Below are positions 1-64,000 of a DNA stretch of 64,000 nt, in pieces; within the stretch, counting starts at the first letter, position 1, and every line of letters starts with the position of its first letter. This DNA is from Trichococcus paludicola. GTDB taxonomy: Bacteria; Bacillota; Bacilli; Lactobacillales; Aerococcaceae. Location: NCBI RefSeq assembly GCF_003052295.1, contig NZ_QBLC01000003.1, positions 62,001 to 126,000 on the forward strand, written 5' to 3'. The notes beneath the pieces were generated by a model that did not search any database, was not told the origin of the DNA, and saw only the letters and a program-made list of their open reading frames with translations. A program made the position numbers and the translations under genes.

Positions 1-1
1 T

Positions 2-355
2 CTGGCGAAGACCATAAACGGCAGTCTGACGATCAAGAGTGATGTCATCAGCGCAACTGTTTCCGTTGTGAACGGCGATGTGAAACTTTCCTATCCAGGA
101 ACCAACGCAAAACAAATTCAAGCCAGCTCCGTCAACGGTTCCGTCAAACTGTCCTTGCCGGCTTCCAAAAGTGCAGAAGTGAAAGCCAGCAGCTCTTTGG
201 GCAAAATCATGAATCGGATGGAAAATATTGAAATCATCCGTCAAAAAAATGAACACACCAACAAGTACTTGGAATTCAGACGAATGGACGAGGAAGCGCC
301 GGTTATGGTAGAATTAAAGACAACAACAGGAAACATATTCTTAAAAAATAACTAA
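2..355 (+). CDS. DUF4097/YvlB-like protein, C-terminal fragment
   Basis: This is the 3' part of a gene that begins before the window; the frame is open from base 2. The visible ~117 residues are repeats of short beta strands with a recurring NGS/NGD turn (TINGSLTI, VNGDVKLS, VNGSVKLS), typical of the beta-solenoid-like DUF4097 fold. In Bacillus subtilis such a protein (YvlB) is encoded just upstream of a PspC-domain protein and a small membrane protein, exactly as here, so the cluster is probably envelope-stress related. Function of the family is poorly known. The stop codon lies 41 bases before yvlC. Confidence 0.75.
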   Translation: MAKTINGSLTIKSDVISATVSVVNGDVKLSYPGTNAKQIQASSVNGSVKLSLPASKSAEVKASSSLGKIMNRMENIEIIRQKNEHTNKYLEFRRMDEEAPVMVELKTTTGNIFLKNN

Positions 356-396
356 AAATAGCGACAATAAATGGCATATATAAGGAGAGAACGAAC

Positions 397-714
397 ATGA
401 AAAAATTAACTAAATCTGCTACAGACAGACAAGTCAGCGGTGTTCTGGGAGGTATTTCCGAATACTTCGGCATCGATTCGACGATTGTGCGTGTGATATT
501 TCTGATTTCCGTATTTGCGGGTGTCGGATCGCCTGTATTGCTGTACATCCTGATGGCTGTACTGATGCCTGAACCGGGCCAAAGCGGCGATGGACAATCA
601 TTCGGCGGTAAATATGGTTCTTCATCATCCCGTCGCAGTTCCGATGCCTCTAGATCTGTAAAAGAAGCAAAACCAGTGGAAAAACAAGATGAGGACGACT
701 GGAGTGATTTTTGA
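397..714 (+). CDS. yvlC: PspC-domain membrane protein (YvlC-like)
   Basis: The 105-residue protein is a PspC-domain protein: residues ~3-60 contain the typical segment beginning KLTKSATDRQVSGVLGGI, with a single hydrophobic stretch around residues 30-55 (VRVIFLISVFAG...LLYILMAVLMP), followed by a Ser-rich, charged cytoplasmic tail. PspC proteins sense or respond to membrane stress. An AAGGAGAG ribosome binding site lies 9-16 bases upstream. It sits between a DUF4097 protein and a YvlD-like protein, with the stop TGA overlapping the next ATG. The order equals B. subtilis yvlB-yvlC-yvlD. Precise ligand or partner is unknown. Confidence 0.85.
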   Translation: MKKLTKSATDRQVSGVLGGISEYFGIDSTIVRVIFLISVFAGVGSPVLLYILMAVLMPEPGQSGDGQSFGGKYGSSSSRRSSDASRSVKEAKPVEKQDEDDWSDF

Positions 715-1058
715 TGGGATTTTGGAAGAAAGCGGCCGTCAATTCGTTGGTGTTCATCGCTCTGGCTTATTTCATGGCACCTTCGTTCTATGTGCATAGC
801 CTTTGGACGGCATTTTGGGCCAGCATCATTTTGGGCATCGTCAACTTTTTGATCAAGCCGGTGCTTTCGATCCTCTCGTTCCCGATTACGATCCTTACGT
901 TCGGCTTGTTCAGCTTCGTCATCAATGGCTTTATGCTGTATCTTACGTCTTGGTTGATCGGTCCCGGATTTCACTTCACGAGCTACGGCACAGCATTCCT
1001 GGTGGCTTTGATCATGTCGGTTGTGCATATGTTCCTGAGCAGGGACGATGCGCGTTAG
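714..1058 (+). CDS. yvlD: YvlD-like four-helix membrane protein (phage holin family 4 type)
   Basis: The product is a ~114-residue very hydrophobic protein with about four membrane segments (for example LVFIALAYFMAPSFYV and GIVNFLIKPVLSILSFPIT). The motif NFLIKPVL and the overall layout match the YvlD/phage-holin-like family of small membrane proteins. I start it at ATG 714, which overlaps the yvlC stop (TGATG), although a TTG at 711 is also in frame. Translational coupling with yvlC is likely. A strong terminator follows 48 bases after the stop, closing the yvl operon. Confidence 0.8.
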   Translation: MGFWKKAAVNSLVFIALAYFMAPSFYVHSLWTAFWASIILGIVNFLIKPVLSILSFPITILTFGLFSFVINGFMLYLTSWLIGPGFHFTSYGTAFLVALIMSVVHMFLSRDDAR

Positions 1059-1105
1059 CCAACAGGGTTCCACTACGGCACTTAGCACCAAATAACATAA
1101 AGTAA

Positions 1106-1138
1106 GGCAGCTGAAACGATTGTTTCAGCTGCCTTTTT
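1106..1138 (+). terminator. Rho-independent terminator of yvl operon
   Basis: A perfect 12-bp stem (GGCAGCTGAAAC with its complement) around a GATT loop is followed by TTTTT. It separates the yvl genes from hprK. Confidence 0.9.
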
Positions 1139-1287
1139 GTTCTTTCGTATGCACCCATAAAATGTTATGATGGATAGGAATACAATAAACCACAAGCGAT
1201 GCAATCATTGTTTGCGGTAAGACGAAAATGTAAAATAATCCTGCCTGATCAGGGTCAGGAAATTAAATGATAGAGCGAGGGATAAGA

Positions 1288-2226
1288 ATGGCGAATACAG
1301 TTACTGTAAAGGAATTAGTGAATTCTTCAGGTTATATTGTACTGAGCGGAGAAGAATTTTTGGACAACAAGATCACGACCAGCGAAATCTCCAGACCCGG
1401 CGTCGAGTTGACAGGTTTCTTTAATTTCTACCCGTCGGCCCGTATCCAGTTGTTGGGGAAAACGGAACTGACATTTATCGAGAGGATGACCGCTGAAGAG
1501 CGCTTGATCGTCATGAGGCGACTATGCAGCAAAGAGACACCTTGCTTCGTCATCGGACGCAAGCTGCAGGCGCCAGCAGAATTGACGAAAGCCGCGCAGG
1601 AAGCCGGCATACCGATTCTTTCGGCGCAGTCCAGAACGACAAGAGTATCCAGTAACATCACCAATTTCCTTGAAGCGCAGTTGGCCGAACGGGTTTCTAT
1701 GCACGGGGTTTTCGTGGATGTTTTTGGAATGGGCGTCATGATTACAGGGGACAGCGGCGTCGGGAAGTCGGAAACGGCTTTGGAATTGATCCAAAAAGGC
1801 CACCGTCTGGTTGCTGACGATCGCGTTGATCTGTATCAACATGATGAAAATACGCTGATCGGTGAGGCACCGGGCATCCTACGCCATCTGATCGAAATCC
1901 GCGGAATCGGCATCATCGATGTGATGACGCTGTTCGGAGCCGGGGCAGTCAAACAGACCAATGAAGTCAACCTGATCGTCAACCTGGAGCTTTGGAGCAA
2001 AGACAAAAAATTTGAACGTCTGGGCAGCACGGAGGAGATTGTGAACATTCTGGGTGTCGGCATCCCTAAAATTACGATTCCGGTAAAGACAGGGCGAAAT
2101 CTTGCCATCATCATCGAAGTGGCGGCTATGAATTTCCGTGCGAAAACAATGGGCTACAACGCCGCTGAGACTTTCGAAAGAAATTTGGAAGCTTTGATAA
2201 AAGAGAATGTTCAAAAAAATGATTAG
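1288..2226 (+). CDS. hprK: HPr kinase/phosphorylase
   Basis: Bifunctional enzyme that phosphorylates and dephosphorylates HPr on Ser46, controlling CcpA-dependent carbon catabolite repression. The Walker A loop GDSGVGKS is at residues ~154-161 and the family signature EIRGIGIIDV at ~203-212, followed by FGAGAV. ATG 1288 is preferred over ATG 1267 because GAGGGA lies 7 bases upstream of it and the resulting 312 residues match family length (~310). It is followed 22 bases later by lgt, the order found in Bacillus. The cre site before glpK in this window shows one target of the regulatory circuit HprK feeds. Confidence 0.95.
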   Translation: MANTVTVKELVNSSGYIVLSGEEFLDNKITTSEISRPGVELTGFFNFYPSARIQLLGKTELTFIERMTAEERLIVMRRLCSKETPCFVIGRKLQAPAELTKAAQEAGIPILSAQSRTTRVSSNITNFLEAQLAERVSMHGVFVDVFGMGVMITGDSGVGKSETALELIQKGHRLVADDRVDLYQHDENTLIGEAPGILRHLIEIRGIGIIDVMTLFGAGAVKQTNEVNLIVNLELWSKDKKFERLGSTEEIVNILGVGIPKITIPVKTGRNLAIIIEVAAMNFRAKTMGYNAAETFERNLEALIKENVQKND

Positions 2227-2248
2227 GCATGAATGAAGGAGTAGATAA

Positions 2249-3085
2249 ATGAATAACTTGATAGCCGCATTGAATCCTGTCGCATTGTCGTTCGGTGGGT
2301 TGGAAATCCGTTGGTATGGTGTCATCATCGCGGTAGGCATCCTCATTGCCATGACATTGGCGACGAAAGAGGCCGAGAAAAAAGGGTTGGATCCGGATTT
2401 TATTGTCGATATGATGTTCTGGACGATACCGCTTGGAATCATCGGCGCCCGCATTTACTATGTATTGTTTGAATTGGATTATTATTTACAGAACCCAGGC
2501 GAAATCATTCAGATCTGGAATGGTGGCATCGCCATTTATGGGGCATTGATAGCCGGTATTTTGACAATTTACTGGTACACGAAACGAAAAGGGATTTCTT
2601 TTGCATTGACGATGGATATTCTGGCACCCGCTGTCCTGATTGCGCAATCTATCGGCAGATGGGGGAATTTCATGAACCAGGAAGCGCATGGTGAGGAAGT
2701 CAGCCGCGCCTTTTTGGAGAATTTGTTCCTGCCCGAATTCATCATTGAACAGATGAACATCAACGGAATATATTACCACCCGACCTTCTTGTATGAATCA
2801 CTTTGGTCGTTGGCCGGTTTTGTGCTGATCCTGTTCCTGCGCCGAAAAGGACAGCTGTTGCGTGTCGGGGAAGTGATGTTCACTTATGTCATGTGGTACT
2901 CGTTCGGCCGCTTCTTCATCGAAGGCATGCGCACGGACAGCCTGTATCTATTCGGGCCTATCCGGGTTTCACAGGCGCTGTCCATCCTGCTGTTCCTTGG
3001 AGCGATGGGAATCTGGGCTTACAGACGCAGAAATAATTATCCACCTGATCCCTACTACAAAGACATCACCAGAAAGGGAGCATAA
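2249..3085 (+). CDS. lgt: Phosphatidylglycerol-prolipoprotein diacylglyceryl transferase
   Basis: Transfers diacylglycerol from phosphatidylglycerol to the lipobox cysteine of prolipoproteins at the membrane. The 278-residue polytopic protein has the Lgt signature IGRWGNFMNQEAHG near residues 133-146 and the periplasmic-facing SFGRFFIEGMRTDSL segment with conserved arginines near the C terminus. The ribosome binding site is GAAGGAG, 8 bases upstream. The several lipoproteins in this window (OpuCC, LivJ, CamS, VanY-like, thioredoxin-like) are expected substrates. It lies in a hprK-lgt-ppaX run, probably co-transcribed. Confidence 0.95.
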   Translation: MNNLIAALNPVALSFGGLEIRWYGVIIAVGILIAMTLATKEAEKKGLDPDFIVDMMFWTIPLGIIGARIYYVLFELDYYLQNPGEIIQIWNGGIAIYGALIAGILTIYWYTKRKGISFALTMDILAPAVLIAQSIGRWGNFMNQEAHGEEVSRAFLENLFLPEFIIEQMNINGIYYHPTFLYESLWSLAGFVLILFLRRKGQLLRVGEVMFTYVMWYSFGRFFIEGMRTDSLYLFGPIRVSQALSILLFLGAMGIWAYRRRNNYPPDPYYKDITRKGA

Positions 3086-3092
3086 TAGAGTA

Positions 3093-3743
3093 ATGAAATT
3101 CAAAACAGTATTATTTGATTTTGACGGCACGATTGCCGACACGAACAAACTCATCAGCGAAAGCCACTTTGTCGTCATGGAGGAAAATTTTCCGGGCCGG
3201 TTCAAAAAAGAGGAAATGTCCCAGTTCAACGGTCCTAGTTTAGAAGAAATATACGGGAATCTTGATCAAGGAAGACAGGATGAACTGGTCGCCCGCTACA
3301 GGGAAGTCATGCTGGAGAAACATGATGAAATGATCGGCATTTTTCCGGGAATCAAAGAAGTGCTTGAGAACCTCAAACGGGAAGGCCTCAGCTTGGGCGT
3401 TGTTTCGACGAAGCGCAGCGATGTGCTGAAACGTGGAGTTTCCATCCTCGGCATCACGGATTATTTTGATACGATCCTCGGCTCAGGCGATTTTTCGCAA
3501 CCGAAACCCGATCCCGAATCGCTCTTTCTGGCTATGGATCGTCTGGACGCCGAAAGGGAAACCAGCGTAATGGTCGGGGACAATCACCACGATATAGTCG
3601 CAGGCAATAATGCGGGTGTAACAAGCATTTTTGTGGGCTGGTCCGAAAAAACGACTGCCTTCATCCAACCATATCGGCCAACAAAAATAGTCAAAGATCC
3701 ACAGGAGTTGGAAGAGTACATTCTTTCCGGCGTGAGAGTTTAA
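3093..3743 (+). CDS. ppaX: HAD-family pyrophosphatase PpaX
   Basis: HAD-superfamily hydrolase of 216 residues, the same length as B. subtilis PpaX, which hydrolyses pyrophosphate released when HprK dephosphorylates HPr-P. Motif [10 protein letters not shown] is at residues ~8-16; motif II appears as VVSTKR and motif III/IV as KPDPES and MVGDNHHDI. The start is ATG 3093, only 7 bases after the lgt stop; a longer in-frame reading from within lgt has no basis. Its position in the hprK operon supports the PpaX role over a general phosphoglycolate phosphatase. Confidence 0.85.
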
Positions 3744-3762
3744 TCGAGGGGAAGCGAGCAAA

Positions 3763-4809
3763 ATGAAACAAAAAGTCGCCGTATTGGGGGCAGGATCTTG
3801 GGGTACAGCCTTATCCATGGTATTGGATGAGAATGGGCATGATGTCCGCCTTTGGGGGAATGACCCGAAACAAATCAAAGAAATCAACGAACGACACACG
3901 AATGAGCATTACTTGCCGGGTGCCAAGTTGAGTGAAGCGATTGTGGCATACACAGATCTGAAAGCCGCCATAAACGAAGCAGACGCGCTCTTGTTCGTAC
4001 TTCCGACAAAAGCGATCCGCGTGGTCGCGAAAGAAGTCGCAACGCTGTTGGACGGACAAACGAAGCCGCATCTGATCCATGCAAGCAAAGGTTTGGAGCA
4101 GGATACGCATAAGCGGATTTCCGTGATCATCCAGGAAGAGATTCCGACTGAAAAGTACGATAGCTTGGTCGTCCTTTCCGGACCGAGCCATGCGGAAGAA
4201 GTGGCCAAAAAAGACATCACAACAATCACTGCCGCATCCGAGAGCGAAGAGGATGCAGGGTATGTGCAAAAACTGTTCATGAATCCCTATTTTCGGGTTT
4301 ACCGGAACACCGATGTCATCGGGGTTGAGTTGGGCGCTGCTTTGAAGAACATCATCGCCGTAGGTGCGGGAGCGCTCCATGGATTGGGCTATGGCGATAA
4401 CGCGAAAGCGGCTTTGATGACGCGCGGATTGGCTGAGATCAGCCGACTCGGAACAGCCTTTGGAGCCGATCCAATGACCTTCTTCGGTTTGAGCGGGGTA
4501 GGCGACCTGATTGTTACCGGCACAAGCCGCCACTCACGGAACTGGCGAGCCGGGGATCTGATTGGTAAAGGCCAGGACTTGGATGAAGTGCTGAACAATA
4601 TGGGAATGGTCGTTGAAGGCGTGGCGACAACAAAAGCCGCTTATGAATTGGCTAAAGAAAAAGGCATCGAAATGCCGATCACGGAAGCCATCTATAAAGT
4701 GTTGTACGAGAAAGTCGATGTCAAAAAAGCAATCGAGGAATTGATGCTGCGCGAAGGCAAAGCGGAACAATCTTCTCAAAATGTGGAAAAGGGGAGCCAG
4801 TCAATATGA
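3763..4809 (+). CDS. gpsA: Glycerol-3-phosphate dehydrogenase [NAD(P)+]
   Basis: Makes sn-glycerol 3-phosphate from dihydroxyacetone phosphate for phospholipid and lipoteichoic acid synthesis. The N-terminal Rossmann motif [10 protein letters not shown] begins at residue ~8, and the catalytic lysine segment [13 protein letters not shown] is around residues 190-202. Length is 348 residues; about 330-345 is usual, with a short polar C-terminal tail here ([17 protein letters not shown]). The stop overlaps the galU start (ATGA). Ribosome binding site AGGGGAAG precedes the ATG. Confidence 0.95.
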
Positions 4810-5699
4810 AGAAAGTCAGAAAAGCAGTGATTCCTGCTGCGGGATTCGGAACGCGTTTTTTACCGGCAACGAAAGCGATGGCAAAAGAAATGTTGCCAAT
4901 AGTCGATAAGCCGACCATTCAATTCATCGTCGAAGAAGCTATAGCATCAGGGATCGAAGATATCCTGATCGTAACCGGAAAAAGCAAACGTCCGATCGAA
5001 GACCATTTTGATTCGAATATCGAGTTGGAAGCGAATCTGCGCGAAAAAGGCAAAAATGAATTGCTTGAATTGGTGCAGGAAACGACCGGTTTGCGCATCC
5101 ATTTCGTCCGTCAATCTTATCCGTTGGGATTGGGCCATGCGGTTCTGCAGGCAAAAGCTTTTGTCGGCGATGAGCCTTTCGTGGTCATGCTTGGGGATGA
5201 TCTGATGGAAGATGAAGTGCCGTTGACCAAGCAGTTGATGGATGCTTACGAGCGCACGCATGCTTCGAACATCGCCGTGATGGAAGTGCCGCATGAGGAA
5301 ACATCCAAATACGGCATCATCGATCCGGATCAGGAATTGGAGCCTGGCTTGTTCAACGTCCGCAGATTCGTCGAAAAACCGAATCCAGAAGACGCGCCGA
5401 GCAATTTGGCGATCATCGGCCGCTACTTACTGACTCCGGAAATTTTTGAAATTTTGGAAAATCAGAACCCGGGAGCCGGCGGAGAAATCCAATTGACCGA
5501 CGCTATCGATACGCTAAACCAAACGCAGCGCGTCTTCGCAAAACGCTTCGACGGCAAACGCTTTGATGTCGGAGACAAATTCGGTTTCCTGACGACTAGT
5601 ATTTCCTACGGTCTGACCCATCCGGAAATAAAGGATAAATTGAAAAATTATCTGGTGGAGCTGGGCGAAAAGTTGACTGCCGAGGACGAAGGCAAGTAG
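4806..5699 (+). CDS. galU: UTP-glucose-1-phosphate uridylyltransferase
   Basis: Forms UDP-glucose from UTP and glucose 1-phosphate. The nucleotidyltransferase signature [15 protein letters not shown] starts at residue ~10, with KEMLPI following, and the metal-binding VMLGDDL near residue 130. The 297-residue length is normal for GalU/GtaB. It overlaps gpsA by four bases. Together with the phosphohexomutase gene at 7054 it covers the route from glucose 6-phosphate to UDP-glucose for glycolipid anchors and wall polymers. Confidence 0.95.
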
Positions 5700-5742
5700 T
5701 CATTTAGGCAATCCAAAGCCAATTGTTTTTTGAATAAAATAA

Positions 5743-5792
5743 GAGAAGCCGGGCCATCAATCGTTCTGCGATTCATGGCTCGGCTTCTTCTC
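5743..5792 (+). terminator. Terminator after galU
   Basis: A long imperfect hairpin (GAGAAGCCGGGCCAT pairing with ATGGCTCGGCTTCTTCTC) follows galU by 44 bases. The T tract is short, and the A-rich upstream flank would make it act on the other strand too. Confidence 0.6.
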
Positions 5793-5914
5793 CATTAATT
5801 CGGCGCCCTGAGCAGAATTGTGGCACAAAAAATAAAGTCAGAGTAAACTGAATAGGAACCAGATTCCGGAACCAGCCCGGAACAGACTTAACACCAGAAG
5901 GAGATACACTAAAC

Positions 5915-6886
5915 ATGGAACAAACTGAAAAAATTTACGACGTCATCGTCATCGGAGCCGGACCAGGCGGAATGACTGCGGCTCTTTATGCCTCCCGTTC
6001 GAATTTGAGTACCTTGATGCTGGAACGCGGCGTGCCCGGCGGCGAAATGATCAATACGGCCGAAATTGAAAATTATCCTGGCTTCAAATCGATATTGGGT
6101 CCGGAACTGGCTGAAAGGATGTACGAAAGCTCCATGCAATTCGGAGCCCAGCACGCTTACGGAGATGTGAAACGCATTGTCATCGACGGCGATTACCGCA
6201 TCGTGGAAGCAGGCAAGAAATCCTATAAAACGCGTGCCATTATCATCGCGACCGGCTCCCACCACCGCAAATTGGGAGTTCCCGGAGAAGAGCAGTACAA
6301 CGGCCGCGGCGTTTCCTATTGTGCCGTCTGTGATGGTGCCTTCTTTAAAGGCAAAAAACTGGCAGTGATAGGCGGTGGAGATTCCGCCGTGGAGGAAGGG
6401 ACTTACTTGACGCAATTTGCGGAAGTTAACATCGTGCACAGACGGGATGCCTTGCGCGCCCAAAAAATCATCCAGGACCGTGCCTTTAAGAATGAGAAAG
6501 TTTCCTTTACGTGGGATTCCTTTGTGGAAGAAATTAAGGGAGACGGACAAAAAGTCACGGGTGTGGTGATCAGGAACAAGCACACCAACGAGATCACGGA
6601 AAATGCCGTGGACGGTGTCTTCATCTACGTCGGTATTTTGCCGCAATCGGATGCCTTCCTTGATCTGGGCATCACGGATGAAGAAGGCTGGATCATCACG
6701 AATGAGCATATGGAAACGGCCGTACCGGGCATATTTGCCATCGGGGATGTCCGTCAGAAGCTTCTGCGCCAAATCACGACTGCTGTCGGAGATGGTGGGG
6801 AAGCCGGGAACCGTGCTTTTTCTTACATTGAAGGCTTGCATGATCGTCTGGCAGCTGCTGAAGCTGCTGCCGAGACAGCTGATTGA
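5915..6886 (+). CDS. trxB: Thioredoxin-disulfide reductase
   Basis: NADPH-dependent FAD enzyme that keeps thioredoxin reduced. FAD-binding GAGPGG is at residues ~13-18, the redox-active CAVC at 136-139, the NADPH-binding GGGDSAVEE at ~151-159, and the C-terminal FAD motif GIFAIGDVR near 270. Length 323 is slightly longer than the usual ~310, with an Ala-rich tail. AAGGAGATA ribosome binding site. It has its own terminator and appears monocistronic. Confidence 0.95.
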   Translation: MEQTEKIYDVIVIGAGPGGMTAALYASRSNLSTLMLERGVPGGEMINTAEIENYPGFKSILGPELAERMYESSMQFGAQHAYGDVKRIVIDGDYRIVEAGKKSYKTRAIIIATGSHHRKLGVPGEEQYNGRGVSYCAVCDGAFFKGKKLAVIGGGDSAVEEGTYLTQFAEVNIVHRRDALRAQKIIQDRAFKNEKVSFTWDSFVEEIKGDGQKVTGVVIRNKHTNEITENAVDGVFIYVGILPQSDAFLDLGITDEEGWIITNEHMETAVPGIFAIGDVRQKLLRQITTAVGDGGEAGNRAFSYIEGLHDRLAAAEAAAETAD

Positions 6887-6936
6887 ATGATTATCAGTGG
6901 AACAGTAAATTTGTTGTCCAATCGATAAAAAGCACC

Positions 6937-6975
6937 AAAGTTCATGCTCTGATTTCAGAGCGTGAACTTTTTTTG
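6937..6975 (+). terminator. Terminator after trxB
   Basis: Hairpin AAAGTTCATGCTCTG / CAGAGCGTGAACTTT with an ATTT loop, continuing into a run of Ts. Confidence 0.88.
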
Positions 6976-7012
6976 TAGATTCCATCTTTTCACTCAAATG
7001 GCATGCAAATAA

Positions 7013-7021
7013 TGTTATAAT
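7013..7021 (+). promoter_or_regulatory. Extended -10 promoter of phosphohexomutase gene
   Basis: TGTTATAAT is a consensus extended -10 element (TG at 7013-7014, TATAAT at 7016-7021) 32 bases before the start codon; no good -35 is seen. Confidence 0.6.
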
Positions 7022-7053
7022 ATAGCTAAACTAATATGGGAAGGATGATGAAA

Positions 7054-8781
7054 ATGTCTTATCAAGAAACCATCGCACAATGGAATAATTTTGCCTTATT
7101 AGAATCTACATTAAAAGAAGAACTAAAGTCTTTGGAGGGAAATGAAGAAGCGCTGAAAGATGCTTTTTTTGCTCCGCTGGAATTCGGGACTGCAGGTATG
7201 CGCGGCATCCTGGGAGTCGGCATCAACCGGATGAATATCTACACAGTACGTCAAGCCACCGAAGGATTGGCCCGTTTGATGGAGGCGAAAGGTGAAGAAG
7301 AGAAAAAACGCGGCGTCGCGATCGCATACGATTCCAGACACCAATCTCCGGAGTTTGCGATGGAGGCAGCGAAAACATTGGGTGCGCACGGTATTCCGGC
7401 TTTCGTTTTTGAAAGCTTGCGACCAACACCCGAGTTGTCTTTTGCGGTAAGACATTTGAATGCGCTAACGGGGATCATGATAACAGCGAGCCATAACCCG
7501 GCTGATTACAACGGTTATAAAGTATATGGAGACGACGGCGGCCAGATGACTCCTGACGATGCAGACGCTTTGACTGAATATGTAAGAGCAATCGAAAATC
7601 CACTGACGATCCAAGTGGGCGATGAAGCAGAGCTGAAGGCAGCCGGCTTAATCAAAATGCTTGGGGAAGAGATCGATGCAACTTACCTTGATCTAGTCAA
7701 AACAGTGACTGTCGATCCTGCCCTTGTCCATGAAATGAGCAAAGAAATGAAATTGGTCTTCACTCCCCTGCACGGCACCGGGCAGATGATGGGTGAACGT
7801 GCCTTGAAGAACGCCGGTTTTGAAGGCATCTACCTCGTGCCGGAACAGGCAGTCGCCGATCCAAACTTCTCCACCGTGAAATCACCGAATCCAGAAGAAG
7901 CAGGCGCATTCGAATACGCCATCAAGCTGGGTACAGAACTGGATGCTGATATTTTGGTCGCGACCGATCCGGATGCTGACCGCTTGGGTGCGGCCGTCCG
8001 CAAAGCAAAAGGCGAGTACGTTGTTTTGACTGGTAACCAAATCGCTGCATTGATGCTGGATTACTTGTTGCGCGCGAAAAAAGCAGCCGGCACATTACCT
8101 GCCAACGGTACAGCCCTTAAATCGATCGTATCCAGTGAGTTGCCGACCGCAATCGCAAAATCTTACGGTGCGGATATGGTGGATGTTCTGACTGGATTCA
8201 AGTTCATCGCAGAAAAAATCAAACAGTACGAAGAAGACCACAGCAAGGAATTCTTGTTCGGTTTCGAGGAAAGCTACGGCTATCTGGCAAAACCTTTCGT
8301 CCGCGACAAAGACGCTATCCAAGCCCTAGTATTGATTGCTGAAGTAGCGGCTTACTACAAGAAAAAAGGCCAAACGCTGTATGATGGCTTGGTAGAAATC
8401 TTCGAAACGCACGGCTACTATAAAGAACAGACGATTTCCGTCACGCTGTCCGGCATCACCGGAGCAGAAAAGATCAAATCACTGATGGCAAAATTCCGTT
8501 CGGAAGCACCAGCAGACTTCGCAGGCATCGCCGTATCGATCACGGAAGACTTCGGCAACTCAACGAAGACATTCACTGACGGCTCCACAGAAAGCATCGA
8601 TATGCCGAGCTCGAATGTGCTGAAATACTTCCTTGAGGATGGCAGCTGGATCGCTATCCGTCCAAGCGGAACAGAACCAAAAATCAAATTCTATATCGGT
8701 GCGAAGGCTGAGAGCCAAGCTGCAGTCGACGAAAAAGTCGCTGCTTTCGAGGCAAGCATCCGTACGTTGACCGCTGAATAA
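7054..8781 (+). CDS. pgcA: Phosphohexomutase (alpha-phosphoglucomutase, PgcA type)
   Basis: Interconverts glucose 6-phosphate and glucose 1-phosphate. The phosphoserine loop [13 protein letters not shown] has its catalytic serine near residue 146; the metal-binding DPDADRLG is near residue 305; the sugar-specificity FGFEESYG near 405 and the phosphate-binding RPSGTEPK near 550 are all present. Of three in-frame ATGs at 7036, 7045/7048 and 7054, the last has GGGAAGGA 8 bases upstream, giving 575 residues. It supplies galU. Confidence 0.93.
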
Positions 8782-8792
8782 GGAATACAAGA

Positions 8793-8821
8793 AAAAAAGA
8801 AGCCCACGGGCTTCTTTTTTG
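8793..8821 (+). terminator. Bidirectional terminator between pgcA and azoreductase gene
   Basis: Symmetric hairpin AAAAAAGAAGCCC/GGGCTTCTTTTTT between convergent genes; it can terminate on both strands. Confidence 0.88.
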
Positions 8822-8833
8822 TTTGAAGGTTTA

Positions 8834-9454
8834 TCAGAAAGTTTTGGCCAATTGTTTGGCTTTTTCTATCGCATCTGCAACGATTTCATCGGCACGGTCT
8901 GGGTATGTGTCCATACCTTCAACGAACAATTGCGAGATTTCTCCGACTCCCAAGAAGCGGAAAATGCTCTTGATGTACTGGCTGGCAGGGTCGCTTCCGT
9001 CGAAGATTCCGCCGTTGGCTTGGATATGCAACAATTTTTTATCCGGGACCATTCCGACTGCTCCCGATTCCGTGTAACGGAACGTTTGTCCGGCGACCGT
9101 GATGGTATCGATCCACGTTTTTAGGCGCCCAGGTACATGCATGTTCCACAAAGGATTGGCGATGATGATCTTATCCATAGACAAAAAATCATCGGTGTAG
9201 TGATTGAAGAGCGTCACTTTTTCCTGTTGGCGGGAAGTCAATTGATCGAATAGCACGCCTTTGGACAATTCCTTCCAAGCAGTCAAAAGATCCCGATCGA
9301 TTTCAGGGATGGCGACTTCATAAAGATTCATGTCCTTGATGCGATCGTAAGGATTCACAACTTTGTACTCTTCCAAAAATGCATCCAGGACTTTCATGGA
9401 ACGGGAGACGCTGCTGTCGAATGGATGCGCGCGCACAACTAAAACTCTGGCCAT
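8834..9454 (-). CDS. azoR: FMN-dependent NADH:quinone oxidoreductase / azoreductase
   Basis: Flavodoxin-fold reductase that uses NADH to reduce quinones and azo compounds. The N-terminal RAHPFDSSVSRSMK matches the FMN phosphate-binding loop of AzoR proteins, and the segment IIANPLWNMHVPGRLKTWIDTI matches the isoalloxazine-contact region of the family. Length is 206 residues, normal. Convergent with pgcA and sharing its terminator. Physiological substrate cannot be read from sequence; quinone detoxification is the general family role. Confidence 0.88.
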   Translation of the reverse strand: MARVLVVRAHPFDSSVSRSMKVLDAFLEEYKVVNPYDRIKDMNLYEVAIPEIDRDLLTAWKELSKGVLFDQLTSRQQEKVTLFNHYTDDFLSMDKIIIANPLWNMHVPGRLKTWIDTITVAGQTFRYTESGAVGMVPDKKLLHIQANGGIFDGSDPASQYIKSIFRFLGVGEISQLFVEGMDTYPDRADEIVADAIEKAKQLAKTF

Positions 9455-9552
9455 AGAATAACCTTCTTTCCAATTTGTTATACCTACATGATACCATTTA
9501 CATGCATAGATGATAAAGCATAACCATTACCTGCCAATGAGAGAAGTAAGCC

Positions 9553-9585
9553 AAAAAAGAGAGTCACCCTTGTCGGGCAACTCTC
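9553..9585 (-). terminator. Terminator of asnB
   Basis: On the minus strand a GAGAGTtGCCC / GGGtgACTCTC hairpin is followed by TTTTTT, 24 bases after the asnB stop. Confidence 0.88.
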
Positions 9586-9608
9586 ATTTGTATTTTGAAT
9601 CAGCAATC

Positions 9609-11486
9609 TTAAGCTACGAAAGCTTCCGCAGACAGAGGCGTTTCATCGATGAAGAAACGTTTGTACCAGACGAGGAAGATGTAGGCAGTCCAGATCTGAC
9701 GGCCGTAATCCAATTTCTTCGTATAGTTGTCATCGAGGATCTGCACGAGCTTGTCTGTGTCGAAAAATTCTGCCGCATAGTCGGAAGCGAACGCTTTTCT
9801 GACTTCATTATAGAATTCTTCTTCACGCAGCCAGTGTCGGATCGGAGTAGGGAAGCCCAACTTCGGACGTTTCGCCCATTCTTCCGGCAGGACATCGGCA
9901 GCCGCTCTGCGCAGCACATATTTCGTATCGATTTCGTTGACGCGGTAATCGGAAGGGATGCGTTTCGCCAATTCCATGACTTCTTTGTCCAGGAAAGGTA
10001 CGCGTAGCTCCAACGAGTGGGCCATGCTCATCTTGTCGGCTTTCAACAGGATATCCCCAGGCATCCAAAGGTTCAGATCGAGATACTGCATCTTTGTCAC
10101 ATCATCCTGGTCTTTGACTTCGTCATAGATCGGTTTGGTGATCGAACGGATATCCGGGCCATTTTTGTAGGCTGGCTTCAGGATGTCCACAGCTTCTTCT
10201 TCGTCCCAGACGATGGCTTGGCCGATGAAGCGTTCTTCAACTTTTTGGCCGCCTTTGACCAAGAATGTCGTCAGCGTATTCTTCGGCAGTTTGTGGGCCA
10301 ATTTGCCGATGCCTTTTCGCAGGCTGTAAGGGACTTTTTCATAAGTTTCCATTTTCTTGGATGGTTCATACCAAGAGTAGCCGCCGAAAATTTCATCTGC
10401 GCCTTCACCCGAAAGCACGACCGTCACGTCTTTCTTCGCCAATTCAGCCAAGAAATACAATGGAACGGAAGACGGATTTGATTGCGGTTCATCCATATGG
10501 TATTGGATGGTAGGCAGGGCATGGAAAGCTTCTTCAGGAGAAATGTACTTGCGGACATTCTCGATGCCGAGGATGTCGGAAAGATCGGCAGCCTGGTTGG
10601 TTTCGTTGAACATTTTTTCATATTCGGAGAAGCCGACCGAGAAAGATTTTTCCGGTTTCATCAAGGCTGTGATCAAGCTGGAATCGACACCGCCGGAAAG
10701 GAAAGCGCCTGTCTTCACGTCACTGATTTTGTGGGCGCGGACGGAATCGGCCATTGTTGCTTTGATTTCCTCCACATAGCTTTCCAAAGTGCCGTTTTCG
10801 GCATGGAATTTCTTGTCCCAATATTCGACCGTATGGATATCGTTGCCTTTCAGCACCATATAATGCGCCGGTTTCAATTTGTGGACGCCCTTAAAGAAGG
10901 TTTCGCCCATCGAAGAATATTGCAGCGTCAAGTAAGGGCGCAAAGCATCCTTGTTCACTTCTTTGATGAAAGCAGGGTGAGCCAAAAATGACTTGATTTC
11001 AGAACCGAAAAGCAAGCTGCCGTCGGTTGTGTTTGTCGTATAGTACAACGGTTTGATGCCAAAGCCATCACGGGCGATGAACATCGTATCGTTCACTTTG
11101 TCCCAGATTGCGAACGCGAACATGCCGCGCAATTGTTTCACGAAGTCATAACCGTATTCTTTGTAGCCGTAAATCAAAACTTCACTGTCCGTTTTGGAAT
11201 GGAAGACGTGTCCTTTTTGCTTCAGATCTTCGCGCAACTCTTGGAAGTTGAAGATCTCGCCGTTGAACACCAATACCAAATTTCCGTCGGCGCTGTACAT
11301 CGGTTGCTTCCCGTTATCGGAAAGATCGATGATGCTCAAGCGGCGGAAGCCTAACGTTACCTTATCATCAGAATACATGCCGCCGCTGTCTGGTCCGCGG
11401 TGGACGATCCTGTTCATCATACCTTCAATTACAGCCTGATGGTTCCATGCAGTCGATCCATGGATATATCCAACAAAACCACACAT
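9609..11486 (-). CDS. asnB: Asparagine synthase (glutamine-hydrolysing)
   Basis: Converts aspartate, glutamine and ATP to asparagine. Residue 2 is the nucleophilic cysteine of the class II glutaminase domain (MCGFVGYIHG), with RGPDSGG near residue 33. The synthetase domain has the PP-loop FLSGGVDSS near 263 and SGEGADEIFGGY near 365. Length 625 is typical for Gram-positive AsnB. AAGGAG ribosome binding site lies upstream. It appears monocistronic, with its own promoter and terminator. Confidence 0.95.
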   Translation of the reverse strand: MCGFVGYIHGSTAWNHQAVIEGMMNRIVHRGPDSGGMYSDDKVTLGFRRLSIIDLSDNGKQPMYSADGNLVLVFNGEIFNFQELREDLKQKGHVFHSKTDSEVLIYGYKEYGYDFVKQLRGMFAFAIWDKVNDTMFIARDGFGIKPLYYTTNTTDGSLLFGSEIKSFLAHPAFIKEVNKDALRPYLTLQYSSMGETFFKGVHKLKPAHYMVLKGNDIHTVEYWDKKFHAENGTLESYVEEIKATMADSVRAHKISDVKTGAFLSGGVDSSLITALMKPEKSFSVGFSEYEKMFNETNQAADLSDILGIENVRKYISPEEAFHALPTIQYHMDEPQSNPSSVPLYFLAELAKKDVTVVLSGEGADEIFGGYSWYEPSKKMETYEKVPYSLRKGIGKLAHKLPKNTLTTFLVKGGQKVEERFIGQAIVWDEEEAVDILKPAYKNGPDIRSITKPIYDEVKDQDDVTKMQYLDLNLWMPGDILLKADKMSMAHSLELRVPFLDKEVMELAKRIPSDYRVNEIDTKYVLRRAAADVLPEEWAKRPKLGFPTPIRHWLREEEFYNEVRKAFASDYAAEFFDTDKLVQILDDNYTKKLDYGRQIWTAYIFLVWYKRFFIDETPLSAEAFVA

Positions 11487-11548
11487 TTATACCACTCCTT
11501 AAGTATCTCTTGTTAGATCAGAATTTCTTTCCGTCTAGAGTCCAATCT

Positions 11549-11577
11549 ATTCTATCACAAATGGAAAATCATTTAAA
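11549..11577 (-). promoter_or_regulatory. Promoter of asnB
   Basis: On the minus strand TTTAAA, a 17-base spacer and TAGAAT preceded by TGA (extended -10) lie 63 bases upstream of the start codon. Confidence 0.55.
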
Positions 11578-11614
11578 GAAATTATCCGATCGGGAAGCGC
11601 GGCGGAATTTCCGA

Positions 11615-11660
11615 AAATCAAAAAGACAAGGCAATCCACTTTGTAGGGAATGGCCTTGTC
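11615..11660 (-). terminator. Terminator of opuC operon
   Basis: Minus-strand hairpin GACAAGGCcATTCC / GGATtGCCTTGTC followed by TTTTTGATTTT, 29 bases after the last operon gene. Confidence 0.88.
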
Positions 11661-11688
11661 CTTCGACTTCACTGCGTATTTTGAGCAC

Positions 11689-12366
11689 TCAACGGGTACG
11701 TTTAACTTTGCTGGAGGGATCCAGACGTTTTTCCATCAGACCCAGCAGCCAATCGGCAAGAACTGCCATCAGGGCGGTTGGGATCGCGCCAGCAAGGATG
11801 ATGGCTGTCCCATTCGTCGCATTGACGCCGCGGGAAATGATATCCCCCAAACCGCCGGCGCCGATGAAAGTGCCGATGGCGGTGATGCCGATTGCAACGA
11901 CCAAGGCATTACGCAAGCCGGCCATTATGACGGAAAGCGACAACGGCAATTCGACCAGATAAGTCAATTGCATCCGCGTCATTCCCATGCCTTTACCCGT
12001 ATCCAACAGAGCGGTATCCACATTTCGCACACCAGTGTAGGTGTTTTTGATGATCGGCAGCAGCGAATACAGGAAGACAGTGGCAATGACGGTATCCGAA
12101 CCGAGTCCGAGTCCCAGCATCAAAATGGATAACAGGGCCAGAGAAGGGATGGTCTGGATGACATTGGCGGCGCCGATGATCCAATCCGCCAGTTTTTTAT
12201 TGCGTGCGATCCAGAAACCGAGCGGAATAGCTACAATTGCGGCGAACAGGACCCCATAAATGGAAATCAGAAAATGGCGGGTGAACTGTTCGAAGACATA
12301 GCTACCATTTTCTCTATAATAGTAGAGCAGCTGCTGGAGCATATTCATTTCGCTGAGGTTCATCAT
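11689..12366 (-). CDS. opuCD: Osmoprotectant ABC transporter permease OpuCD
   Basis: Second membrane subunit of a glycine betaine/carnitine/choline importer. Five or six hydrophobic segments and the binding-protein-dependent permease signature region (IGAGGLGDIISRGVN near residues 168-182) identify the family. The start overlaps the opuCC stop (ATGA). With 225 residues it is of normal length. The two permeases of this operon are homologous to each other: both contain the segment YSLLPI(I/L)(K/R)NT. Confidence 0.9.
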   Translation of the reverse strand: MMNLSEMNMLQQLLYYYRENGSYVFEQFTRHFLISIYGVLFAAIVAIPLGFWIARNKKLADWIIGAANVIQTIPSLALLSILMLGLGLGSDTVIATVFLYSLLPIIKNTYTGVRNVDTALLDTGKGMGMTRMQLTYLVELPLSLSVIMAGLRNALVVAIGITAIGTFIGAGGLGDIISRGVNATNGTAIILAGAIPTALMAVLADWLLGLMEKRLDPSSKVKRTR

Positions 12367-13313
12367 TTTCCCTCCTTTAAGGATGTGACTTCTTTATCTT
12401 CAAAATAGCTGTTCTCTTCCAGGAAATTTTGGGCGACTGTTTGGGCTTCCACCAAGTCGTTATCGACTTCGTAGTTCATTGCCTGCATCATCTCGTCAGT
12501 CAGCGTGTCCTCCAATTTCAGCAGGATGGTCTCCAGTTCAGGATAAGCCTCCAAAATCTCTTTGGTGGCGACAGGGCTAGCGTCATAAGGTGGGAACAGC
12601 TGCAGATCGTCTTCGAGAACGACTAGGTCGTAGCTCGCGATCCGGCCGTCCGTGGAATAGCCCAAAACGATGTCCATTTCGTCCGCTTGCAAAGCATCGT
12701 AGACGAGACCGACCTGCATCGGATAAACGCGTTGGAAATCAAAGCCGTATGTCGTTTTGAATGCTTCATATCCGTCACCTTCCCGCTCCATCCAGGAGTT
12801 GTCGACGCCGGCTCTCAGATTCGGAGCCAATGTCGCGAGGTCGCTGATGGTCTCCAAATTATTTTCTTCGGCAAATTCACGTGTCACCAAAAAAGCGTAC
12901 GTGTTGGCAAAGCCATAGGATGGGAACCAGACTTGATTGAATTGTTCATCGAAACCCTCGACGACTGTCTTGAACGCCAATGCCGGATCCGTAAGAGGCT
13001 CCATGCCCAATTCACCGGTCAGTGACGTCCCTGTGTAGCGGACAGCCGATATATTCGCATCCCCGCCGATCATAGCTTGATGATTCAGGGTTGATGAGCC
13101 GAGATTATTGACCATATCGACAGAAGCATCCGGCAGGTAATGTTCGACCATCCCTCTGACCATATAACTCAATATTTGCATTTCTGTCGTTGTCCCACCA
13201 GTGATGACGATGCCTTCATTGTTCACCGATGCCCCAAGGCCAGGCAAGGAGCAGGCTGCCAATAAAAGTGACGTCAGTGGAAATAGCAACCATTTCTTCA
13301 TGTGTTTCTTCAT
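12363..13313 (-). CDS. opuCC: Osmoprotectant-binding lipoprotein OpuCC
   Basis: Substrate-binding lipoprotein of the OpuC transporter. A signal peptide with lipobox LLLAAC ends at Cys21, to be modified by Lgt. The mature part is an OpuAC-like binding domain: VITGGTTTEMQILSYM at the start, and the later segment LGYSTDGRIASYDLVVLEDD, typical of the family's hinge region. Length 316. It overlaps opuCD and follows opuCB by two bases. Glycine betaine, carnitine or choline are the likely ligands; specificity cannot be decided here. Confidence 0.9.
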   Translation of the reverse strand: MKKHMKKWLLFPLTSLLLAACSLPGLGASVNNEGIVITGGTTTEMQILSYMVRGMVEHYLPDASVDMVNNLGSSTLNHQAMIGGDANISAVRYTGTSLTGELGMEPLTDPALAFKTVVEGFDEQFNQVWFPSYGFANTYAFLVTREFAEENNLETISDLATLAPNLRAGVDNSWMEREGDGYEAFKTTYGFDFQRVYPMQVGLVYDALQADEMDIVLGYSTDGRIASYDLVVLEDDLQLFPPYDASPVATKEILEAYPELETILLKLEDTLTDEMMQAMNYEVDNDLVEAQTVAQNFLEENSYFEDKEVTSLKEGK

Positions 13314-13315
13314 AA

Positions 13316-13954
13316 TCAGTTTCCTCCTTTTGCAGATGTTGTCTGTGGAGAAACGAATCGTTCAAGCTTTCCAAGAAGGAAATCAGCCAATAAAGCCAAT
13401 ACGGTCACCGGTAAAGTTCCCCAAATGATCATTTCCTGATCGTATACATTCAATCCGTTAAAAATATAATCACCCAAACCGCCGGCTCCTATATACGAAG
13501 CAAGTGTCGCCCAGGCGATGACGTATACTCCCGCCAAGCGGATTCCGGACATGATGACCGGAGCTGCCAAAGGCAATTTCACCTGCAGAATGATCTGGTT
13601 GTCGGTCAACCCCATCCCTTTTGCTGAGTCGATGATATTGCTGTCCACATTCGAGATGCCGATGAACGTATTGCGCAGAATCGGCAACAAGGAATAGATG
13701 AATAAAGCTACAATCGCAGGAAGTTTTCCGATCCCGAAAAGGGGGATCATCAAGGCAAGTAACGCCAGGGAAGGGACCGTCTGGAGAATCGAAACAAAAC
13801 TGATGATAAAACCGGAGTAACGCTTGAAGTGGGTCAAGGCAATGCCCAAAGGAACGGCAACCAGAACGCCAAGCATCAGAGCTAAGGCTGAGATGTAGAA
13901 ATGCTCCCCTGTTTTGAAGAGTAACTCGGAACCGTTCGTTGTCAAAAAGTCCAT
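13316..13954 (-). CDS. opuCB: Osmoprotectant ABC transporter permease OpuCB
   Basis: First membrane subunit of the OpuC importer. It carries LQTVPSLALLALMIPLFGIG and the EAA-like loop region IGAGGLGDYIFNGLN near the C-terminal third. The start is uncertain: GTG 13963, ATG 13960 and ATG 13954 are all in frame; AAGGGG in the end of opuCA is 8 bases from 13954, so that start (212 residues) is chosen. Translational coupling to opuCA is likely. Confidence 0.9.
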   Translation of the reverse strand: MDFLTTNGSELLFKTGEHFYISALALMLGVLVAVPLGIALTHFKRYSGFIISFVSILQTVPSLALLALMIPLFGIGKLPAIVALFIYSLLPILRNTFIGISNVDSNIIDSAKGMGLTDNQIILQVKLPLAAPVIMSGIRLAGVYVIAWATLASYIGAGGLGDYIFNGLNVYDQEMIIWGTLPVTVLALLADFLLGKLERFVSPQTTSAKGGN

Positions 13955-13959
13955 TGTCA

Positions 13960-15141
13960 TCACCCCTTAACCGTTTCAATGTCTGCGGTCGTTTCGATTA
14001 CTTCTTCAGCCGGCATTTCAGGCTCTATGTCTCCCCATATCGTATCGTATACCATATCCACAATGGAAGTACGGGTGATCAAGCCGATCAGATGGTTTTT
14101 TGCATCCACGACAGGAATGTTTTTATAACCCAATTTCAGGATCCGTTGCAAAGCGTCCCGAACGAGCGTGCCTTCACGGACAAAGGAAACTTCGCTCATG
14201 ATTTCACCAGCAGTTACCGGTCTGCGGCGGTTCTGGTTGATCGCTTCGACACTCAATATGCCCAACAAAACATCGTCCACATCTGTCACAAATAAGCTGT
14301 CGACACGACGCGTGCGCATCAGTTTGATGGCTTCTGATAGATTTTGATCACTCGAAACGGATACCGGGCCACGGATCATGATTTGTTCCACTGTGCGGAA
14401 ATTCGTGCGCGCTTGGCTGAGGCGTTCCTCGCCGATGAAATTTTCGACGAATTCGTTCGCGGGGTCCATCAGGATGTTGTCGGGAGTGTCGAATTGGACG
14501 ACTTTTCCTTCCTGCATGATGACAATTCGGTCTGCCAGTTTCAAAGCCTCATCCATATCGTGGGTGACGAAGATGACTGTTTTGCCCAATTCCTGCTGCA
14601 GTTGTTTGACAAGTTCCTGCAGCGAATCACGGGTGATCGGATCCAATGCTCCGAAAGGTTCATCCATCAAAATGATGTCCTGGTCGGCTGCCAAAGCACG
14701 GATAACACCAATACGCTGTTGCTGGCCCCCGGATAGTTCAGATGGATAGCGTTCCAAAAAATCCAATGGAAGATCGACTTTTTGGATCAGCTCTTCGGCA
14801 ATTGTTTTTTGTTTTTCCACAGACCATTTCAGTAATTTTGGAACCATGACGATGTTTTCGAAGATGGTCATGTGTGGCATCAGACCGATTTGTTGGATGA
14901 CGTAGCCGATTTGGCGACGCAATTCCACCGCATTCATGTCCTTGATGTTTTTTCCATCGATCAGGATTTCACCGGAAGAAGGTTCGATCATGCGATTGAT
15001 CATCCTCATGGAGGTTGTTTTGCCGCTGCCGCTTGTTCCGATGAATACAATGAACTCTCCATCATTGAATGTCAGGTTAAGGGAGTCCACTGCAATTTTC
15101 CCGCCCGGGAATCGCTTGGTTAAATTTTTGAATTCTATCAT
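13960..15141 (-). CDS. opuCA: Osmoprotectant ABC transporter ATP-binding protein OpuCA with CBS pair
   Basis: Energises the OpuC importer. The ABC domain (residues 1-~240) has Walker A GTSGSGKT at 35-42, signature LSGGQQQRIG near 138 and Walker B IILMDEP. Residues ~255-370 form two CBS domains (for example IMIRGPVSVSSDQNLSEAI and ILKLGYKNIPVVD), which in OpuA-type transporters sense ionic strength or bind nucleotide. Length 393. It is the first gene of the minus-strand operon opuCA-CB-CC-CD, all joined by overlaps or two-base gaps. AGAGGTGAAA ribosome binding site. Confidence 0.93.
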   Translation of the reverse strand: MIEFKNLTKRFPGGKIAVDSLNLTFNDGEFIVFIGTSGSGKTTSMRMINRMIEPSSGEILIDGKNIKDMNAVELRRQIGYVIQQIGLMPHMTIFENIVMVPKLLKWSVEKQKTIAEELIQKVDLPLDFLERYPSELSGGQQQRIGVIRALAADQDIILMDEPFGALDPITRDSLQELVKQLQQELGKTVIFVTHDMDEALKLADRIVIMQEGKVVQFDTPDNILMDPANEFVENFIGEERLSQARTNFRTVEQIMIRGPVSVSSDQNLSEAIKLMRTRRVDSLFVTDVDDVLLGILSVEAINQNRRRPVTAGEIMSEVSFVREGTLVRDALQRILKLGYKNIPVVDAKNHLIGLITRTSIVDMVYDTIWGDIEPEMPAEEVIETTADIETVKG

Positions 15142-15529
15142 GGTTTCACCTCTTAATTATTTTAGTTTCACAAATTCCTTACTCTACCTTACCGCGCAAG
15201 GAAGCCATTTTGCAAATGACAAGGCTAAAACTTTGTGAAAAACGTACGTAAATGAGAGGGTGTACATCATTGGGATGACGGTATATTTTTGATAAATTTT
15301 TATATTTAAAAATTCGTCTATTATTAATATTGTTAAATTGATAAGTTGCATGTTCAATATAATTGGTTCTAAGTGATAGATCAGGATTGAAGCGAAGAAA
15401 AATAATTGGGATTCGTTAATAAAGAATGCTAGGATAGAAGTATAGGCAAACAGGATGCATACAGAAGAATGAAAACGTTTGCTGGTGAATTTGCCGAAAT
15501 CAGATGGAAAACAAGAAAGGTGAAGGTAA
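15142..15529. other. Divergent opuC/glpK regulatory region
   Basis: The 388-base spacer holds the promoters of the divergent opuC operon and glpK. It contains a perfect 9-bp inverted repeat (TTTCACAAA at 15166-15174 and TTTGTGAAA at 15232-15240) on the opuC side, an AT-rich middle around 15285-15350 and a cre site near glpK. No clear consensus promoter could be assigned; no coding potential is seen. Confidence 0.6.
15469..15483 (+). promoter_or_regulatory. cre site (CcpA operator) before glpK
   Basis: ATGAAAACGTTTGCT fits the catabolite-responsive element consensus WTGNAANCGNWNNCW at every defined position. It lies 46 bases upstream of the glpK start. Confidence 0.8.
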
Positions 15530-17041
<1,512 letters not shown>

Positions 17042-17073
17042 AGGAAGCACTGTGGGCGCAATCGCCCAAGTGT

Positions 17074-17112
17074 ATCATGTCTCTAAGCGATTAAAAATCG
17101 CAAGAGCCATGA
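17074..17112. repeat. Imperfect hairpin after glpK
   Basis: TCATGtCTCT..GCGATT pairs with AATCGC.AGAGcCATGA around AAA, without a T run. It immediately precedes the first copy of the structured repeat and may belong to it or be a degenerate terminator. Confidence 0.45.
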
Positions 17113-17217
17113 CAAAACCCGGGTAGAAATCGCGCACTAAGAGGACTAACACAAAGCGGACGCTTTGTGTCCGTGTGTGTTAGTCAGCTTAGGCACAGAT
17201 TTCTGGGATTCAGAACG
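17111..17217 (+). repeat. Structured intergenic repeat, family 1, copy 1
   Basis: About 105 bases with nested stems: AGAAATC (17125-17131) with GATTTCT (17198-17204), CTAAG (17137-17141) with CTTAG (17188-17192), GACTAACAC (17144-17152) with GTGTTAGTC (17177-17185), and an inner ACAAAGCG/CGCTTTGT hairpin. The borders GGGTAG and ATTCAGAAC are shared with three other copies at 17232, 54843 and 55031. No coding potential and no terminator-type T tract. It lies between glpK and rapZ. Confidence 0.75.
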
Positions 17218-17231
17218 CGTTTAAGAAAGAG

Positions 17232-17341
17232 CGTGATGGTCTGTGCGGTAGGGGGTGAGCATTGAACGGGCTAGCCGTAATGGGTCTGTTTTCGCCCATG
17301 AAGGCTAGCCAGATTAGACGGAATCCCCTGCAAATCAGAAC
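17232..17341 (+). repeat. Structured intergenic repeat, family 1, copy 2
   Basis: Second tandem copy, 14 bases after the first. Borders GCGGTAG and CTGCAAATCAGAAC match the other copies. Stems: AGGGG with CCCCT (17250-17254 / 17325-17329), GGCTAGCC with GGCTAGCC, and ATGGG with CCCAT. The stem sequences differ from copy 1 while the layout is kept. Confidence 0.65.
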
Positions 17342-17462
17342 ACGTTTAAGAGCATGACTTTCGTTAGCGGAGCAAAGTAAGGAAGCTTTTCTGCTTGAAT
17401 ACCTAAGCCAAAACGTAAGAATCGATAAAATGTTCAGAAATAGACAAATGATACACCCGGTA

Positions 17463-17471
17463 TGTTATAAT
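17463..17471 (+). promoter_or_regulatory. Extended -10 promoter of rapZ
   Basis: TGTTATAAT, identical to the element before pgcA, 34 bases before the rapZ start. TAGACA 19 bases upstream is a possible weak -35. Confidence 0.6.
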
Positions 17472-17505
17472 GATTGTAAAGACTTTTTGAACTGGAGGAA
17501 TTATA

Positions 17506-18396
17506 ATGGCAGACACTCTCGAATTGGTAGTCATTACGGGGATGAGCGGCGCCGGGAAAACGGTGGCCCTACAGACATTTGAAGATTTAGGCTATTTCTG
17601 TATAGACAATATGCCCCCAAGTTTATTACCGAAATTTTGGGAGCTTGTAAAGGAATCGGGTAAAATAAGCAGGATTTGCTTAGTGATTGATCTGCGCTCC
17701 CGGGCATTCTTTGATGAAATCATGTCTGCTGTGGACAGTTTGGACAATACTTCCTTCATCACAACCAAAGTCATCTTCCTTGATTCGAAGGACGATGTGC
17801 TTGTTTCCCGATACAAAGAGACGAGAAGAAGCCATCCCCTGACACAATCAGGCGGAACCGTACTGGAAGGAATCCACAAAGAAAGGGAACTGCTTGAGGA
17901 CATCCGCAATCGGTCGCAGTTGGTCATCGACACGAGCGAAACAACACCGCGCCAATTAAGGGAACGTCTGCTGGATACATTCAAAGTCGACGATAAAGAT
18001 GTTTTCCATATCGAAGTCGTATCTTTCGGGTTCAAGTATGGCTTACCGATCGATGCCGACATCGTCATGGATGTCCGCTTTTTGCCCAATCCGCATTACG
18101 TAGATGAACTGCGTCCGTTGACGGGGCTGGATAAGCCGGTCTATGATTATGTTATGAAGCAACCGGAGACGGAAATTTTTTACAAAAAATTCATCGACCT
18201 GTTGGAATACATCATTCCCGGCTACAAAAAAGAAGGCAAAACCAGCGTAAATATCGCCATCGGATGCACAGGCGGCCAACACCGCTCTGTCGCATTGTCG
18301 GAACGCACCAGCCTGCAATTGAAGAGCGCGGGCTATCAAGTCAATACAACCCACCGGGATCGGAATAAACGCAAAGAGACGGTGAATCGGTCATGA
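17506..18396 (+). CDS. rapZ: RapZ/YvcJ nucleotide-binding protein
   Basis: RapZ-family P-loop protein; in enterobacteria an RNA-binding adaptor controlling glmS mRNA, in Firmicutes (YvcJ) a nucleotide-binding protein linked to competence and cell-wall metabolism. Walker A GMSGAGKT is at residues 12-19; the C-terminal domain has [12 protein letters not shown] near 262-273 and HRDRNK at the end. Length 296. GGAGGAATTATA ribosome binding site. It overlaps yvcK by four bases, forming the conserved rapZ-yvcK-whiA operon. Confidence 0.93.
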
Positions 18397-19391
18397 GTCA
18401 AAATCCGAGCAGAACGAAGAAAATCGTCGTTATCGGCGGCGGAACGGGCTTGCCGGTTATTCTGGAAGAACTGAAGAACCACAATACGGATATCACCGCC
18501 ATCGTCACGGTGGCGGATGACGGCGGCAGCAGCGGCATCATCCGCGACCATATCAACATTGTACCTCCCGGGGATATCCGCAACTGTCTGATTGCGCTCT
18601 CCGATATGCCTAAATTAGAAAAGGACATTTTCCAGTACCGTTTCGATTCAAAGGATTCCTTCGTTTCCGGGCACGCAATCGGAAACCTTATTATCGTGGC
18701 TCTGACTGAAATGAAAGGGAACATTTTTGATGCCATTCGGTTGTTGTCGGTCATGATGGGCGTAAAAGGCAAAATCTACGCCGCAGCTGACGAGCCGCTC
18801 TCGCTCTACGCAGAGTTCAAGGACGGTACGGTCATCAAGGGCGAGTCGAAAATCGCAAATGGCCGCAAAAAAATCGAACGGGTGTATGTCAAACCGTTGG
18901 ATGAATCAAGGGAGGCCGTAGCTTCCCGTCACGTCATCAATAGCATTCTGGAGGCGGATATGGTCGTCCTCGGACCGGGAAGCCTGTATACGAGCATTTT
19001 GCCTAACCTGATGATCACTGATCTGGGTCAAGCGGTCATCGACACCAAAGCCGAGAAAGTATATATTTGCAATATCATGACGCAATTGGGCGAAACAGAG
19101 GGTTTCACCGATGCTGATCATATCAAGGTATTGCATAATCATCTGAAAGCGAAATTCATCGACACCGTATTGGTGAACACGGAGAAAGTGCCGGATGAGT
19201 ACCTCAACCAACAGGCGGACGAGGAATATCTGTTGCAGGTACGGCACGATTTCAAAGGATTGCGCGAAGAAAACTGCCGGGTCATTTCGGCGGACTTCTT
19301 GGATATGAAAAACGGCGGCGTGTATCATGACGGCAATAAAGTCGTTTCGGAACTGATCAATCTGATTTCCAATATCAAAACAATCTGTTGA
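18393..19391 (+). CDS. yvcK: YvcK/CofD-like gluconeogenesis and morphology factor
   Basis: CofD-like protein required in B. subtilis for growth on gluconeogenic carbon sources and for correct PBP1 localisation; it binds UDP-sugars. The N-terminal [16 protein letters not shown] is the nucleotide-binding loop, followed by [13 protein letters not shown] near residue 45 and the conserved [14 protein letters not shown] near 193-206. Length 332. It overlaps rapZ (ATGA) and is followed by whiA after 42 bases. Confidence 0.93.
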
Positions 19392-19433
19392 CCTTTTTTC
19401 TGATTGAAAGAAGCTGTCGGAAAGGAGGCACAT

Positions 19434-20375
19434 ATGTCTTTTGCATCTGAAGTAAAAAAAGAATTAACAACATTGGAAGTGCACCGCGAACACGCGAAAG
19501 CCGAATTGACCGCGTTGATCCGGATGAGCGGATCGGTCAGCATCTATAATCAGGCATTTGTCCTGAATGTCCAGACAGAAAATGCGGCAATCGCCAGACG
19601 GATGTACGTTCTCTTGAAGGATCACTACTCATTCGAAAGCGAACTGTTGGTGCGCCGCAAAATGAAGCTGAAGAAGAATAATGTCTATATTGTGCGCCTG
19701 AAACAGGGCGTCACGGAATTGCTGAGCGATCTGAGCATTTTCGACGGGCTGTCCTTCAAGACGCAGGTTTCCGATGACATCATGAACAATAACCAGAAGG
19801 AACGCTCTTACCTGCGCGGGGCCTTTATGGCCGGTGGATCGGTGAACAGCCCGGAAACGAGCCGTTATCATCTGGAAATCTATTCCAATTATGAGGACCA
19901 CAATCAGGACATCTGCGATATGATGAATCACTTTGACCTGAACGCGCGGACGATCGAGCGCCGCAACGGATTCATCACTTATCTGAAGGAAGCCGAGAAG
20001 ATCGCCGATTTTCTGGCATTGATCGGTGCCCATAATGCGATGATGAAGTTTGAGGACGTGCGGATTATCCGTGACATGCGCAATTCCGTCAATCGCTTGG
20101 TGAATTGCGAAAACGCGAATATGAACAAGACGATCGATGCGGCTGCAAAACAGATCGCCAACATCGAATTCATCGAAGCAACTGTAGGGTTGGGGAGATT
20201 GCCTGACAAGCTGAAGGAAATCGCCGTGATCCGGTTGGAGAATCCCGACATCAGCCTGAAGGAACTTGGCGAAATGATCCCGAGCGGTGTCATCTCCAAA
20301 TCCGGAATCAATCACCGTTTGCGAAAAATCAATGATTATGCAGATTCGCTGCGGATGGGGAAAGCCGTTCGATGA
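19434..20375 (+). CDS. whiA: WhiA sporulation/division regulator
   Basis: DNA-binding protein with an N-terminal LAGLIDADG-like domain and C-terminal helix-turn-helix. The start [11 protein letters not shown] is the family N terminus; [15 protein letters not shown] near residue 130 belongs to the homing-endonuclease-like domain; the C-terminal segment [25 protein letters not shown] is the conserved HTH. ATG 19434 is preferred over TTG 19404 because AAAGGAGG lies just upstream and 313 residues fits the family. Non-sporulating Firmicutes use WhiA in division and growth control. Confidence 0.93.
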
Positions 20376-20382
20376 TACAGAC

Positions 20383-20427
20383 AAATAAACCTGGAGACAA
20401 AGAAAAGTCTTCTGGTTTATTTTTTTA
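20383..20427 (+). terminator. Terminator after whiA
   Basis: Hairpin AAATAAACCtgGAGAC / GTCTTCtGGTTTATTT followed by a T run, 7 bases after the stop. Confidence 0.88.
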
Positions 20428-20495
20428 TAAAAAATCAAACCTTTTTTTTTGCGGATAGTATAGACAGTAAGTCAAGCAGAAGGAGGAATGAAAAG

Positions 20496-20831
20496 ATGAA
20501 TCAAGTATCATTGATCGGGCGGCTGGTGCGGCCCATCCAAGTGCAACAGGTGAATGGGGAAAGGCAAGTCTGCAACAATACGCTGGCGGTGCAGCGCCTA
20601 AGGAAAGCGGATGAAGGCCAACCGCAAGCGGATTTCATCCCGGTCGTATTTTGGGGAGCAACCGCCAATCTGGTTGAACAGTATTGCGCCAAAGGGAACC
20701 AGATTGGTGTCAACGGCCATTTGGTTTCGCGTTCCTACGTCAATAAGCAAGAGCAACACGTCTATGTCATCGAATTGGTCGTGGAAGAATTGTATTTTGT
20801 TGAAGCGAAAAGAGAACAGGAAGCAGTCTGA
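20496..20831 (+). CDS. ssb: Short single-stranded DNA-binding protein
   Basis: OB-fold SSB of 111 residues: begins MNQVSLIGRLVRPIQVQ and has DFIPVVFWGATANLVEQYCAKGNQIGV, the conserved core strand. It lacks the Gly/Pro-rich linker and the acidic DDDIPF-type tail that recruits partners in the housekeeping SSB, so it resembles the short SsbB type (B. subtilis SsbB is ~113 residues), associated with natural transformation. AGAAGGAGGAATG ribosome binding site. Monocistronic, between two terminators. Confidence 0.88.
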   Translation: MNQVSLIGRLVRPIQVQQVNGERQVCNNTLAVQRLRKADEGQPQADFIPVVFWGATANLVEQYCAKGNQIGVNGHLVSRSYVNKQEQHVYVIELVVEELYFVEAKREQEAV

Positions 20832-20838
20832 TGCTTCC

Positions 20839-20875
20839 GCACAAAAGCCCCGGAGTCCGGGGCTTTTGTGCTTTA
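20839..20875 (+). terminator. Terminator after ssb
   Basis: Perfect 15-bp stem GCACAAAAGCCCCGG / CCGGGGCTTTTGTGC with AGT loop, followed by TTT. Confidence 0.85.
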
Positions 20876-20993
20876 AACGGCGATTTCCTTATTTATTCAT
20901 AGAAAATTCAAAGGTACGTGGTATCGTAGACGGGAAATGATGCCGCTTATCGGAAAAAAAGATATAATGAAAGAAATGAAAAGGGGAATCGCT

Positions 20994-21707
20994 ATGGAAA
21001 TTTTGATGATAGAAGACAATGAAGCCGTCTGCGAAATGATGGCGATGTTTTTTGAGAATGAAGGCTGGGAAGCTGCATTCAAACATGACGGGAAAGAGGG
21101 CCTGGAGGCATTCGCGACTGCAGACAAAAAATGGGATATGATCATCCTCGATCTGAACCTGCCTAGCATGGATGGGATGCAGGTCTGCCGTGAAATAAGG
21201 AAAATTTCCCAGTTTGTGCCGATCATCATGCTGACGGCGCGCGATTCGGAAAGCGACCAAGTCATCGGTCTGGAAATCGGTGCGGATGAATACGTCACGA
21301 AGCCGTTCAGCCCACTGACCCTGATAGCCCGCATCAAAGCGATGCACCGTCGCGCTTCGGTCGATCACTCGCAAGTGCAGGCCACGGATGATTTCGATGT
21401 GCTCACTGATCATGTCAAAATCAGCACGATCACGCGTGAAGCCTATCTTGACGGGAACCAAATAGAAAGTTTGACGCCGAAAGAATTCGAACTTTTCGCG
21501 TTATTGGCCGAACATCCGAAACAAGTATTTTCGAGGGAACATCTTTTGACTCGGATCTGGGAAGATCCTTATTACGGGGATGAACGGACAATCGATGCCC
21601 ACATCAAGAAATTGAGACAAAAAATAGAAGCAGTCGGACCACAAGTGATCCAAACGGTTTGGGGAGTCGGCTACAAATTCGACGACAGCGGAGTAGAGGA
21701 AAAATGA
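20994..21707 (+). CDS. OmpR-family response regulator
   Basis: Receiver domain at residues 1-~115 with acidic pair E7/D8 (MIEDNE), phosphoacceptor Asp53 (IILDLNLP), Thr and Lys switch residues (MLTARD, TKPF), then a winged-helix DNA-binding domain (residues ~135-237; LTPKEFELFALLAEHP, DERTIDAHIKKLRQKI). ATG 20994 has AAGGGG 8 bases upstream; ATGs further upstream would add a non-family extension. A TATAAT at 20963-20968 is the likely -10. Its stop overlaps the histidine kinase start. Regulated genes are unknown; ltaS lies directly downstream on the other strand. Confidence 0.9.
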   Translation: MEILMIEDNEAVCEMMAMFFENEGWEAAFKHDGKEGLEAFATADKKWDMIILDLNLPSMDGMQVCREIRKISQFVPIIMLTARDSESDQVIGLEIGADEYVTKPFSPLTLIARIKAMHRRASVDHSQVQATDDFDVLTDHVKISTITREAYLDGNQIESLTPKEFELFALLAEHPKQVFSREHLLTRIWEDPYYGDERTIDAHIKKLRQKIEAVGPQVIQTVWGVGYKFDDSGVEEK

Positions 21708-23125
21708 AGTACGTCTATCAACAAACCCTTGCTTTTTTCGCATTGATTCTAATAACTGTCAGTACGACCGGCATCCTGATCATCCAATACGTCACCAGTA
21801 ATATCTACGACGAGAAAGAGGCGCAGCTGTATGGCTATGCCGAATCGATCATCGATCAGAACATGACGATCCAGCAACTGGAGAGCGGCTCTACCTTGGT
21901 ATCCAACCAGGATGTCTCGTTTGCCATCTTTGATGCGGAGGATCATATGGTCTATCCGCAAGCGACAGATCTGTATACGAGCGGAATCAGCACGAAGGAT
22001 TTTGAGCGGCTCTCAGAAGGGGAACGGATTTCTTTAACGGAGCGGGATCGCGGCTTCCTGAATGAAAAAAAACGTTTCTTGACGGTTTATCTCCCGCTAT
22101 TTAATGCGACTACGGCCGAGTTCACAGGCTTCATAGCGGTAGGCTCGCCGGTAAAAGGCATAGAGGACGAAATCAACGAAATTGAGCACAACCTGCTTGT
22201 CGCAGTGCTGACTTCCGGGGGCATCGCGATTGTATTGAGCCTCGGCATCGCCAACTATTTGACCAGGCGCATCAAACGCATGCGGAGGGCCACCCATGAG
22301 ATTGCGTCAGGCAATTTTGATATCTCGCTGGAGAATCATCACAAAGATGAATTTGATGAGCTGTCGGAGGATTTCAACCAAATGGCAAGGTCTTTGAAAG
22401 CCTCCAACGAAGAAGTCGAACGCCAAGAGAATTTGCGGCGTCAGTTCATGATGGATGTTGCCCACGAGATGCGCACGCCGCTCACGACAATCAATGGCAT
22501 TCTTGAAGGGATCCAGCACCACATGATTCCAGAAGGACGGCGGGACAGGAGCATGCAACTGATGCAGAAAGAAACCAAAAGGCTGATCCGTTTGGTGAAT
22601 GAAAACTTGGACTATGAAAAAATTCGCTCTAATCAGATCGTTTTAGTGAAGCAAGAGTTTTCTGCGAAGGAGGCATTGGAGAATGTCGCGGAGCAGATGC
22701 GGGCAAAAGCACATGCGAAGGATGACCTGATTATCGTGCATGTGGATCAAGCAGACCGAATCTACGCGGACTATGATCGCTTTATCCAGATCATGGTGAA
22801 CCTCACACAGAATGCTATCCAATTCACGAAAAACGGCACGATTACCCTGTCGTCGTTCCCAGATGGGGAACAGCAAGTCATCCAGGTCAAGGACACGGGG
22901 ATCGGCATCGAGAAGAAGGATATCACGAGCATCTGGGAAAGATTCTATAAAGTGGATGTTTCCAGGAAGAACACGAAATTTGGCGAGTCGGGGATCGGAT
23001 TGGCAGTTGTTCAATCTTTAGTGATGAACCATAAAGGAACTGTCGACGTAGAGAGCAATCCCGGCGAGGGAACGACTTTCACGATTACCTTGCCCACCAA
23101 AACAGCACTCGAAAAAAATAGTTAA
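21704..23125 (+). CDS. Sensor histidine kinase with HAMP domain
   Basis: Partner of the preceding response regulator, with which it overlaps by four bases. Two membrane segments (residues ~8-28 and ~165-185) enclose an extracellular sensor of ~135 residues; a HAMP domain (ANYLTRRIKRMRRATHEIASG) follows. The H-box VAHEMRTPL has the phosphorylated His near residue 254; N-box NLTQNAIQF and G boxes DTGIGIE and GIGLAV are intact. Length 473. The signal is unknown. Confidence 0.9.
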   Translation: MKYVYQQTLAFFALILITVSTTGILIIQYVTSNIYDEKEAQLYGYAESIIDQNMTIQQLESGSTLVSNQDVSFAIFDAEDHMVYPQATDLYTSGISTKDFERLSEGERISLTERDRGFLNEKKRFLTVYLPLFNATTAEFTGFIAVGSPVKGIEDEINEIEHNLLVAVLTSGGIAIVLSLGIANYLTRRIKRMRRATHEIASGNFDISLENHHKDEFDELSEDFNQMARSLKASNEEVERQENLRRQFMMDVAHEMRTPLTTINGILEGIQHHMIPEGRRDRSMQLMQKETKRLIRLVNENLDYEKIRSNQIVLVKQEFSAKEALENVAEQMRAKAHAKDDLIIVHVDQADRIYADYDRFIQIMVNLTQNAIQFTKNGTITLSSFPDGEQQVIQVKDTGIGIEKKDITSIWERFYKVDVSRKNTKFGESGIGLAVVQSLVMNHKGTVDVESNPGEGTTFTITLPTKTALEKNS

Positions 23126-23126
23126 A

Positions 23127-23165
23127 AAAAGATCTGCCGGAATTTAAAATTCCGGCAGATCTTTT
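23127..23165 (+). terminator. Bidirectional terminator between kinase gene and ltaS
   Basis: Long palindrome AAAAAGATCTGCCGGAATTT and its complement between two convergent genes, flanked by A and T runs. Confidence 0.9.
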
Positions 23166-23167
23166 GA

Positions 23168-25345
23168 TTATTCAACTGTTTCTGTCTGTTCTTCTGCTGG
23201 GGTTTCTTCAGAAGCGGGTTGTTCTTCCGTTACGGGTCCTTCAGTAGCGGCTTGGTTGGCCGGGAACTCTGGGGCATCCGTCTGATAAAGCGGAACGCTT
23301 GAGACACCGTTGTTCGTGTAGTACAAGGAAGTGTTCAGATCGCCCAATTCCGCGATGTCCTCTTCCAGTTCGGCTGGAGAATCCACATAGCTGTGCAAGC
23401 TCTTGTCGACCGGCATGAATCCATCCGGAGTGTAGAAGCGAAGCAAGTCGCCATTGATGATCTGATCGGAGATGGCTAGCTGCAGTTCAGCTTGGGCCCG
23501 GATTTCAGCAACCTTTTGGATTACTTCTTCAGTCTGATAAGCAAGCGTACCTGTTTGGGTATGATAAACAGTATTTCCTAAAATAGTGTATTCACTTGTT
23601 ACGATGCTGCCGTTACGGAAAACAACGATTCCTTCATTTTGCGCTGACAACAGATCCTGTCCCAGTTGGACATAGGCTGAAGTATCGACACCAAGTAGAT
23701 GCATCACAGTAGGCAAGATATCAATCTGACCGCCATAGACATCGCTGATCTGTCCGGTACCGGAACCAGGGTTGTGAATGATGAACGGCACTTTTTGCAT
23801 CATGGCGTCGTCATAGGCACCCCACAAGTCTGCATTCCCTCCGATGAGAGGCGCGACCGTTTCATTGCGTGAGCTGGAAATTCCGAAGTGGTCGCCATAC
23901 AATACGAAAATCGTATTATCATAAAGCCCTGCATCCTTCATATATTGGAAGAATTCAGCCAAGGCCTCATCGGCATAGTGGACGGTATTGAAATAACCGT
24001 CAACCGTTTCGTCGCCGGTATCCAAGGCGAAGGTGTTGTTCATCTCGTCTTCAGGGAACGGGAAGTGGTTTGATACAGTTATGAACTTCGCGTAGAAAGG
24101 CTGCGGCAATTGTTCCAAGTATTGAGCCGATTCCTGGAAGAACAATTTATCCTTCAAACCGTACTCGACTGAATTTTCATCCGTCAGCGTGTAACTGCTG
24201 TCGGCATCAAAGAAATAATCATAGTCAAAAGATTTGTAGACATTATCGCGATCCCAGAAAGAGCCGACATTGCCGTGGAAAACGGCTGATGTGTAGCCAA
24301 AGGTTTCGCTCAAGATGGCCGGTGCCGATTGGAATGTATTGTCCGCACCAATCTGTGTGAAGGCTGATCCTTGAGGCAATCCGAACAGTGAATTGTCCAA
24401 CATCAGTTCGGCATCACTCGTTTTTCCTTGTCCAGTCTGGTGGAAGATGTTGCTGTAACTGTAGGAATCGCTGCTGTGATACAAGCTGTTCAGGAACGGC
24501 GTCACTTCCGCAGTTGTGCCTGTTTCATCGGTAAGCGACAAATCGATCAGGAACTGTTGCATACTTTCCAGATGGATGTAGACGACGTTTTTGCCTTCCG
24601 CTTGTCCGAAGTATTTTTGATTTGGTTCGGCGTAATGTTCACCCAGATAATCAAGGACGCTAGCCATATCCGAGCTGTCCGCGCTTGCGCGCACTTGGTT
24701 GGCTTGGGCTGTCTTGATTCCGTCATAGAGGGTGTAGACATTGATTCCCAAGTATTTGACGATATAGTTGCGGTCAAATGTTCTGGTCAACAATTGCGGG
24801 CGGCTTATTTCAGCCAGGCCCAGGTTAGCGGCGAAAATCGCAATCGAGGCTGCAACTGTCGCAAATGCCCATCTTTTCTTGAAGTTGCGTTCGTCGCGGT
24901 TTTTGCTGACGAATTTCTTATAGACATAGACGAGGACGAATGCGTCTATCCAATAGAACAGGTCGATCGGCTGCATCATGGCGATGACGCCCGAACCCAA
25001 GTTTTTGGTTGCGTTGGCTGAACCGAAAATGGTCTTAAGCGTCAAGAAATCCGTGAATTCACGATAATAGACGACATTGGCGAACAGCAGAAAGGAATTG
25101 AAAAAATAAAGGGCGATAAGACTCCGGTAACCTTTTTTAGGATTCTTTACAAAAAGGGAAATCCCCAGGATCAATAAAGTCGTTGAAATCGGGTTGATAA
25201 AAAGAATCAGCTGCTGGAACCAGCCGTCTACGCCTAAAGAGAACGCTGTGTGGTAAGCGAAATAGGTCTTCAGCCAGAAAAGGACAACGGCGAACAGGAA
25301 AAACCCGAATCGCGTCTGCAACTGTTCAGTTAATTTTTGTTTCAA
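23168..25345 (-). CDS. ltaS: Lipoteichoic acid synthase family protein
   Basis: Polymerises glycerol phosphate from phosphatidylglycerol on the outer face of the membrane. Five N-terminal membrane helices (residues ~12-185) are followed by an extracellular sulfatase-fold domain. The nucleophile threonine is in TGQGKTSDAE near residue 305; metal and substrate residues are seen in FHGNVGSFWDRD, ITVSNHFPF and VLYGDHFG. Length 725 exceeds the usual ~640 because of an acidic Glu/Pro/Thr-rich tail of ~45 residues. A GGAGGTCTC ribosome binding region precedes the ATG. A tandem repeat of TGTRAA boxes lies upstream. Confidence 0.93.
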   Translation of the reverse strand: MKQKLTEQLQTRFGFFLFAVVLFWLKTYFAYHTAFSLGVDGWFQQLILFINPISTTLLILGISLFVKNPKKGYRSLIALYFFNSFLLFANVVYYREFTDFLTLKTIFGSANATKNLGSGVIAMMQPIDLFYWIDAFVLVYVYKKFVSKNRDERNFKKRWAFATVAASIAIFAANLGLAEISRPQLLTRTFDRNYIVKYLGINVYTLYDGIKTAQANQVRASADSSDMASVLDYLGEHYAEPNQKYFGQAEGKNVVYIHLESMQQFLIDLSLTDETGTTAEVTPFLNSLYHSSDSYSYSNIFHQTGQGKTSDAELMLDNSLFGLPQGSAFTQIGADNTFQSAPAILSETFGYTSAVFHGNVGSFWDRDNVYKSFDYDYFFDADSSYTLTDENSVEYGLKDKLFFQESAQYLEQLPQPFYAKFITVSNHFPFPEDEMNNTFALDTGDETVDGYFNTVHYADEALAEFFQYMKDAGLYDNTIFVLYGDHFGISSSRNETVAPLIGGNADLWGAYDDAMMQKVPFIIHNPGSGTGQISDVYGGQIDILPTVMHLLGVDTSAYVQLGQDLLSAQNEGIVVFRNGSIVTSEYTILGNTVYHTQTGTLAYQTEEVIQKVAEIRAQAELQLAISDQIINGDLLRFYTPDGFMPVDKSLHSYVDSPAELEEDIAELGDLNTSLYYTNNGVSSVPLYQTDAPEFPANQAATEGPVTEEQPASEETPAEEQTETVE

Positions 25346-25379
25346 AAAAGAGACCTCCTATGATATCTTGTGGAACACA

Positions 25380-25437
25380 TGTAAATTTCATGTGAATTTT
25401 TAAGGGTAATGTGTGTTGTTTGTGAATTTTATGTAAA
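25380..25437. promoter_or_regulatory. Two tandem TGTRAA-N5-TGTRAA boxes upstream of ltaS
   Basis: TGTAAA-N5-TGTGAA at 25380-25396 and TGTGAA-N5-TGTAAA at 25421-25437 lie 41 bases apart. The spacing and hexamers resemble the direct-repeat sites of OmpR-family regulators such as WalR (TGTWAH-N5-TGTWAH) or PhoP. They are 35-92 bases upstream of the divergent ltaS start. Confidence 0.5.
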
Positions 25438-25607
25438 ATGAGCTAGTGTCATTATATTCTGAATGCTTTTGATAGTCAATCGAAGCACCGTAAAGTTTTT
25501 CCTAAGTTTTTAACAAGAACAGTTGCTTTTTTCAGGATTTTTCGAGAAAATGGGTCTTTCCATGTATCTGATTAAAGGAACAAAACTGACAAAGGTGAGC
25601 ATAGATT

Positions 25608-26261
25608 ATGATATTTTTAAAAGGGCTGTATGAGTGGGTGGCTGCTTCGCTGGAATCATCCGTCAATCATTTTCCGCTCATACAATTAGTTTTCAACAGC
25701 GTGGACAAGACTATACTGTATTATTTGATTTTTCTGGTCCTGCGGGTAGCCTATCTGCTGCACAGGCACCGCAAGACCGGCAAGAAAATCCCCTTATATA
25801 AGGAAGGGTTGTTGCATGCTCTGTTTATCTACATCGTGCTGCTGCTTCAACTGACGGTTTTTCGCAACGAAGAGACCTTCTGGACTGTCGAGTATCACAA
25901 AATCGATTGGTCGGCGATCCATTGGCTGCCGTTGGTGGATACGGTTAAACTCTTTTACGGGGACTCCGGTTTTTCGGCTTGGTATAATTCGTGGGGGAAC
26001 GTCGTCTGGTTTATGCCGTTGGGCTTCGTGGGTCCGTATCTGTTCAGGAAAAAATGCAGTTTCCTCAAAGTGACGGCGGTCGGCTTTCTTTTTTCCGCCA
26101 CAATCGAGTTTCTCCAACTCATCTTTCAGACGGGCGTGACGCATATCGATGATGTCTTCTTCAATACGTTGGGTGCAGCAATCGGCTACGGCATCTGGGT
26201 ATCTTCAAAAAAACACAGTAGGGCAGAACGGACAATTGACTATAAAGGAAGAAAACAATGA
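25608..26261 (+). CDS. VanZ-like membrane protein
   Basis: A 217-residue protein with about five hydrophobic segments. The central NVVWFMPLGFVGPYLF and the later SATIEFLQLIFQTGVTHIDDVFFNTLGAAIGYGI are the characteristic VanZ-family motifs. VanZ confers low-level teicoplanin resistance in some enterococci, but most family members have no known function. The stop overlaps the next gene by four bases. It is divergent from ltaS across a 262-base spacer. Confidence 0.85.
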   Translation: MIFLKGLYEWVAASLESSVNHFPLIQLVFNSVDKTILYYLIFLVLRVAYLLHRHRKTGKKIPLYKEGLLHALFIYIVLLLQLTVFRNEETFWTVEYHKIDWSAIHWLPLVDTVKLFYGDSGFSAWYNSWGNVVWFMPLGFVGPYLFRKKCSFLKVTAVGFLFSATIEFLQLIFQTGVTHIDDVFFNTLGAAIGYGIWVSSKKHSRAERTIDYKGRKQ

Positions 26262-27442
26262 AAAAAATAATCATTACGCAAATAAGCGAAAAAAAAATTA
26301 AGGCAGGGAATCCCTTGCTGCAGTTCGAGGATTTTCCGAATGAACTCAGCTTTTCTGAAGGCGAAATCGTCGAACTGGTCGATTCTCGCCAAGCATTCGT
26401 AGCAAAAGCCTATTTGGCCAAACAGAACAAAGGCGTCGGATGGGTGTTTTCGTTGGATAACGCGGATAGTTTCAATGAAGCGTTATTCAAAAAACAGTTT
26501 GAAAATGCGAAACGCAAGCGCACGGATCTGCAATCGGACCCGGAAACGACTACCTATCGGATTTTCAATGCGGAGGGTGACGGCATTCCTGGTGTCACCA
26601 TCGACCATTATGACGGCTTTGCGGTAGTATCCTGGTACAGCGGAGGCATTTTCCGCTACCAAGCCGCCATTATCGCTGCCTTTCAAACGGTCTTCCCGGA
26701 AACGAAGGGCATCTATGAAAAATTCCGTTACCAACGGAAAGACAGCCTGATCAGCCGCTTCGTCACGGGTGAAGCAGCCCCGACGCCTCTGATCGTGAAG
26801 GAGAACGGCATCAACTATGCGACGTATCTGGATGATGGGCTGATGACGGGTATTTTCCTGGATCAGCGCGACGTACGCGGTGCTCTGACGGAGCGTTATG
26901 CGGCAGGCAAACGGGTGTTGAACACTTTCAGCTACACGGGCGCTTTCTCTGTCGCTGCAGCCATGGGCGGAGCAATCGAAACAACAAGTGTCGATGTTGC
27001 GAACCGTTCGTTGGAACGGACCAAAGAACAATTCGCCGTCAACAACCTGGATGGCGAGGCGCAAAAAATCTATGTCATGGATGTCTTCGATTTCATCCGC
27101 TACGCCATCCGCAAAGAATTGCAGTATGACGTGACCATCATCGATCCGCCGAGCTTTGCCCGCACCAAAAAGCGGACTTTCTCGGTCACGAAGGATTACA
27201 CCCAGTTGTTGGAGGAGCTGATCCAGATCACCGCACCGGATGGTACACTGATCGTTTCTTCCAACGCCGCCAACTACAAGGAAAAGAATTTCAAACAGGA
27301 CATCGACCAAGCCTTCAAGAACAGCCATTGTGACTATCGTATACTGGAAACCTTCCATCTGCCGAGCGACTTCGCTGTTCCTGCAGGCAGCAAGACCAGC
27401 GATTACCTGAAGGTCTTCATCATCAAGAAACTGACGAGATAG
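26258..27442 (+). CDS. Class I rRNA methyltransferase with PUA domain (RlmI-like)
   Basis: SAM-dependent 23S rRNA cytosine-C5-type methyltransferase. Residues ~1-75 form a PUA domain; residues ~80-180 the EEHEAD-like linker (FNAEGDGIPGVTIDHYDG); the catalytic Rossmann part has LNTFSYTGAFSVAAAMGGA (SAM-binding, ~227-245), TSVDVANRSL, and the substrate loop IIDPPSFARTK near 295. Length 394. In RlmI-family enzymes this group methylates C1962. It is translationally coupled to the VanZ-like gene. AAGGAAG ribosome binding site. Confidence 0.88.
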   Translation: MKKIIITQISEKKIKAGNPLLQFEDFPNELSFSEGEIVELVDSRQAFVAKAYLAKQNKGVGWVFSLDNADSFNEALFKKQFENAKRKRTDLQSDPETTTYRIFNAEGDGIPGVTIDHYDGFAVVSWYSGGIFRYQAAIIAAFQTVFPETKGIYEKFRYQRKDSLISRFVTGEAAPTPLIVKENGINYATYLDDGLMTGIFLDQRDVRGALTERYAAGKRVLNTFSYTGAFSVAAAMGGAIETTSVDVANRSLERTKEQFAVNNLDGEAQKIYVMDVFDFIRYAIRKELQYDVTIIDPPSFARTKKRTFSVTKDYTQLLEELIQITAPDGTLIVSSNAANYKEKNFKQDIDQAFKNSHCDYRILETFHLPSDFAVPAGSKTSDYLKVFIIKKLTR

Positions 27443-27453
27443 GAAAAGCTGAG

Positions 27454-27474
27454 CGAACCCGTGAAGCTAGCCAA
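27454..27474 (+). repeat. Possible 3' fragment of family 2 repeat
   Basis: CGAACCCGTGAAGCTAGCCAA resembles the 3' end of the family 2 repeat at 45461-45480 with few mismatches. Only this end is present. Confidence 0.4.
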
Positions 27475-27573
27475 CGCTTTGGATGGCATGGAACATTTTG
27501 CAATTTTGGGAAGCACCTATGGTGACGCACTTTTGAGTACAGAGAAATTTATATTATTCCTACAATATAGAGA

Positions 27574-27620
27574 AAAGAGAACGGAGCTGCCTCTAAATGA
27601 GGTGGCTCCGTTCTCTTTGC
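27574..27620. terminator. Bidirectional terminator between methyltransferase and flavoprotein genes
   Basis: AAAGAGAACGGAGC..CCTC pairs with GAGG..GCTCCGTTCTCTTT around TAAAT, between convergent genes. Confidence 0.85.
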
Positions 27621-27632
27621 GAATGGATGTTT

Positions 27633-28898
27633 TTATTCTTCCCAATCTGCAGCCGCATGCTGCCCGGCAGTGTGCCCTGTAACAAAGGCGCCGGTGATGT
27701 TGTAGCCGCCTGTGTAGCCGTTATAGTCGATCAGTTCGCCGCAGAAATAAAGCCCCCGCGTCAGTTTGCTTTCCATTGTCTTCGGATTGATTTCCTTCGT
27801 GGAGACGCCTCCGCCAGTGACAAAGGCCTTATCCAATGGATGCGTGCCGTTCACTTCGAAGGAGAAATTTTTGGAGAAGTCGGCGAAAGCTTTGATTTCC
27901 TTCGGCGTCAATTCCTTCAGGGACTTCTGCGGATCGATAGCGGCTTGGCTGCAACCGAACAGCAGATAACGCTCTGGCATCAGGTCTTTCCAACCGTTTT
28001 TAACGCTCTTTTCCGGTTGGGCCTTGATGAGCTTCTGCAACTGTTGCTCGACGGCACCCAATGAAAGTTCCGGCAGGACATCCAAGGACATCGTGACAGT
28101 CTCGGTTTTGTCGCGCTTCATTGTCTGATGGACAAACATCGAACAACGCAAAGCGGCGGGACCGGACACGCCGAAATGGGTGAAGATCATGTCCATTTGG
28201 TGGGACACGACTGTTTTGCCTTTTTTATTTTTAATGCTGAGGGCAACGTTGCGCAGGGACAGCCCCTTCAGTTCGCTTGAACGGATGAAGTCTGCATCGG
28301 ATGTGATTGGTGCTTCGGTCGGGTACAATTCAGTGATGGTGTGTCCAGCTGCTTTGGCGAACTTGTAGCCATCGCCTTTGGATCCTGTTCGCGGTAGAGC
28401 CTTCCCGCCGGTTGCCAGAATGATCCGATCCGCCGGGAGGATTTCGCCATCCTCCAAAAGGACACCGGTCACCTGTCCGTTTTCGATCAGGATGCGTTCC
28501 ACTTTTATGTTGGTCCGGATCTGGACCTGCAGCCGCTTCAGTTCCTCGATGAATGCTTCGAGGATCGTCCTGGCCTTGTCCGTGACAGGGAACATCCGGC
28601 CGTGATCCTCTTCCTTCAGGGCGACGCCGCGTTCGATAAAGAAGGTCATGATGTCATATTGACTGAATTGAGTAAAGCTGCTGTGCAGGAATTTTCCGTT
28701 TCCGGGAATATGCCGGATGATTTCCTCTTCGGGACGATTGTTGGTGACGTTGCAGCGTCCGCCGCCTGTCAAAAGCAATTTTTTCCCGAGACTTGGATTT
28801 TGTTCGAGGAGCGTCACTTCAGCCCCTGCTTCGGCAGCTGTGCAAGCCGCCATCAGACCGCTCGAACCTCCACCGACAATAATGATGCGTGTTTTCAT
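27633..28898 (-). CDS. HI0933-family FAD-dependent oxidoreductase
   Basis: Flavoprotein of 421 residues. The N-terminal dinucleotide-binding fold GGGSSGLMAACTAAE is at residues ~8-22, followed by LLTGGGRCNVTN, a hallmark of the HI0933/YhiN family. The C-terminal region has VTGGGVSTKEINPKTMESK and FCGELIDYNGYTGGYNITGAF, also diagnostic. The physiological reaction of this family is not established. It is convergent with the methyltransferase gene and shares its terminator. Confidence 0.9.
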   Translation of the reverse strand: MKTRIIIVGGGSSGLMAACTAAEAGAEVTLLEQNPSLGKKLLLTGGGRCNVTNNRPEEEIIRHIPGNGKFLHSSFTQFSQYDIMTFFIERGVALKEEDHGRMFPVTDKARTILEAFIEELKRLQVQIRTNIKVERILIENGQVTGVLLEDGEILPADRIILATGGKALPRTGSKGDGYKFAKAAGHTITELYPTEAPITSDADFIRSSELKGLSLRNVALSIKNKKGKTVVSHQMDMIFTHFGVSGPAALRCSMFVHQTMKRDKTETVTMSLDVLPELSLGAVEQQLQKLIKAQPEKSVKNGWKDLMPERYLLFGCSQAAIDPQKSLKELTPKEIKAFADFSKNFSFEVNGTHPLDKAFVTGGGVSTKEINPKTMESKLTRGLYFCGELIDYNGYTGGYNITGAFVTGHTAGQHAAADWEE

Positions 28899-29253
28899 AT
28901 TATATAATTTCTCCGTTCTTTTGCTGCACTTACTTTATCACAGATATGTCCATCTGAAAATGGCTTTCTTTTCAGAATGATCACGAAAAAATAGGCTTTC
29001 CTTCATTAAATATTCAAAGATCGCGGCTATACTGTGTTCATACCCAAAGATAATCGTTTCTTTTTCCTTTTCTGTACCCGCAGAAGAACCCCTCCCTCTT
29101 GGACGGAAACGGGGCTTTGATTGCTGAAATGCTAATCAGCAATCATGCAGAATGATTTTTTTCTGTAAGCCTTGATTTCCGTTCATTTTTTTTGCCTGAA
29201 AGGGTATAATAGCCGTATAGTACAGTTATTTTTGAAGAAGTGAGGGAATAGAA
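28899..29253. other. Intergenic region between divergent flavoprotein and nitroreductase genes
   Basis: The 355-base spacer holds the promoters of both divergent genes. A TATAAT at 29205-29210 serves the nitroreductase gene. A hairpin GATTGCTGA/TCAGCAATC (29119-29144) with a T run 12 bases further is the only other structure seen; it could be a leftover terminator. No coding potential is visible. Confidence 0.5.
29205..29210 (+). promoter_or_regulatory. -10 element of nitroreductase gene
   Basis: Consensus TATAAT 44 bases upstream of the start codon; no convincing -35 at 17 bases. Confidence 0.5.
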
Positions 29254-29781
29254 ATGGATTTCATGAAAGTAATGCATACGAGACAAACAACACGCAGCTA
29301 CCAAACGTTAGAGCTGTCGCAAGGTCAAGTGGAACTGATACTGCATGCTGGGCAAAATGCACCAGTCAGCCGCGGCCGCTTTGAGGATTACCATATCACG
29401 GTCATAAAAAATTCGGAAATTTTGGCAGCGATTACATCTGCGGCGAAGGAAGTGACGGGCAATAAGGACAAAGATCCCTTGTACGGAGCACCTGCCTTTT
29501 TCGTTATTTCCGTTAAGGAACCGGCTAAACCAGGCAGCATCGCAAGCGCAGCCGCAATCGTAGAAAATATGCACCTGCAGGCAACCGCAGAACTGTTGGG
29601 AAGCTGCTTCCTGATGGGACTCATGGCGAACGGCACATTGGATGCTGAAGGGATCCGCGAAAAAATGGGGATTCCCGACGGTTTCACGCCTGTCGCCGGA
29701 ATGGTGGCCGGCTACCCGCATGGCTATCTGCATGACCGGCCGCGCACATTGGAAAAAATCGCCAGCAATATCGTCGAATAG
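29254..29781 (+). CDS. Nitroreductase family protein
   Basis: FMN-dependent oxidoreductase of the nitroreductase superfamily, 175 residues. The N-terminal MHTRQTTRSYQ is the usual FMN phosphate-binding region; ILHAGQNAPVSRGRFEDYHITVI corresponds to the substrate-side helix; VAGMVAGYPHG near residue 150 is the C-terminal FMN motif. Similar small members reduce flavins, quinones or nitro compounds; the natural substrate is unknown. GAAGTGAGGGAA ribosome binding site. Monocistronic with its own terminator. Confidence 0.85.
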   Translation: MDFMKVMHTRQTTRSYQTLELSQGQVELILHAGQNAPVSRGRFEDYHITVIKNSEILAAITSAAKEVTGNKDKDPLYGAPAFFVISVKEPAKPGSIASAAAIVENMHLQATAELLGSCFLMGLMANGTLDAEGIREKMGIPDGFTPVAGMVAGYPHGYLHDRPRTLEKIASNIVE

Positions 29782-29797
29782 GACGGTTCAGGCAATG

Positions 29798-29842
29798 AAA
29801 AACGACCTCAGGAGAAACGTTCAGGTTTCCCGGGTCGTTTTT
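29798..29842 (+). terminator. Terminator after nitroreductase gene
   Basis: AAAAACGACC and GGTCGTTTTTT form the base of a hairpin with an inner GAAAC/GTTTC pairing, 17 bases after the stop. Confidence 0.85.
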
Positions 29843-30004
29843 TGCGTACCCGTCTGAGGTGGGCTTAACCAAAGATGAGGGCCCCGATTGCATTTCTGCG
29901 CCAGTTTGGATAAGATTGTACTATTACAATAGGTAAGTATATTGCGGATAATTTTTCCGGAAAGCTTCAAAATACAAATCAATCAAGAAATGAAGGGATA
30001 CATG

Positions 30005-30706
30005 ATGGCATACATTTCCTTAAAGAATGTCAGTAAATTTTATCAGATGGGCGAGACACGGATTACAGCCAACGACAAAATCAGCTTCGACATCAACGAA
30101 GGAGAGTTTGTCGTGATATTGGGGCCCAGTGGAGCCGGGAAATCCACTGTTCTGAATATCCTTGGAGGGATGGATGATGCCGATGAAGGGCACATCACCA
30201 TCGATGGGGTGGACATCTCCCAGTTCACTTCAAAAGCCTTGACGACCTACAGAAGGCGGGATGTCGGTTTTGTCTTTCAATTCTATAACCTGGTGCCTAA
30301 CCTGACCGCGAAGGAGAACGTGGAGCTTGCCTCGCAGATATCGCCCCATGCCCGCGACGCTGCCGAAGTCATGCGGGAAGTAGGCTTGGGCGAGCGCATG
30401 GACAACTTCCCGGCGCAACTCTCAGGAGGCGAGCAACAGCGCGTCGCCATCGCCCGCGCTTTGGCGAAGCAGCCCAAGCTATTGCTTTGCGACGAGCCGA
30501 CAGGGGCCTTGGATTACGAAACGGGCAAGCAAGTGCTCAAGTTGCTGCAGGACACGTGCCTCGAAACCGGAACGACAGTCATTGTCATCACGCATAACCA
30601 AGCCATCGCAGCCATGGCGAACCGGATCATCGAAATCAACAATGCCAAAGTAAGGGCAGTCCATGAAAATCCGAATCCCAAACCAGTATCAGAAATCGAA
30701 TGGTAG
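30005..30706 (+). CDS. ABC transporter ATP-binding protein (MacB/LolD type)
   Basis: ATPase partner of the FtsX-like permease that follows 15 bases later. Walker [10 protein letters not shown] is near residues 40-48, the Q-loop in [16 protein letters not shown], signature [15 protein letters not shown] near 140, Walker [14 protein letters not shown]. This combination is typical for the MacB/LolCDE-like family of mechanotransmission transporters. ATG 30005 is 6 bases after AAGGGA and gives 233 residues. Substrate is unknown; peptide antibiotic or lipoprotein handling are common family roles. Confidence 0.9.
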
Positions 30707-30721
30707 GAGGGGGAGGCGACG

Positions 30722-33700
30722 ATGAAGAAGAAGGCGCTCCGGAAAGACATTTGGATAGAGATAGGCAAAAGTAAGGCGCGCTTCCTCGCGCTCTTGGCCA
30801 TCATCACCTTGGGGGTGGCCTTCTTTGCCGGCATCAAAGCGGCGGGTCCGGATATGCTGGATACCGCCAACCAATATTATGAAGAAAATAACCTGTATGA
30901 TCTGAAGGTGCTGTCCACTTACGGATTAGAAGAAGCGGACATCGCCATTCTGGCTAAAACAGCCGATCTGGCTGTCCACCCGATGCGAACGGTGGATATC
31001 GAAATGGAAGGCAGTGACTTCCTCGTAAAAGTCTTCCCGTTGCAAATCGGTGCGGATCCGGTCAATGAATATGCGCTAGTCGACGGCAGACTGCCGGAGA
31101 CAAGCGGGGAAATCGCCTTGGATGCGAAACAGAATTTGATGAACACTTATCAAATTGGGGATACCGTCATCTTCCGCCATGAATCTGAAGAAGGGCTCAC
31201 TGAGGAGGAAAAGGAAAACCGCATTTCCTTGAAAGAGCAGGAATACACGGTCGTCGGTTTCGTAGACTCGCCGATGTACATCGAAACGATGATGCGCGGC
31301 TCTACGAACGTCGGGAAAGGCAGCTTGGATGCTTTCTTGCTCGTGCCTGATTCGGACATCCTCGGCAGCATCTACACGGAGGCTTACCTCACAATCGCTC
31401 CTGATGTGGCGGAAACCGGCTATACGGACAGCTATGACGATCAGGTGGACAACTTGGCTAATGACGTGGAACTCGCCTTGAACGGGAGACCGTTGGAACG
31501 CATCAACGAAATCCGTGCAGAGGGGCAGCGGAAGATCAAAGACGCTGAAGATGAACTGCAGGAAGGGAAAAACAAGCTTGCGGAAGCCGAGCAAGAACTT
31601 CGGGATGCCCGTAAACAATTGGATGAGGGAACAGCGGCTTACGAAGAAAATCGCCAGTTGTTTCTGGACGAAATAGCAGCAGCCGAGAATACCTTAACCG
31701 CCAGTCAATCCGAAATCGATGCTGGCATGGCCGGATACCGCGCGGGCTTTTCGACCTATCTCGAAAACAAGGCGCTCTACGACGAGTCGAAAGCAGCTTG
31801 GGAAGCGCAGAAAGACTCCCTGCAAGGGCAAACCGGTTCGGATGCCTCCTTGGACGTGTTGTTGGCGAGCCTGCCCGACACACCGGAAGGCCGCGAAATA
31901 GCTGAGTTGGCGCAAGGATTACTCGATGGGCAAGCCGAAATTGAAGCGACCCAAGCCTCACTGGAAGCCAAAGCTGTGGAGTTGCAGGAACGGGCAACCG
32001 CCTTAGCGACAAATGGCGAACTGCTTTTGGCTGAACAAACGAGTCTGGAGACGGATGGCGCTGATTATCAGAACGGACTGACTGTTTTCACTGCTGACAT
32101 GACAGCCTTCCAAACGGAAAAAGCAGTCAAACAAGCGGAATTTTCGGCACGCCAAGCCGCCATCGATGCAGAAAGGGACACCTTGGCAGCTTTGGATCCG
32201 GAAACGGACCCGAGTGTGGCAGATCGCTTAGCTGTTGTGGCCGATCAACAGGTTACTTTGGATGCGGAAGAGGCCGCTCTGGCGCAAAATGAAGCGGATT
32301 TGGCAAGCCGTCAAAGCGAACTTGAGCAAGAGGGCGCCTCCTTAGCGAGCCGGCAAGAAGACTTAACCGCAGCTGGCGCGGCTTTCCAAACGGAACGGGC
32401 CAGTGAAGAGGCTGCTCTATTGGATGAACAGCGCCTCTTGGAGGAAGCCGGTGCCGAGTTGGCTGCCAAAGGGGAAGAATTGCTGGAGCAGCAACAACTG
32501 CTGGAAGAAAAGATTGCGGCATTCATGGCAGATGCCGAAGCTCAAATCGAGGCTGCAGACGCCCAATTCGCCGAGCAAGGAGCGGCTTTGGAGAACGGTA
32601 GATTGGAATTGGCATCGGCATTGGCCCAACTGGAGGACGGACAGGCACAGATCAACAACGGCTGGTCTGAGTTGGAAAGCCAACGCGCGAGTGGTGACCA
32701 GGCCCTAGCGGAAGCTTGGCAGAAAATCCAGCAGGGCGAAGCAGAGTATCAAGAGGGCTGGGGCACCTTCACAGCTGAACGAGCCGATGCCGAACTGGAG
32801 ATAGCTGACGGAGAATGGCAGGTCGAGGAAGCGAAGCGAGCTTTGACCGATCTGATTGAACCGGTCTACTATGTGACGGATCGATCCGGCAATCCTGGTT
32901 ATCAGGAATTCCGCGATAATGCTGACCGCATCTCGGCCATCGCAGAAATTTTTCCGGTGTTCTTCTTCCTGATTGCGGCCCTAGTGAGCTTTACGACGAT
33001 GGCTCGGATGGTGGATGAACAGCGCCAGCAGATGGGTACGTTGAAAGGACTCGGTTACAGTGATTTCGATATCGCAAAAAAATATTTGATCTATGCAGCG
33101 ATCGCCTGCATCGTGGGGACATCCCTCGGTTTGGTGGCCGGATATAATATTTTCCCTGCAGTCATTTTTGATGCCTACGGGTCCATGTATAGCCTGCCTT
33201 CCGTAAAAATCACTTACTACCTGTCCTACGCACTGTTTTCCATAGCTATCGCAATGCTTTGCACTATCGGGCCGGCAGCATGGGCCGCCCATACGTCACT
33301 CCGGGAAAATCCTGCTGCGATGATGCGTCCGAAAGCGCCGAAGAACGGCAAACGTGTGCTTTTGGAGCGACTGACATTCGTTTGGGATCGCCTGAGTTTC
33401 AATTCGAAGATCACAGTACGGAACTTGCTGCGCTACAAAGCGCGCAATATGATGACGATTCTGGGTGTCGCGGGATGTACCGCCTTGATCTTGACCGGAT
33501 ACGGCATCAAGAATTCCATCTCCGGATTGGCGGACACACAATTCAACGACGTGATGCGCTACAACGCGATCACGGCAATGCGTCCGGAAGCAAGCGAGGA
33601 AGAAACCACTTCGTATGATGAGCTGATTGCTGCGACTCCTGAAATAACGGATCATCTCAAAGTGGTCCAAGAGAGCTATAAATTGGATAAAAAAGGTGTG

Positions 33701-34537
33701 AACCTGCAGAATGTCACGGTTTTTTCTCCGCTGGACACCGAAAATCTGTCGGATTTTGTCAGCCTGCGTGACCGCGCGACGCAAGAACCGATCGCTTTGA
33801 CGGATGAGGGAGCCGTCATCTCGGAAAAATTGGCGAACTTGGCAGGCGTCGGGCCGGGGGATAGCATCGAAATCCGGAATGATGAAATGCAGACCTACCT
33901 GGTTCCGATCCAGGCTGTCACCGAAAACTATGTCAACCATTATATTTACTTGACGCCAACCCTTTACGAAGAAGTTTTCATCCAAGCCGCGGAACCGACA
34001 ACGGATCTGTTGCTGTTTGACGAACCGGAAAGTTGGGAGCGGAGCTTCGGATCCGAAGCGATGGGAGAAAAAGCCGTCGCACTGGTGACGTTCATCAATT
34101 CCGTCGACCGCAGCTTCGCTGAAACCTTAGGGAGTCTCGATATCGTCACCTTGGTATTGATCGTGTCAGCAGCCGCCTTGGCTTTTGTTGTCCTTTACAG
34201 TCTGACGAATATCAACGTATCGGAGCGGATCAGGGAATTGTCGACCATCAAAGTTTTGGGGTTCTATGATGTGGAAGTGAGCATGTACATCTACAGGGAG
34301 TCCTTAATCTTAACCTTGCTGGGCATTTTGTTCGGTTTTGTTCTCGGGAAGATCTTGAGTACAGTCGTTCTTAAAATGGTGGAAATCGACTTTATGATGT
34401 TCCCGCCGACCATCATGCCGATCAGCTACCTATATTCAGGATTGTTGTCGTTATTGTTCTCAAGCGTCGTCATGCTGATCATGCACCGCAAACTCAAACA
34501 AGTGGACATGATCGAAGCACTCAAATCAGTCGAATAG
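30722..34537 (+). CDS. FtsX-like ABC permease with very large extracellular coiled coil
   Basis: A 1271-residue permease. One membrane helix near residues 20-40 is followed by a MacB-like extracellular domain (~45-250) and then an Ala/Glu/Gln/Leu-rich helical stretch (~260-710) with almost no Gly or Pro, predicted to form a long coiled coil. The first FtsX domain starts near 740 (IAEIFPVFFFLIAALVSF), a second extracellular domain spans ~930-1130, and the second FtsX domain ends the protein (IVSAAALAFVVLYSLTNINVSERIRELSTIK). It pairs with the preceding ATPase. Smaller coiled-coil stalks occur in this family; 450 residues is unusually long. Confidence 0.85.
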   Translation: MKKKALRKDIWIEIGKSKARFLALLAIITLGVAFFAGIKAAGPDMLDTANQYYEENNLYDLKVLSTYGLEEADIAILAKTADLAVHPMRTVDIEMEGSDFLVKVFPLQIGADPVNEYALVDGRLPETSGEIALDAKQNLMNTYQIGDTVIFRHESEEGLTEEEKENRISLKEQEYTVVGFVDSPMYIETMMRGSTNVGKGSLDAFLLVPDSDILGSIYTEAYLTIAPDVAETGYTDSYDDQVDNLANDVELALNGRPLERINEIRAEGQRKIKDAEDELQEGKNKLAEAEQELRDARKQLDEGTAAYEENRQLFLDEIAAAENTLTASQSEIDAGMAGYRAGFSTYLENKALYDESKAAWEAQKDSLQGQTGSDASLDVLLASLPDTPEGREIAELAQGLLDGQAEIEATQASLEAKAVELQERATALATNGELLLAEQTSLETDGADYQNGLTVFTADMTAFQTEKAVKQAEFSARQAAIDAERDTLAALDPETDPSVADRLAVVADQQVTLDAEEAALAQNEADLASRQSELEQEGASLASRQEDLTAAGAAFQTERASEEAALLDEQRLLEEAGAELAAKGEELLEQQQLLEEKIAAFMADAEAQIEAADAQFAEQGAALENGRLELASALAQLEDGQAQINNGWSELESQRASGDQALAEAWQKIQQGEAEYQEGWGTFTAERADAELEIADGEWQVEEAKRALTDLIEPVYYVTDRSGNPGYQEFRDNADRISAIAEIFPVFFFLIAALVSFTTMARMVDEQRQQMGTLKGLGYSDFDIAKKYLIYAAIACIVGTSLGLVAGYNIFPAVIFDAYGSMYSLPSVKITYYLSYALFSIAIAMLCTIGPAAWAAHTSLRENPAAMMRPKAPKNGKRVLLERLTFVWDRLSFNSKITVRNLLRYKARNMMTILGVAGCTALILTGYGIKNSISGLADTQFNDVMRYNAITAMRPEASEEETTSYDELIAATPEITDHLKVVQESYKLDKKGVNLQNVTVFSPLDTENLSDFVSLRDRATQEPIALTDEGAVISEKLANLAGVGPGDSIEIRNDEMQTYLVPIQAVTENYVNHYIYLTPTLYEEVFIQAAEPTTDLLLFDEPESWERSFGSEAMGEKAVALVTFINSVDRSFAETLGSLDIVTLVLIVSAAALAFVVLYSLTNINVSERIRELSTIKVLGFYDVEVSMYIYRESLILTLLGILFGFVLGKILSTVVLKMVEIDFMMFPPTIMPISYLYSGLLSLLFSSVVMLIMHRKLKQVDMIEALKSVE

Positions 34538-34541
34538 AATG

Positions 34542-34587
34542 AAAAAACGCGCAGGCGGCCAAAAAATGGCGGCTTGCGCGTTTTTAT
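34542..34587. terminator. Bidirectional terminator after ABC permease
   Basis: AAAAAACGCGCAgGCgGCC and its complement around AAAAAAT, between convergent genes, followed by TTTTT. Confidence 0.9.
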
Positions 34588-34598
34588 TCTGTAGTTGA

Positions 34599-35105
34599 TC
34601 AGTTTTCGGATGGTGTTTGAGGCGCGCCAGGCAGCAGGTAGTTGACCCCTATGGCGATGGACGTGCCAATGACTGTGTCCAGTACCCTTTGGATGGCGTA
34701 GGTGATTTTTTCGGTATCGTCAATATTGTAGAAAACGACAAGGAAGGTAGCTGTCGCGCCGACGATAGCTGTGGACATGTCCAAGATGTTGCAGACCATG
34801 ATCAGGGTGATGACAGCGATGATCGTGCCGAAGAAATCCACAGAAAAATCCAGTCCCAGAAAATCTTTGACAGCAATCAAGGTCACTCCCAGGATACCGG
34901 CGACAGTATTGCCTCCGATTCGACGGATTCCATGGTGGAGTGACTGTGAGCAATCTTCACGCAAAGCAAAGACTGCCGCCAAGCCGGCCAACATCGGAGA
35001 ACCTCGGTCCAATAATTTGAACAGCAGGACACAAAACCCGACAGCAACCCCGGACTTGATCGTACGCATGCCTACGCGGAACTTCTCCTTATCCAAATGA
35101 AACAT
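34599..35105 (-). CDS. Aromatic acid exporter family (ArAE_1/DUF939-like) membrane protein
   Basis: Membrane protein of ~168 residues with about four hydrophobic segments. The N-terminal RVGMRTIKSGVAVGFCVLLF and the following REDCSQSLHHGIRRIGGNTVAGILG (the conserved stretch of FUSC/ArAE-type proteins) place it in the DUF939 group. The C-terminal cytoplasmic domain of longer members is absent. ATG 35105 is chosen over an unsupported TTG at 35147; GAGGAAG is 13 bases upstream. Transport function is inferred only from the family name. Confidence 0.75.
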   Translation of the reverse strand: MFHLDKEKFRVGMRTIKSGVAVGFCVLLFKLLDRGSPMLAGLAAVFALREDCSQSLHHGIRRIGGNTVAGILGVTLIAVKDFLGLDFSVDFFGTIIAVITLIMVCNILDMSTAIVGATATFLVVFYNIDDTEKITYAIQRVLDTVIGTSIAIGVNYLLPGAPQTPSEN

Positions 35106-35387
35106 AGTAAGTACTGCACTTCCTCTCGAAAACAAATAATATCTCAATCATAAGCATTTCAGAATTTATTTCAAGTCATTTTCGTATTATTGTGCAAATA
35201 ATACACCTGCATTTGCGGTTTTATTCCGTGTGACTTTTTGAAAAAGGAGAAAGAAAGAGCAGCTGTTTTTGGACAAACAATGTCCTTTTTCGGACAAGCT
35301 GTTTTGTTGGATTTGTTGCAACAGCGCCTTTTTACAGTGGGGTAAAAAAAGAACATTCGCTTTTTGCCAAAAAAGGCCAAAATTGGG

Positions 35388-35416
35388 TTGCTTAAATTGT
35401 CAGAATATTCTATACT
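35388..35416 (+). promoter_or_regulatory. Promoter of liv operon
   Basis: TTGCTT (35388-35393), 17-base spacer, TATACT (35411-35416). Confidence 0.7.
35395..35409 (+). promoter_or_regulatory. CodY box in liv promoter
   Basis: AATTGTCAGAATATT matches the CodY consensus AATTTTCWGAAAATT at 13 of 15 positions and fills the -35/-10 spacer, a position expected to block RNA polymerase. Confidence 0.7.
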
Positions 35417-35509
35417 AATGACATTAAATTTTAAGGAGAAGAATGAGGGCCTTTTCTTTGGATTTGCAACTAATTATTAACATATAGTGAGATGGGGAGG
35501 ATTATTTAG

Positions 35510-36658
35510 ATGAAAAAGAAATTATTGATGGGCTTGGCATCTGTATTCGTACTTGCAGCATGCGGCAATGGCGCGACGACAGAAGAGAGCGATACAATCA
35601 AATTGGGTGGTAACTTCGAATTATCAGGCGGTGCGAGTGCATACGGCACGCTGATGGACGAAGGAATCAAAATGGCAGTTGCAGAACAGAACGCTGCAGA
35701 TGGCTTATTGGGCAAAGAGATTGAATACATATCTTACGATAATAAATCCGAGCCTTCAGAATCAACATCGGTTGCGACTCGTTTAGCTACTGAAGATAAT
35801 GTTGTCGCAATCCTGGGACCTGCTACAACAGGTGCAGCAAATGCGCAATCTCCAGCAGTCACAAGAGCGACAGTACCAGCAATCCTTCCTGCTGCTACAG
35901 GGGATAGCGTAACAATGGATGGCGATTCCGTGTTGGAATACGTATTCCGCGTATGCTTCCAAGATTCCTTCCAAGGTAAAGCCTTGGCAGAGTTCGCTCA
36001 AACAGACTTACAAGCTACAAAAGCTGTCATCTTAGTGGATAACTCTACTGACTATGCAATCGGCTTGTCGGATGCGTTCAAAGAAACCTTCACTGGAGAC
36101 ATCGTTGCTGAAGAAAACTTCACAGCCGGCGATACAGACTTCAAAGCAATCTTAACGAACATTGCGAAAATGGATTATGATGTCATCTTCTTGCCTGGAT
36201 ACTATGAAGAAGGCGGATTGATCATCAAGCAAGCCCGCGAAATGGGTATCATGCAACCGATCCTTGGACCGGATGGCTTCGCTAACTCAACATTGGTTGA
36301 ATTGGCGGGTGCCGACAATGTCGATAATGTATTCTACGCTAGCCACTTCACTCCGAACAGTGAAGACCCTAAAGTACAAGAATTCTTGGCTGCTTTTGAA
36401 GCAGAGTACGGCAAACCTGCAGATTCATTCGCAGCTTTGGCTTACGATGCTGCGCAATTAGTATTCGATGCAATCACGACTGCTGACAGCACAGATCCTC
36501 AAGCAATCACAGATGCTTTAGCGGCAACTAAAGATTTCGAAGGTGTAACGGGTACATTCTCATTTGACGAGAACCACAACCCTATCAAATCCGCTTTCGT
36601 TATTGAATTACAAGATGGTGTAGAAGTCGGCAACTCTGTTGTGGAACCAGCTAAATAA
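35510..36658 (+). CDS. livJ: Branched-chain amino acid-binding lipoprotein
   Basis: Substrate-binding protein of a HAAT-type ABC importer. The signal peptide ends in lipobox LAAC at Cys19. The mature protein is a two-lobe periplasmic-binding fold: IKLGGNFELSGGASAYGTLM at the N terminus, VVAILGPATTGAANAQSPAVTRATVP near residue 105 and DPKVQEFLAAFEAEYGKPADSFAALAYDAAQ near 295 are typical of Leu/Ile/Val-binding proteins. Length 382. It leads the operon livJHMGF, and a hairpin after it may lower downstream expression. Codons differ from neighbours (many GCA/GCT, GAA), as expected for a highly expressed gene. Confidence 0.92.
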   Translation: MKKKLLMGLASVFVLAACGNGATTEESDTIKLGGNFELSGGASAYGTLMDEGIKMAVAEQNAADGLLGKEIEYISYDNKSEPSESTSVATRLATEDNVVAILGPATTGAANAQSPAVTRATVPAILPAATGDSVTMDGDSVLEYVFRVCFQDSFQGKALAEFAQTDLQATKAVILVDNSTDYAIGLSDAFKETFTGDIVAEENFTAGDTDFKAILTNIAKMDYDVIFLPGYYEEGGLIIKQAREMGIMQPILGPDGFANSTLVELAGADNVDNVFYASHFTPNSEDPKVQEFLAAFEAEYGKPADSFAALAYDAAQLVFDAITTADSTDPQAITDALAATKDFEGVTGTFSFDENHNPIKSAFVIELQDGVEVGNSVVEPAK

Positions 36659-36729
36659 AAAGACGCTGGCGCACAAAAATTGCGGCATTGAAACCTGAAT
36701 AGACCGTTTGATTCTAAAGTAACACAATG

Positions 36730-36763
36730 AGGTGCTGGCAGAATTTGCTTAGCACCTTTCTTT
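36730..36763 (+). terminator. Hairpin between livJ and livH
   Basis: AGGTGCT / AGCACCT stem with a 14-base loop followed by TTCTTT. Probably a partial terminator giving more LivJ than membrane subunits. Confidence 0.6.
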
Positions 36764-36883
36764 ATGTTTAACCTCATCATTAAGGAATCCCTCATCGTAT
36801 GTGAATAATAGTAAACTATAGGCGAACAATACAGTATAATGAAAGAAAGATTTCTGTGCAGCAGAAGAAAAGAGAGGTGTAAA

Positions 36884-37762
36884 ATGGAAAATTTAGTTCA
36901 ACAACTGATAAACGGTATATCTTTGGGAAGTATCTACGCTTTGATTGCGCTAGGGTACACCATGGTATACGGTGTCATCAAATTGATTAACTTTGCCCAC
37001 GGGGATATATATATGGTGGGCGCGTACCTTGGATATGCTTTGATCCAAAACGTTGGTCTTGGCCTTTTCCCATCTATTCTGATTTCAATGATTTTTTGTG
37101 CCATTTTAGGGGTGGTCATCGAGAAGGTCGCCTACAAACCGTTGCGGGGCGCAACAAGGGTAGCGACACTGATTACAGCCATCGGGGTTTCGTATTTATT
37201 GCAAAATGTCATGATCTATATTATGGGGCCTGAAGTGAAGGCCTTCCCGACAGCGTTGATAGTCCGGAATTGGACATTCGGTGGTGTGACCATCAACTCG
37301 CAGCAAATCCTGATTTTCCTGACGACGCTCATTCTGATGATTATTTTGCAGGTCATCGTGAAATACACAAAGATGGGGAAAGCCATGCGGGCAGTCAGTA
37401 CCGATCCTGAAGCAGCACAATTGATGGGGATCAACGTGGATAACGTCATTTCCTTTACGTTCGTCCTGGGCTCTTCCTTAGCCGGAGCAGCAGGGGTATT
37501 GGTCGGAATCTATTATAATTCGATCTCCCCGTTGATGGGTGTGACACCTGGGCTGAAAGCCTTCGTTGCGGCAGTATTCGGCGGCATCGGCATCATCCCG
37601 GGAGCAATGGTCGGCGGTTATGTCATCGGCATCATCGAGACTTTGGTCAGCGCTTATGGCGGATCAATGTTCAAAGATGCAGTCGTGTACCTAATCCTCA
37701 TCATCATCCTGATCGTTAAACCTTCCGGAATTTTCGGGAAAAATACAAAAGAGAAAGTGTAG
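36884..37762 (+). CDS. livH: Branched-chain amino acid ABC transporter permease LivH
   Basis: First membrane subunit of the importer. About eight hydrophobic segments; the N-terminal LINGISLGSIYALIALGYTMVYGVIKLINFAHGD is the LivH hallmark, and KAFVAAVFGGIGIIPGAMVGG near residue 225 is the conserved cytoplasmic loop. ATG 36884 follows AGAGAGGTGTAAA and gives 292 residues; upstream ATGs would add a basic non-family extension. Confidence 0.93.
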   Translation: MENLVQQLINGISLGSIYALIALGYTMVYGVIKLINFAHGDIYMVGAYLGYALIQNVGLGLFPSILISMIFCAILGVVIEKVAYKPLRGATRVATLITAIGVSYLLQNVMIYIMGPEVKAFPTALIVRNWTFGGVTINSQQILIFLTTLILMIILQVIVKYTKMGKAMRAVSTDPEAAQLMGINVDNVISFTFVLGSSLAGAAGVLVGIYYNSISPLMGVTPGLKAFVAAVFGGIGIIPGAMVGGYVIGIIETLVSAYGGSMFKDAVVYLILIIILIVKPSGIFGKNTKEKV

Positions 37763-37771
37763 GTGATAAAA

Positions 37772-38758
37772 ATGAAACAATTCAATAAAACAAATCTAGG
37801 TTGGCTCATTCTTATCGCTGTGATGGCTGTCGTACTGTTCATGGGCGTCAGCACAAACATGATTTCTCCCTTCTACCAAATCACTTTAGTCACTATCTTG
37901 ATCAACATCATCCTGGCGATCGGACTGAATCTGGTTATCGGATTTTCCGGACAGTTTTCACTGGGGCATGCCGGTTTTATGGCAATCGGAGCCTATAGCG
38001 GCGCCATCATCGGAGATTTGATGGAGGGCTTGGCCGGCTTCTTTGTCGGATTGATTGTGGGCATGATCATTTCCATCATTGTGGCCTTGATCGTCGGAAT
38101 ACCGACGCTCCGTCTGAAAGGCGACTACTTGGCGATTGCGACCTTGGGTGTAGCGGAAATCATCCGCATTCTGATTCTGAATATGGGTGAGCTGACCAAT
38201 GGCGCGCGCGGAATCAGCGGCATTTCTTTTCCTTTCGAATCGAATGCTGGTTTCATCATGGTCTTGTTCGTGATCTTGATCTTGACGACCATCATCACAG
38301 TCAACTACATCAACAGCAGCCCTGGTCGTGCGACCATCGCCATCCGCGAAGATGAGATTGCTGCGGAGTCGATGGGTGTCAACGCAACGACTTACAAAGT
38401 CATCGCCTTCATGATCGGTGCAGCGACTGCCAGTATCGCAGGTTCCTTATATGGTACTTATTTCAGCGTAATCACTCCGGGCGATTTCACTTTCCAAAAA
38501 TCGATCGACGTGCTGATCATCGTCGTGTTCGGCGGTATCGGCAGTGTAACCGGCACAGTCCTTGCAGCCGTTGTGTTGGGTGTCCTGAACACGTATCTGC
38601 AATCGTTCGGTGAGCTGCGGATGATTTTCTATGCTTTGGCCATCATCGCCATCATGGTATTCCGTCCAGGCGGATTGTTGGGCAACCGTGAATTCACGAT
38701 GTCCGCTTTGCTGAAGCGCTTTGCGAAAAAAGATTCTGCTAAGAAGGAGGTCCAATAA
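37772..38758 (+). CDS. livM: Branched-chain amino acid ABC transporter permease LivM
   Basis: Second membrane subunit. The segment GLNLVIGFSGQFSLGHAGFMAIGAYSGA and the loop GVAEIIRILILNMGELTNGARGI are diagnostic of LivM, as is VVFGGIGSVTGTVLAAVVLG near the C terminus. ATG 37772 is preferred to GTG 37763 because AGGTGAT precedes it. About 328 residues. The stop TAA overlaps the ATG of livG. Confidence 0.93.
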   Translation: MKQFNKTNLGWLILIAVMAVVLFMGVSTNMISPFYQITLVTILINIILAIGLNLVIGFSGQFSLGHAGFMAIGAYSGAIIGDLMEGLAGFFVGLIVGMIISIIVALIVGIPTLRLKGDYLAIATLGVAEIIRILILNMGELTNGARGISGISFPFESNAGFIMVLFVILILTTIITVNYINSSPGRATIAIREDEIAAESMGVNATTYKVIAFMIGAATASIAGSLYGTYFSVITPGDFTFQKSIDVLIIVVFGGIGSVTGTVLAAVVLGVLNTYLQSFGELRMIFYALAIIAIMVFRPGGLLGNREFTMSALLKRFAKKDSAKKEVQ

Positions 38759-39531
38759 TGAGCCTATTAGAAGTAAAAGAATTGACCAAAAACTTCGGCG
38801 GTTTGGCCGCTGTATCCAATGTCGATTTTGCGATCGAAGAAAATGAATTGGTCGGTCTGATCGGTCCCAATGGTGCTGGCAAAACGACATTCTTCAACTT
38901 GCTGACTGGCGTTTACGTTCCCACAGAAGGTACAATCGAATTAGAAATCGACAACAAAAAAGTGTTGTTGAACGGAAAAGCACCATACAAAATTACGGAC
39001 CTCGGCTTGGCGCGTACCTTCCAGAACATCCGTCTCTTCAAGGAGCTGACGGTCATCGACAATGTGCTGATCGCGATGCACAGCACCATGGGTGAGAATA
39101 CTTTCCACAGCTTGCTGCGCACGCCGACTTATTATCGCAAGGAAGCTGAAATGCGTGAAAAAGCTTTGGAATTGTTGGCCATTTTCGAATTGGAAAAGAA
39201 ATACGATGTTTTAGCGAAAAATCTTCCTTACGGGGAGCAACGTCGTTTGGAAATCGTCCGCGCCTTGGCGACGAATCCGAAAATTCTCTTCCTGGATGAG
39301 CCAGCAGCCGGCATGAATCCGCAGGAGACTGCCGAATTGACCGCATTGATCCGCAAAATACAGAAAGATTTCAAAATCACCGTCGTTTTGATCGAGCATG
39401 ATATGTCCTTGGTCATGAACGTGTGCGAAAGAATCTATGTGTTGGAATATGGCCGTCTGCTTGCCAAAGGAACGCCCGAAGAAATCCAAAAAAATCCAGC
39501 CGTAATCAAGGCTTATCTAGGAGGCGACTAA
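38758..39531 (+). CDS. livG: Branched-chain amino acid ABC transporter ATP-binding protein LivG
   Basis: First ATPase subunit. Walker A GPNGAGKTT is near residues 37-45; FNLLTGVYVPTEGTI and GLARTFQNIRLFKELTVIDNVLIAMH are typical of LivG; the signature motif appears as LPYGEQRRLEIVRAL (YGEQ rather than SGGQ, usual for LivG), Walker B ILFLDEPAAGMNP. Length 257. GGAGGT ribosome binding site lies in the end of livM. Confidence 0.95.
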   Translation: MSLLEVKELTKNFGGLAAVSNVDFAIEENELVGLIGPNGAGKTTFFNLLTGVYVPTEGTIELEIDNKKVLLNGKAPYKITDLGLARTFQNIRLFKELTVIDNVLIAMHSTMGENTFHSLLRTPTYYRKEAEMREKALELLAIFELEKKYDVLAKNLPYGEQRRLEIVRALATNPKILFLDEPAAGMNPQETAELTALIRKIQKDFKITVVLIEHDMSLVMNVCERIYVLEYGRLLAKGTPEEIQKNPAVIKAYLGGD

Positions 39532-39532
39532 C

Positions 39533-40237
39533 GTGCTGAAAGTAAAAAATCTATCCGTACACTATGGCATGATCCAAGCCATCAAAGATATCAGCTTTGA
39601 AGTGAATGAAGGCGAAATCGTAACTTTGATCGGAGCCAACGGAGCAGGGAAGTCCACCATTTTGCGTACGATTTCTGGCTTGGTGAAGCCGTCTTCAGGA
39701 GAAATCGAATATTTGGGGAAACCCATCCATAATATCGCGACCAGAAAAATCGTTGAACAAGGGATTGCCCAAGTACCGGAAGGCCGCCATGTCTTCAAAG
39801 GTTTGACCGTTCAAGAAAACCTTGACCTGGGAAGCTTTACCCGCAAAGACAAGCAGAACCTTGCTGGTGATCTCGAAGCGGTATTCGAACGATTCCCGAT
39901 TCTGCGCGAAAGAAAAAATCAGGATGCAGCCACCTTGTCCGGTGGAGAACAACAGATGTTGGCGATGGGCCGCGCTTTGATGACGAAGCCGAAGCTGTTG
40001 CTTTTGGATGAGCCTTCGATGGGGCTGGCGCCCATTTTCATCAAAGAAATTTTCCATATCATTCAGGATATCCAGAAACAAGGCACGACGATCCTCTTGA
40101 TCGAACAAAACGCCAACGTTGCGCTGAAAATCGCGAATCGCGGTTATGTATTGGAGACGGGAAATATCGTATTGACCGGAACCGGGGAAGAATTATTAGC
40201 AAGTGACGAAGTTCAGAAAGCTTACTTAGGAGGCTAA
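39533..40237 (+). CDS. livF: Branched-chain amino acid ABC transporter ATP-binding protein LivF
   Basis: Second ATPase subunit. Walker A GANGAGKST near residues 34-42, IAQVPEGRHVFKGLTVQENL typical of LivF, signature LSGGEQQMLAMGRAL near 135, Walker B LLLLDEPSMGLAP. Start is GTG 39533, one base after the livG stop, with GGAGG 8 bases upstream. Length 234. Three bases separate it from the CBS-ACT gene. Confidence 0.95.
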   Translation: MLKVKNLSVHYGMIQAIKDISFEVNEGEIVTLIGANGAGKSTILRTISGLVKPSSGEIEYLGKPIHNIATRKIVEQGIAQVPEGRHVFKGLTVQENLDLGSFTRKDKQNLAGDLEAVFERFPILRERKNQDAATLSGGEQQMLAMGRALMTKPKLLLLDEPSMGLAPIFIKEIFHIIQDIQKQGTTILLIEQNANVALKIANRGYVLETGNIVLTGTGEELLASDEVQKAYLGG

Positions 40238-40240
40238 ACA

Positions 40241-40894
40241 ATGGATGTACAAAGCTATATGTCAACGGATTTAGTAACGATTCAACCTTCAACAAAAATT
40301 ATCGAAGCTTTGGATTTGATGAAAGAGCATAAGATCCACCGTCTGCCGGTTGTTCAAGGCGAGGCTATCGTGGGTTTGATTACGGAGGGCATCATTGAAC
40401 GCAATACACCTTCCAGCATGACCAGTTTGGATATGCATGAAGTCAACTATCTGTTGAACAAAACGACAGTGGCCGACATCATGGAAAAACGTGTCGTAAC
40501 GATCAATAAGGAAGCTCTTTTGGAAGAAGCTGCCGTAATGATGCGTGAGAATGGCATCAGCGTATTGCCAGTCGTCGAGACAGGCAACCGCCTGATCGGT
40601 ATCATCACCGAAAAAGATATCTTCTCTGCCTTCATCGATGTACTAGGTTACTACACACCGGGCGTCCGCGTGGTCGTCAATATCCATGAAGACAAAAAAG
40701 GCGTGCTCGAGGACCTGACGGATATCTTCTCCGATGAGAACATCAACATCCAACAGATCGCGACGTACCGCAAAATGGGCTATGTCCAAGTCGTCATTCA
40801 GTTGGAAAGCAAAGACATCGACGGCATCCGTGCCAGACTCGAAGAGCATGGCTACGAAATCGGATCGATTATTTATAAACCTGAGAGAGTTTAG
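40241..40894 (+). CDS. CBS-pair plus ACT domain protein (AcuB-like), last gene of liv operon
   Basis: A 217-residue cytoplasmic protein with two CBS domains (residues ~3-60, STDLVTIQPSTKIIEALDLM and KIHRLPVVQ; ~80-130, VVTINKEALLEEAAVMM and GISVLPVV) and a C-terminal ACT-like domain (~140-215, GVRVVVNIHEDKKGVLEDLTDIFSDENINIQQ). The architecture is that of AcuB. It starts three bases after livF and shares its AGGAGG site in the livF end, so it is co-transcribed. An ACT domain often binds an amino acid, so it may sense the transported amino acids; this is inference. Confidence 0.88.
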   Translation: MDVQSYMSTDLVTIQPSTKIIEALDLMKEHKIHRLPVVQGEAIVGLITEGIIERNTPSSMTSLDMHEVNYLLNKTTVADIMEKRVVTINKEALLEEAAVMMRENGISVLPVVETGNRLIGIITEKDIFSAFIDVLGYYTPGVRVVVNIHEDKKGVLEDLTDIFSDENINIQQIATYRKMGYVQVVIQLESKDIDGIRARLEEHGYEIGSIIYKPERV

Positions 40895-40942
40895 AGTGCG
40901 TGAACGCTAGCATTGAGTAACCGACATCATGCAAAAGAATAG

Positions 40943-40979
40943 CCGCTCACTCTAACAAAAAGGAGTGGGCGGTTTTTTT
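40943..40979 (+). terminator. Terminator of liv operon
   Basis: CCGCTCACTC / GAGTGGGCGG hairpin followed by seven Ts. Confidence 0.9.
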
Positions 40980-41011
40980 GGGGCAAATGATTTCTTTTAT
41001 CACGTAATAAG

Positions 41012-41019
41012 TGTATAAT
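41012..41019 (+). promoter_or_regulatory. Extended -10 promoter of HTH gene
   Basis: TGTATAAT-type element with TATAAT at 41014-41019, 30 bases before the start codon. Confidence 0.5.
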
Positions 41020-41048
41020 AAGAACATGATAGATTGGAGGTCACATAA

Positions 41049-41585
41049 ATGAATAATGCACTTATAACAATTGTCTTGTTTACGATCAAAGAGCAATATG
41101 TCAGTGAAAAAGCTTTTTATGCCAATCAACTAGGGATCTCGCCGCAGAGCTGGGATCGCTGGAAAAAAGGAGAGCATGGTTTAAAACCCGAGAACATGCA
41201 GATCATTTCAAAATTGTTCACCGATTATGAGTGGATGCTTGTCCAGAAAGTTTGCCGCAATGCCGAAATTCTTCCCGAAGTGGCAGAAAACCCTGTAAGA
41301 GAATATCAATTCCTGAAATATCAAGTCGCCAAAAAATGGATAGCGACGGATTTGGCTGATTTCAAATGGTACACCACCGATGAGACGGTCCATGATTCAG
41401 AGATCCACAAACCAGCAATCACGACCCTCCGACTGGAGAGCAATTATGATTTCTGGAGTTACAAAGATATCATCGACCTGCGCTTGCCTAGCATCATCCG
41501 CCATCAGATCGATTCGAAAAAAACCAATCTGCTGGAATGGTTCAATGAGAATACGCCCGATACCATCACAAAAATTACTGAATAA
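41049..41585 (+). CDS. Uncharacterised protein with N-terminal helix-turn-helix-like region
   Basis: A 178-residue cytoplasmic protein I do not recognise by name. Residues ~15-55 (SEKAFYANQLGISPQSWDRWKKGEHGLKPENM) look like an XRE-type helix-turn-helix in which the second helix would be SPQSWDRWKKG. The rest is a mixed charged domain ending in a helical segment. No membrane segment or catalytic motif. It has its own promoter, a GGAGG site 8 bases upstream and a terminator, so it is a real monocistronic gene. DNA binding is inferred only from the HTH-like start. Confidence 0.7.
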   Translation: MNNALITIVLFTIKEQYVSEKAFYANQLGISPQSWDRWKKGEHGLKPENMQIISKLFTDYEWMLVQKVCRNAEILPEVAENPVREYQFLKYQVAKKWIATDLADFKWYTTDETVHDSEIHKPAITTLRLESNYDFWSYKDIIDLRLPSIIRHQIDSKKTNLLEWFNENTPDTITKITE

Positions 41586-41597
41586 TTTAATATAAAC

Positions 41598-41633
41598 CGA
41601 AAAGCCGAGATGATAGTATCTTGGCTTTTCGCT
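41598..41633 (+). terminator. Terminator after HTH gene
   Basis: CGAAAAGCCgAGAT / ATCTtGGCTTTTCG hairpin; T tract interrupted, so moderate strength. Confidence 0.7.
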
Positions 41634-41682
41634 TGGATTCGAGCTTAGGCTTACTTTTTCAGTGTGGATTGACAGGCATTTG

Positions 41683-41691
41683 TGCTAAAAT
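41683..41691 (+). promoter_or_regulatory. Extended -10 promoter of carboxypeptidase gene
   Basis: TGCTAAAAT preceded by TTGACA 11 bases upstream (too close for a standard -35). 40 bases before the start codon. Confidence 0.45.
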
Positions 41692-41730
41692 AGGCATAAC
41701 AAAAAATTTCAGACCAGAAGAGGGTAGAAG

Positions 41731-42582
41731 ATGGAAACGAAAAAAAAATACTCCCATACACCTGAGCGGTACGCACAAAGACTGCGTTTCCTTGCGGGAC
41801 TCTTGCTGGCGATGCTCTTTTTCACAGGATGCACAACGGGTGATGATGAGCCAGCAATCAGTCAGCAGAATTCTTCAACAAGCAATCACTCCGGAGAATC
41901 GCAAGCCGCTTCCAAAGATGCAGTTGACGAAGATGAGCCCAAAGTGGTTGTGACCCCTGACGCTTCATCAGCTGATTGGAATCTGGTTTTGGTGAACAGG
42001 GACAATCCGCTTGCTGGAGAAATCGCCATGGAGTTATACGTGACAGAAAGCGGCTATCCGATCGACAGCAGAATTAAGGACCCATACTTGGCACTATTGG
42101 AAGCGGGGAAAGCTGCCGGAATGGATTTCACGACGATTTCAGGTTACCGCTCCATCGAGCAACAGCAAGCAAACTATGACGTCAACTATCAAAATTATAT
42201 AGCCTCAGGTTTGTCGGAAGAAGAGGCGCGCGTAAAGACGGAAGAATATATCGCCTTGCCTAATGCCAGCGAACACACAACCGGACTCGCCGTGGATATC
42301 ACATCGACTGCGTTAGCCAATCAAGAAGGCAATTCAGGCTTATTCCCGGATTTGGAAAACTATCCAGAAGGGCTGTGGCTGAAAGAAAATGCACCCAAAT
42401 ACGGTTTCGTCTTACGTTTCCCAAAAGCGAAAGAAGACATCACCGGCATCAATTTTGAACCGTGGCATTTCCGGTATGTGGGCGTAGAGAATGCTGTGTA
42501 CATGACTGAACAGAATCTGACGTTGGAAGAATACATAGCCATTCTGAAGCAAAATGAAGAACTAGGGATCAGTAAACAATAG
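41731..42582 (+). CDS. D-alanyl-D-alanine carboxypeptidase lipoprotein (VanY/LdcB, M15 family)
   Basis: Cell-wall carboxypeptidase of 283 residues. A long basic N terminus leads into a signal peptide with lipobox FFTGC near Cys31, then a Ser/Asp-rich linker. The M15B catalytic domain has SGYRSIEQQQ (~133-142), the zinc-ligand motif SEHTTGLAVDI (~183-193) and the C-terminal EPWHFRYVG with another zinc histidine. It trims D-Ala from peptidoglycan stem peptides. It is followed 37 bases later by a glucosaminidase gene, forming a small wall-remodelling unit. GAGGGTAG ribosome binding site. Confidence 0.88.
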   Translation: METKKKYSHTPERYAQRLRFLAGLLLAMLFFTGCTTGDDEPAISQQNSSTSNHSGESQAASKDAVDEDEPKVVVTPDASSADWNLVLVNRDNPLAGEIAMELYVTESGYPIDSRIKDPYLALLEAGKAAGMDFTTISGYRSIEQQQANYDVNYQNYIASGLSEEEARVKTEEYIALPNASEHTTGLAVDITSTALANQEGNSGLFPDLENYPEGLWLKENAPKYGFVLRFPKAKEDITGINFEPWHFRYVGVENAVYMTEQNLTLEEYIAILKQNEELGISKQ

Positions 42583-42619
42583 CAGGTAAAGCAGCACAAC
42601 CAAATAGATGGAGGAAAAT

Positions 42620-43240
42620 ATGGCACGAAAGAGTAAGCGGGCTCGAAAACAACCGCAATCAGCATCTGCTAAGGCCGTCAAGATTTTATTTTTCTTGTCG
42701 ATCAGTTTTATGGCAAGTCTGTCGTTTATCGGCGATTTTGCTCCGATCGTACCGGATATCCCGGAGTACGACAATAATCAGGGAACCGACTTCATCGCCA
42801 CCATCGCTCCTGCCGCACAACAGATGCAAGCAGCGTACGGTGTTCACGCTAGCATCAGCATCGCTCAAGCGATACTCGAATCAGATTGGGGAGAGAGCGA
42901 ACTGTCTGCCGTCTACAACAATCTTTACGGCATGAAGGGTGAGGATCAGGGAAATACGGTTCTTTTGACGACCAATGAATACTACAATGGCCAGTGGGTC
43001 ACCATTCAAGCAAAATTCAGGGTCTACGGCAGCTGGACAGAATCGGTCCAAGACCATGCGTTGCTGTTCGTCAACGGTACAACGTGGGATCCGAATCAAT
43101 ACGCTCCCGTTCTGCAGGCAGCCACTTATCAGGAAGCAGCTCAAGCTCTCCAGGATTGTGGCTATGCGACCGATCCGGATTACGCGACCAAATTGATTGC
43201 GGTCATCGAACAGCATGCACTTTATGAATATGATAGTTGA
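42620..43240 (+). CDS. Glucosaminidase-domain (GH73) wall hydrolase, membrane anchored
   Basis: Peptidoglycan hydrolase of 206 residues. A basic N terminus (ARKSKRARKQ) and one hydrophobic segment (~21-42) serve as signal anchor. The catalytic domain starts near residue 55 (FIATIAPAAQQMQAAYGVHASISIAQAILESDWGESELS), where the glutamate in ILESDWGES is the expected catalytic acid; NLYGMKG and AKFRVYGSWTESVQDHA are standard GH73 motifs. No cell-wall-binding repeats. ATG 42620 has GGAGG 5 bases upstream, better than ATG 42608. A strong terminator follows. Confidence 0.88.
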   Translation: MARKSKRARKQPQSASAKAVKILFFLSISFMASLSFIGDFAPIVPDIPEYDNNQGTDFIATIAPAAQQMQAAYGVHASISIAQAILESDWGESELSAVYNNLYGMKGEDQGNTVLLTTNEYYNGQWVTIQAKFRVYGSWTESVQDHALLFVNGTTWDPNQYAPVLQAATYQEAAQALQDCGYATDPDYATKLIAVIEQHALYEYDS

Positions 43241-43257
43241 AGCATACAAACAGAAAC

Positions 43258-43310
43258 GCGCGGACAGATTGTGCCCTTTTCAAGAGGCGCCTGATGTCCG
43301 CGCTTTTTTT
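43258..43310 (+). terminator. Terminator after glucosaminidase gene
   Basis: GCGCGGACA / TGTCCGCGC stem with a 28-base loop region followed by seven Ts. Confidence 0.85.
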
Positions 43311-43455
43311 GCCCCATCCCCTCTGGTTTCTTACGAAAATTCGACCAACGGAGAATTTTTGCATGGCGACATTCGTTGAATATAGTGATAAAATGATTTG
43401 GTAAAGACTTTTTCAACAAATTCTAATGAAAAATCCAAGGGAGTAGTGTGATCAC

Positions 43456-44586
43456 ATGCCGAATCAAATTTTACCCGGGAAAACAATCGGTATTATTGGC
43501 GGAGGACACGTCGCCCGTATGATTGCTTTGGAAGCCAAAAAAATGGGCTACCAAATAGGCATCTTGGACGCCGACCCTGCCTGTCCGGCTGGGCAAATAG
43601 CTGATTGGCAGATAACCAAGAGATATACGGACTTTGATGCGCTGACGGATCTCGCAGCAAAATCGGACGTCCTGACCTTTGAATCCGAAGCCGTGGATAC
43701 AATGTTGCTGACGCAAATCAATCCTTATATCAGCATACCGCAGGATCCGGACAGCCTTTCCATCACCCAAGACCGATTAATCGAAAAGGCGTTTCTGGAA
43801 TCATTGAACATAAACGTAACGCCTTATGCGACGATAACCACCATCGAAGACATGGAAGAGGCAGTCAAAAGTATCGGCTTCCCGTGTGTGCTGAAGCCGA
43901 TCCGTATTGAAATGGCTACACCGATGCAACATCTTTTGTACAGTGAAGAAGATTTCGGAAGGGCGTCAGCCTTACTGAAAAAAGGAACGTGCATTTTGGA
44001 GGCTTGGATCCCATTTGAGATGGAGTTGGCTATTACAGTCGCACAGGATGCGAACAATGTGTTCACTTCATTCCCAGTCACCGAAACAGTCTACCGGGAA
44101 CAAAAACTGGTGAAGACAATAACGCCAGCAAGAGTAGGCGGTACCTTCCAGAAAGAGCTAGAGCATATCGGCAAGCTGGCTGCGAAGGCCATGAATTTGA
44201 CCGGAATTTTGACAATCGAGACATTCATGACTTCTTCAGGAACGCTGTATGTGAACCGTTTGGTCGTCCGACCGCACCATTCGTGCAATTATTCGCTGGA
44301 CGGATGCAGCATCTCTCAATATGAGGTCCTGGTCCGCTGCATCTGTGGGTTGCCCATTCCGGAAATCCAGTTGTACGATACAAGCGTGACTTTCAACATC
44401 ATGGAAGAAAAACTTGATGAAGCGCTGATTCTGCTGCTGACCAAACCAGATTGGCATTTCCACTTTTACGGAAAAAAAGAACACCGCGCGAAACGGAAAA
44501 TGGGACACGTCACATTATTGGGTGACAGCCCAGATATCCTCATCAACGAATTGGAAGAAAACGGCTTGTTGAAATCTACAGAGTAA
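43456..44586 (+). CDS. Divergent PurK-like ATP-grasp protein
   Basis: 376 residues with the PurK layout: N-terminal Rossmann-like IGIIGGGHVARMIALEAKKMGYQIGILD, an ATP-grasp central domain (~105-300) and a C-terminal domain. True PurK (N5-carboxyaminoimidazole ribonucleotide synthase) has a Gly-rich lid GGYDGKGQ and a metal-binding NE in the NEIAPRPHNSGH segment; here the lid region reads KPIRIEMATPMQHLL and the other reads NRLVVRPHHSCNYS. Key residues are therefore changed. It stands outside any pur operon, next to a GntR regulator. It may have another substrate or be inactive. Confidence 0.75.
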   Translation: MPNQILPGKTIGIIGGGHVARMIALEAKKMGYQIGILDADPACPAGQIADWQITKRYTDFDALTDLAAKSDVLTFESEAVDTMLLTQINPYISIPQDPDSLSITQDRLIEKAFLESLNINVTPYATITTIEDMEEAVKSIGFPCVLKPIRIEMATPMQHLLYSEEDFGRASALLKKGTCILEAWIPFEMELAITVAQDANNVFTSFPVTETVYREQKLVKTITPARVGGTFQKELEHIGKLAAKAMNLTGILTIETFMTSSGTLYVNRLVVRPHHSCNYSLDGCSISQYEVLVRCICGLPIPEIQLYDTSVTFNIMEEKLDEALILLLTKPDWHFHFYGKKEHRAKRKMGHVTLLGDSPDILINELEENGLLKSTE

Positions 44587-44631
44587 CGGAAACAGGTGTC
44601 CGCTCTCTTATATGAAGGAAGGAATCAATTG

Positions 44632-45288
44632 ATGGAGGATAGGCTATTCAATAAAGCATACGACTACATAAAGGACAAAATCGACAGCAATTGCTGGCCT
44701 CCGGGAACCAAAATAACCGAACAACTTATTTCGGAAGCGTTGTTCATGAGCCGGACACCGATTCGCACTGCGCTGCTTTTGCTGGAGGAAGAAGGGATGG
44801 TGAAATCCATCCCCTACAAAGGCTATATCGTGGCCGAGAAGAAGATCTCAAACGAGGGTCTATTGGAACGCCTGGAACTGATCGCAGGTCTCATTATGAA
44901 TTACCTACAATATTTGAAGGAAAACGACATCGCCTTGGATCACAACAAATTTGATGAGATTCTGGAAAAACAAGCGGAGTATTTGAATTACCGTGATGCG
45001 ACAGGTTACTTCAAGAATGAATACCGACTCTTTGAGACATTCATCGAACAAAGCGACAATCAATTCCTGAAGAAAGTGATTTTGACGACAGCCCGGGACA
45101 TCCATGGTACTTATTCCGACAACAGTGACCTGATGGATGAAGCGCGTTATCAAAACGAAGCCAAATTGCTCGCCTTGTATCAAGAAGTGAGCATCTGTAT
45201 ACGTGCTAAAGATTACGATAAGATGGGCGAATACCTTGTTTTCTTCTTCGAAACGTTGAAAGACACAAACGATATCCTGGCCCAATAG
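44632..45288 (+). CDS. GntR-family transcriptional regulator (FadR/FCD type)
   Basis: 218-residue regulator. The N-terminal winged helix-turn-helix (residues ~1-70) has GTKITEQLISEALFMSRTPIRTALLLLEEEGMVKSIPYKGYIV, the conserved GntR stretch; the C-terminal part is an all-helical FCD-like ligand domain. ATG 44632 has GAAGGAAGG 9 bases upstream and gives a normal GntR start; GTG 44596 has no site. It follows the PurK-like gene by 45 bases and may regulate it. Ligand unknown. Confidence 0.88.
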   Translation: MEDRLFNKAYDYIKDKIDSNCWPPGTKITEQLISEALFMSRTPIRTALLLLEEEGMVKSIPYKGYIVAEKKISNEGLLERLELIAGLIMNYLQYLKENDIALDHNKFDEILEKQAEYLNYRDATGYFKNEYRLFETFIEQSDNQFLKKVILTTARDIHGTYSDNSDLMDEARYQNEAKLLALYQEVSICIRAKDYDKMGEYLVFFFETLKDTNDILAQ

Positions 45289-45294
45289 TAGAAT

Positions 45295-45480
45295 AAAAGC
45301 GGAACGGGTTCGTTCAGCCCTGAAAGAATTTTAGGAAATCGTGCCGACTGAGCATCGTAGAGCGCAATATGCGGAGAGACTTCCTGCGTCAGCAGGTTAG
45401 TCGAACAGTATGTCTTGGCTCGTAGAGACAAGAGGATCCTTCATCCGTTTTCCGAAGGGCTAACCCGTGAAGCTAGCCAT
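45295..45480 (+). repeat. Dispersed intergenic repeat, family 2, copy 1
   Basis: About 186 bases. The first ~76 bases (from AAAAGCGGAACGGGTT to GAGCGCAATA) are nearly identical to the reverse complement of 51442-51517. Ends can pair: ACGGGTT and AGCCCT near the start with AGGGCT and AACCCGT at 45455-45468. No coding potential. It lies between the GntR gene and that gene's likely terminator at 45497. Confidence 0.75.
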
Positions 45481-45496
45481 CATTATTGTATAAAGA

Positions 45497-45546
45497 AAGT
45501 CCTGCCACTGAATCAAGCAAATGATTCAGTGGCAGGACTTTTATTT
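45497..45546 (+). terminator. Terminator downstream of family 2 repeat
   Basis: Perfect 18-bp stem AAGTCCTGCCACTGAATC / GATTCAGTGGCAGGACTT with an 8-base loop, then TTATTTT. The only gene it can serve is the GntR gene 209 bases upstream. Confidence 0.9.
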
Positions 45547-45895
45547 TCATGAAATCCACACTAAAGGCTAATATAAAATAGGTGTCTTCTATCGGAATAC
45601 TGACTACCGCCTTCTGTGTAACCCCTGACATTTTGAAAAGGAAGTTCTTTTGCTATAAACAGCCGAAAAGAGTGGCATAATAGGTTGAGACGAAACTGAA
45701 ATGCACCAAGGGGAACAAGGGTTAAAAACTCTCTAAAATATCCGGGGATTCATTGATAGACAGGCTCTAAAATGATAGACTAAACCATGATGCAAATCAG
45801 AATCGATAAGGCTGCACCATCGCCTTGAACCTATCAAAAAAGAACATACCCATACACACTCTGAAACAAAGGCAACAAAAGAAAGGATGGCAATT
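45547..45895. other. Leader region of pcrA
   Basis: About 350 bases upstream of pcrA with no gene. A CATAAT at 45675-45680 with TTGCTA upstream is a weak promoter candidate. I see no riboswitch or other recognisable structure. Confidence 0.4.
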
Positions 45896-51345
<5,450 letters not shown>

Positions 51346-51362
51346 CGGATAGTTTTCCATAA

Positions 51363-51517
51363 TCAGGGTTGAACGAACCCGTTCCGCTTTTCTTCTCCAA
51401 CTTCACGGGTTAGCCCTTCGGAAATTAGATAAATCGTACCTATTGCGCTCTGCGATGCTCAGTCGGCACGATTTCCTAAATTTCTTTCAGGGCTGAACGA
51501 ACCCGTTCCGCTTTTAA
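51363..51517 (-). repeat. Dispersed intergenic repeat, family 2, copy 2
   Basis: Reverse-orientation copy of the 45295 repeat. Read on the minus strand it starts with AAAAGCGGAACGGGTTCG at 51517, keeps the ~76-base core, then differs, and regains CGAAGGGCTAACCCGTGAAG (51420-51401). It then ends with a second partial start unit (AAAAGCGGAACGGGTTCG, then AACCCTGATT) at 51363-51392. It lies between camS and gatC. Confidence 0.75.
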
Positions 51518-51573
51518 CGGTTTTCAGAAAGTGTTGGAAACGTGAGAAAACTCCCACAAACCGATGCTTTTTA

Positions 51574-51582
51574 TGCTAAAAT
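51574..51582 (+). promoter_or_regulatory. Extended -10 promoter of gatCAB
   Basis: TGCTAAAAT, the same element as before the carboxypeptidase gene, 57 bases before gatC. Confidence 0.45.
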
Positions 51583-51638
51583 GAATAAGTATGTAAAAAA
51601 ACGATGACTACACAAAACGACAGAAAGAAGGGTATTAC

Positions 51639-51944
51639 ATGGCAATCACTGAAGAGCAAGTGCGTCACGTAGCAAAACTGGCCAAGCTGGAATTCGCTCC
51701 TAATGAAATCACACATTTTACAGAACAATTGGGCGACATCATCGACATGGTGGAACAATTGGAAGCAGTCGATACAACGGATGTACCCGTGACTTCTCAT
51801 GGCTATGCATTGAAGAATGTCATGCGTGAAGATGTAGCGGAACCAGGAACAGATCGCGAACTTTTATTCAAAAACGTCAAGACAGCCGAAGACGGCATGA
51901 TCCAAGTGCCGGCAATTTTAGATAACGAGGTGGAAGGCGCATGA
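51639..51944 (+). CDS. gatC: Asp-tRNA(Asn)/Glu-tRNA(Gln) amidotransferase subunit C
   Basis: Small stabilising subunit of the GatCAB transamidosome, which makes Gln-tRNA(Gln) and Asn-tRNA(Asn) from mischarged tRNAs. The 101-residue sequence has [15 protein letters not shown] at the N terminus and [24 protein letters not shown], both diagnostic. Ribosome binding site GAAAGAAGGG. It overlaps gatA by four bases. Confidence 0.95.
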
Positions 51945-53395
51945 GTATTTTCAATGAAACGCTAACGAGCCTGCATGAAGGTTTAGTCAACAAAGAATTC
52001 TCTTCTGTGGAACTGACACAAGCAGCCTTCAAACGCATCGCTGAAACAGACGGAAAAGTGGAAGCATTCTTGGCTTTGAACGAAGAAGGAGCCTTGAAAC
52101 AAGCGCAAGCTGCAGACGAAAAAGGCTACGCTGACGGCAATGTCCTGAACGGTATTCCATTAGGGATCAAAGACAACATCGTAACCGAAGGCGTGACTAC
52201 GACAGCGGCGAGCCGCATGTTGGGCGACTTTATGCCGATCTATGATGCAACAGTCGTCACTAAATTGAAGCAAGCCGGCGCCATCAACGTCGGAAAACTG
52301 AACATGGACGAATTTGCCATGGGCGGGAGCACGGAAAACTCCTACTACAAAAAAACCAAAAATGCGTGGGACCTGACTAAAGTTCCCGGCGGTTCATCCG
52401 GCGGCTCCGCTGCTGCTGTTGCCAGCGGCGAAGTTGTCGCTTCATTGGGTTCAGATACAGGCGGAAGTATCCGTCAACCGGCTGCCTTCAACGGCATCGT
52501 CGGCATGAAACCGACATACGGCCGCGTATCCCGTTACGGCTTGATTGCTTTTGCATCCAGCCTTGACCAAATCGGTCCGATGACACGCAACGTAACCGAC
52601 AATGCACTATTATTGGAAGCAATCAGCGGCTATGATGCCAAAGATTCCACTAGCATGAAGTTGGAAGTGCCTAAATTCAGTGCGAACCTGAACGGAAATG
52701 TAGCAGGCTTGAAGATTGCTTTGCCGAAAGAATATTTCCAAGATGGCGTATCCGCTGAAATCCAAGAGGCTGTACGAAAAGCAGCTGCCCAATTCGAAGA
52801 AATGGGCGCTACCGTGGAAGAAGTCAGCATGCCGACTTTAGCCTACGGAATCCCTGCTTACTACATCATCGCTTCTTCGGAAGCTTCATCCAACCTGCAA
52901 CGTTTCGACGGTGTGCGTTATGGCTACCGCGCAGAAAATGTGAATTCATTGGATGAATTGTACATCAAGAGCCGTTCCGAAGGTTTCGGGATGGAAGTGA
53001 AACGCCGCATCATGTTGGGATCCTTCTCATTGAGCGCCGGTTTCTATGATGCTTACTTTAAGAAGGCTGGTCAAGTCCGCACGCTGATCAAACGCGACTT
53101 CGCGAACATCTTCGCAGGTTACGATCTGATCCTGGGGCCTACCACTACAACGACTGCTTTCGGAATCGGCGAAAAGAACGACGATCCATTGGCTATGTAT
53201 ATGGACGACTTGTTGACCGTAACGATCAACTTGGCGGGCGTTCCGGCCATTTCCGTTCCTGGGGGCTTCTCGGCTGACGGCATGCCAATCGGTATCCAAT
53301 TGATCGGTAATTACTTCGAAGAAGCGAAAATCTATCAAGCCGCTTTTGCCTTGGAACAAGCGAACGACTATCTTGATCAACACCCAAACCTGTAG
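51941..53395 (+). CDS. gatA: Asp-tRNA(Asn)/Glu-tRNA(Gln) amidotransferase subunit A
   Basis: Glutaminase/amidase subunit that releases ammonia. The amidase-signature segment has [14 protein letters not shown] with the cis-serine and, further on, [16 protein letters not shown] with the nucleophile serine (~171-186); the catalytic lysine is in LGIKDNI near residue 77. Length 484. It overlaps gatC and precedes gatB by 12 bases. AGGTGGAAGG lies upstream of the ATG. Confidence 0.97.
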
Positions 53396-53407
53396 GAGGA
53401 AAACATT

Positions 53408-54838
53408 ATGAATTATGAAACAGTCATCGGACTGGAAGTCCATGTGGAATTGAAAACTGAATCAAAAATGTTCTCCCCATCTCCAGCACACTTTGGGGCA
53501 GAACCGAACACAAACACAAACGTCATCGACTGGGGCTACCCGGGCGTCTTGCCTGTCATCAACAAAAGCGCCATTGAATTCTGCATGAAGGCCGCTTTGG
53601 CTTTGAACTGCGAAATCTCGACGGAAACGCATTTCGACCGCAAAAACTACTTCTACCCGGACAATCCGAAAGCCTACCAAATTTCGCAATTGGATAACCC
53701 AATCGGCCATGACGGCTGGGTCGAAATCGAAGTGGAAGGCGTCAAGAAAAAAATCCGCATCGAGCGCGTCCATCTTGAAGAAGATGCCGGCAAAAACATG
53801 CACGGATCGGACGGCTATTCCTATGTCGATTTGAACCGTCAAGGAACGCCATTGATCGAAATCGTATCGGAAGCGGATATGCGCTCTCCTGAAGAGGCTT
53901 ATGCTTATCTGGATGCCGTACGCCAAATCATCATGTACACAGATGTATCCGATGTGAAGATGGAAGAAGGCTCCATGCGTTGCGATGCCAACATCTCCAT
54001 CCGCCCATTCGGCCAAGAAAAATTCGGCACGAAGACAGAATTGAAGAACCTGAACTCCTTCAACTTCGTCCGCAGAGGTTTGGCTCATGAAGAAAAACGC
54101 CAAGCACAAGTATTGAACGCTGGCGGGGTCATCCAACAAGAAACACGCCGTTTCGATGAAACAAATGGCGAAACAATCCTGATGCGCGTCAAAGAAGGCG
54201 AAAGTGATTACCGTTACTTCCCGGAACCGGATCTGCCAGGCTTGACCGTTTCCCAAGAATGGATCGACCGTGTCAAAGCAAGCATTCCGGAAATGCCAGC
54301 AAAACGCCGTGAAAGATACATTTCTGAATACGATCTGCCTGAGTACGATGCAATGGTATTGACACTATCGAAAGAAATGTCCGACTTCTTTGAAGGTACC
54401 CTTGCTGCCGGTGCGGATGCCAAATTGGCTTCCAACTGGTTGATGGGTGAAGTATCAGCCTACCTGAACAGTGAAAAAGTGGAACTGGCCGACACGAAAC
54501 TGACGCCAGCGAACCTTGCCGGCATGATCACATTGATCGAAGACGGCACCATCAGCACGAAGATCGCCAAAAAAGTCTTCCGCCTGTTGGCAACAAAAGG
54601 CGGCGACGCAAAAGCAGTCGTTGAATCAGAAGGCCTGATCCAAATGAGCGATCCGTCGCAACTGTTGCCGATCATCAACGCCGTTTTGGACAACAGCCAA
54701 CAATCCGTTGACGACTTCAAAGCCGGAAAAGATCGCGCCAAAGGCTTCCTAGTAGGCCAAATCATGAAACAAACCAAAGGCCAAGCCAACCCAGGCATGG
54801 TCAACCAACTCCTGGCGCAGGAGTTGGAAAAAAGATAG
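53408..54838 (+). CDS. gatB: Asp-tRNA(Asn)/Glu-tRNA(Gln) amidotransferase subunit B
   Basis: Kinase and transamidase subunit. The N-terminal [21 protein letters not shown], the [17 protein letters not shown] region, and EDAGKNMHG are GatB hallmarks in the cradle domain; the C-terminal YqeY-like tail domain (~330-476) ends [16 protein letters not shown]. Length 476. GGAGGAAAAC ribosome binding site lies at the end of gatA. The downstream spacer contains two family 1 repeats. Confidence 0.97.
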
Positions 54839-54842
54839 GATA

Positions 54843-55017
54843 CGATGAATTGCGGGTAGGGGGCGAGCACTAACGAAATTTAGGAACAACCAGCCCGGGT
54901 TTGGCTGGATGGGTCTAAATAGCGTTAGGCACTCAAACGTCACAGTGCGACGTTTGAGGTCTTTAGCAATCTTTGTACCAAGCCAAGAGATGCGTTTTCT
55001 ATCTGCAATTCAGAGTT
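54843..55017 (+). repeat. Structured intergenic repeat, family 1, copy 3
   Basis: Terminal stem GAATTGC (54847-54853) with GCAATTC (55005-55011); inside CTAACG/CGTTAG, ATTTAG/CTAAAT and CCAGCC/GGCTGG. An extra hairpin CTCAAACGTC/GACGTTTGAG (54932-54957) makes this copy longer than the others. Borders GCGGGTAG and CTGCAATTCAGA are shared with the family. Confidence 0.7.
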
Positions 55018-55030
55018 CGACTAATAGGAT

Positions 55031-55137
55031 GTGATGATTCGCGGGTAGAGTTCGAGCACTAAGAGGACAACCACAAAGCGGACGTTTTTTGTCCGCGTGT
55101 GGTTGTCAACTTAGGCGGAGAACTCTGCGAATCAGAA
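55031..55137 (+). repeat. Structured intergenic repeat, family 1, copy 4
   Basis: Stems GATTCGC/GCGAATC (55036-55042 / 55127-55133), AGAGTTC/GAACTCT (55047-55053 / 55120-55126), CTAAG/CTTAG (55059-55063 / 55110-55114) and GACAACCACA/TGTGGTTGTC (55066-55075 / 55098-55107). The positions of the stems match copy 1, but most paired bases differ in a compensatory way. Confidence 0.75.
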
Positions 55138-55188
55138 CTCAACTAAGATAGAGCGAGATTCAGAACGCGTCTGCGTTGAGCACATTCC

Positions 55189-55220
55189 AGCCAACTTCCT
55201 TCCGGAGGTTGGCTATTTTT
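55189..55220 (+). terminator. Terminator of gatCAB transcript
   Basis: AGCCAACTTCC / GGAGGTTGGCT hairpin followed by ATTTTT, 350 bases after gatB and beyond the two repeats. Confidence 0.8.
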
Positions 55221-55299
55221 CTGAAATAATAAACTCTCAAAAAAATCGCAATAAACCTATCTTTTTCCAGTTCAACAATTAGTATTATTATGATTTAGG

Positions 55300-55308
55300 T
55301 GATATAAT
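55300..55308 (+). promoter_or_regulatory. Extended -10 promoter of dgkB
   Basis: TGATATAAT, 77 bases before the chosen start; no clear -35. Confidence 0.5.
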
Positions 55309-55385
55309 CATTAATTGAGTGGTTTGACAAGAAAAGATAAATTGTGATCTATATAACAGATGAGCCTAGAAAGATGAGGAAAAGA

Positions 55386-56417
55386 ATGAGAGCAAGAGTA
55401 ATTTACAATCCTACTTCCGGAAGAGAAATGCTGAAAAAAAGCATGATTGACATCCTTCAAATATTGGAAGAAGCAGGCTATGAGGCCAGTGCGTACGCCA
55501 CTACACCCGAACCGCTTTCCGCAACAAAAGAAGCGGAACGTGCCGCTTTGGCCGGATTCGACCTGATTGTTGCAGCAGGCGGAGACGGTACCGTAAACGA
55601 GGTTGTCAACGGTATCGCCGGATTGGACCACAGACCGACAGTTGGCATCATACCTGCAGGGACCACAAATGACTATGCCCGTGCTTTGAAGATTCCGCGC
55701 TCAAATCTATTGGATGCAGCCCGCATCATCGCTGACGGAAATGTCATCCCGATGGATATCGGTCAATCCAATGGTACTTATTTCATAAATATCGCGGCAG
55801 GCGGTTATCTGACGGACCTGACCTACGACGTCCCTGCGAAGCTGAAGACCATTTTCGGTTACCTTGCCTATCTGGTGAAAGGCGCCGAAAAAATCCCGCA
55901 GCTCAAACCAATGCATATGCGCATCGAGTATGAAGACGGCGTCTACGACGGCATGGCTTCCATGTTCTTCGTGGCCTTGACCAACTCGGTCGGCGGCTTT
56001 GAGACGATCGATCCGAACATCGTTTTGGGGGATGGCAAGTTCACGCTGTTTGTCGTGAAGACCGCGAACATTTTCGAAATCCTGCAACTGTTGGCCCAAG
56101 TTTTGAACGGGGGCAGACATCTTGAAAATTCGAACGTCCTTTATACACATACCAGCTTTGTGAAAGCAGAATCCATGGATGGTTCACGTTTGATGATCAA
56201 CTTGGATGGGGAGTACGGCGGTGATGCACCGACTACGTTCACGAACCACCAGCAGCACATCAAAATCATCGGGAATACTTCCGATTACGCTGATCCAATC
56301 GAAGAAGTCGATGAAGGTATTTTGGAAGGTGCCGGCACAGGCTTCATGAAGGAAGTTGAAACCTTGCATCCGGATGAAGTAAACGACAAACGTTTGCCTT
56401 ACGACGGCAAGAACTAA
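55386..56417 (+). CDS. dgkB: Diacylglycerol kinase (soluble, YegS/DgkB family)
   Basis: Recycles diacylglycerol, a by-product of LtaS activity, to phosphatidic acid. The N-terminal RARVIYNPTSGREM, nucleotide-binding VAAGGDGTVNEVVNG near residue 60 and GIIPAGTTNDYARALKIP are the DgkB catalytic signatures. ATG 55386 gives 343 residues with GAGGAAAA just upstream; earlier ATGs add up to 14 residues. A Glu-rich C-terminal tail extends beyond the ~300-residue core. It supports the LtaS pathway in this window. Confidence 0.92.
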   Translation: MRARVIYNPTSGREMLKKSMIDILQILEEAGYEASAYATTPEPLSATKEAERAALAGFDLIVAAGGDGTVNEVVNGIAGLDHRPTVGIIPAGTTNDYARALKIPRSNLLDAARIIADGNVIPMDIGQSNGTYFINIAAGGYLTDLTYDVPAKLKTIFGYLAYLVKGAEKIPQLKPMHMRIEYEDGVYDGMASMFFVALTNSVGGFETIDPNIVLGDGKFTLFVVKTANIFEILQLLAQVLNGGRHLENSNVLYTHTSFVKAESMDGSRLMINLDGEYGGDAPTTFTNHQQHIKIIGNTSDYADPIEEVDEGILEGAGTGFMKEVETLHPDEVNDKRLPYDGKN

Positions 56418-56430
56418 AAACTGAAAATAG

Positions 56431-56481
56431 AAAAAATGCCCGGCCACTCGGTCTTATGATGAGAGGTCTCGGGCATTTTTT
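56431..56481 (+). terminator. Terminator after dgkB
   Basis: AAAAAATGCCCG / CGGGCATTTTTT stem with a long, partly paired loop. Confidence 0.8.
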
Positions 56482-56489
56482 GCTATACT
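56481..56489 (+). promoter_or_regulatory. Extended -10 promoter of thioredoxin-like lipoprotein gene
   Basis: TGCTATACT directly after the dgkB terminator, 39 bases before the start codon. Confidence 0.45.
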
Positions 56490-56527
56490 GGAAAAAAGAA
56501 GCTTTCACACAAAAGGGGACCTGCCGT

Positions 56528-56938
56528 ATGCCGAAAAAACAGAAGAAATTTTTGTCCATCTTATTTTTGAGCGGACTGCTGATGCTGCTTGTGGCCTGCG
56601 GGAAAGCGGCAAATTCCCCGATAGTGGCCATCGCAAATGAAGCGGAATACGAAGAAGTGGTCGCACTGGATGTGGCCTACCTCTATTTCGGCTTCGATGA
56701 TTGCCCTTACTGCAAGGAGTTCCGTCCAATCCTGGAAGAAAAATTGACGGAAACCGGACAGACCGCTTATTATTACAATACGAAAAAGCGTGTCAATGAT
56801 GCCAACTATGATGAGGTGCTGGATACCTACGGCGTCGAGTTTGTGCCGCTTTTGATCAAACTGGAGGATGGCAAAGCGGTCGGGTCCGTCAATCTGGACA
56901 CCGTTGCGGACCTGCCGGCATTATTGGCGGCAGAATAG
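56528..56938 (+). CDS. Thioredoxin-like lipoprotein
   Basis: Secreted, membrane-anchored protein of 136 residues. The signal peptide ends in lipobox LLVAC (Cys near residue 24). The mature part is a thioredoxin-like fold with FGFDDCPYCKEFRPIL: a CPYC redox motif near residues 59-62, and a cis-proline region VEFVPLLIK. It resembles the bacteriocin-accessory type of thioredoxin-like proteins. ATG 56528 is 8-9 bases after AAAGGGGAC. No bacteriocin gene is seen nearby, so a general extracytoplasmic thiol role is more likely. Confidence 0.82.
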   Translation: MPKKQKKFLSILFLSGLLMLLVACGKAANSPIVAIANEAEYEEVVALDVAYLYFGFDDCPYCKEFRPILEEKLTETGQTAYYYNTKKRVNDANYDEVLDTYGVEFVPLLIKLEDGKAVGSVNLDTVADLPALLAAE

Positions 56939-56960
56939 TAGGCGAGAATGTCCGATAATC

Positions 56961-57005
56961 AAAAAGAATGGGCTGCCCCCAAAAAACTGGAGTAGCCCAT
57001 TTGCT
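56961..57005. terminator. Bidirectional terminator between lipoprotein and VOC genes
   Basis: AATGGGCT / AGCCCATT stem with partially paired loop, flanked by AAAAAG on the left (T tract on minus strand). Confidence 0.75.
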
Positions 57006-57404
57006 TTATTTCCACACTAATTGCCAGGTGACGCCGAATTGGTCGGTCACCCAAGCTACCGCACGCAATTCGCCGACTGCTTCAGGCCCCATCATCACAA
57101 CGCCATCCGCGGATAAGGAATCAAAGTAATTGTCGAAGCTGGATTCATCTTCGCAGTCCACGTAGAGGGAAACGGCCCAAGTCATATCCGGCAAAAAATC
57201 CTCTTCCATGTCCATCGCCATGAATTCCTGTCCATTCAACACAAACTGCTCATTGATCACACGGCCGCCTTCACCGTGTTCATCCTCATCGATTTTGGTG
57301 AGGGAGGTCACGCTGGAATTCGGGAAAATGGAAACATAAAAGTGCATCGCTGCTTCTGCAGTCCCCGGTAACGTCAAAAAGGGAATAATCCGTTGTCCGC
57401 TCAT
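57006..57404 (-). CDS. VOC-superfamily PhnB-like protein
   Basis: 132-residue protein of the glyoxalase/bleomycin-resistance fold, PhnB (3-demethylubiquinone methyltransferase-like) subgroup. The N terminus QRIIPFLTLPGTAEAAMHFYVSIFPNSSV and the segment FVLNGQEFMAMD are the usual strand-helix features, and AWVTDQFGVTWQLVW is the characteristic C-terminal strand. Metal-binding residues are not obvious, as in many PhnB-like proteins. Function unknown. Convergent with the lipoprotein gene. Confidence 0.85.
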   Translation of the reverse strand: MSGQRIIPFLTLPGTAEAAMHFYVSIFPNSSVTSLTKIDEDEHGEGGRVINEQFVLNGQEFMAMDMEEDFLPDMTWAVSLYVDCEDESSFDNYFDSLSADGVVMMGPEAVGELRAVAWVTDQFGVTWQLVWK

Positions 57405-57581
57405 TTTGTCATCCTCGCTTTCTTCCTGTACCCATCAGTAACTGGTCTATATATTTCTATTATACTGAACGCGAGCGAAACTTCCTATCGATAAGACGCG
57501 CCGCATCAGGCGATATTATGAGAAAGTACTTATTTTTTCCAAACAAATGGGCTTGCTGTATCGAGACCCCTTCTTTTTTGG

Positions 57582-57587
57582 TATAAT
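57582..57587 (+). promoter_or_regulatory. -10 element of rlmD
   Basis: Consensus TATAAT preceded by a T-rich stretch; 36 bases before the start codon. Confidence 0.5.
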
Positions 57588-57623
57588 GAACCCGAATGAT
57601 AAATTATGAACTGAGGAGCACAT

Positions 57624-59006
57624 ATGAAAAAACAATATACGGTAGCACCGGTAATAAAAAATGAGAAGATGACTGTAACATTTGAGGACTTAACGTCAGA
57701 AGGTATGGGTGTCGCAAAAGTTGAGGGTTATCCATTATTTGTAGCGGATGGACTACCGGGCGAACGGGCAATCATCAAAGTGACGAAAGTCGGCAAATCT
57801 TTTGGATTCGCCCGCATTGAGGAAAGACTGAGCAGTTCTCCTGACCGCATTCCGACACGTGATGTTAAAGGAACACGCGTTGGTACGATGCCGTTGCAGA
57901 ATCTGCGTTACTCTGCCCAATTGGCTTTCAAAAAGAACAACGTCGAGCAAGTGATGAAACGCATTGCCAAAATGCCTGAAGTCGAAGTCAAACCGACAAT
58001 CGGAATGGAAAATCCGTGGGGATACCGCAATAAAGCACAAATCCCAGTACGTCAAAAAGACGGCAAATTGGTAACCGGATTCTTCCGCACCAACACACAT
58101 GAATTGATCCCGATGGAAAACTTCCAGATCCAGGATCCAAAAATCGATGAAGCAATCGTAAAAGTCCGTGACATTCTGCAAGAATTCAACGTGAAAGCAT
58201 ACGACGAGAAGAAACATACCGGAAATATCCGTCATATCATGATCCGCCGCGGTTATTACACAGGCGAAATGATGGTTGTCCTAGTTACACGTACGGCGAA
58301 ATTGTTCCCACAAAGCAAAATCATTCCAGCTATCTTGGAGGCTTTACCGGAAGTGGTCAGCATCGTCCAAAACGTGAACCCGAAACAAAACAATGTCATC
58401 CTGGGTGACGAAACCATCGTCCTTCACGGTGAAGACGTGTACCGCGACAAATTGATGGGTCATACTTTCGCCATCTCTTCCCGCTCATTCTATCAAGTGA
58501 ACCCAATCCAAACGGAAAAACTTTATAAATTGGCGATCGAAGCTGCACAATTGACAGGCGAAGAAACCGTCATCGATGCTTATTGCGGAATCGGAACAAT
58601 CTCCTTGTCATTGGCTGAAAAAGCGAAACACGTGTATGCGATGGAAGTTGTTCCCGATGCCGTCAAAATGGCTGAAATGAATGCCGCAGCAAACAACATC
58701 GATAACATTACCTTCGAAATCGGCGCTGCCGAAGAAGTGATGCCGAAATGGGCTGCAGAAGGCGTCAAAGCGGATGTCTTGGTTGTCGATCCTCCACGCA
58801 AAGGCTTGGAACCGGCATTCATCGAAGCTGCTTTGGAAATCGCTCCTGAGCGCATCGTCTATGTCAGCTGCAACCCAGCTACAATGGCGCGCGACCTACA
58901 GTTATTCCACGAAGGCGGCTACAGTGTAGGCAGCATTCAGCCAGTGGATCTGTTCCCACAAACACTGCATGTCGAGTCAGTAGTGGCTTTGACACGCAAC
59001 AAATAA
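57624..59006 (+). CDS. rlmD: 23S rRNA (uracil-C5) methyltransferase, RlmD/RlmCD type
   Basis: SAM-dependent RNA uridine-C5 methyltransferase. An N-terminal TRAM domain (~8-65), SAM-binding IDAYCGIGTISL near residue 316, catalytic-site DPPRKGL near 391, and the nucleophile cysteine in YVSCNPAT near 413 are present. The four cysteines that hold the [4Fe-4S] cluster in E. coli RlmD are absent; only two cysteines occur. Length 460. GGAGCACAT ribosome binding site. Its 3' end is partly duplicated at 59172 and 62277. Confidence 0.93.
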   Translation: MKKQYTVAPVIKNEKMTVTFEDLTSEGMGVAKVEGYPLFVADGLPGERAIIKVTKVGKSFGFARIEERLSSSPDRIPTRDVKGTRVGTMPLQNLRYSAQLAFKKNNVEQVMKRIAKMPEVEVKPTIGMENPWGYRNKAQIPVRQKDGKLVTGFFRTNTHELIPMENFQIQDPKIDEAIVKVRDILQEFNVKAYDEKKHTGNIRHIMIRRGYYTGEMMVVLVTRTAKLFPQSKIIPAILEALPEVVSIVQNVNPKQNNVILGDETIVLHGEDVYRDKLMGHTFAISSRSFYQVNPIQTEKLYKLAIEAAQLTGEETVIDAYCGIGTISLSLAEKAKHVYAMEVVPDAVKMAEMNAAANNIDNITFEIGAAEEVMPKWAAEGVKADVLVVDPPRKGLEPAFIEAALEIAPERIVYVSCNPATMARDLQLFHEGGYSVGSIQPVDLFPQTLHVESVVALTRNK

Positions 59007-59021
59007 TAGGAAAAAATTAGT

Positions 59022-59070
59022 AATCCGCAAGGACCGTCATGAATGATGACGGTTCTTGCGGATTTTTTTG
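59022..59070 (+). terminator. Terminator after rlmD
   Basis: AATCCGCAAGgACCGTCAT / ATGACGGTtCTTGCGGATT stem with GAATG loop and seven Ts. Confidence 0.92.
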
Positions 59071-59171
59071 CATTCAAAAAGAGGTTGCACTTAGCGATGG
59101 CCAGCCAAAGAGTTTATAATGATTGTGATGGACTGAAATCTTTTTTATAATCTGCTTTCGGAATAACCTCT

Positions 59172-59337
59172 GCACGTGCAACCCAGCTGCAAAGGCTCGC
59201 GCGACCTGCAGTTATTCCACGAAGGCGGCTACAGCATAGGCAGCACCCAACCAGAGGATCTGTTCCCGCAAACCCTACATGTTGAGACGGTGGTATTGAT
59301 GTCAAGGGTTGAAAAAGCTTTGATATATAGAAATTTT
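59172..59337 (+). pseudogene. Duplicated, frameshifted 3' end of rlmD
   Basis: The stretch from GCAACCCAGCTGC onward aligns with the last ~50 codons of rlmD. It has a 2-base insertion near 59195, after which the reading LQLFHEGGYSIGS...PQTLHVETVVLMSR resumes. The final codons HVETVVLMSR differ from the resident gene (HVESVVALTR) but match a third fragment at 62277 (HVEAVVLMSR). There is no start codon, so it is a remnant, probably an attachment-site scar of an integrated element. Confidence 0.85.
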
Positions 59338-59405
59338 TGAGAGTTAAAGATAAAATTCAAATTCTCGGAATCCCCCAAACTCTTGTAAAATGGGAACATA
59401 TCCAC

Positions 59406-59506
59406 CATTAGTAATTCGGAGGGTTGAGTTGATAAAATAGATATAGGCTAATCAAAATAAGGCGTAAGTCTTTAAGATGTGATTAGCCTATATGAATTTA
59501 CTAATG
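59406..59506. repeat. Large two-part inverted repeat
   Basis: Inner 13-bp perfect arms TATAGGCTAATCA (59442-59454) and TGATTAGCCTATA (59480-59492); outer arms CATTAGTAATTC (59406-59417) and GAATTTACTAATG (59494-59506). It can form one long hairpin. It resembles a terminator or a small miniature-element-like insert; no T run follows. Confidence 0.7.
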
Positions 59507-59617
59507 ACAAACTTTAAGCTTTAGTTCATATCAATGTCATGAAAACTCATGATTTGATAGGAAGATTATTTACATAGTTTTTAGGTGTGATTTTTATAGT
59601 GAAGGGAATTAAATTAA

Positions 59618-60268
59618 ATGAATATTAAGACGTTCAAAGGATTTGAAGAGATTTATCCAGAAAAAGTAGATGGAACTGATTCTTGGTATTTTGGTCACTG
59701 GACTCCATGTTCAGAAGCATATGAAGTTCCAGAGTTTAAAAATAAGTATCCTGGAACAAAACTTTCTTTTATAGAATATCCATCAGGAAAAGTTTTTGAA
59801 CCGATTAAGCAGGAAATAAATGTGTTTTTAGAAAGACCTATTTATGAACATAAAGACAATTCATTTGGAATTATTCGCTATGATTTTAATAAAGAAGTTA
59901 TACAGGTACTTATCTTTAAACCGGAATGTTACAGCGTAAAGACTATTACAGAAATACCTTTCTCAAAAGCTGGAGATATGATAAATTTAGGACTAATAAT
60001 TTCCCCGTTTGCATTAGTTAAGCACGATGTGCACAATGATGCAGCAGAATTTCTGTGGCCAAAAGAAACAAATTATGAATTTGAAAGAAATGAAAGTTTG
60101 AATTTCCAAGATGATGGGAAATTGTATTTGACAAAATGGATTGAGGATCCGGATTATCGTGAAGAAATCATTGTTAGAGATGCTATAACAGGGCAAATCC
60201 TTGAGCGTAGTCCTGGATATTTACGAAGAATGCCAGATGGTTCAATGTGGAAAATGACGTCAAAATAA
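59618..60268 (+). CDS. Uncharacterised protein in integrated region
   Basis: A 216-residue protein I do not recognise. It has no signal peptide or membrane helix; it is rich in aromatic residues and charge (DSWYFGHWTPCSEAYEVPEF, PDYREEIIVRDAITGQILERSPGYLRRMPDGSMWKM). Base composition is AT-rich, unlike the rlmD side, so it was probably acquired. AAGGGAATTAAATTAA lies upstream as ribosome binding site. It sits between two rlmD 3'-end scars and precedes a dead recombinase. A cargo or immunity-type role is possible but not shown. Confidence 0.65.
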   Translation: MNIKTFKGFEEIYPEKVDGTDSWYFGHWTPCSEAYEVPEFKNKYPGTKLSFIEYPSGKVFEPIKQEINVFLERPIYEHKDNSFGIIRYDFNKEVIQVLIFKPECYSVKTITEIPFSKAGDMINLGLIISPFALVKHDVHNDAAEFLWPKETNYEFERNESLNFQDDGKLYLTKWIEDPDYREEIIVRDAITGQILERSPGYLRRMPDGSMWKMTSK

Positions 60269-60361
60269 AAAATGTTTACTAATGTGATTATGAACATAGC
60301 CGTAGTTGTTTGGTTTTAATTTGTAAGATAGCTATATGAAATTTTCTGAAGGAGGAAACAT

Positions 60362-61291
60362 ATGTTGGAAAATTCAAAAGTTCATTACATACCAGCAAAA
60401 CCTCCAAAGAGAGATAAGTGAGTGGGTATATACTGCCGTGTGAGTACAAATAGTGTAGACCAACTAAAAAGCCTAACAGCACAAGTATCGGCACTAACAA
60501 GATTAACTGCAGCTACACCATAGTGGTTATTAGTGGATGTATATATGGATATTGCATCCAGTAAAACAGGTTCTTCTCGTAGAGAGTTTGCAAGGATGCT
60601 GGAAGATTGTCAATCCTATAATCTAGACATCATACTCATCAAGAGTATTAGTAGATTTGGCATGGATACGGTTGATACTCTTGAGGCATTAAATCAACTA
60701 AAGACATTAGGCATTCGTGTTATATTTGAACAGGAGAGTCTGGATACTACCGATACTGACAGCGACCTAATGATTTCTATAATCGAATCTATAGCGCAGG
60801 CTGAAAATGAATCTCGTAGTGAAAATATTAAATTGGGGATCAAACAGCGTGCCGTACAAGGCACTTCAAAACTATATAACCGAAAATGTTATGGATACGT
60901 ACATGATAAAGAGGGCAATCTGATTATCAAAGACGATGAGGCTAAAAATGTAATGACGATATTTCAGATGTGCCTCCATGGAAAAAGTGTCATTAGTATA
61001 GTTGCTGAGTTGGAACGGTTGGGTGTTAAATCTCCTACTGGAAAAGATACGTGGAGCAAGCGTACAATTGATGTTATGCTTAGCAATGAAAAATATACGG
61101 GTAGTGTAAGATTATTGGATAATGGAAAACATGGAGTGGTTAATTTATGTGAGGATAACAACCCAGCCATTATTTCTAAGGAAACATTTCAAGCAGTGCA
61201 GATAGAAAAAACTAAAAGAAGCAATATCGTTAAAGACGAAAATGGAGTACAAAGAAAAAGTAAAAAATATAGTTCAAAAAGATTGAGGTAG
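60362..61291 (+). pseudogene. Large serine recombinase, inactivated
   Basis: One reading frame from ATG 60362 (good GGAGGAAACAT site) encodes a serine recombinase: GIYCRVST with the nucleophile serine, SVDQLKSL, then YMDIASSKTGSSRREFARMLEDC, ISRFGMDTVDTLEAL, a long E helix (SIAQAENESRSENIKLG) and the recombinase domain (YGYVHDKEGNLIIKDDEA). It is broken by TGA at 60419-60421 and TAG at 60521-60523, both explainable by single C-to-T changes. It also stops at SSKRLR, where the zinc-ribbon and coiled-coil part should follow. Only ~290 of ~500 expected residues remain, so it is inactive. Confidence 0.9.
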
Positions 61292-61297
61292 ATGATT

Positions 61298-62172
61298 ATG
61301 GAATTTAGAAACAAAATAGTAAATAATATAAAAAAATTAATGATAAGATCATTAATTTCGAACATGATTCGTCTGAAGAAGCATGGGAGCATTATAAAAT
61401 AATATATTTTGATACTGATGGAAAAAGTAAAATTAACAATAAGTACGATTATCCAGCTGCCTCATATTTTGAAAAACGTTTGGTACTATGTAATTATAAA
61501 AATAATGGGTATTATGATGAACCAAACTCAAAATATCCGAATGTCAATAGGTATTATTTTTTATCAAATGAGGCTACATATGAAGAAGAAAGCCATAAAT
61601 ATTCAGGAGAAGATGCAAATCTTTCAGGAGACTGTGATTTTAATTTTAACGAAAGTAAGTGTCTTATTTTTGAACAAATGGTAAAAGAAGAATACAAGAA
61701 TTGTTCAAGAATGCAAAAATATGCTTTGGACCTTTTAGAAGAATGCAAAAATATGCATCACAGCTTACTTAATTTCTCTTTAATGCAAACTAAAGGTAAT
61801 ATGCAAGGTTTTAAAGGAAGTTGTTTAAATAATGGCGTTTATGCCTCTTTTGATAGAGCAGATACTCTTGTTTCTTACTTAGCAAGTTATTATCAACTAC
61901 AAGAGCGTCAAAAAGATACTTCATATATTTTAGTAAATGCCCGAGCAAATAAGGCGACATTAAAGAACTATTTAGACTCGTTTGATGGTATTTATAATTA
62001 CTGTCATAAAATTTATTTTATAGAAGATAAGGCATTTGTTGATAGAATGATTAAGGAAGGGTGTTTGTGTATAAAGACTGGTCACCATGTTATTAGATAT
62101 ATGTTATTAGCTCTTGAATTTTGGGATAAAAAAGAGTTTAGAATAAAAGAAATTTATACAGATATAAAATAG
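61298..62172 (+). pseudogene. Unknown gene broken by a frameshift in an A7 run
   Basis: ATG 61298 has a good GAGGTAG site 8 bases upstream and reads MEFRNKIVNNIKK, then goes out of frame at seven As (61330-61336). Adding one A would restore a continuous ~290-residue protein (IINFEHDSSEEAWEHYKIIYFDTDG ... RLVLCNYKNN ... EIYTDIK). The remaining frame runs uninterrupted from about 61338 to the stop at 62172. I do not recognise the family. AT-rich, inside the integrated region. Slippage at A7 could in principle give some full-length protein. Confidence 0.75.
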
Positions 62173-62276
62173 CCTAATTGAAAATTGTAGGTCGAGAAGA
62201 TAATATAGATTTAGAACCTTTATAAACACTAGAGTTTTGTTATGTTTTATAAAAGTGTGAAATAGCCTAACAATTT

Positions 62277-62312
62277 CATGTTGAGGCGGTAGTGTTGATG
62301 TCACGAGAATAG
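62277..62312 (+). repeat. Third rlmD 3'-end fragment (att-like)
   Basis: Twelve codons reading HVEAVVLMSRE-stop, nearly identical at base level to 59278-59307 and similar to the true rlmD end at 58968. Only these last codons are present, as expected for an attachment site. Confidence 0.75.
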
Positions 62313-62378
62313 GATGAGACGAAAGATCAGTTTCCAGTGAGACATATATAACCTAATAAACATAAGGAGCGGAGAGAT

Positions 62379-62882
62379 ATGGAGACGAAAGCACTTGTTA
62401 TTATAGATATTCAGAACGACATCACGAAACACTATAAGGAAATCATTGATAACATCAACACTGGCATAGATTGGGCTGTGAGCAAGGGAATGCACGTTGT
62501 GTACATCAAGCACAACAATCTTTCCGCAGGTACACGCACCTTCAAGCCGGACACAAAAGGCGCAGAGCTTGTTCCCGAGATGAAGATCGTTTCGGAAAAC
62601 ATCTTTCTGAAAACTAAGGGCAACGCTCTGACAAGTGAGGATTTTGCCGCATTTATCGAGGCAAACGGCATAAACGAGTTTTATATCACCGGTGCGGATG
62701 CCACCGCCTGCGTGAAATCCACCTGCTTCAACATGGCTAAGGCCGGCTACACAGTACGTGTCATTTCTGACTGTGTCACCAGTTATGACCTGAAAAAGAT
62801 GGACGAAATGCTCCGTTATTACGCAGACAAGGGCTGTGAGGTCAAGACGCTCCTCGAATTTACTGGGAAATTTCAAGGATAA
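62379..62882 (+). CDS. Isochorismatase-family cysteine hydrolase
   Basis: 167-residue hydrolase of the isochorismatase-like superfamily (nicotinamidase, isochorismatase, N-carbamoylsarcosine amidase). The catalytic triad is visible: Asp in VIIDIQND near residue 10, Lys in LKTKGNAL near 77, and Cys in ATACVKST near 110. It lacks the metal-ligand His set of nicotinamidases, so another amide substrate is likely. AAGGAGCGGAGAG ribosome binding site. It lies just beyond the third rlmD scar and is probably acquired. Confidence 0.85.
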   Translation: METKALVIIDIQNDITKHYKEIIDNINTGIDWAVSKGMHVVYIKHNNLSAGTRTFKPDTKGAELVPEMKIVSENIFLKTKGNALTSEDFAAFIEANGINEFYITGADATACVKSTCFNMAKAGYTVRVISDCVTSYDLKKMDEMLRYYADKGCEVKTLLEFTGKFQG

Positions 62883-63033
62883 AAAACCTTTCCAAAACAT
62901 ATAAAGGAATACAAGGAAGCAGCAGAAAGAGAAGCATCGGGGCAGGGAGTTGTAGGTGTCTCAATAGTGGAAGAAATGGAGAATACAAACTGCGAGGGGC
63001 AATATACAATGAACAATAATCGGAGGAAACACT

Positions 63034-63423
63034 ATGAAACTTGATGGTTTTGGGATCTTCGTAAAAGACATGGCAGCGATGGTCCGCTTTTATAGGGATA
63101 TTCTGAATTTTGAAATCCGGGAAGATGAAAACGCAACGAATGTGTATTTGGTAAAGGATGGAACCTTGTTTTTATTGTATCGTCGGACAGACTTTGAAAA
63201 GATGACAAACAGAGCCTTTGGTTATGCGAATGAAATTAATGGGCATTATGAAATTGCCCTAAGCGTCGATAACTATGATGCGGTTGATTTGACCTTTAAT
63301 GAAGTCGTATCCAAAGGTGCAGTCCCTATCTTGGAGCCTACTACTCAGCCTTGGGGCCAACGTACATGCTATATCGCTGACCCTGAAGGGAACCTGATTG
63401 AAATTGGTTCATTCAAAAAATAA
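63034..63423 (+). CDS. VOC-superfamily protein (glyoxalase/bleomycin resistance fold)
   Basis: 129-residue protein with paired beta-alpha-beta-beta-beta modules: LDGFGIFVKDMAAMVRFYRDILNFEI and the C-terminal WGQRTCYIADPEGNLIEIGSF, both typical of VOC proteins. Putative metal or ligand residues include His in NGHYEIALSV and Glu in NLIEIG. Substrate unknown. CGGAGGAAACACT ribosome binding site. Located between the hydrolase and the lipid transferase; the three may be one acquired cluster. Confidence 0.85.
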   Translation: MKLDGFGIFVKDMAAMVRFYRDILNFEIREDENATNVYLVKDGTLFLLYRRTDFEKMTNRAFGYANEINGHYEIALSVDNYDAVDLTFNEVVSKGAVPILEPTTQPWGQRTCYIADPEGNLIEIGSFKK

Positions 63424-63544
63424 ATCTTTGTCAAGAAAAGAAGTAGGCGAATAGCCTGATGAGATAAATCTAGAATTGAGACTGTTGCACAGCTGACAAG
63501 AGTCCAATTATCATTGACGTGCCACGGGAAAGGAGAGTGGATAA

Positions 63545-64000
63545 ATGGCAAATATCATTACTGGCTGTCGGATCCTGTGCAGCGTTCTGCTGTTTTTCTT
63601 TCCTGCATTTTCACCGCAGTTTTATGCACTGTATTTGATCAGCGGCTTCACGGATATGATTGATGGTACTGTTGCAAGAAAGACGAACACCGACAGTGAG
63701 TTTGGCTCCAAACTGGATACAATCGCTGATTTCATATTTATTGTGGCTTGTTTGGTTAAGCTGCTTCCTGTATTAAATATTCCCACATGGCTCTGGATAT
63801 GGATTGTAACGATTGCTGTAATAAAAATCATTAATGTTATATCAGGATTCATTTGCCAAAAGAAGTTTGTGACAGAACATACCATCATGAACAAGTTTAC
63901 GGGAGTAGTGCTTTTCTTATTGCCGCTGACATTATCTTCTATTGAACTTAAGTATACCGCTATCGTGGTATGTGGCATGGCAACCTTCTCAGCGATTCAG
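63545..64000 (+). CDS. CDP-alcohol phosphatidyltransferase, N-terminal part
   Basis: The gene runs off the window end after 152 codons. It begins MANIITGCRILCSVLLFFFP and holds the full CDP-alcohol phosphotransferase signature D-x2-DG-x2-AR-x8-G-x3-D-x3-D (DMIDGTVARKTNTDSEFGSKLDTIAD, residues ~38-63) followed by several membrane helices. Such enzymes make phosphatidylglycerol phosphate, cardiolipin or phosphatidylserine; the substrate cannot be told from this part. AAAGGAGAG is 8 bases upstream. It is a second-copy type gene in an accessory region rather than the housekeeping pgsA context. Confidence 0.88.
   Translation, partial: MANIITGCRILCSVLLFFFPAFSPQFYALYLISGFTDMIDGTVARKTNTDSEFGSKLDTIADFIFIVACLVKLLPVLNIPTWLWIWIVTIAVIKIINVISGFICQKKFVTEHTIMNKFTGVVLFLLPLTLSSIELKYTAIVVCGMATFSAIQ

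Follow-up and report, generated by a model that had tools for sequence, protein, structure and literature searches.

Introduction

Tandem arrays on one strand, inserted at stop codons within operons, are formed in mycobacteria by the MIRU elements. We know of no sequence or fold that these share with the repeats described here, which occur in another phylum. Within the Lactobacillales, the EFAR/Efa-1 repeats of Enterococcus are intergenic, structured and multi-copy; Efa-1 is given as an element of 163 bp in 65 copies that consists of a pair of adjacent stem-loops (PMC2267715). The BOX elements of Streptococcus pneumoniae are modular, structured and MITE-like, built of boxA, boxB and boxC, and 36 of the 58 coding sequences that overlap them do so at the extreme 3′ end of the gene (PMC3049150). 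REP/BIME repeats with RAYT combine a hairpin with a conserved foot, lie near gene ends and can supply TAG stops (PMC3733652).

Here, we describe a family of hairpin units found in a stretch of 64,000 nt of Trichococcus paludicola DNA (hereafter, the window), where two of them directly follow the gatB gene. Their AG foot and their position close to TAG stops recall REPs, their size and probable duplications recall MITEs, and their modularity recalls BOX. Compared by description alone, Efa-1 comprises two adjacent stem-loops, whereas the present unit is one hairpin of ~120 nt, and BOX is assembled from modules, whereas the present units keep their ends and exchange their core. Enterococcus faecalis carries the present family, and it is possible that EFAR/Efa-1 represents a branch of it that has already been published. 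Unlike REP/BIME, the unit is much longer, stands in head-to-tail arrays in the loci read, has no constant GTAG and could be tied to no RAYT. The hairpin family is named in no title or abstract found by our term searches of the literature. We consider it likely that each unit is a copy of a non-autonomous hairpin element of MITE/REP-like character that inserts beside AG at gene ends.

The Array Between gatB and dgkB

The gatB gene (53408–54838, + strand; NCBIfam GatB equivalog, E 1.7e-266) ends in a TAG stop codon (54836–54838) that abuts the first of two whole units. These two (54839–55145) stand in tandem on the gatB strand, between the stop codon and a terminator-like hairpin with an 11-bp stem and a T tail, located 3′ of the array by a consensus scan (55189–55214, + strand). 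The next gene, dgkB, for diacylglycerol kinase, follows at 55386–56417 on the + strand (NCBIfam PRK13055, E 5e-146).

Unit 1 (54839–55023, + strand; core type C) was delimited by its sequence, its fold and the syntenic copies in L079, L082, L083, L086 and L087, which lack the nested repeat. It consists of P0 GATAC/GTTC, P1 TGAATTGC/GCAATTCA, the one-sided bulge GGGT, then P2, the core GAGCACTAACG...GCGTTAGGC and the tail GACTA. It owes its extra length to an unrelated second repeat nested in its 3′ arm (a D part, hairpin CTCAAACGTCACA/TGCGACGTTTGAG; + strand, at about 54931–54993, with approximate edges), which is missing from the syntenic unit 1 in L082 and L087. A separator ATAG (55024–55027, + strand), repeating the end of gatB (GATAG), leads to unit 2 (55028–55145, + strand; core type A), with P0 GATGT/ACTC, P1 TGATTCGC/GCGAATCA, bulge GGGT, P2 AGAGTTC/GAACTCT, the core GAGCACTAAG...CTTAGGCGGA, the inner stem GACAACCACA/TGTGGTTGTC and the tail AACTA. 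Unit 2 scores 125 bits (E 5.8e-31) with the covariance model R1 and 130 bits with R2, being a seed of both. After a further separator, AGATAG (55146–55151, + strand), again a copy of the gatB end, there is a collapsed third unit (55152–55169, + strand), AGCGA-GATTCAGA-ACGCG, identified by sequence, from which the interior is missing; at the same position, L080 has a whole unit with similar ends and L083 a short one.

The preliminary description of this region had proposed terminal stems GAATTGC/GCAATTC and GATTCGC/GCGAATC, which are read as claimed at 54847–54853/55005–55011 and 55036–55042/55127–55133, respectively; the P2 and inner stems of unit 2 that it named are present as well. Its count of two copies per locus was confirmed, with the refinement that the gatB array adds the collapsed third unit. 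It did not foresee the order-wide spread, the placement at stop codons, the modularity of the cores or the presence of a second repeat nested in a unit.

Compared with dinucleotide shuffles, the fold energy of unit 2 has a z of −9.9 (none of 200 shuffles as good), and that of the unit pair a z of −11.0 (none of 100). The conserved 5′ motif, with up to three mismatches, occurs three times in the window against 0.08 expected.

The other locus in the window (17111–17340) lies directly after a glycerol kinase gene. Its unit 1, of type A, has the 5′ foot replaced by a nested E repeat (17111–17215, + strand; sequence and R1 E 4.6e-24, as a seed of the model), and unit 2 is type C-like (17235–17340, + strand; R1 E 4.3e-12). 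In the whole genome, blast with the gatB array found 16 matches including the array itself, and R1 likewise 16 at E ≤ 0.1, one of them the opposite strand of a counted unit; R1 was built from ten units, which it matches by construction.

A Conserved Fold with Exchangeable Cores

The unit is one long imperfect hairpin of about 118–125 nt with fixed asymmetries. P0 (4 bp) is followed by G.A mismatches (a GA/GA pair between P0 and P1) and by P1 (~8 bp) and P2 (~7 bp), between which the 5′ strand alone carries a bulge of 4 nt; further inward come a GA/GNA loop, a GC-A-NTAA/TTAN-GC stem with a bulged A, and a variable hairpin. The P0 types covary: GATAC/GTTC and GATGT/ACTC with a bulged T, AGCGT/ACGC, AGTGT/ACAC and AGCGC/GCGC. 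What can be exchanged is the core together with the inner hairpin: GAGCACTAA/TTAGGCGGA is common to types A and C, and type B has a different core, with the outer stems and the bulge kept (fold z −8.7).

The core pair of integron attC sites is RYYYAAC/GTTRRRY. Integron attC was considered, as GCACTAAC/GTTAGGC resembles that core, and rejected: the corresponding CACTAAG/CTTAGGC of type A breaks it.

Compensatory changes, claimed before from the copies in the window, are real. We judged covariation by pair counting, with shuffled and slid controls. In the alignment of ten units, 21 of the 38 predicted pairs carry compensated changes on both sides. Fifteen units from four genera, with the structure drawn on the window’s unit, pair in 85.9% of cells and show double changes in 35 of 42 pairs, the covariation score being 0.522 as compared to 0.197 (shuffled) and at most 0.139 (slid). 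In genera other than Trichococcus, 107 distinct units (114 in total, from 54 loci) with a mean pairwise identity of 0.48 pair in 92.1% of cells, with double changes in 41 of 42 pairs and a score of 0.924, as compared to 0.211 for shuffled and at most 0.156 for slid controls. The set is not fully independent: its alignment was fitted to the model, at least one of its units is a seed (L205, Pisciglobus), and seed genera such as Lacticaseibacillus may be included. With more copies, the double changes thus stand far above both controls. The one-sided bulge is exactly 4 nt long in 95 of the 107 distinct units, and the bulged A is kept in 78. The ratios of G.T to A.C, 160:51 in set A3 (picked by a model favouring G.T), 7:5 in set A2 and 9:8 in Trichococcus, leave RNA and DNA folding undistinguished.

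Distribution in the Lactobacillales

With R1, the repeat was found in all 13 genomes of the genus (the own genome included), in one of 16 genomes from other families (G025, Pisciglobus halotolerans) and in none of 12 from other genera of the family, the last figure reflecting the limited reach of R1, since the broader R2 scores some. An exact pattern search of named genomes yielded 12 stretches, belonging to Trichococcus species, Pisciglobus halotolerans, Ligilactobacillus acidipiscis, Lacticaseibacillus saniviri and one Sedimentibacter contig. The last was set aside as Trichococcus DNA, for the contig carries a Trichococcus-like gatB with units; the record itself, labelled Sedimentibacter sp. 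SX930 (MUZD01000008.1; L163), looks mislabelled or contaminated.

The family is spread patchily: of 395 Lactobacillales genomes, R2 detected it in 63, about one in six, of which 12 belong to the window’s genus, and it did so in 27 of 80 genera, with at most nine candidates scored per genome. Eight of the positive genomes, selected because their matches were many or strong, hold 21–110 R2 matches each; as 150 candidates were scored, the largest counts are possibly lower bounds. In a phylum sample of 398 genomes, some of them from the order, R2 scored in the own genome and in one other of the class, the latter with two matches (E 6e-8 and 1.4e-7). Latilactobacillus curvatus carries 39 units in a 232-kb stretch, and E. 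faecalis has two end-to-end units in 350 kb, 5 and 14 nt past annotated stop codons and on the same strand.

A structured repeat thus occurs in about one in six sampled Lactobacillales genomes, yet has no Rfam match: Rfam (release 15) gave none in the window at gathering thresholds, and for 54830–55240 at E ≤ 10 a weak Qrr match alone (16.8 bits, where 50 are needed). One conserved pattern of the repeat had no match in viral contigs, one unit of genome G393 had none in phages, and neither the window array nor the same G393 unit had any in plasmids.

Blast against plasmids with an E. faecalis unit (L296:24000-24160) found similar repeats on 64 records, five of which cover at least 80% of the query. 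Enterococcus accounts for 53 and Lactiplantibacillus for six; the rest are single records labelled Pseudomonas, Escherichia, Klebsiella, Lactococcus and Lacticaseibacillus. Two sequences filed as plasmids, CP117684.1 (L. curvatus) and NZ_CP143580.1 (E. faecalis), look like chromosome pieces, with the housekeeping genes alaS, groL and mutS on the former, and gatCAB and rpl/rps on the latter.

Placement at Stop Codons

In the two complete Trichococcus genomes G001 and G006, 61 R1 units (62 were listed, one an opposite-strand double) form 42 arrays, of which 41 could be placed on a sequence stretch, with genes from our own simple ORF calling. Of these, 35 lie behind a same-strand gene and six between antisense genes. 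The boundary is at most 7 nt from the end of the stop codon in 27 of the 41; among the eight other sense arrays, three stand behind another unit’s end, one stands behind a nested repeat and two are partial matches inside a unit.

Over all Trichococcus loci in the dataset, we gathered 47 distinct stop-codon sites. AG precedes the boundary at 46 of them. The stop is TAG at 24 sites, TAA at 20 and TGA at three, as compared to 152, 373 and 240 in a background of 765 ORFs, and TAG itself abuts the unit at 20 of the 47 sites.

In other genera, 12 of 16 loci have the unit in the strand of the upstream gene, −7 to +18 nt from its stop. A wider set of 59 arrays with the upstream gene called, which includes these 16 loci, holds 37 sense arrays, and 24 arrays are located within −3 to +12 nt. 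In G181 (L207, L259–L265), all nine arrays are antisense to the upstream gene, and some are directly preceded, as judged by eye, by ACCTCC, the Shine–Dalgarno complement; this is a different targeting habit from the stop-codon placement. In G235, six of ten arrays with the upstream gene called are antisense and four lie over 400 nt away. As G181 and G235 break the placement, the stop-codon rule is lineage-specific.

Occupancy at Shared Loci

GatB was found in 12 of the 13 genus genomes, and in all 12 (the own genome included) one to four units extend from the gatB stop codon on the gatB strand. Read by eye, the combination is C+A in the own genome, C alone in G004, B+C+A in G003 and C+A+B plus a short unit in G001. 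The gatB–dgkB spacer measures 334–751 nt in ten of the 12 genus genomes, where the dgkB start was located by script; in E. faecalis, whose GatB is 81% identical, the annotation leaves 18 nt between the two genes. The preliminary description had looked to this spacer in relatives for a pair that is either present or cleanly absent. The number of units indeed varies, and the E. faecalis spacer is 18 nt; in the genus, the site is filled in all 12 genomes. In L079 (G012), a gene that by eye resembles an IS605 OrfB transposase is located at the 5′ side of gatB.

At other loci, occupancy differs between genomes. At the 17-kb locus, the own genome and G001 have units and G006 lacks them. At position 87683 of the G006 stretch, units are found in G006 and G001, and the own genome has none apart from a possible short remnant. 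The locus 3′ of a HIT-type gene (named by eye) has a unit in the own genome, and none in G001 and G006. By their flanks, 16 of 19 G006 arrays have a counterpart in G001 (by eye), and movement to new sites is therefore slow.

The separators are a short word particular to each locus. They read GATAG or AATAG at gatB, where the coding end is AAAAGATAG. The clcA locus, which lies 5′ of a gene that by eye encodes a ClC-type chloride transporter, has the coding end ATGTAG and the separators TGTAG or GTAG (once GTTG). The separator 3′ of the HIT-type gene is TAAGAG.

Probable Movement and Target Duplication

Two strains of L. curvatus, JCM 1096 (G362) and CACC879 (CP117684), are ~99.5% identical in aligned stretches. 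Of the 39 units in the JCM 1096 stretch, 34 are whole in CACC879, three are outside the compared range and two are missing. The two constitute a single 248-nt difference, present in JCM 1096 and not in CACC879, with the edges GAAAGA|AGT on the left and GAAAGA|AGTGCG on the right, so that the layout is GAAAGA|units|GAAAGA. Gain and loss are indistinguishable here, and a deletion between the flanking repeats could have produced the difference.

In Trichococcus, flanking repeats of at least 5 nt are found at eight of 41 clean first units; only five of 5000 re-pairings of the flanks reach eight (mean 2.35). A less strict set, which took in a unit remnant (L168) and probable non-units (L104, L219) absent from the 41-site set, gave nine of 45 (mean 2.4 and maximum 8 in 2000 re-pairings). 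The hairpin family is probably mobile, with a target duplication of probably 5–7 nt at insertion. The duplication is visible in a minority of sites (8/41), and the element itself might include the final AG.

Origin of the Units

The units are short (~120 nt), dispersed (16–110 matches per genome) and without an enzyme of their own, as in MITEs. The preliminary description had suggested a multi-copy RNA or a hairpin-forming mobile element. Covariation and the outcomes of the synteny comparison support that claim, and a non-autonomous hairpin element fits the facts better than a static RNA gene. Such an element would be served by an enzyme supplied in trans that recognises the folded strand. Insertion would occur 3′ of AG and duplicate 5–7 nt, often including the stop codon; as the duplication would rebuild the target, units could accumulate head to tail. 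Arrays that lie, as at gatB, between a stop codon and a terminator probably become part of the transcript as hairpins of the 3′ UTR, a position in which they would be tolerated. Limited searches revealed neither an enzyme nor an autonomous copy; in Pisciglobus, none of 49 blast matches at E ≤ 10 formed, by eye, a pair of half-units a gene apart.

More tentatively, and with considerable doubt, the units might represent a new, order-wide class of mobile elements defined by structure, in which a folded strand (RNA or single-stranded DNA) is inserted at gene ends by a putative trans-acting enzyme; in several lineages such elements would target stop codons and have exchangeable cores, and in another they would form an antisense branch placed before ribosome-binding sites. 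Strong hairpins directly 3′ of stop codons, that of gatB included, bear on mRNA 3′ ends, genome annotation and strain typing, and they raise the questions of which enzyme puts a hairpin beside a stop codon and why the fold is kept across genera at 48% identity.

Classical MITEs, that is, deletion derivatives of a DDE insertion sequence that are moved via their ends with a 5–7-bp target duplication, would have the size, the paired ends and the direct repeats of the units, in which no coding role is seen. Their ends, however, pair imperfectly and differ between subtypes, while it is the interior fold and the one-sided bulge that are conserved. An origin of this kind is possible but doubtful.

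The units could also be REP/BIME-like and owe their movement to a Y1 (HUH) transposase that reads, on single-stranded DNA, a hairpin together with its short 5′ foot; the AG would then be the end of the element’s own GTAG-like foot. This would agree with the AG that stands directly 5′ of the hairpin at 46 of the 47 stop-codon sites in Trichococcus, and with the Y1_Tnp genes, of RAYT or IS200 TnpA type, in 12 of the 13 genus genomes. The exception, G008, has 24 R1 matches and no Y1 match. Moreover, AG is constant, but the two letters 5′ of it follow the locus. IS200/IS605 insertion proceeds without target duplication, and locus-specific direct repeats would be unexpected. GTAG ends of REPs often supply the TAG stop of flanking ORFs, according to one report (PMC3733652); the REP sizes published in two papers, 20–40 bp and 21–65 nt, are exceeded by the present units (GATG-to-CAGA spans mostly 103–109 nt, whole units about 118–125). 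Altogether, we regard this origin as rather unlikely.

Domestication offers another reading, in which the units are 3′ UTR RNA elements, such as mRNA stabilisers or processing sites, that are under selection and shuffled between genes by recombination. It would account for the sense orientation at gene ends, the strict RNA-like fold and the position of the window array between stop codon and terminator. We think it unlikely, as presence, number and type of units vary at one gene between species and strains, and the arrays of G181 are antisense.

These antisense arrays also argue against RNA-mediated retroposition, by which the transcript of a hairpin would be returned to DNA at the ends of genes. 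Such a process would suit the sense orientation at stop codons and the variable length (5–7 nt) of the direct repeats, but the copies run end to end: 59 of 61 distinct units span model positions 1–105 and two span 22–87, where retroposition should also leave 5′-truncated copies (although the scores of short copies may be too low for listing), which makes it improbable. Finally, template switching at quasipalindromes gives concerted changes in both arms, yet such DNA-level correction without selection on the fold is a most improbable source of the complementarity, since it should erase the 4-nt one-sided bulge (95/107) and the bulged A (78/107), both of which persist across the sampled genera.

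A Second Small Repeat Nested Within Units

A second small hairpin repeat (D/E parts; right end AAGAGCCATGACA) is nested within units at several loci. It occurs in the window at 54931–54993 and at about 17043–17115, and elsewhere in L085, L086, L114:5540-5672 and L017; Pisciglobus has a near-identical copy. L086 and L087 make up a filled and an empty site (with and without the repeat, respectively). The D/E repeat looks like an IS200/IS605-type mini-element.
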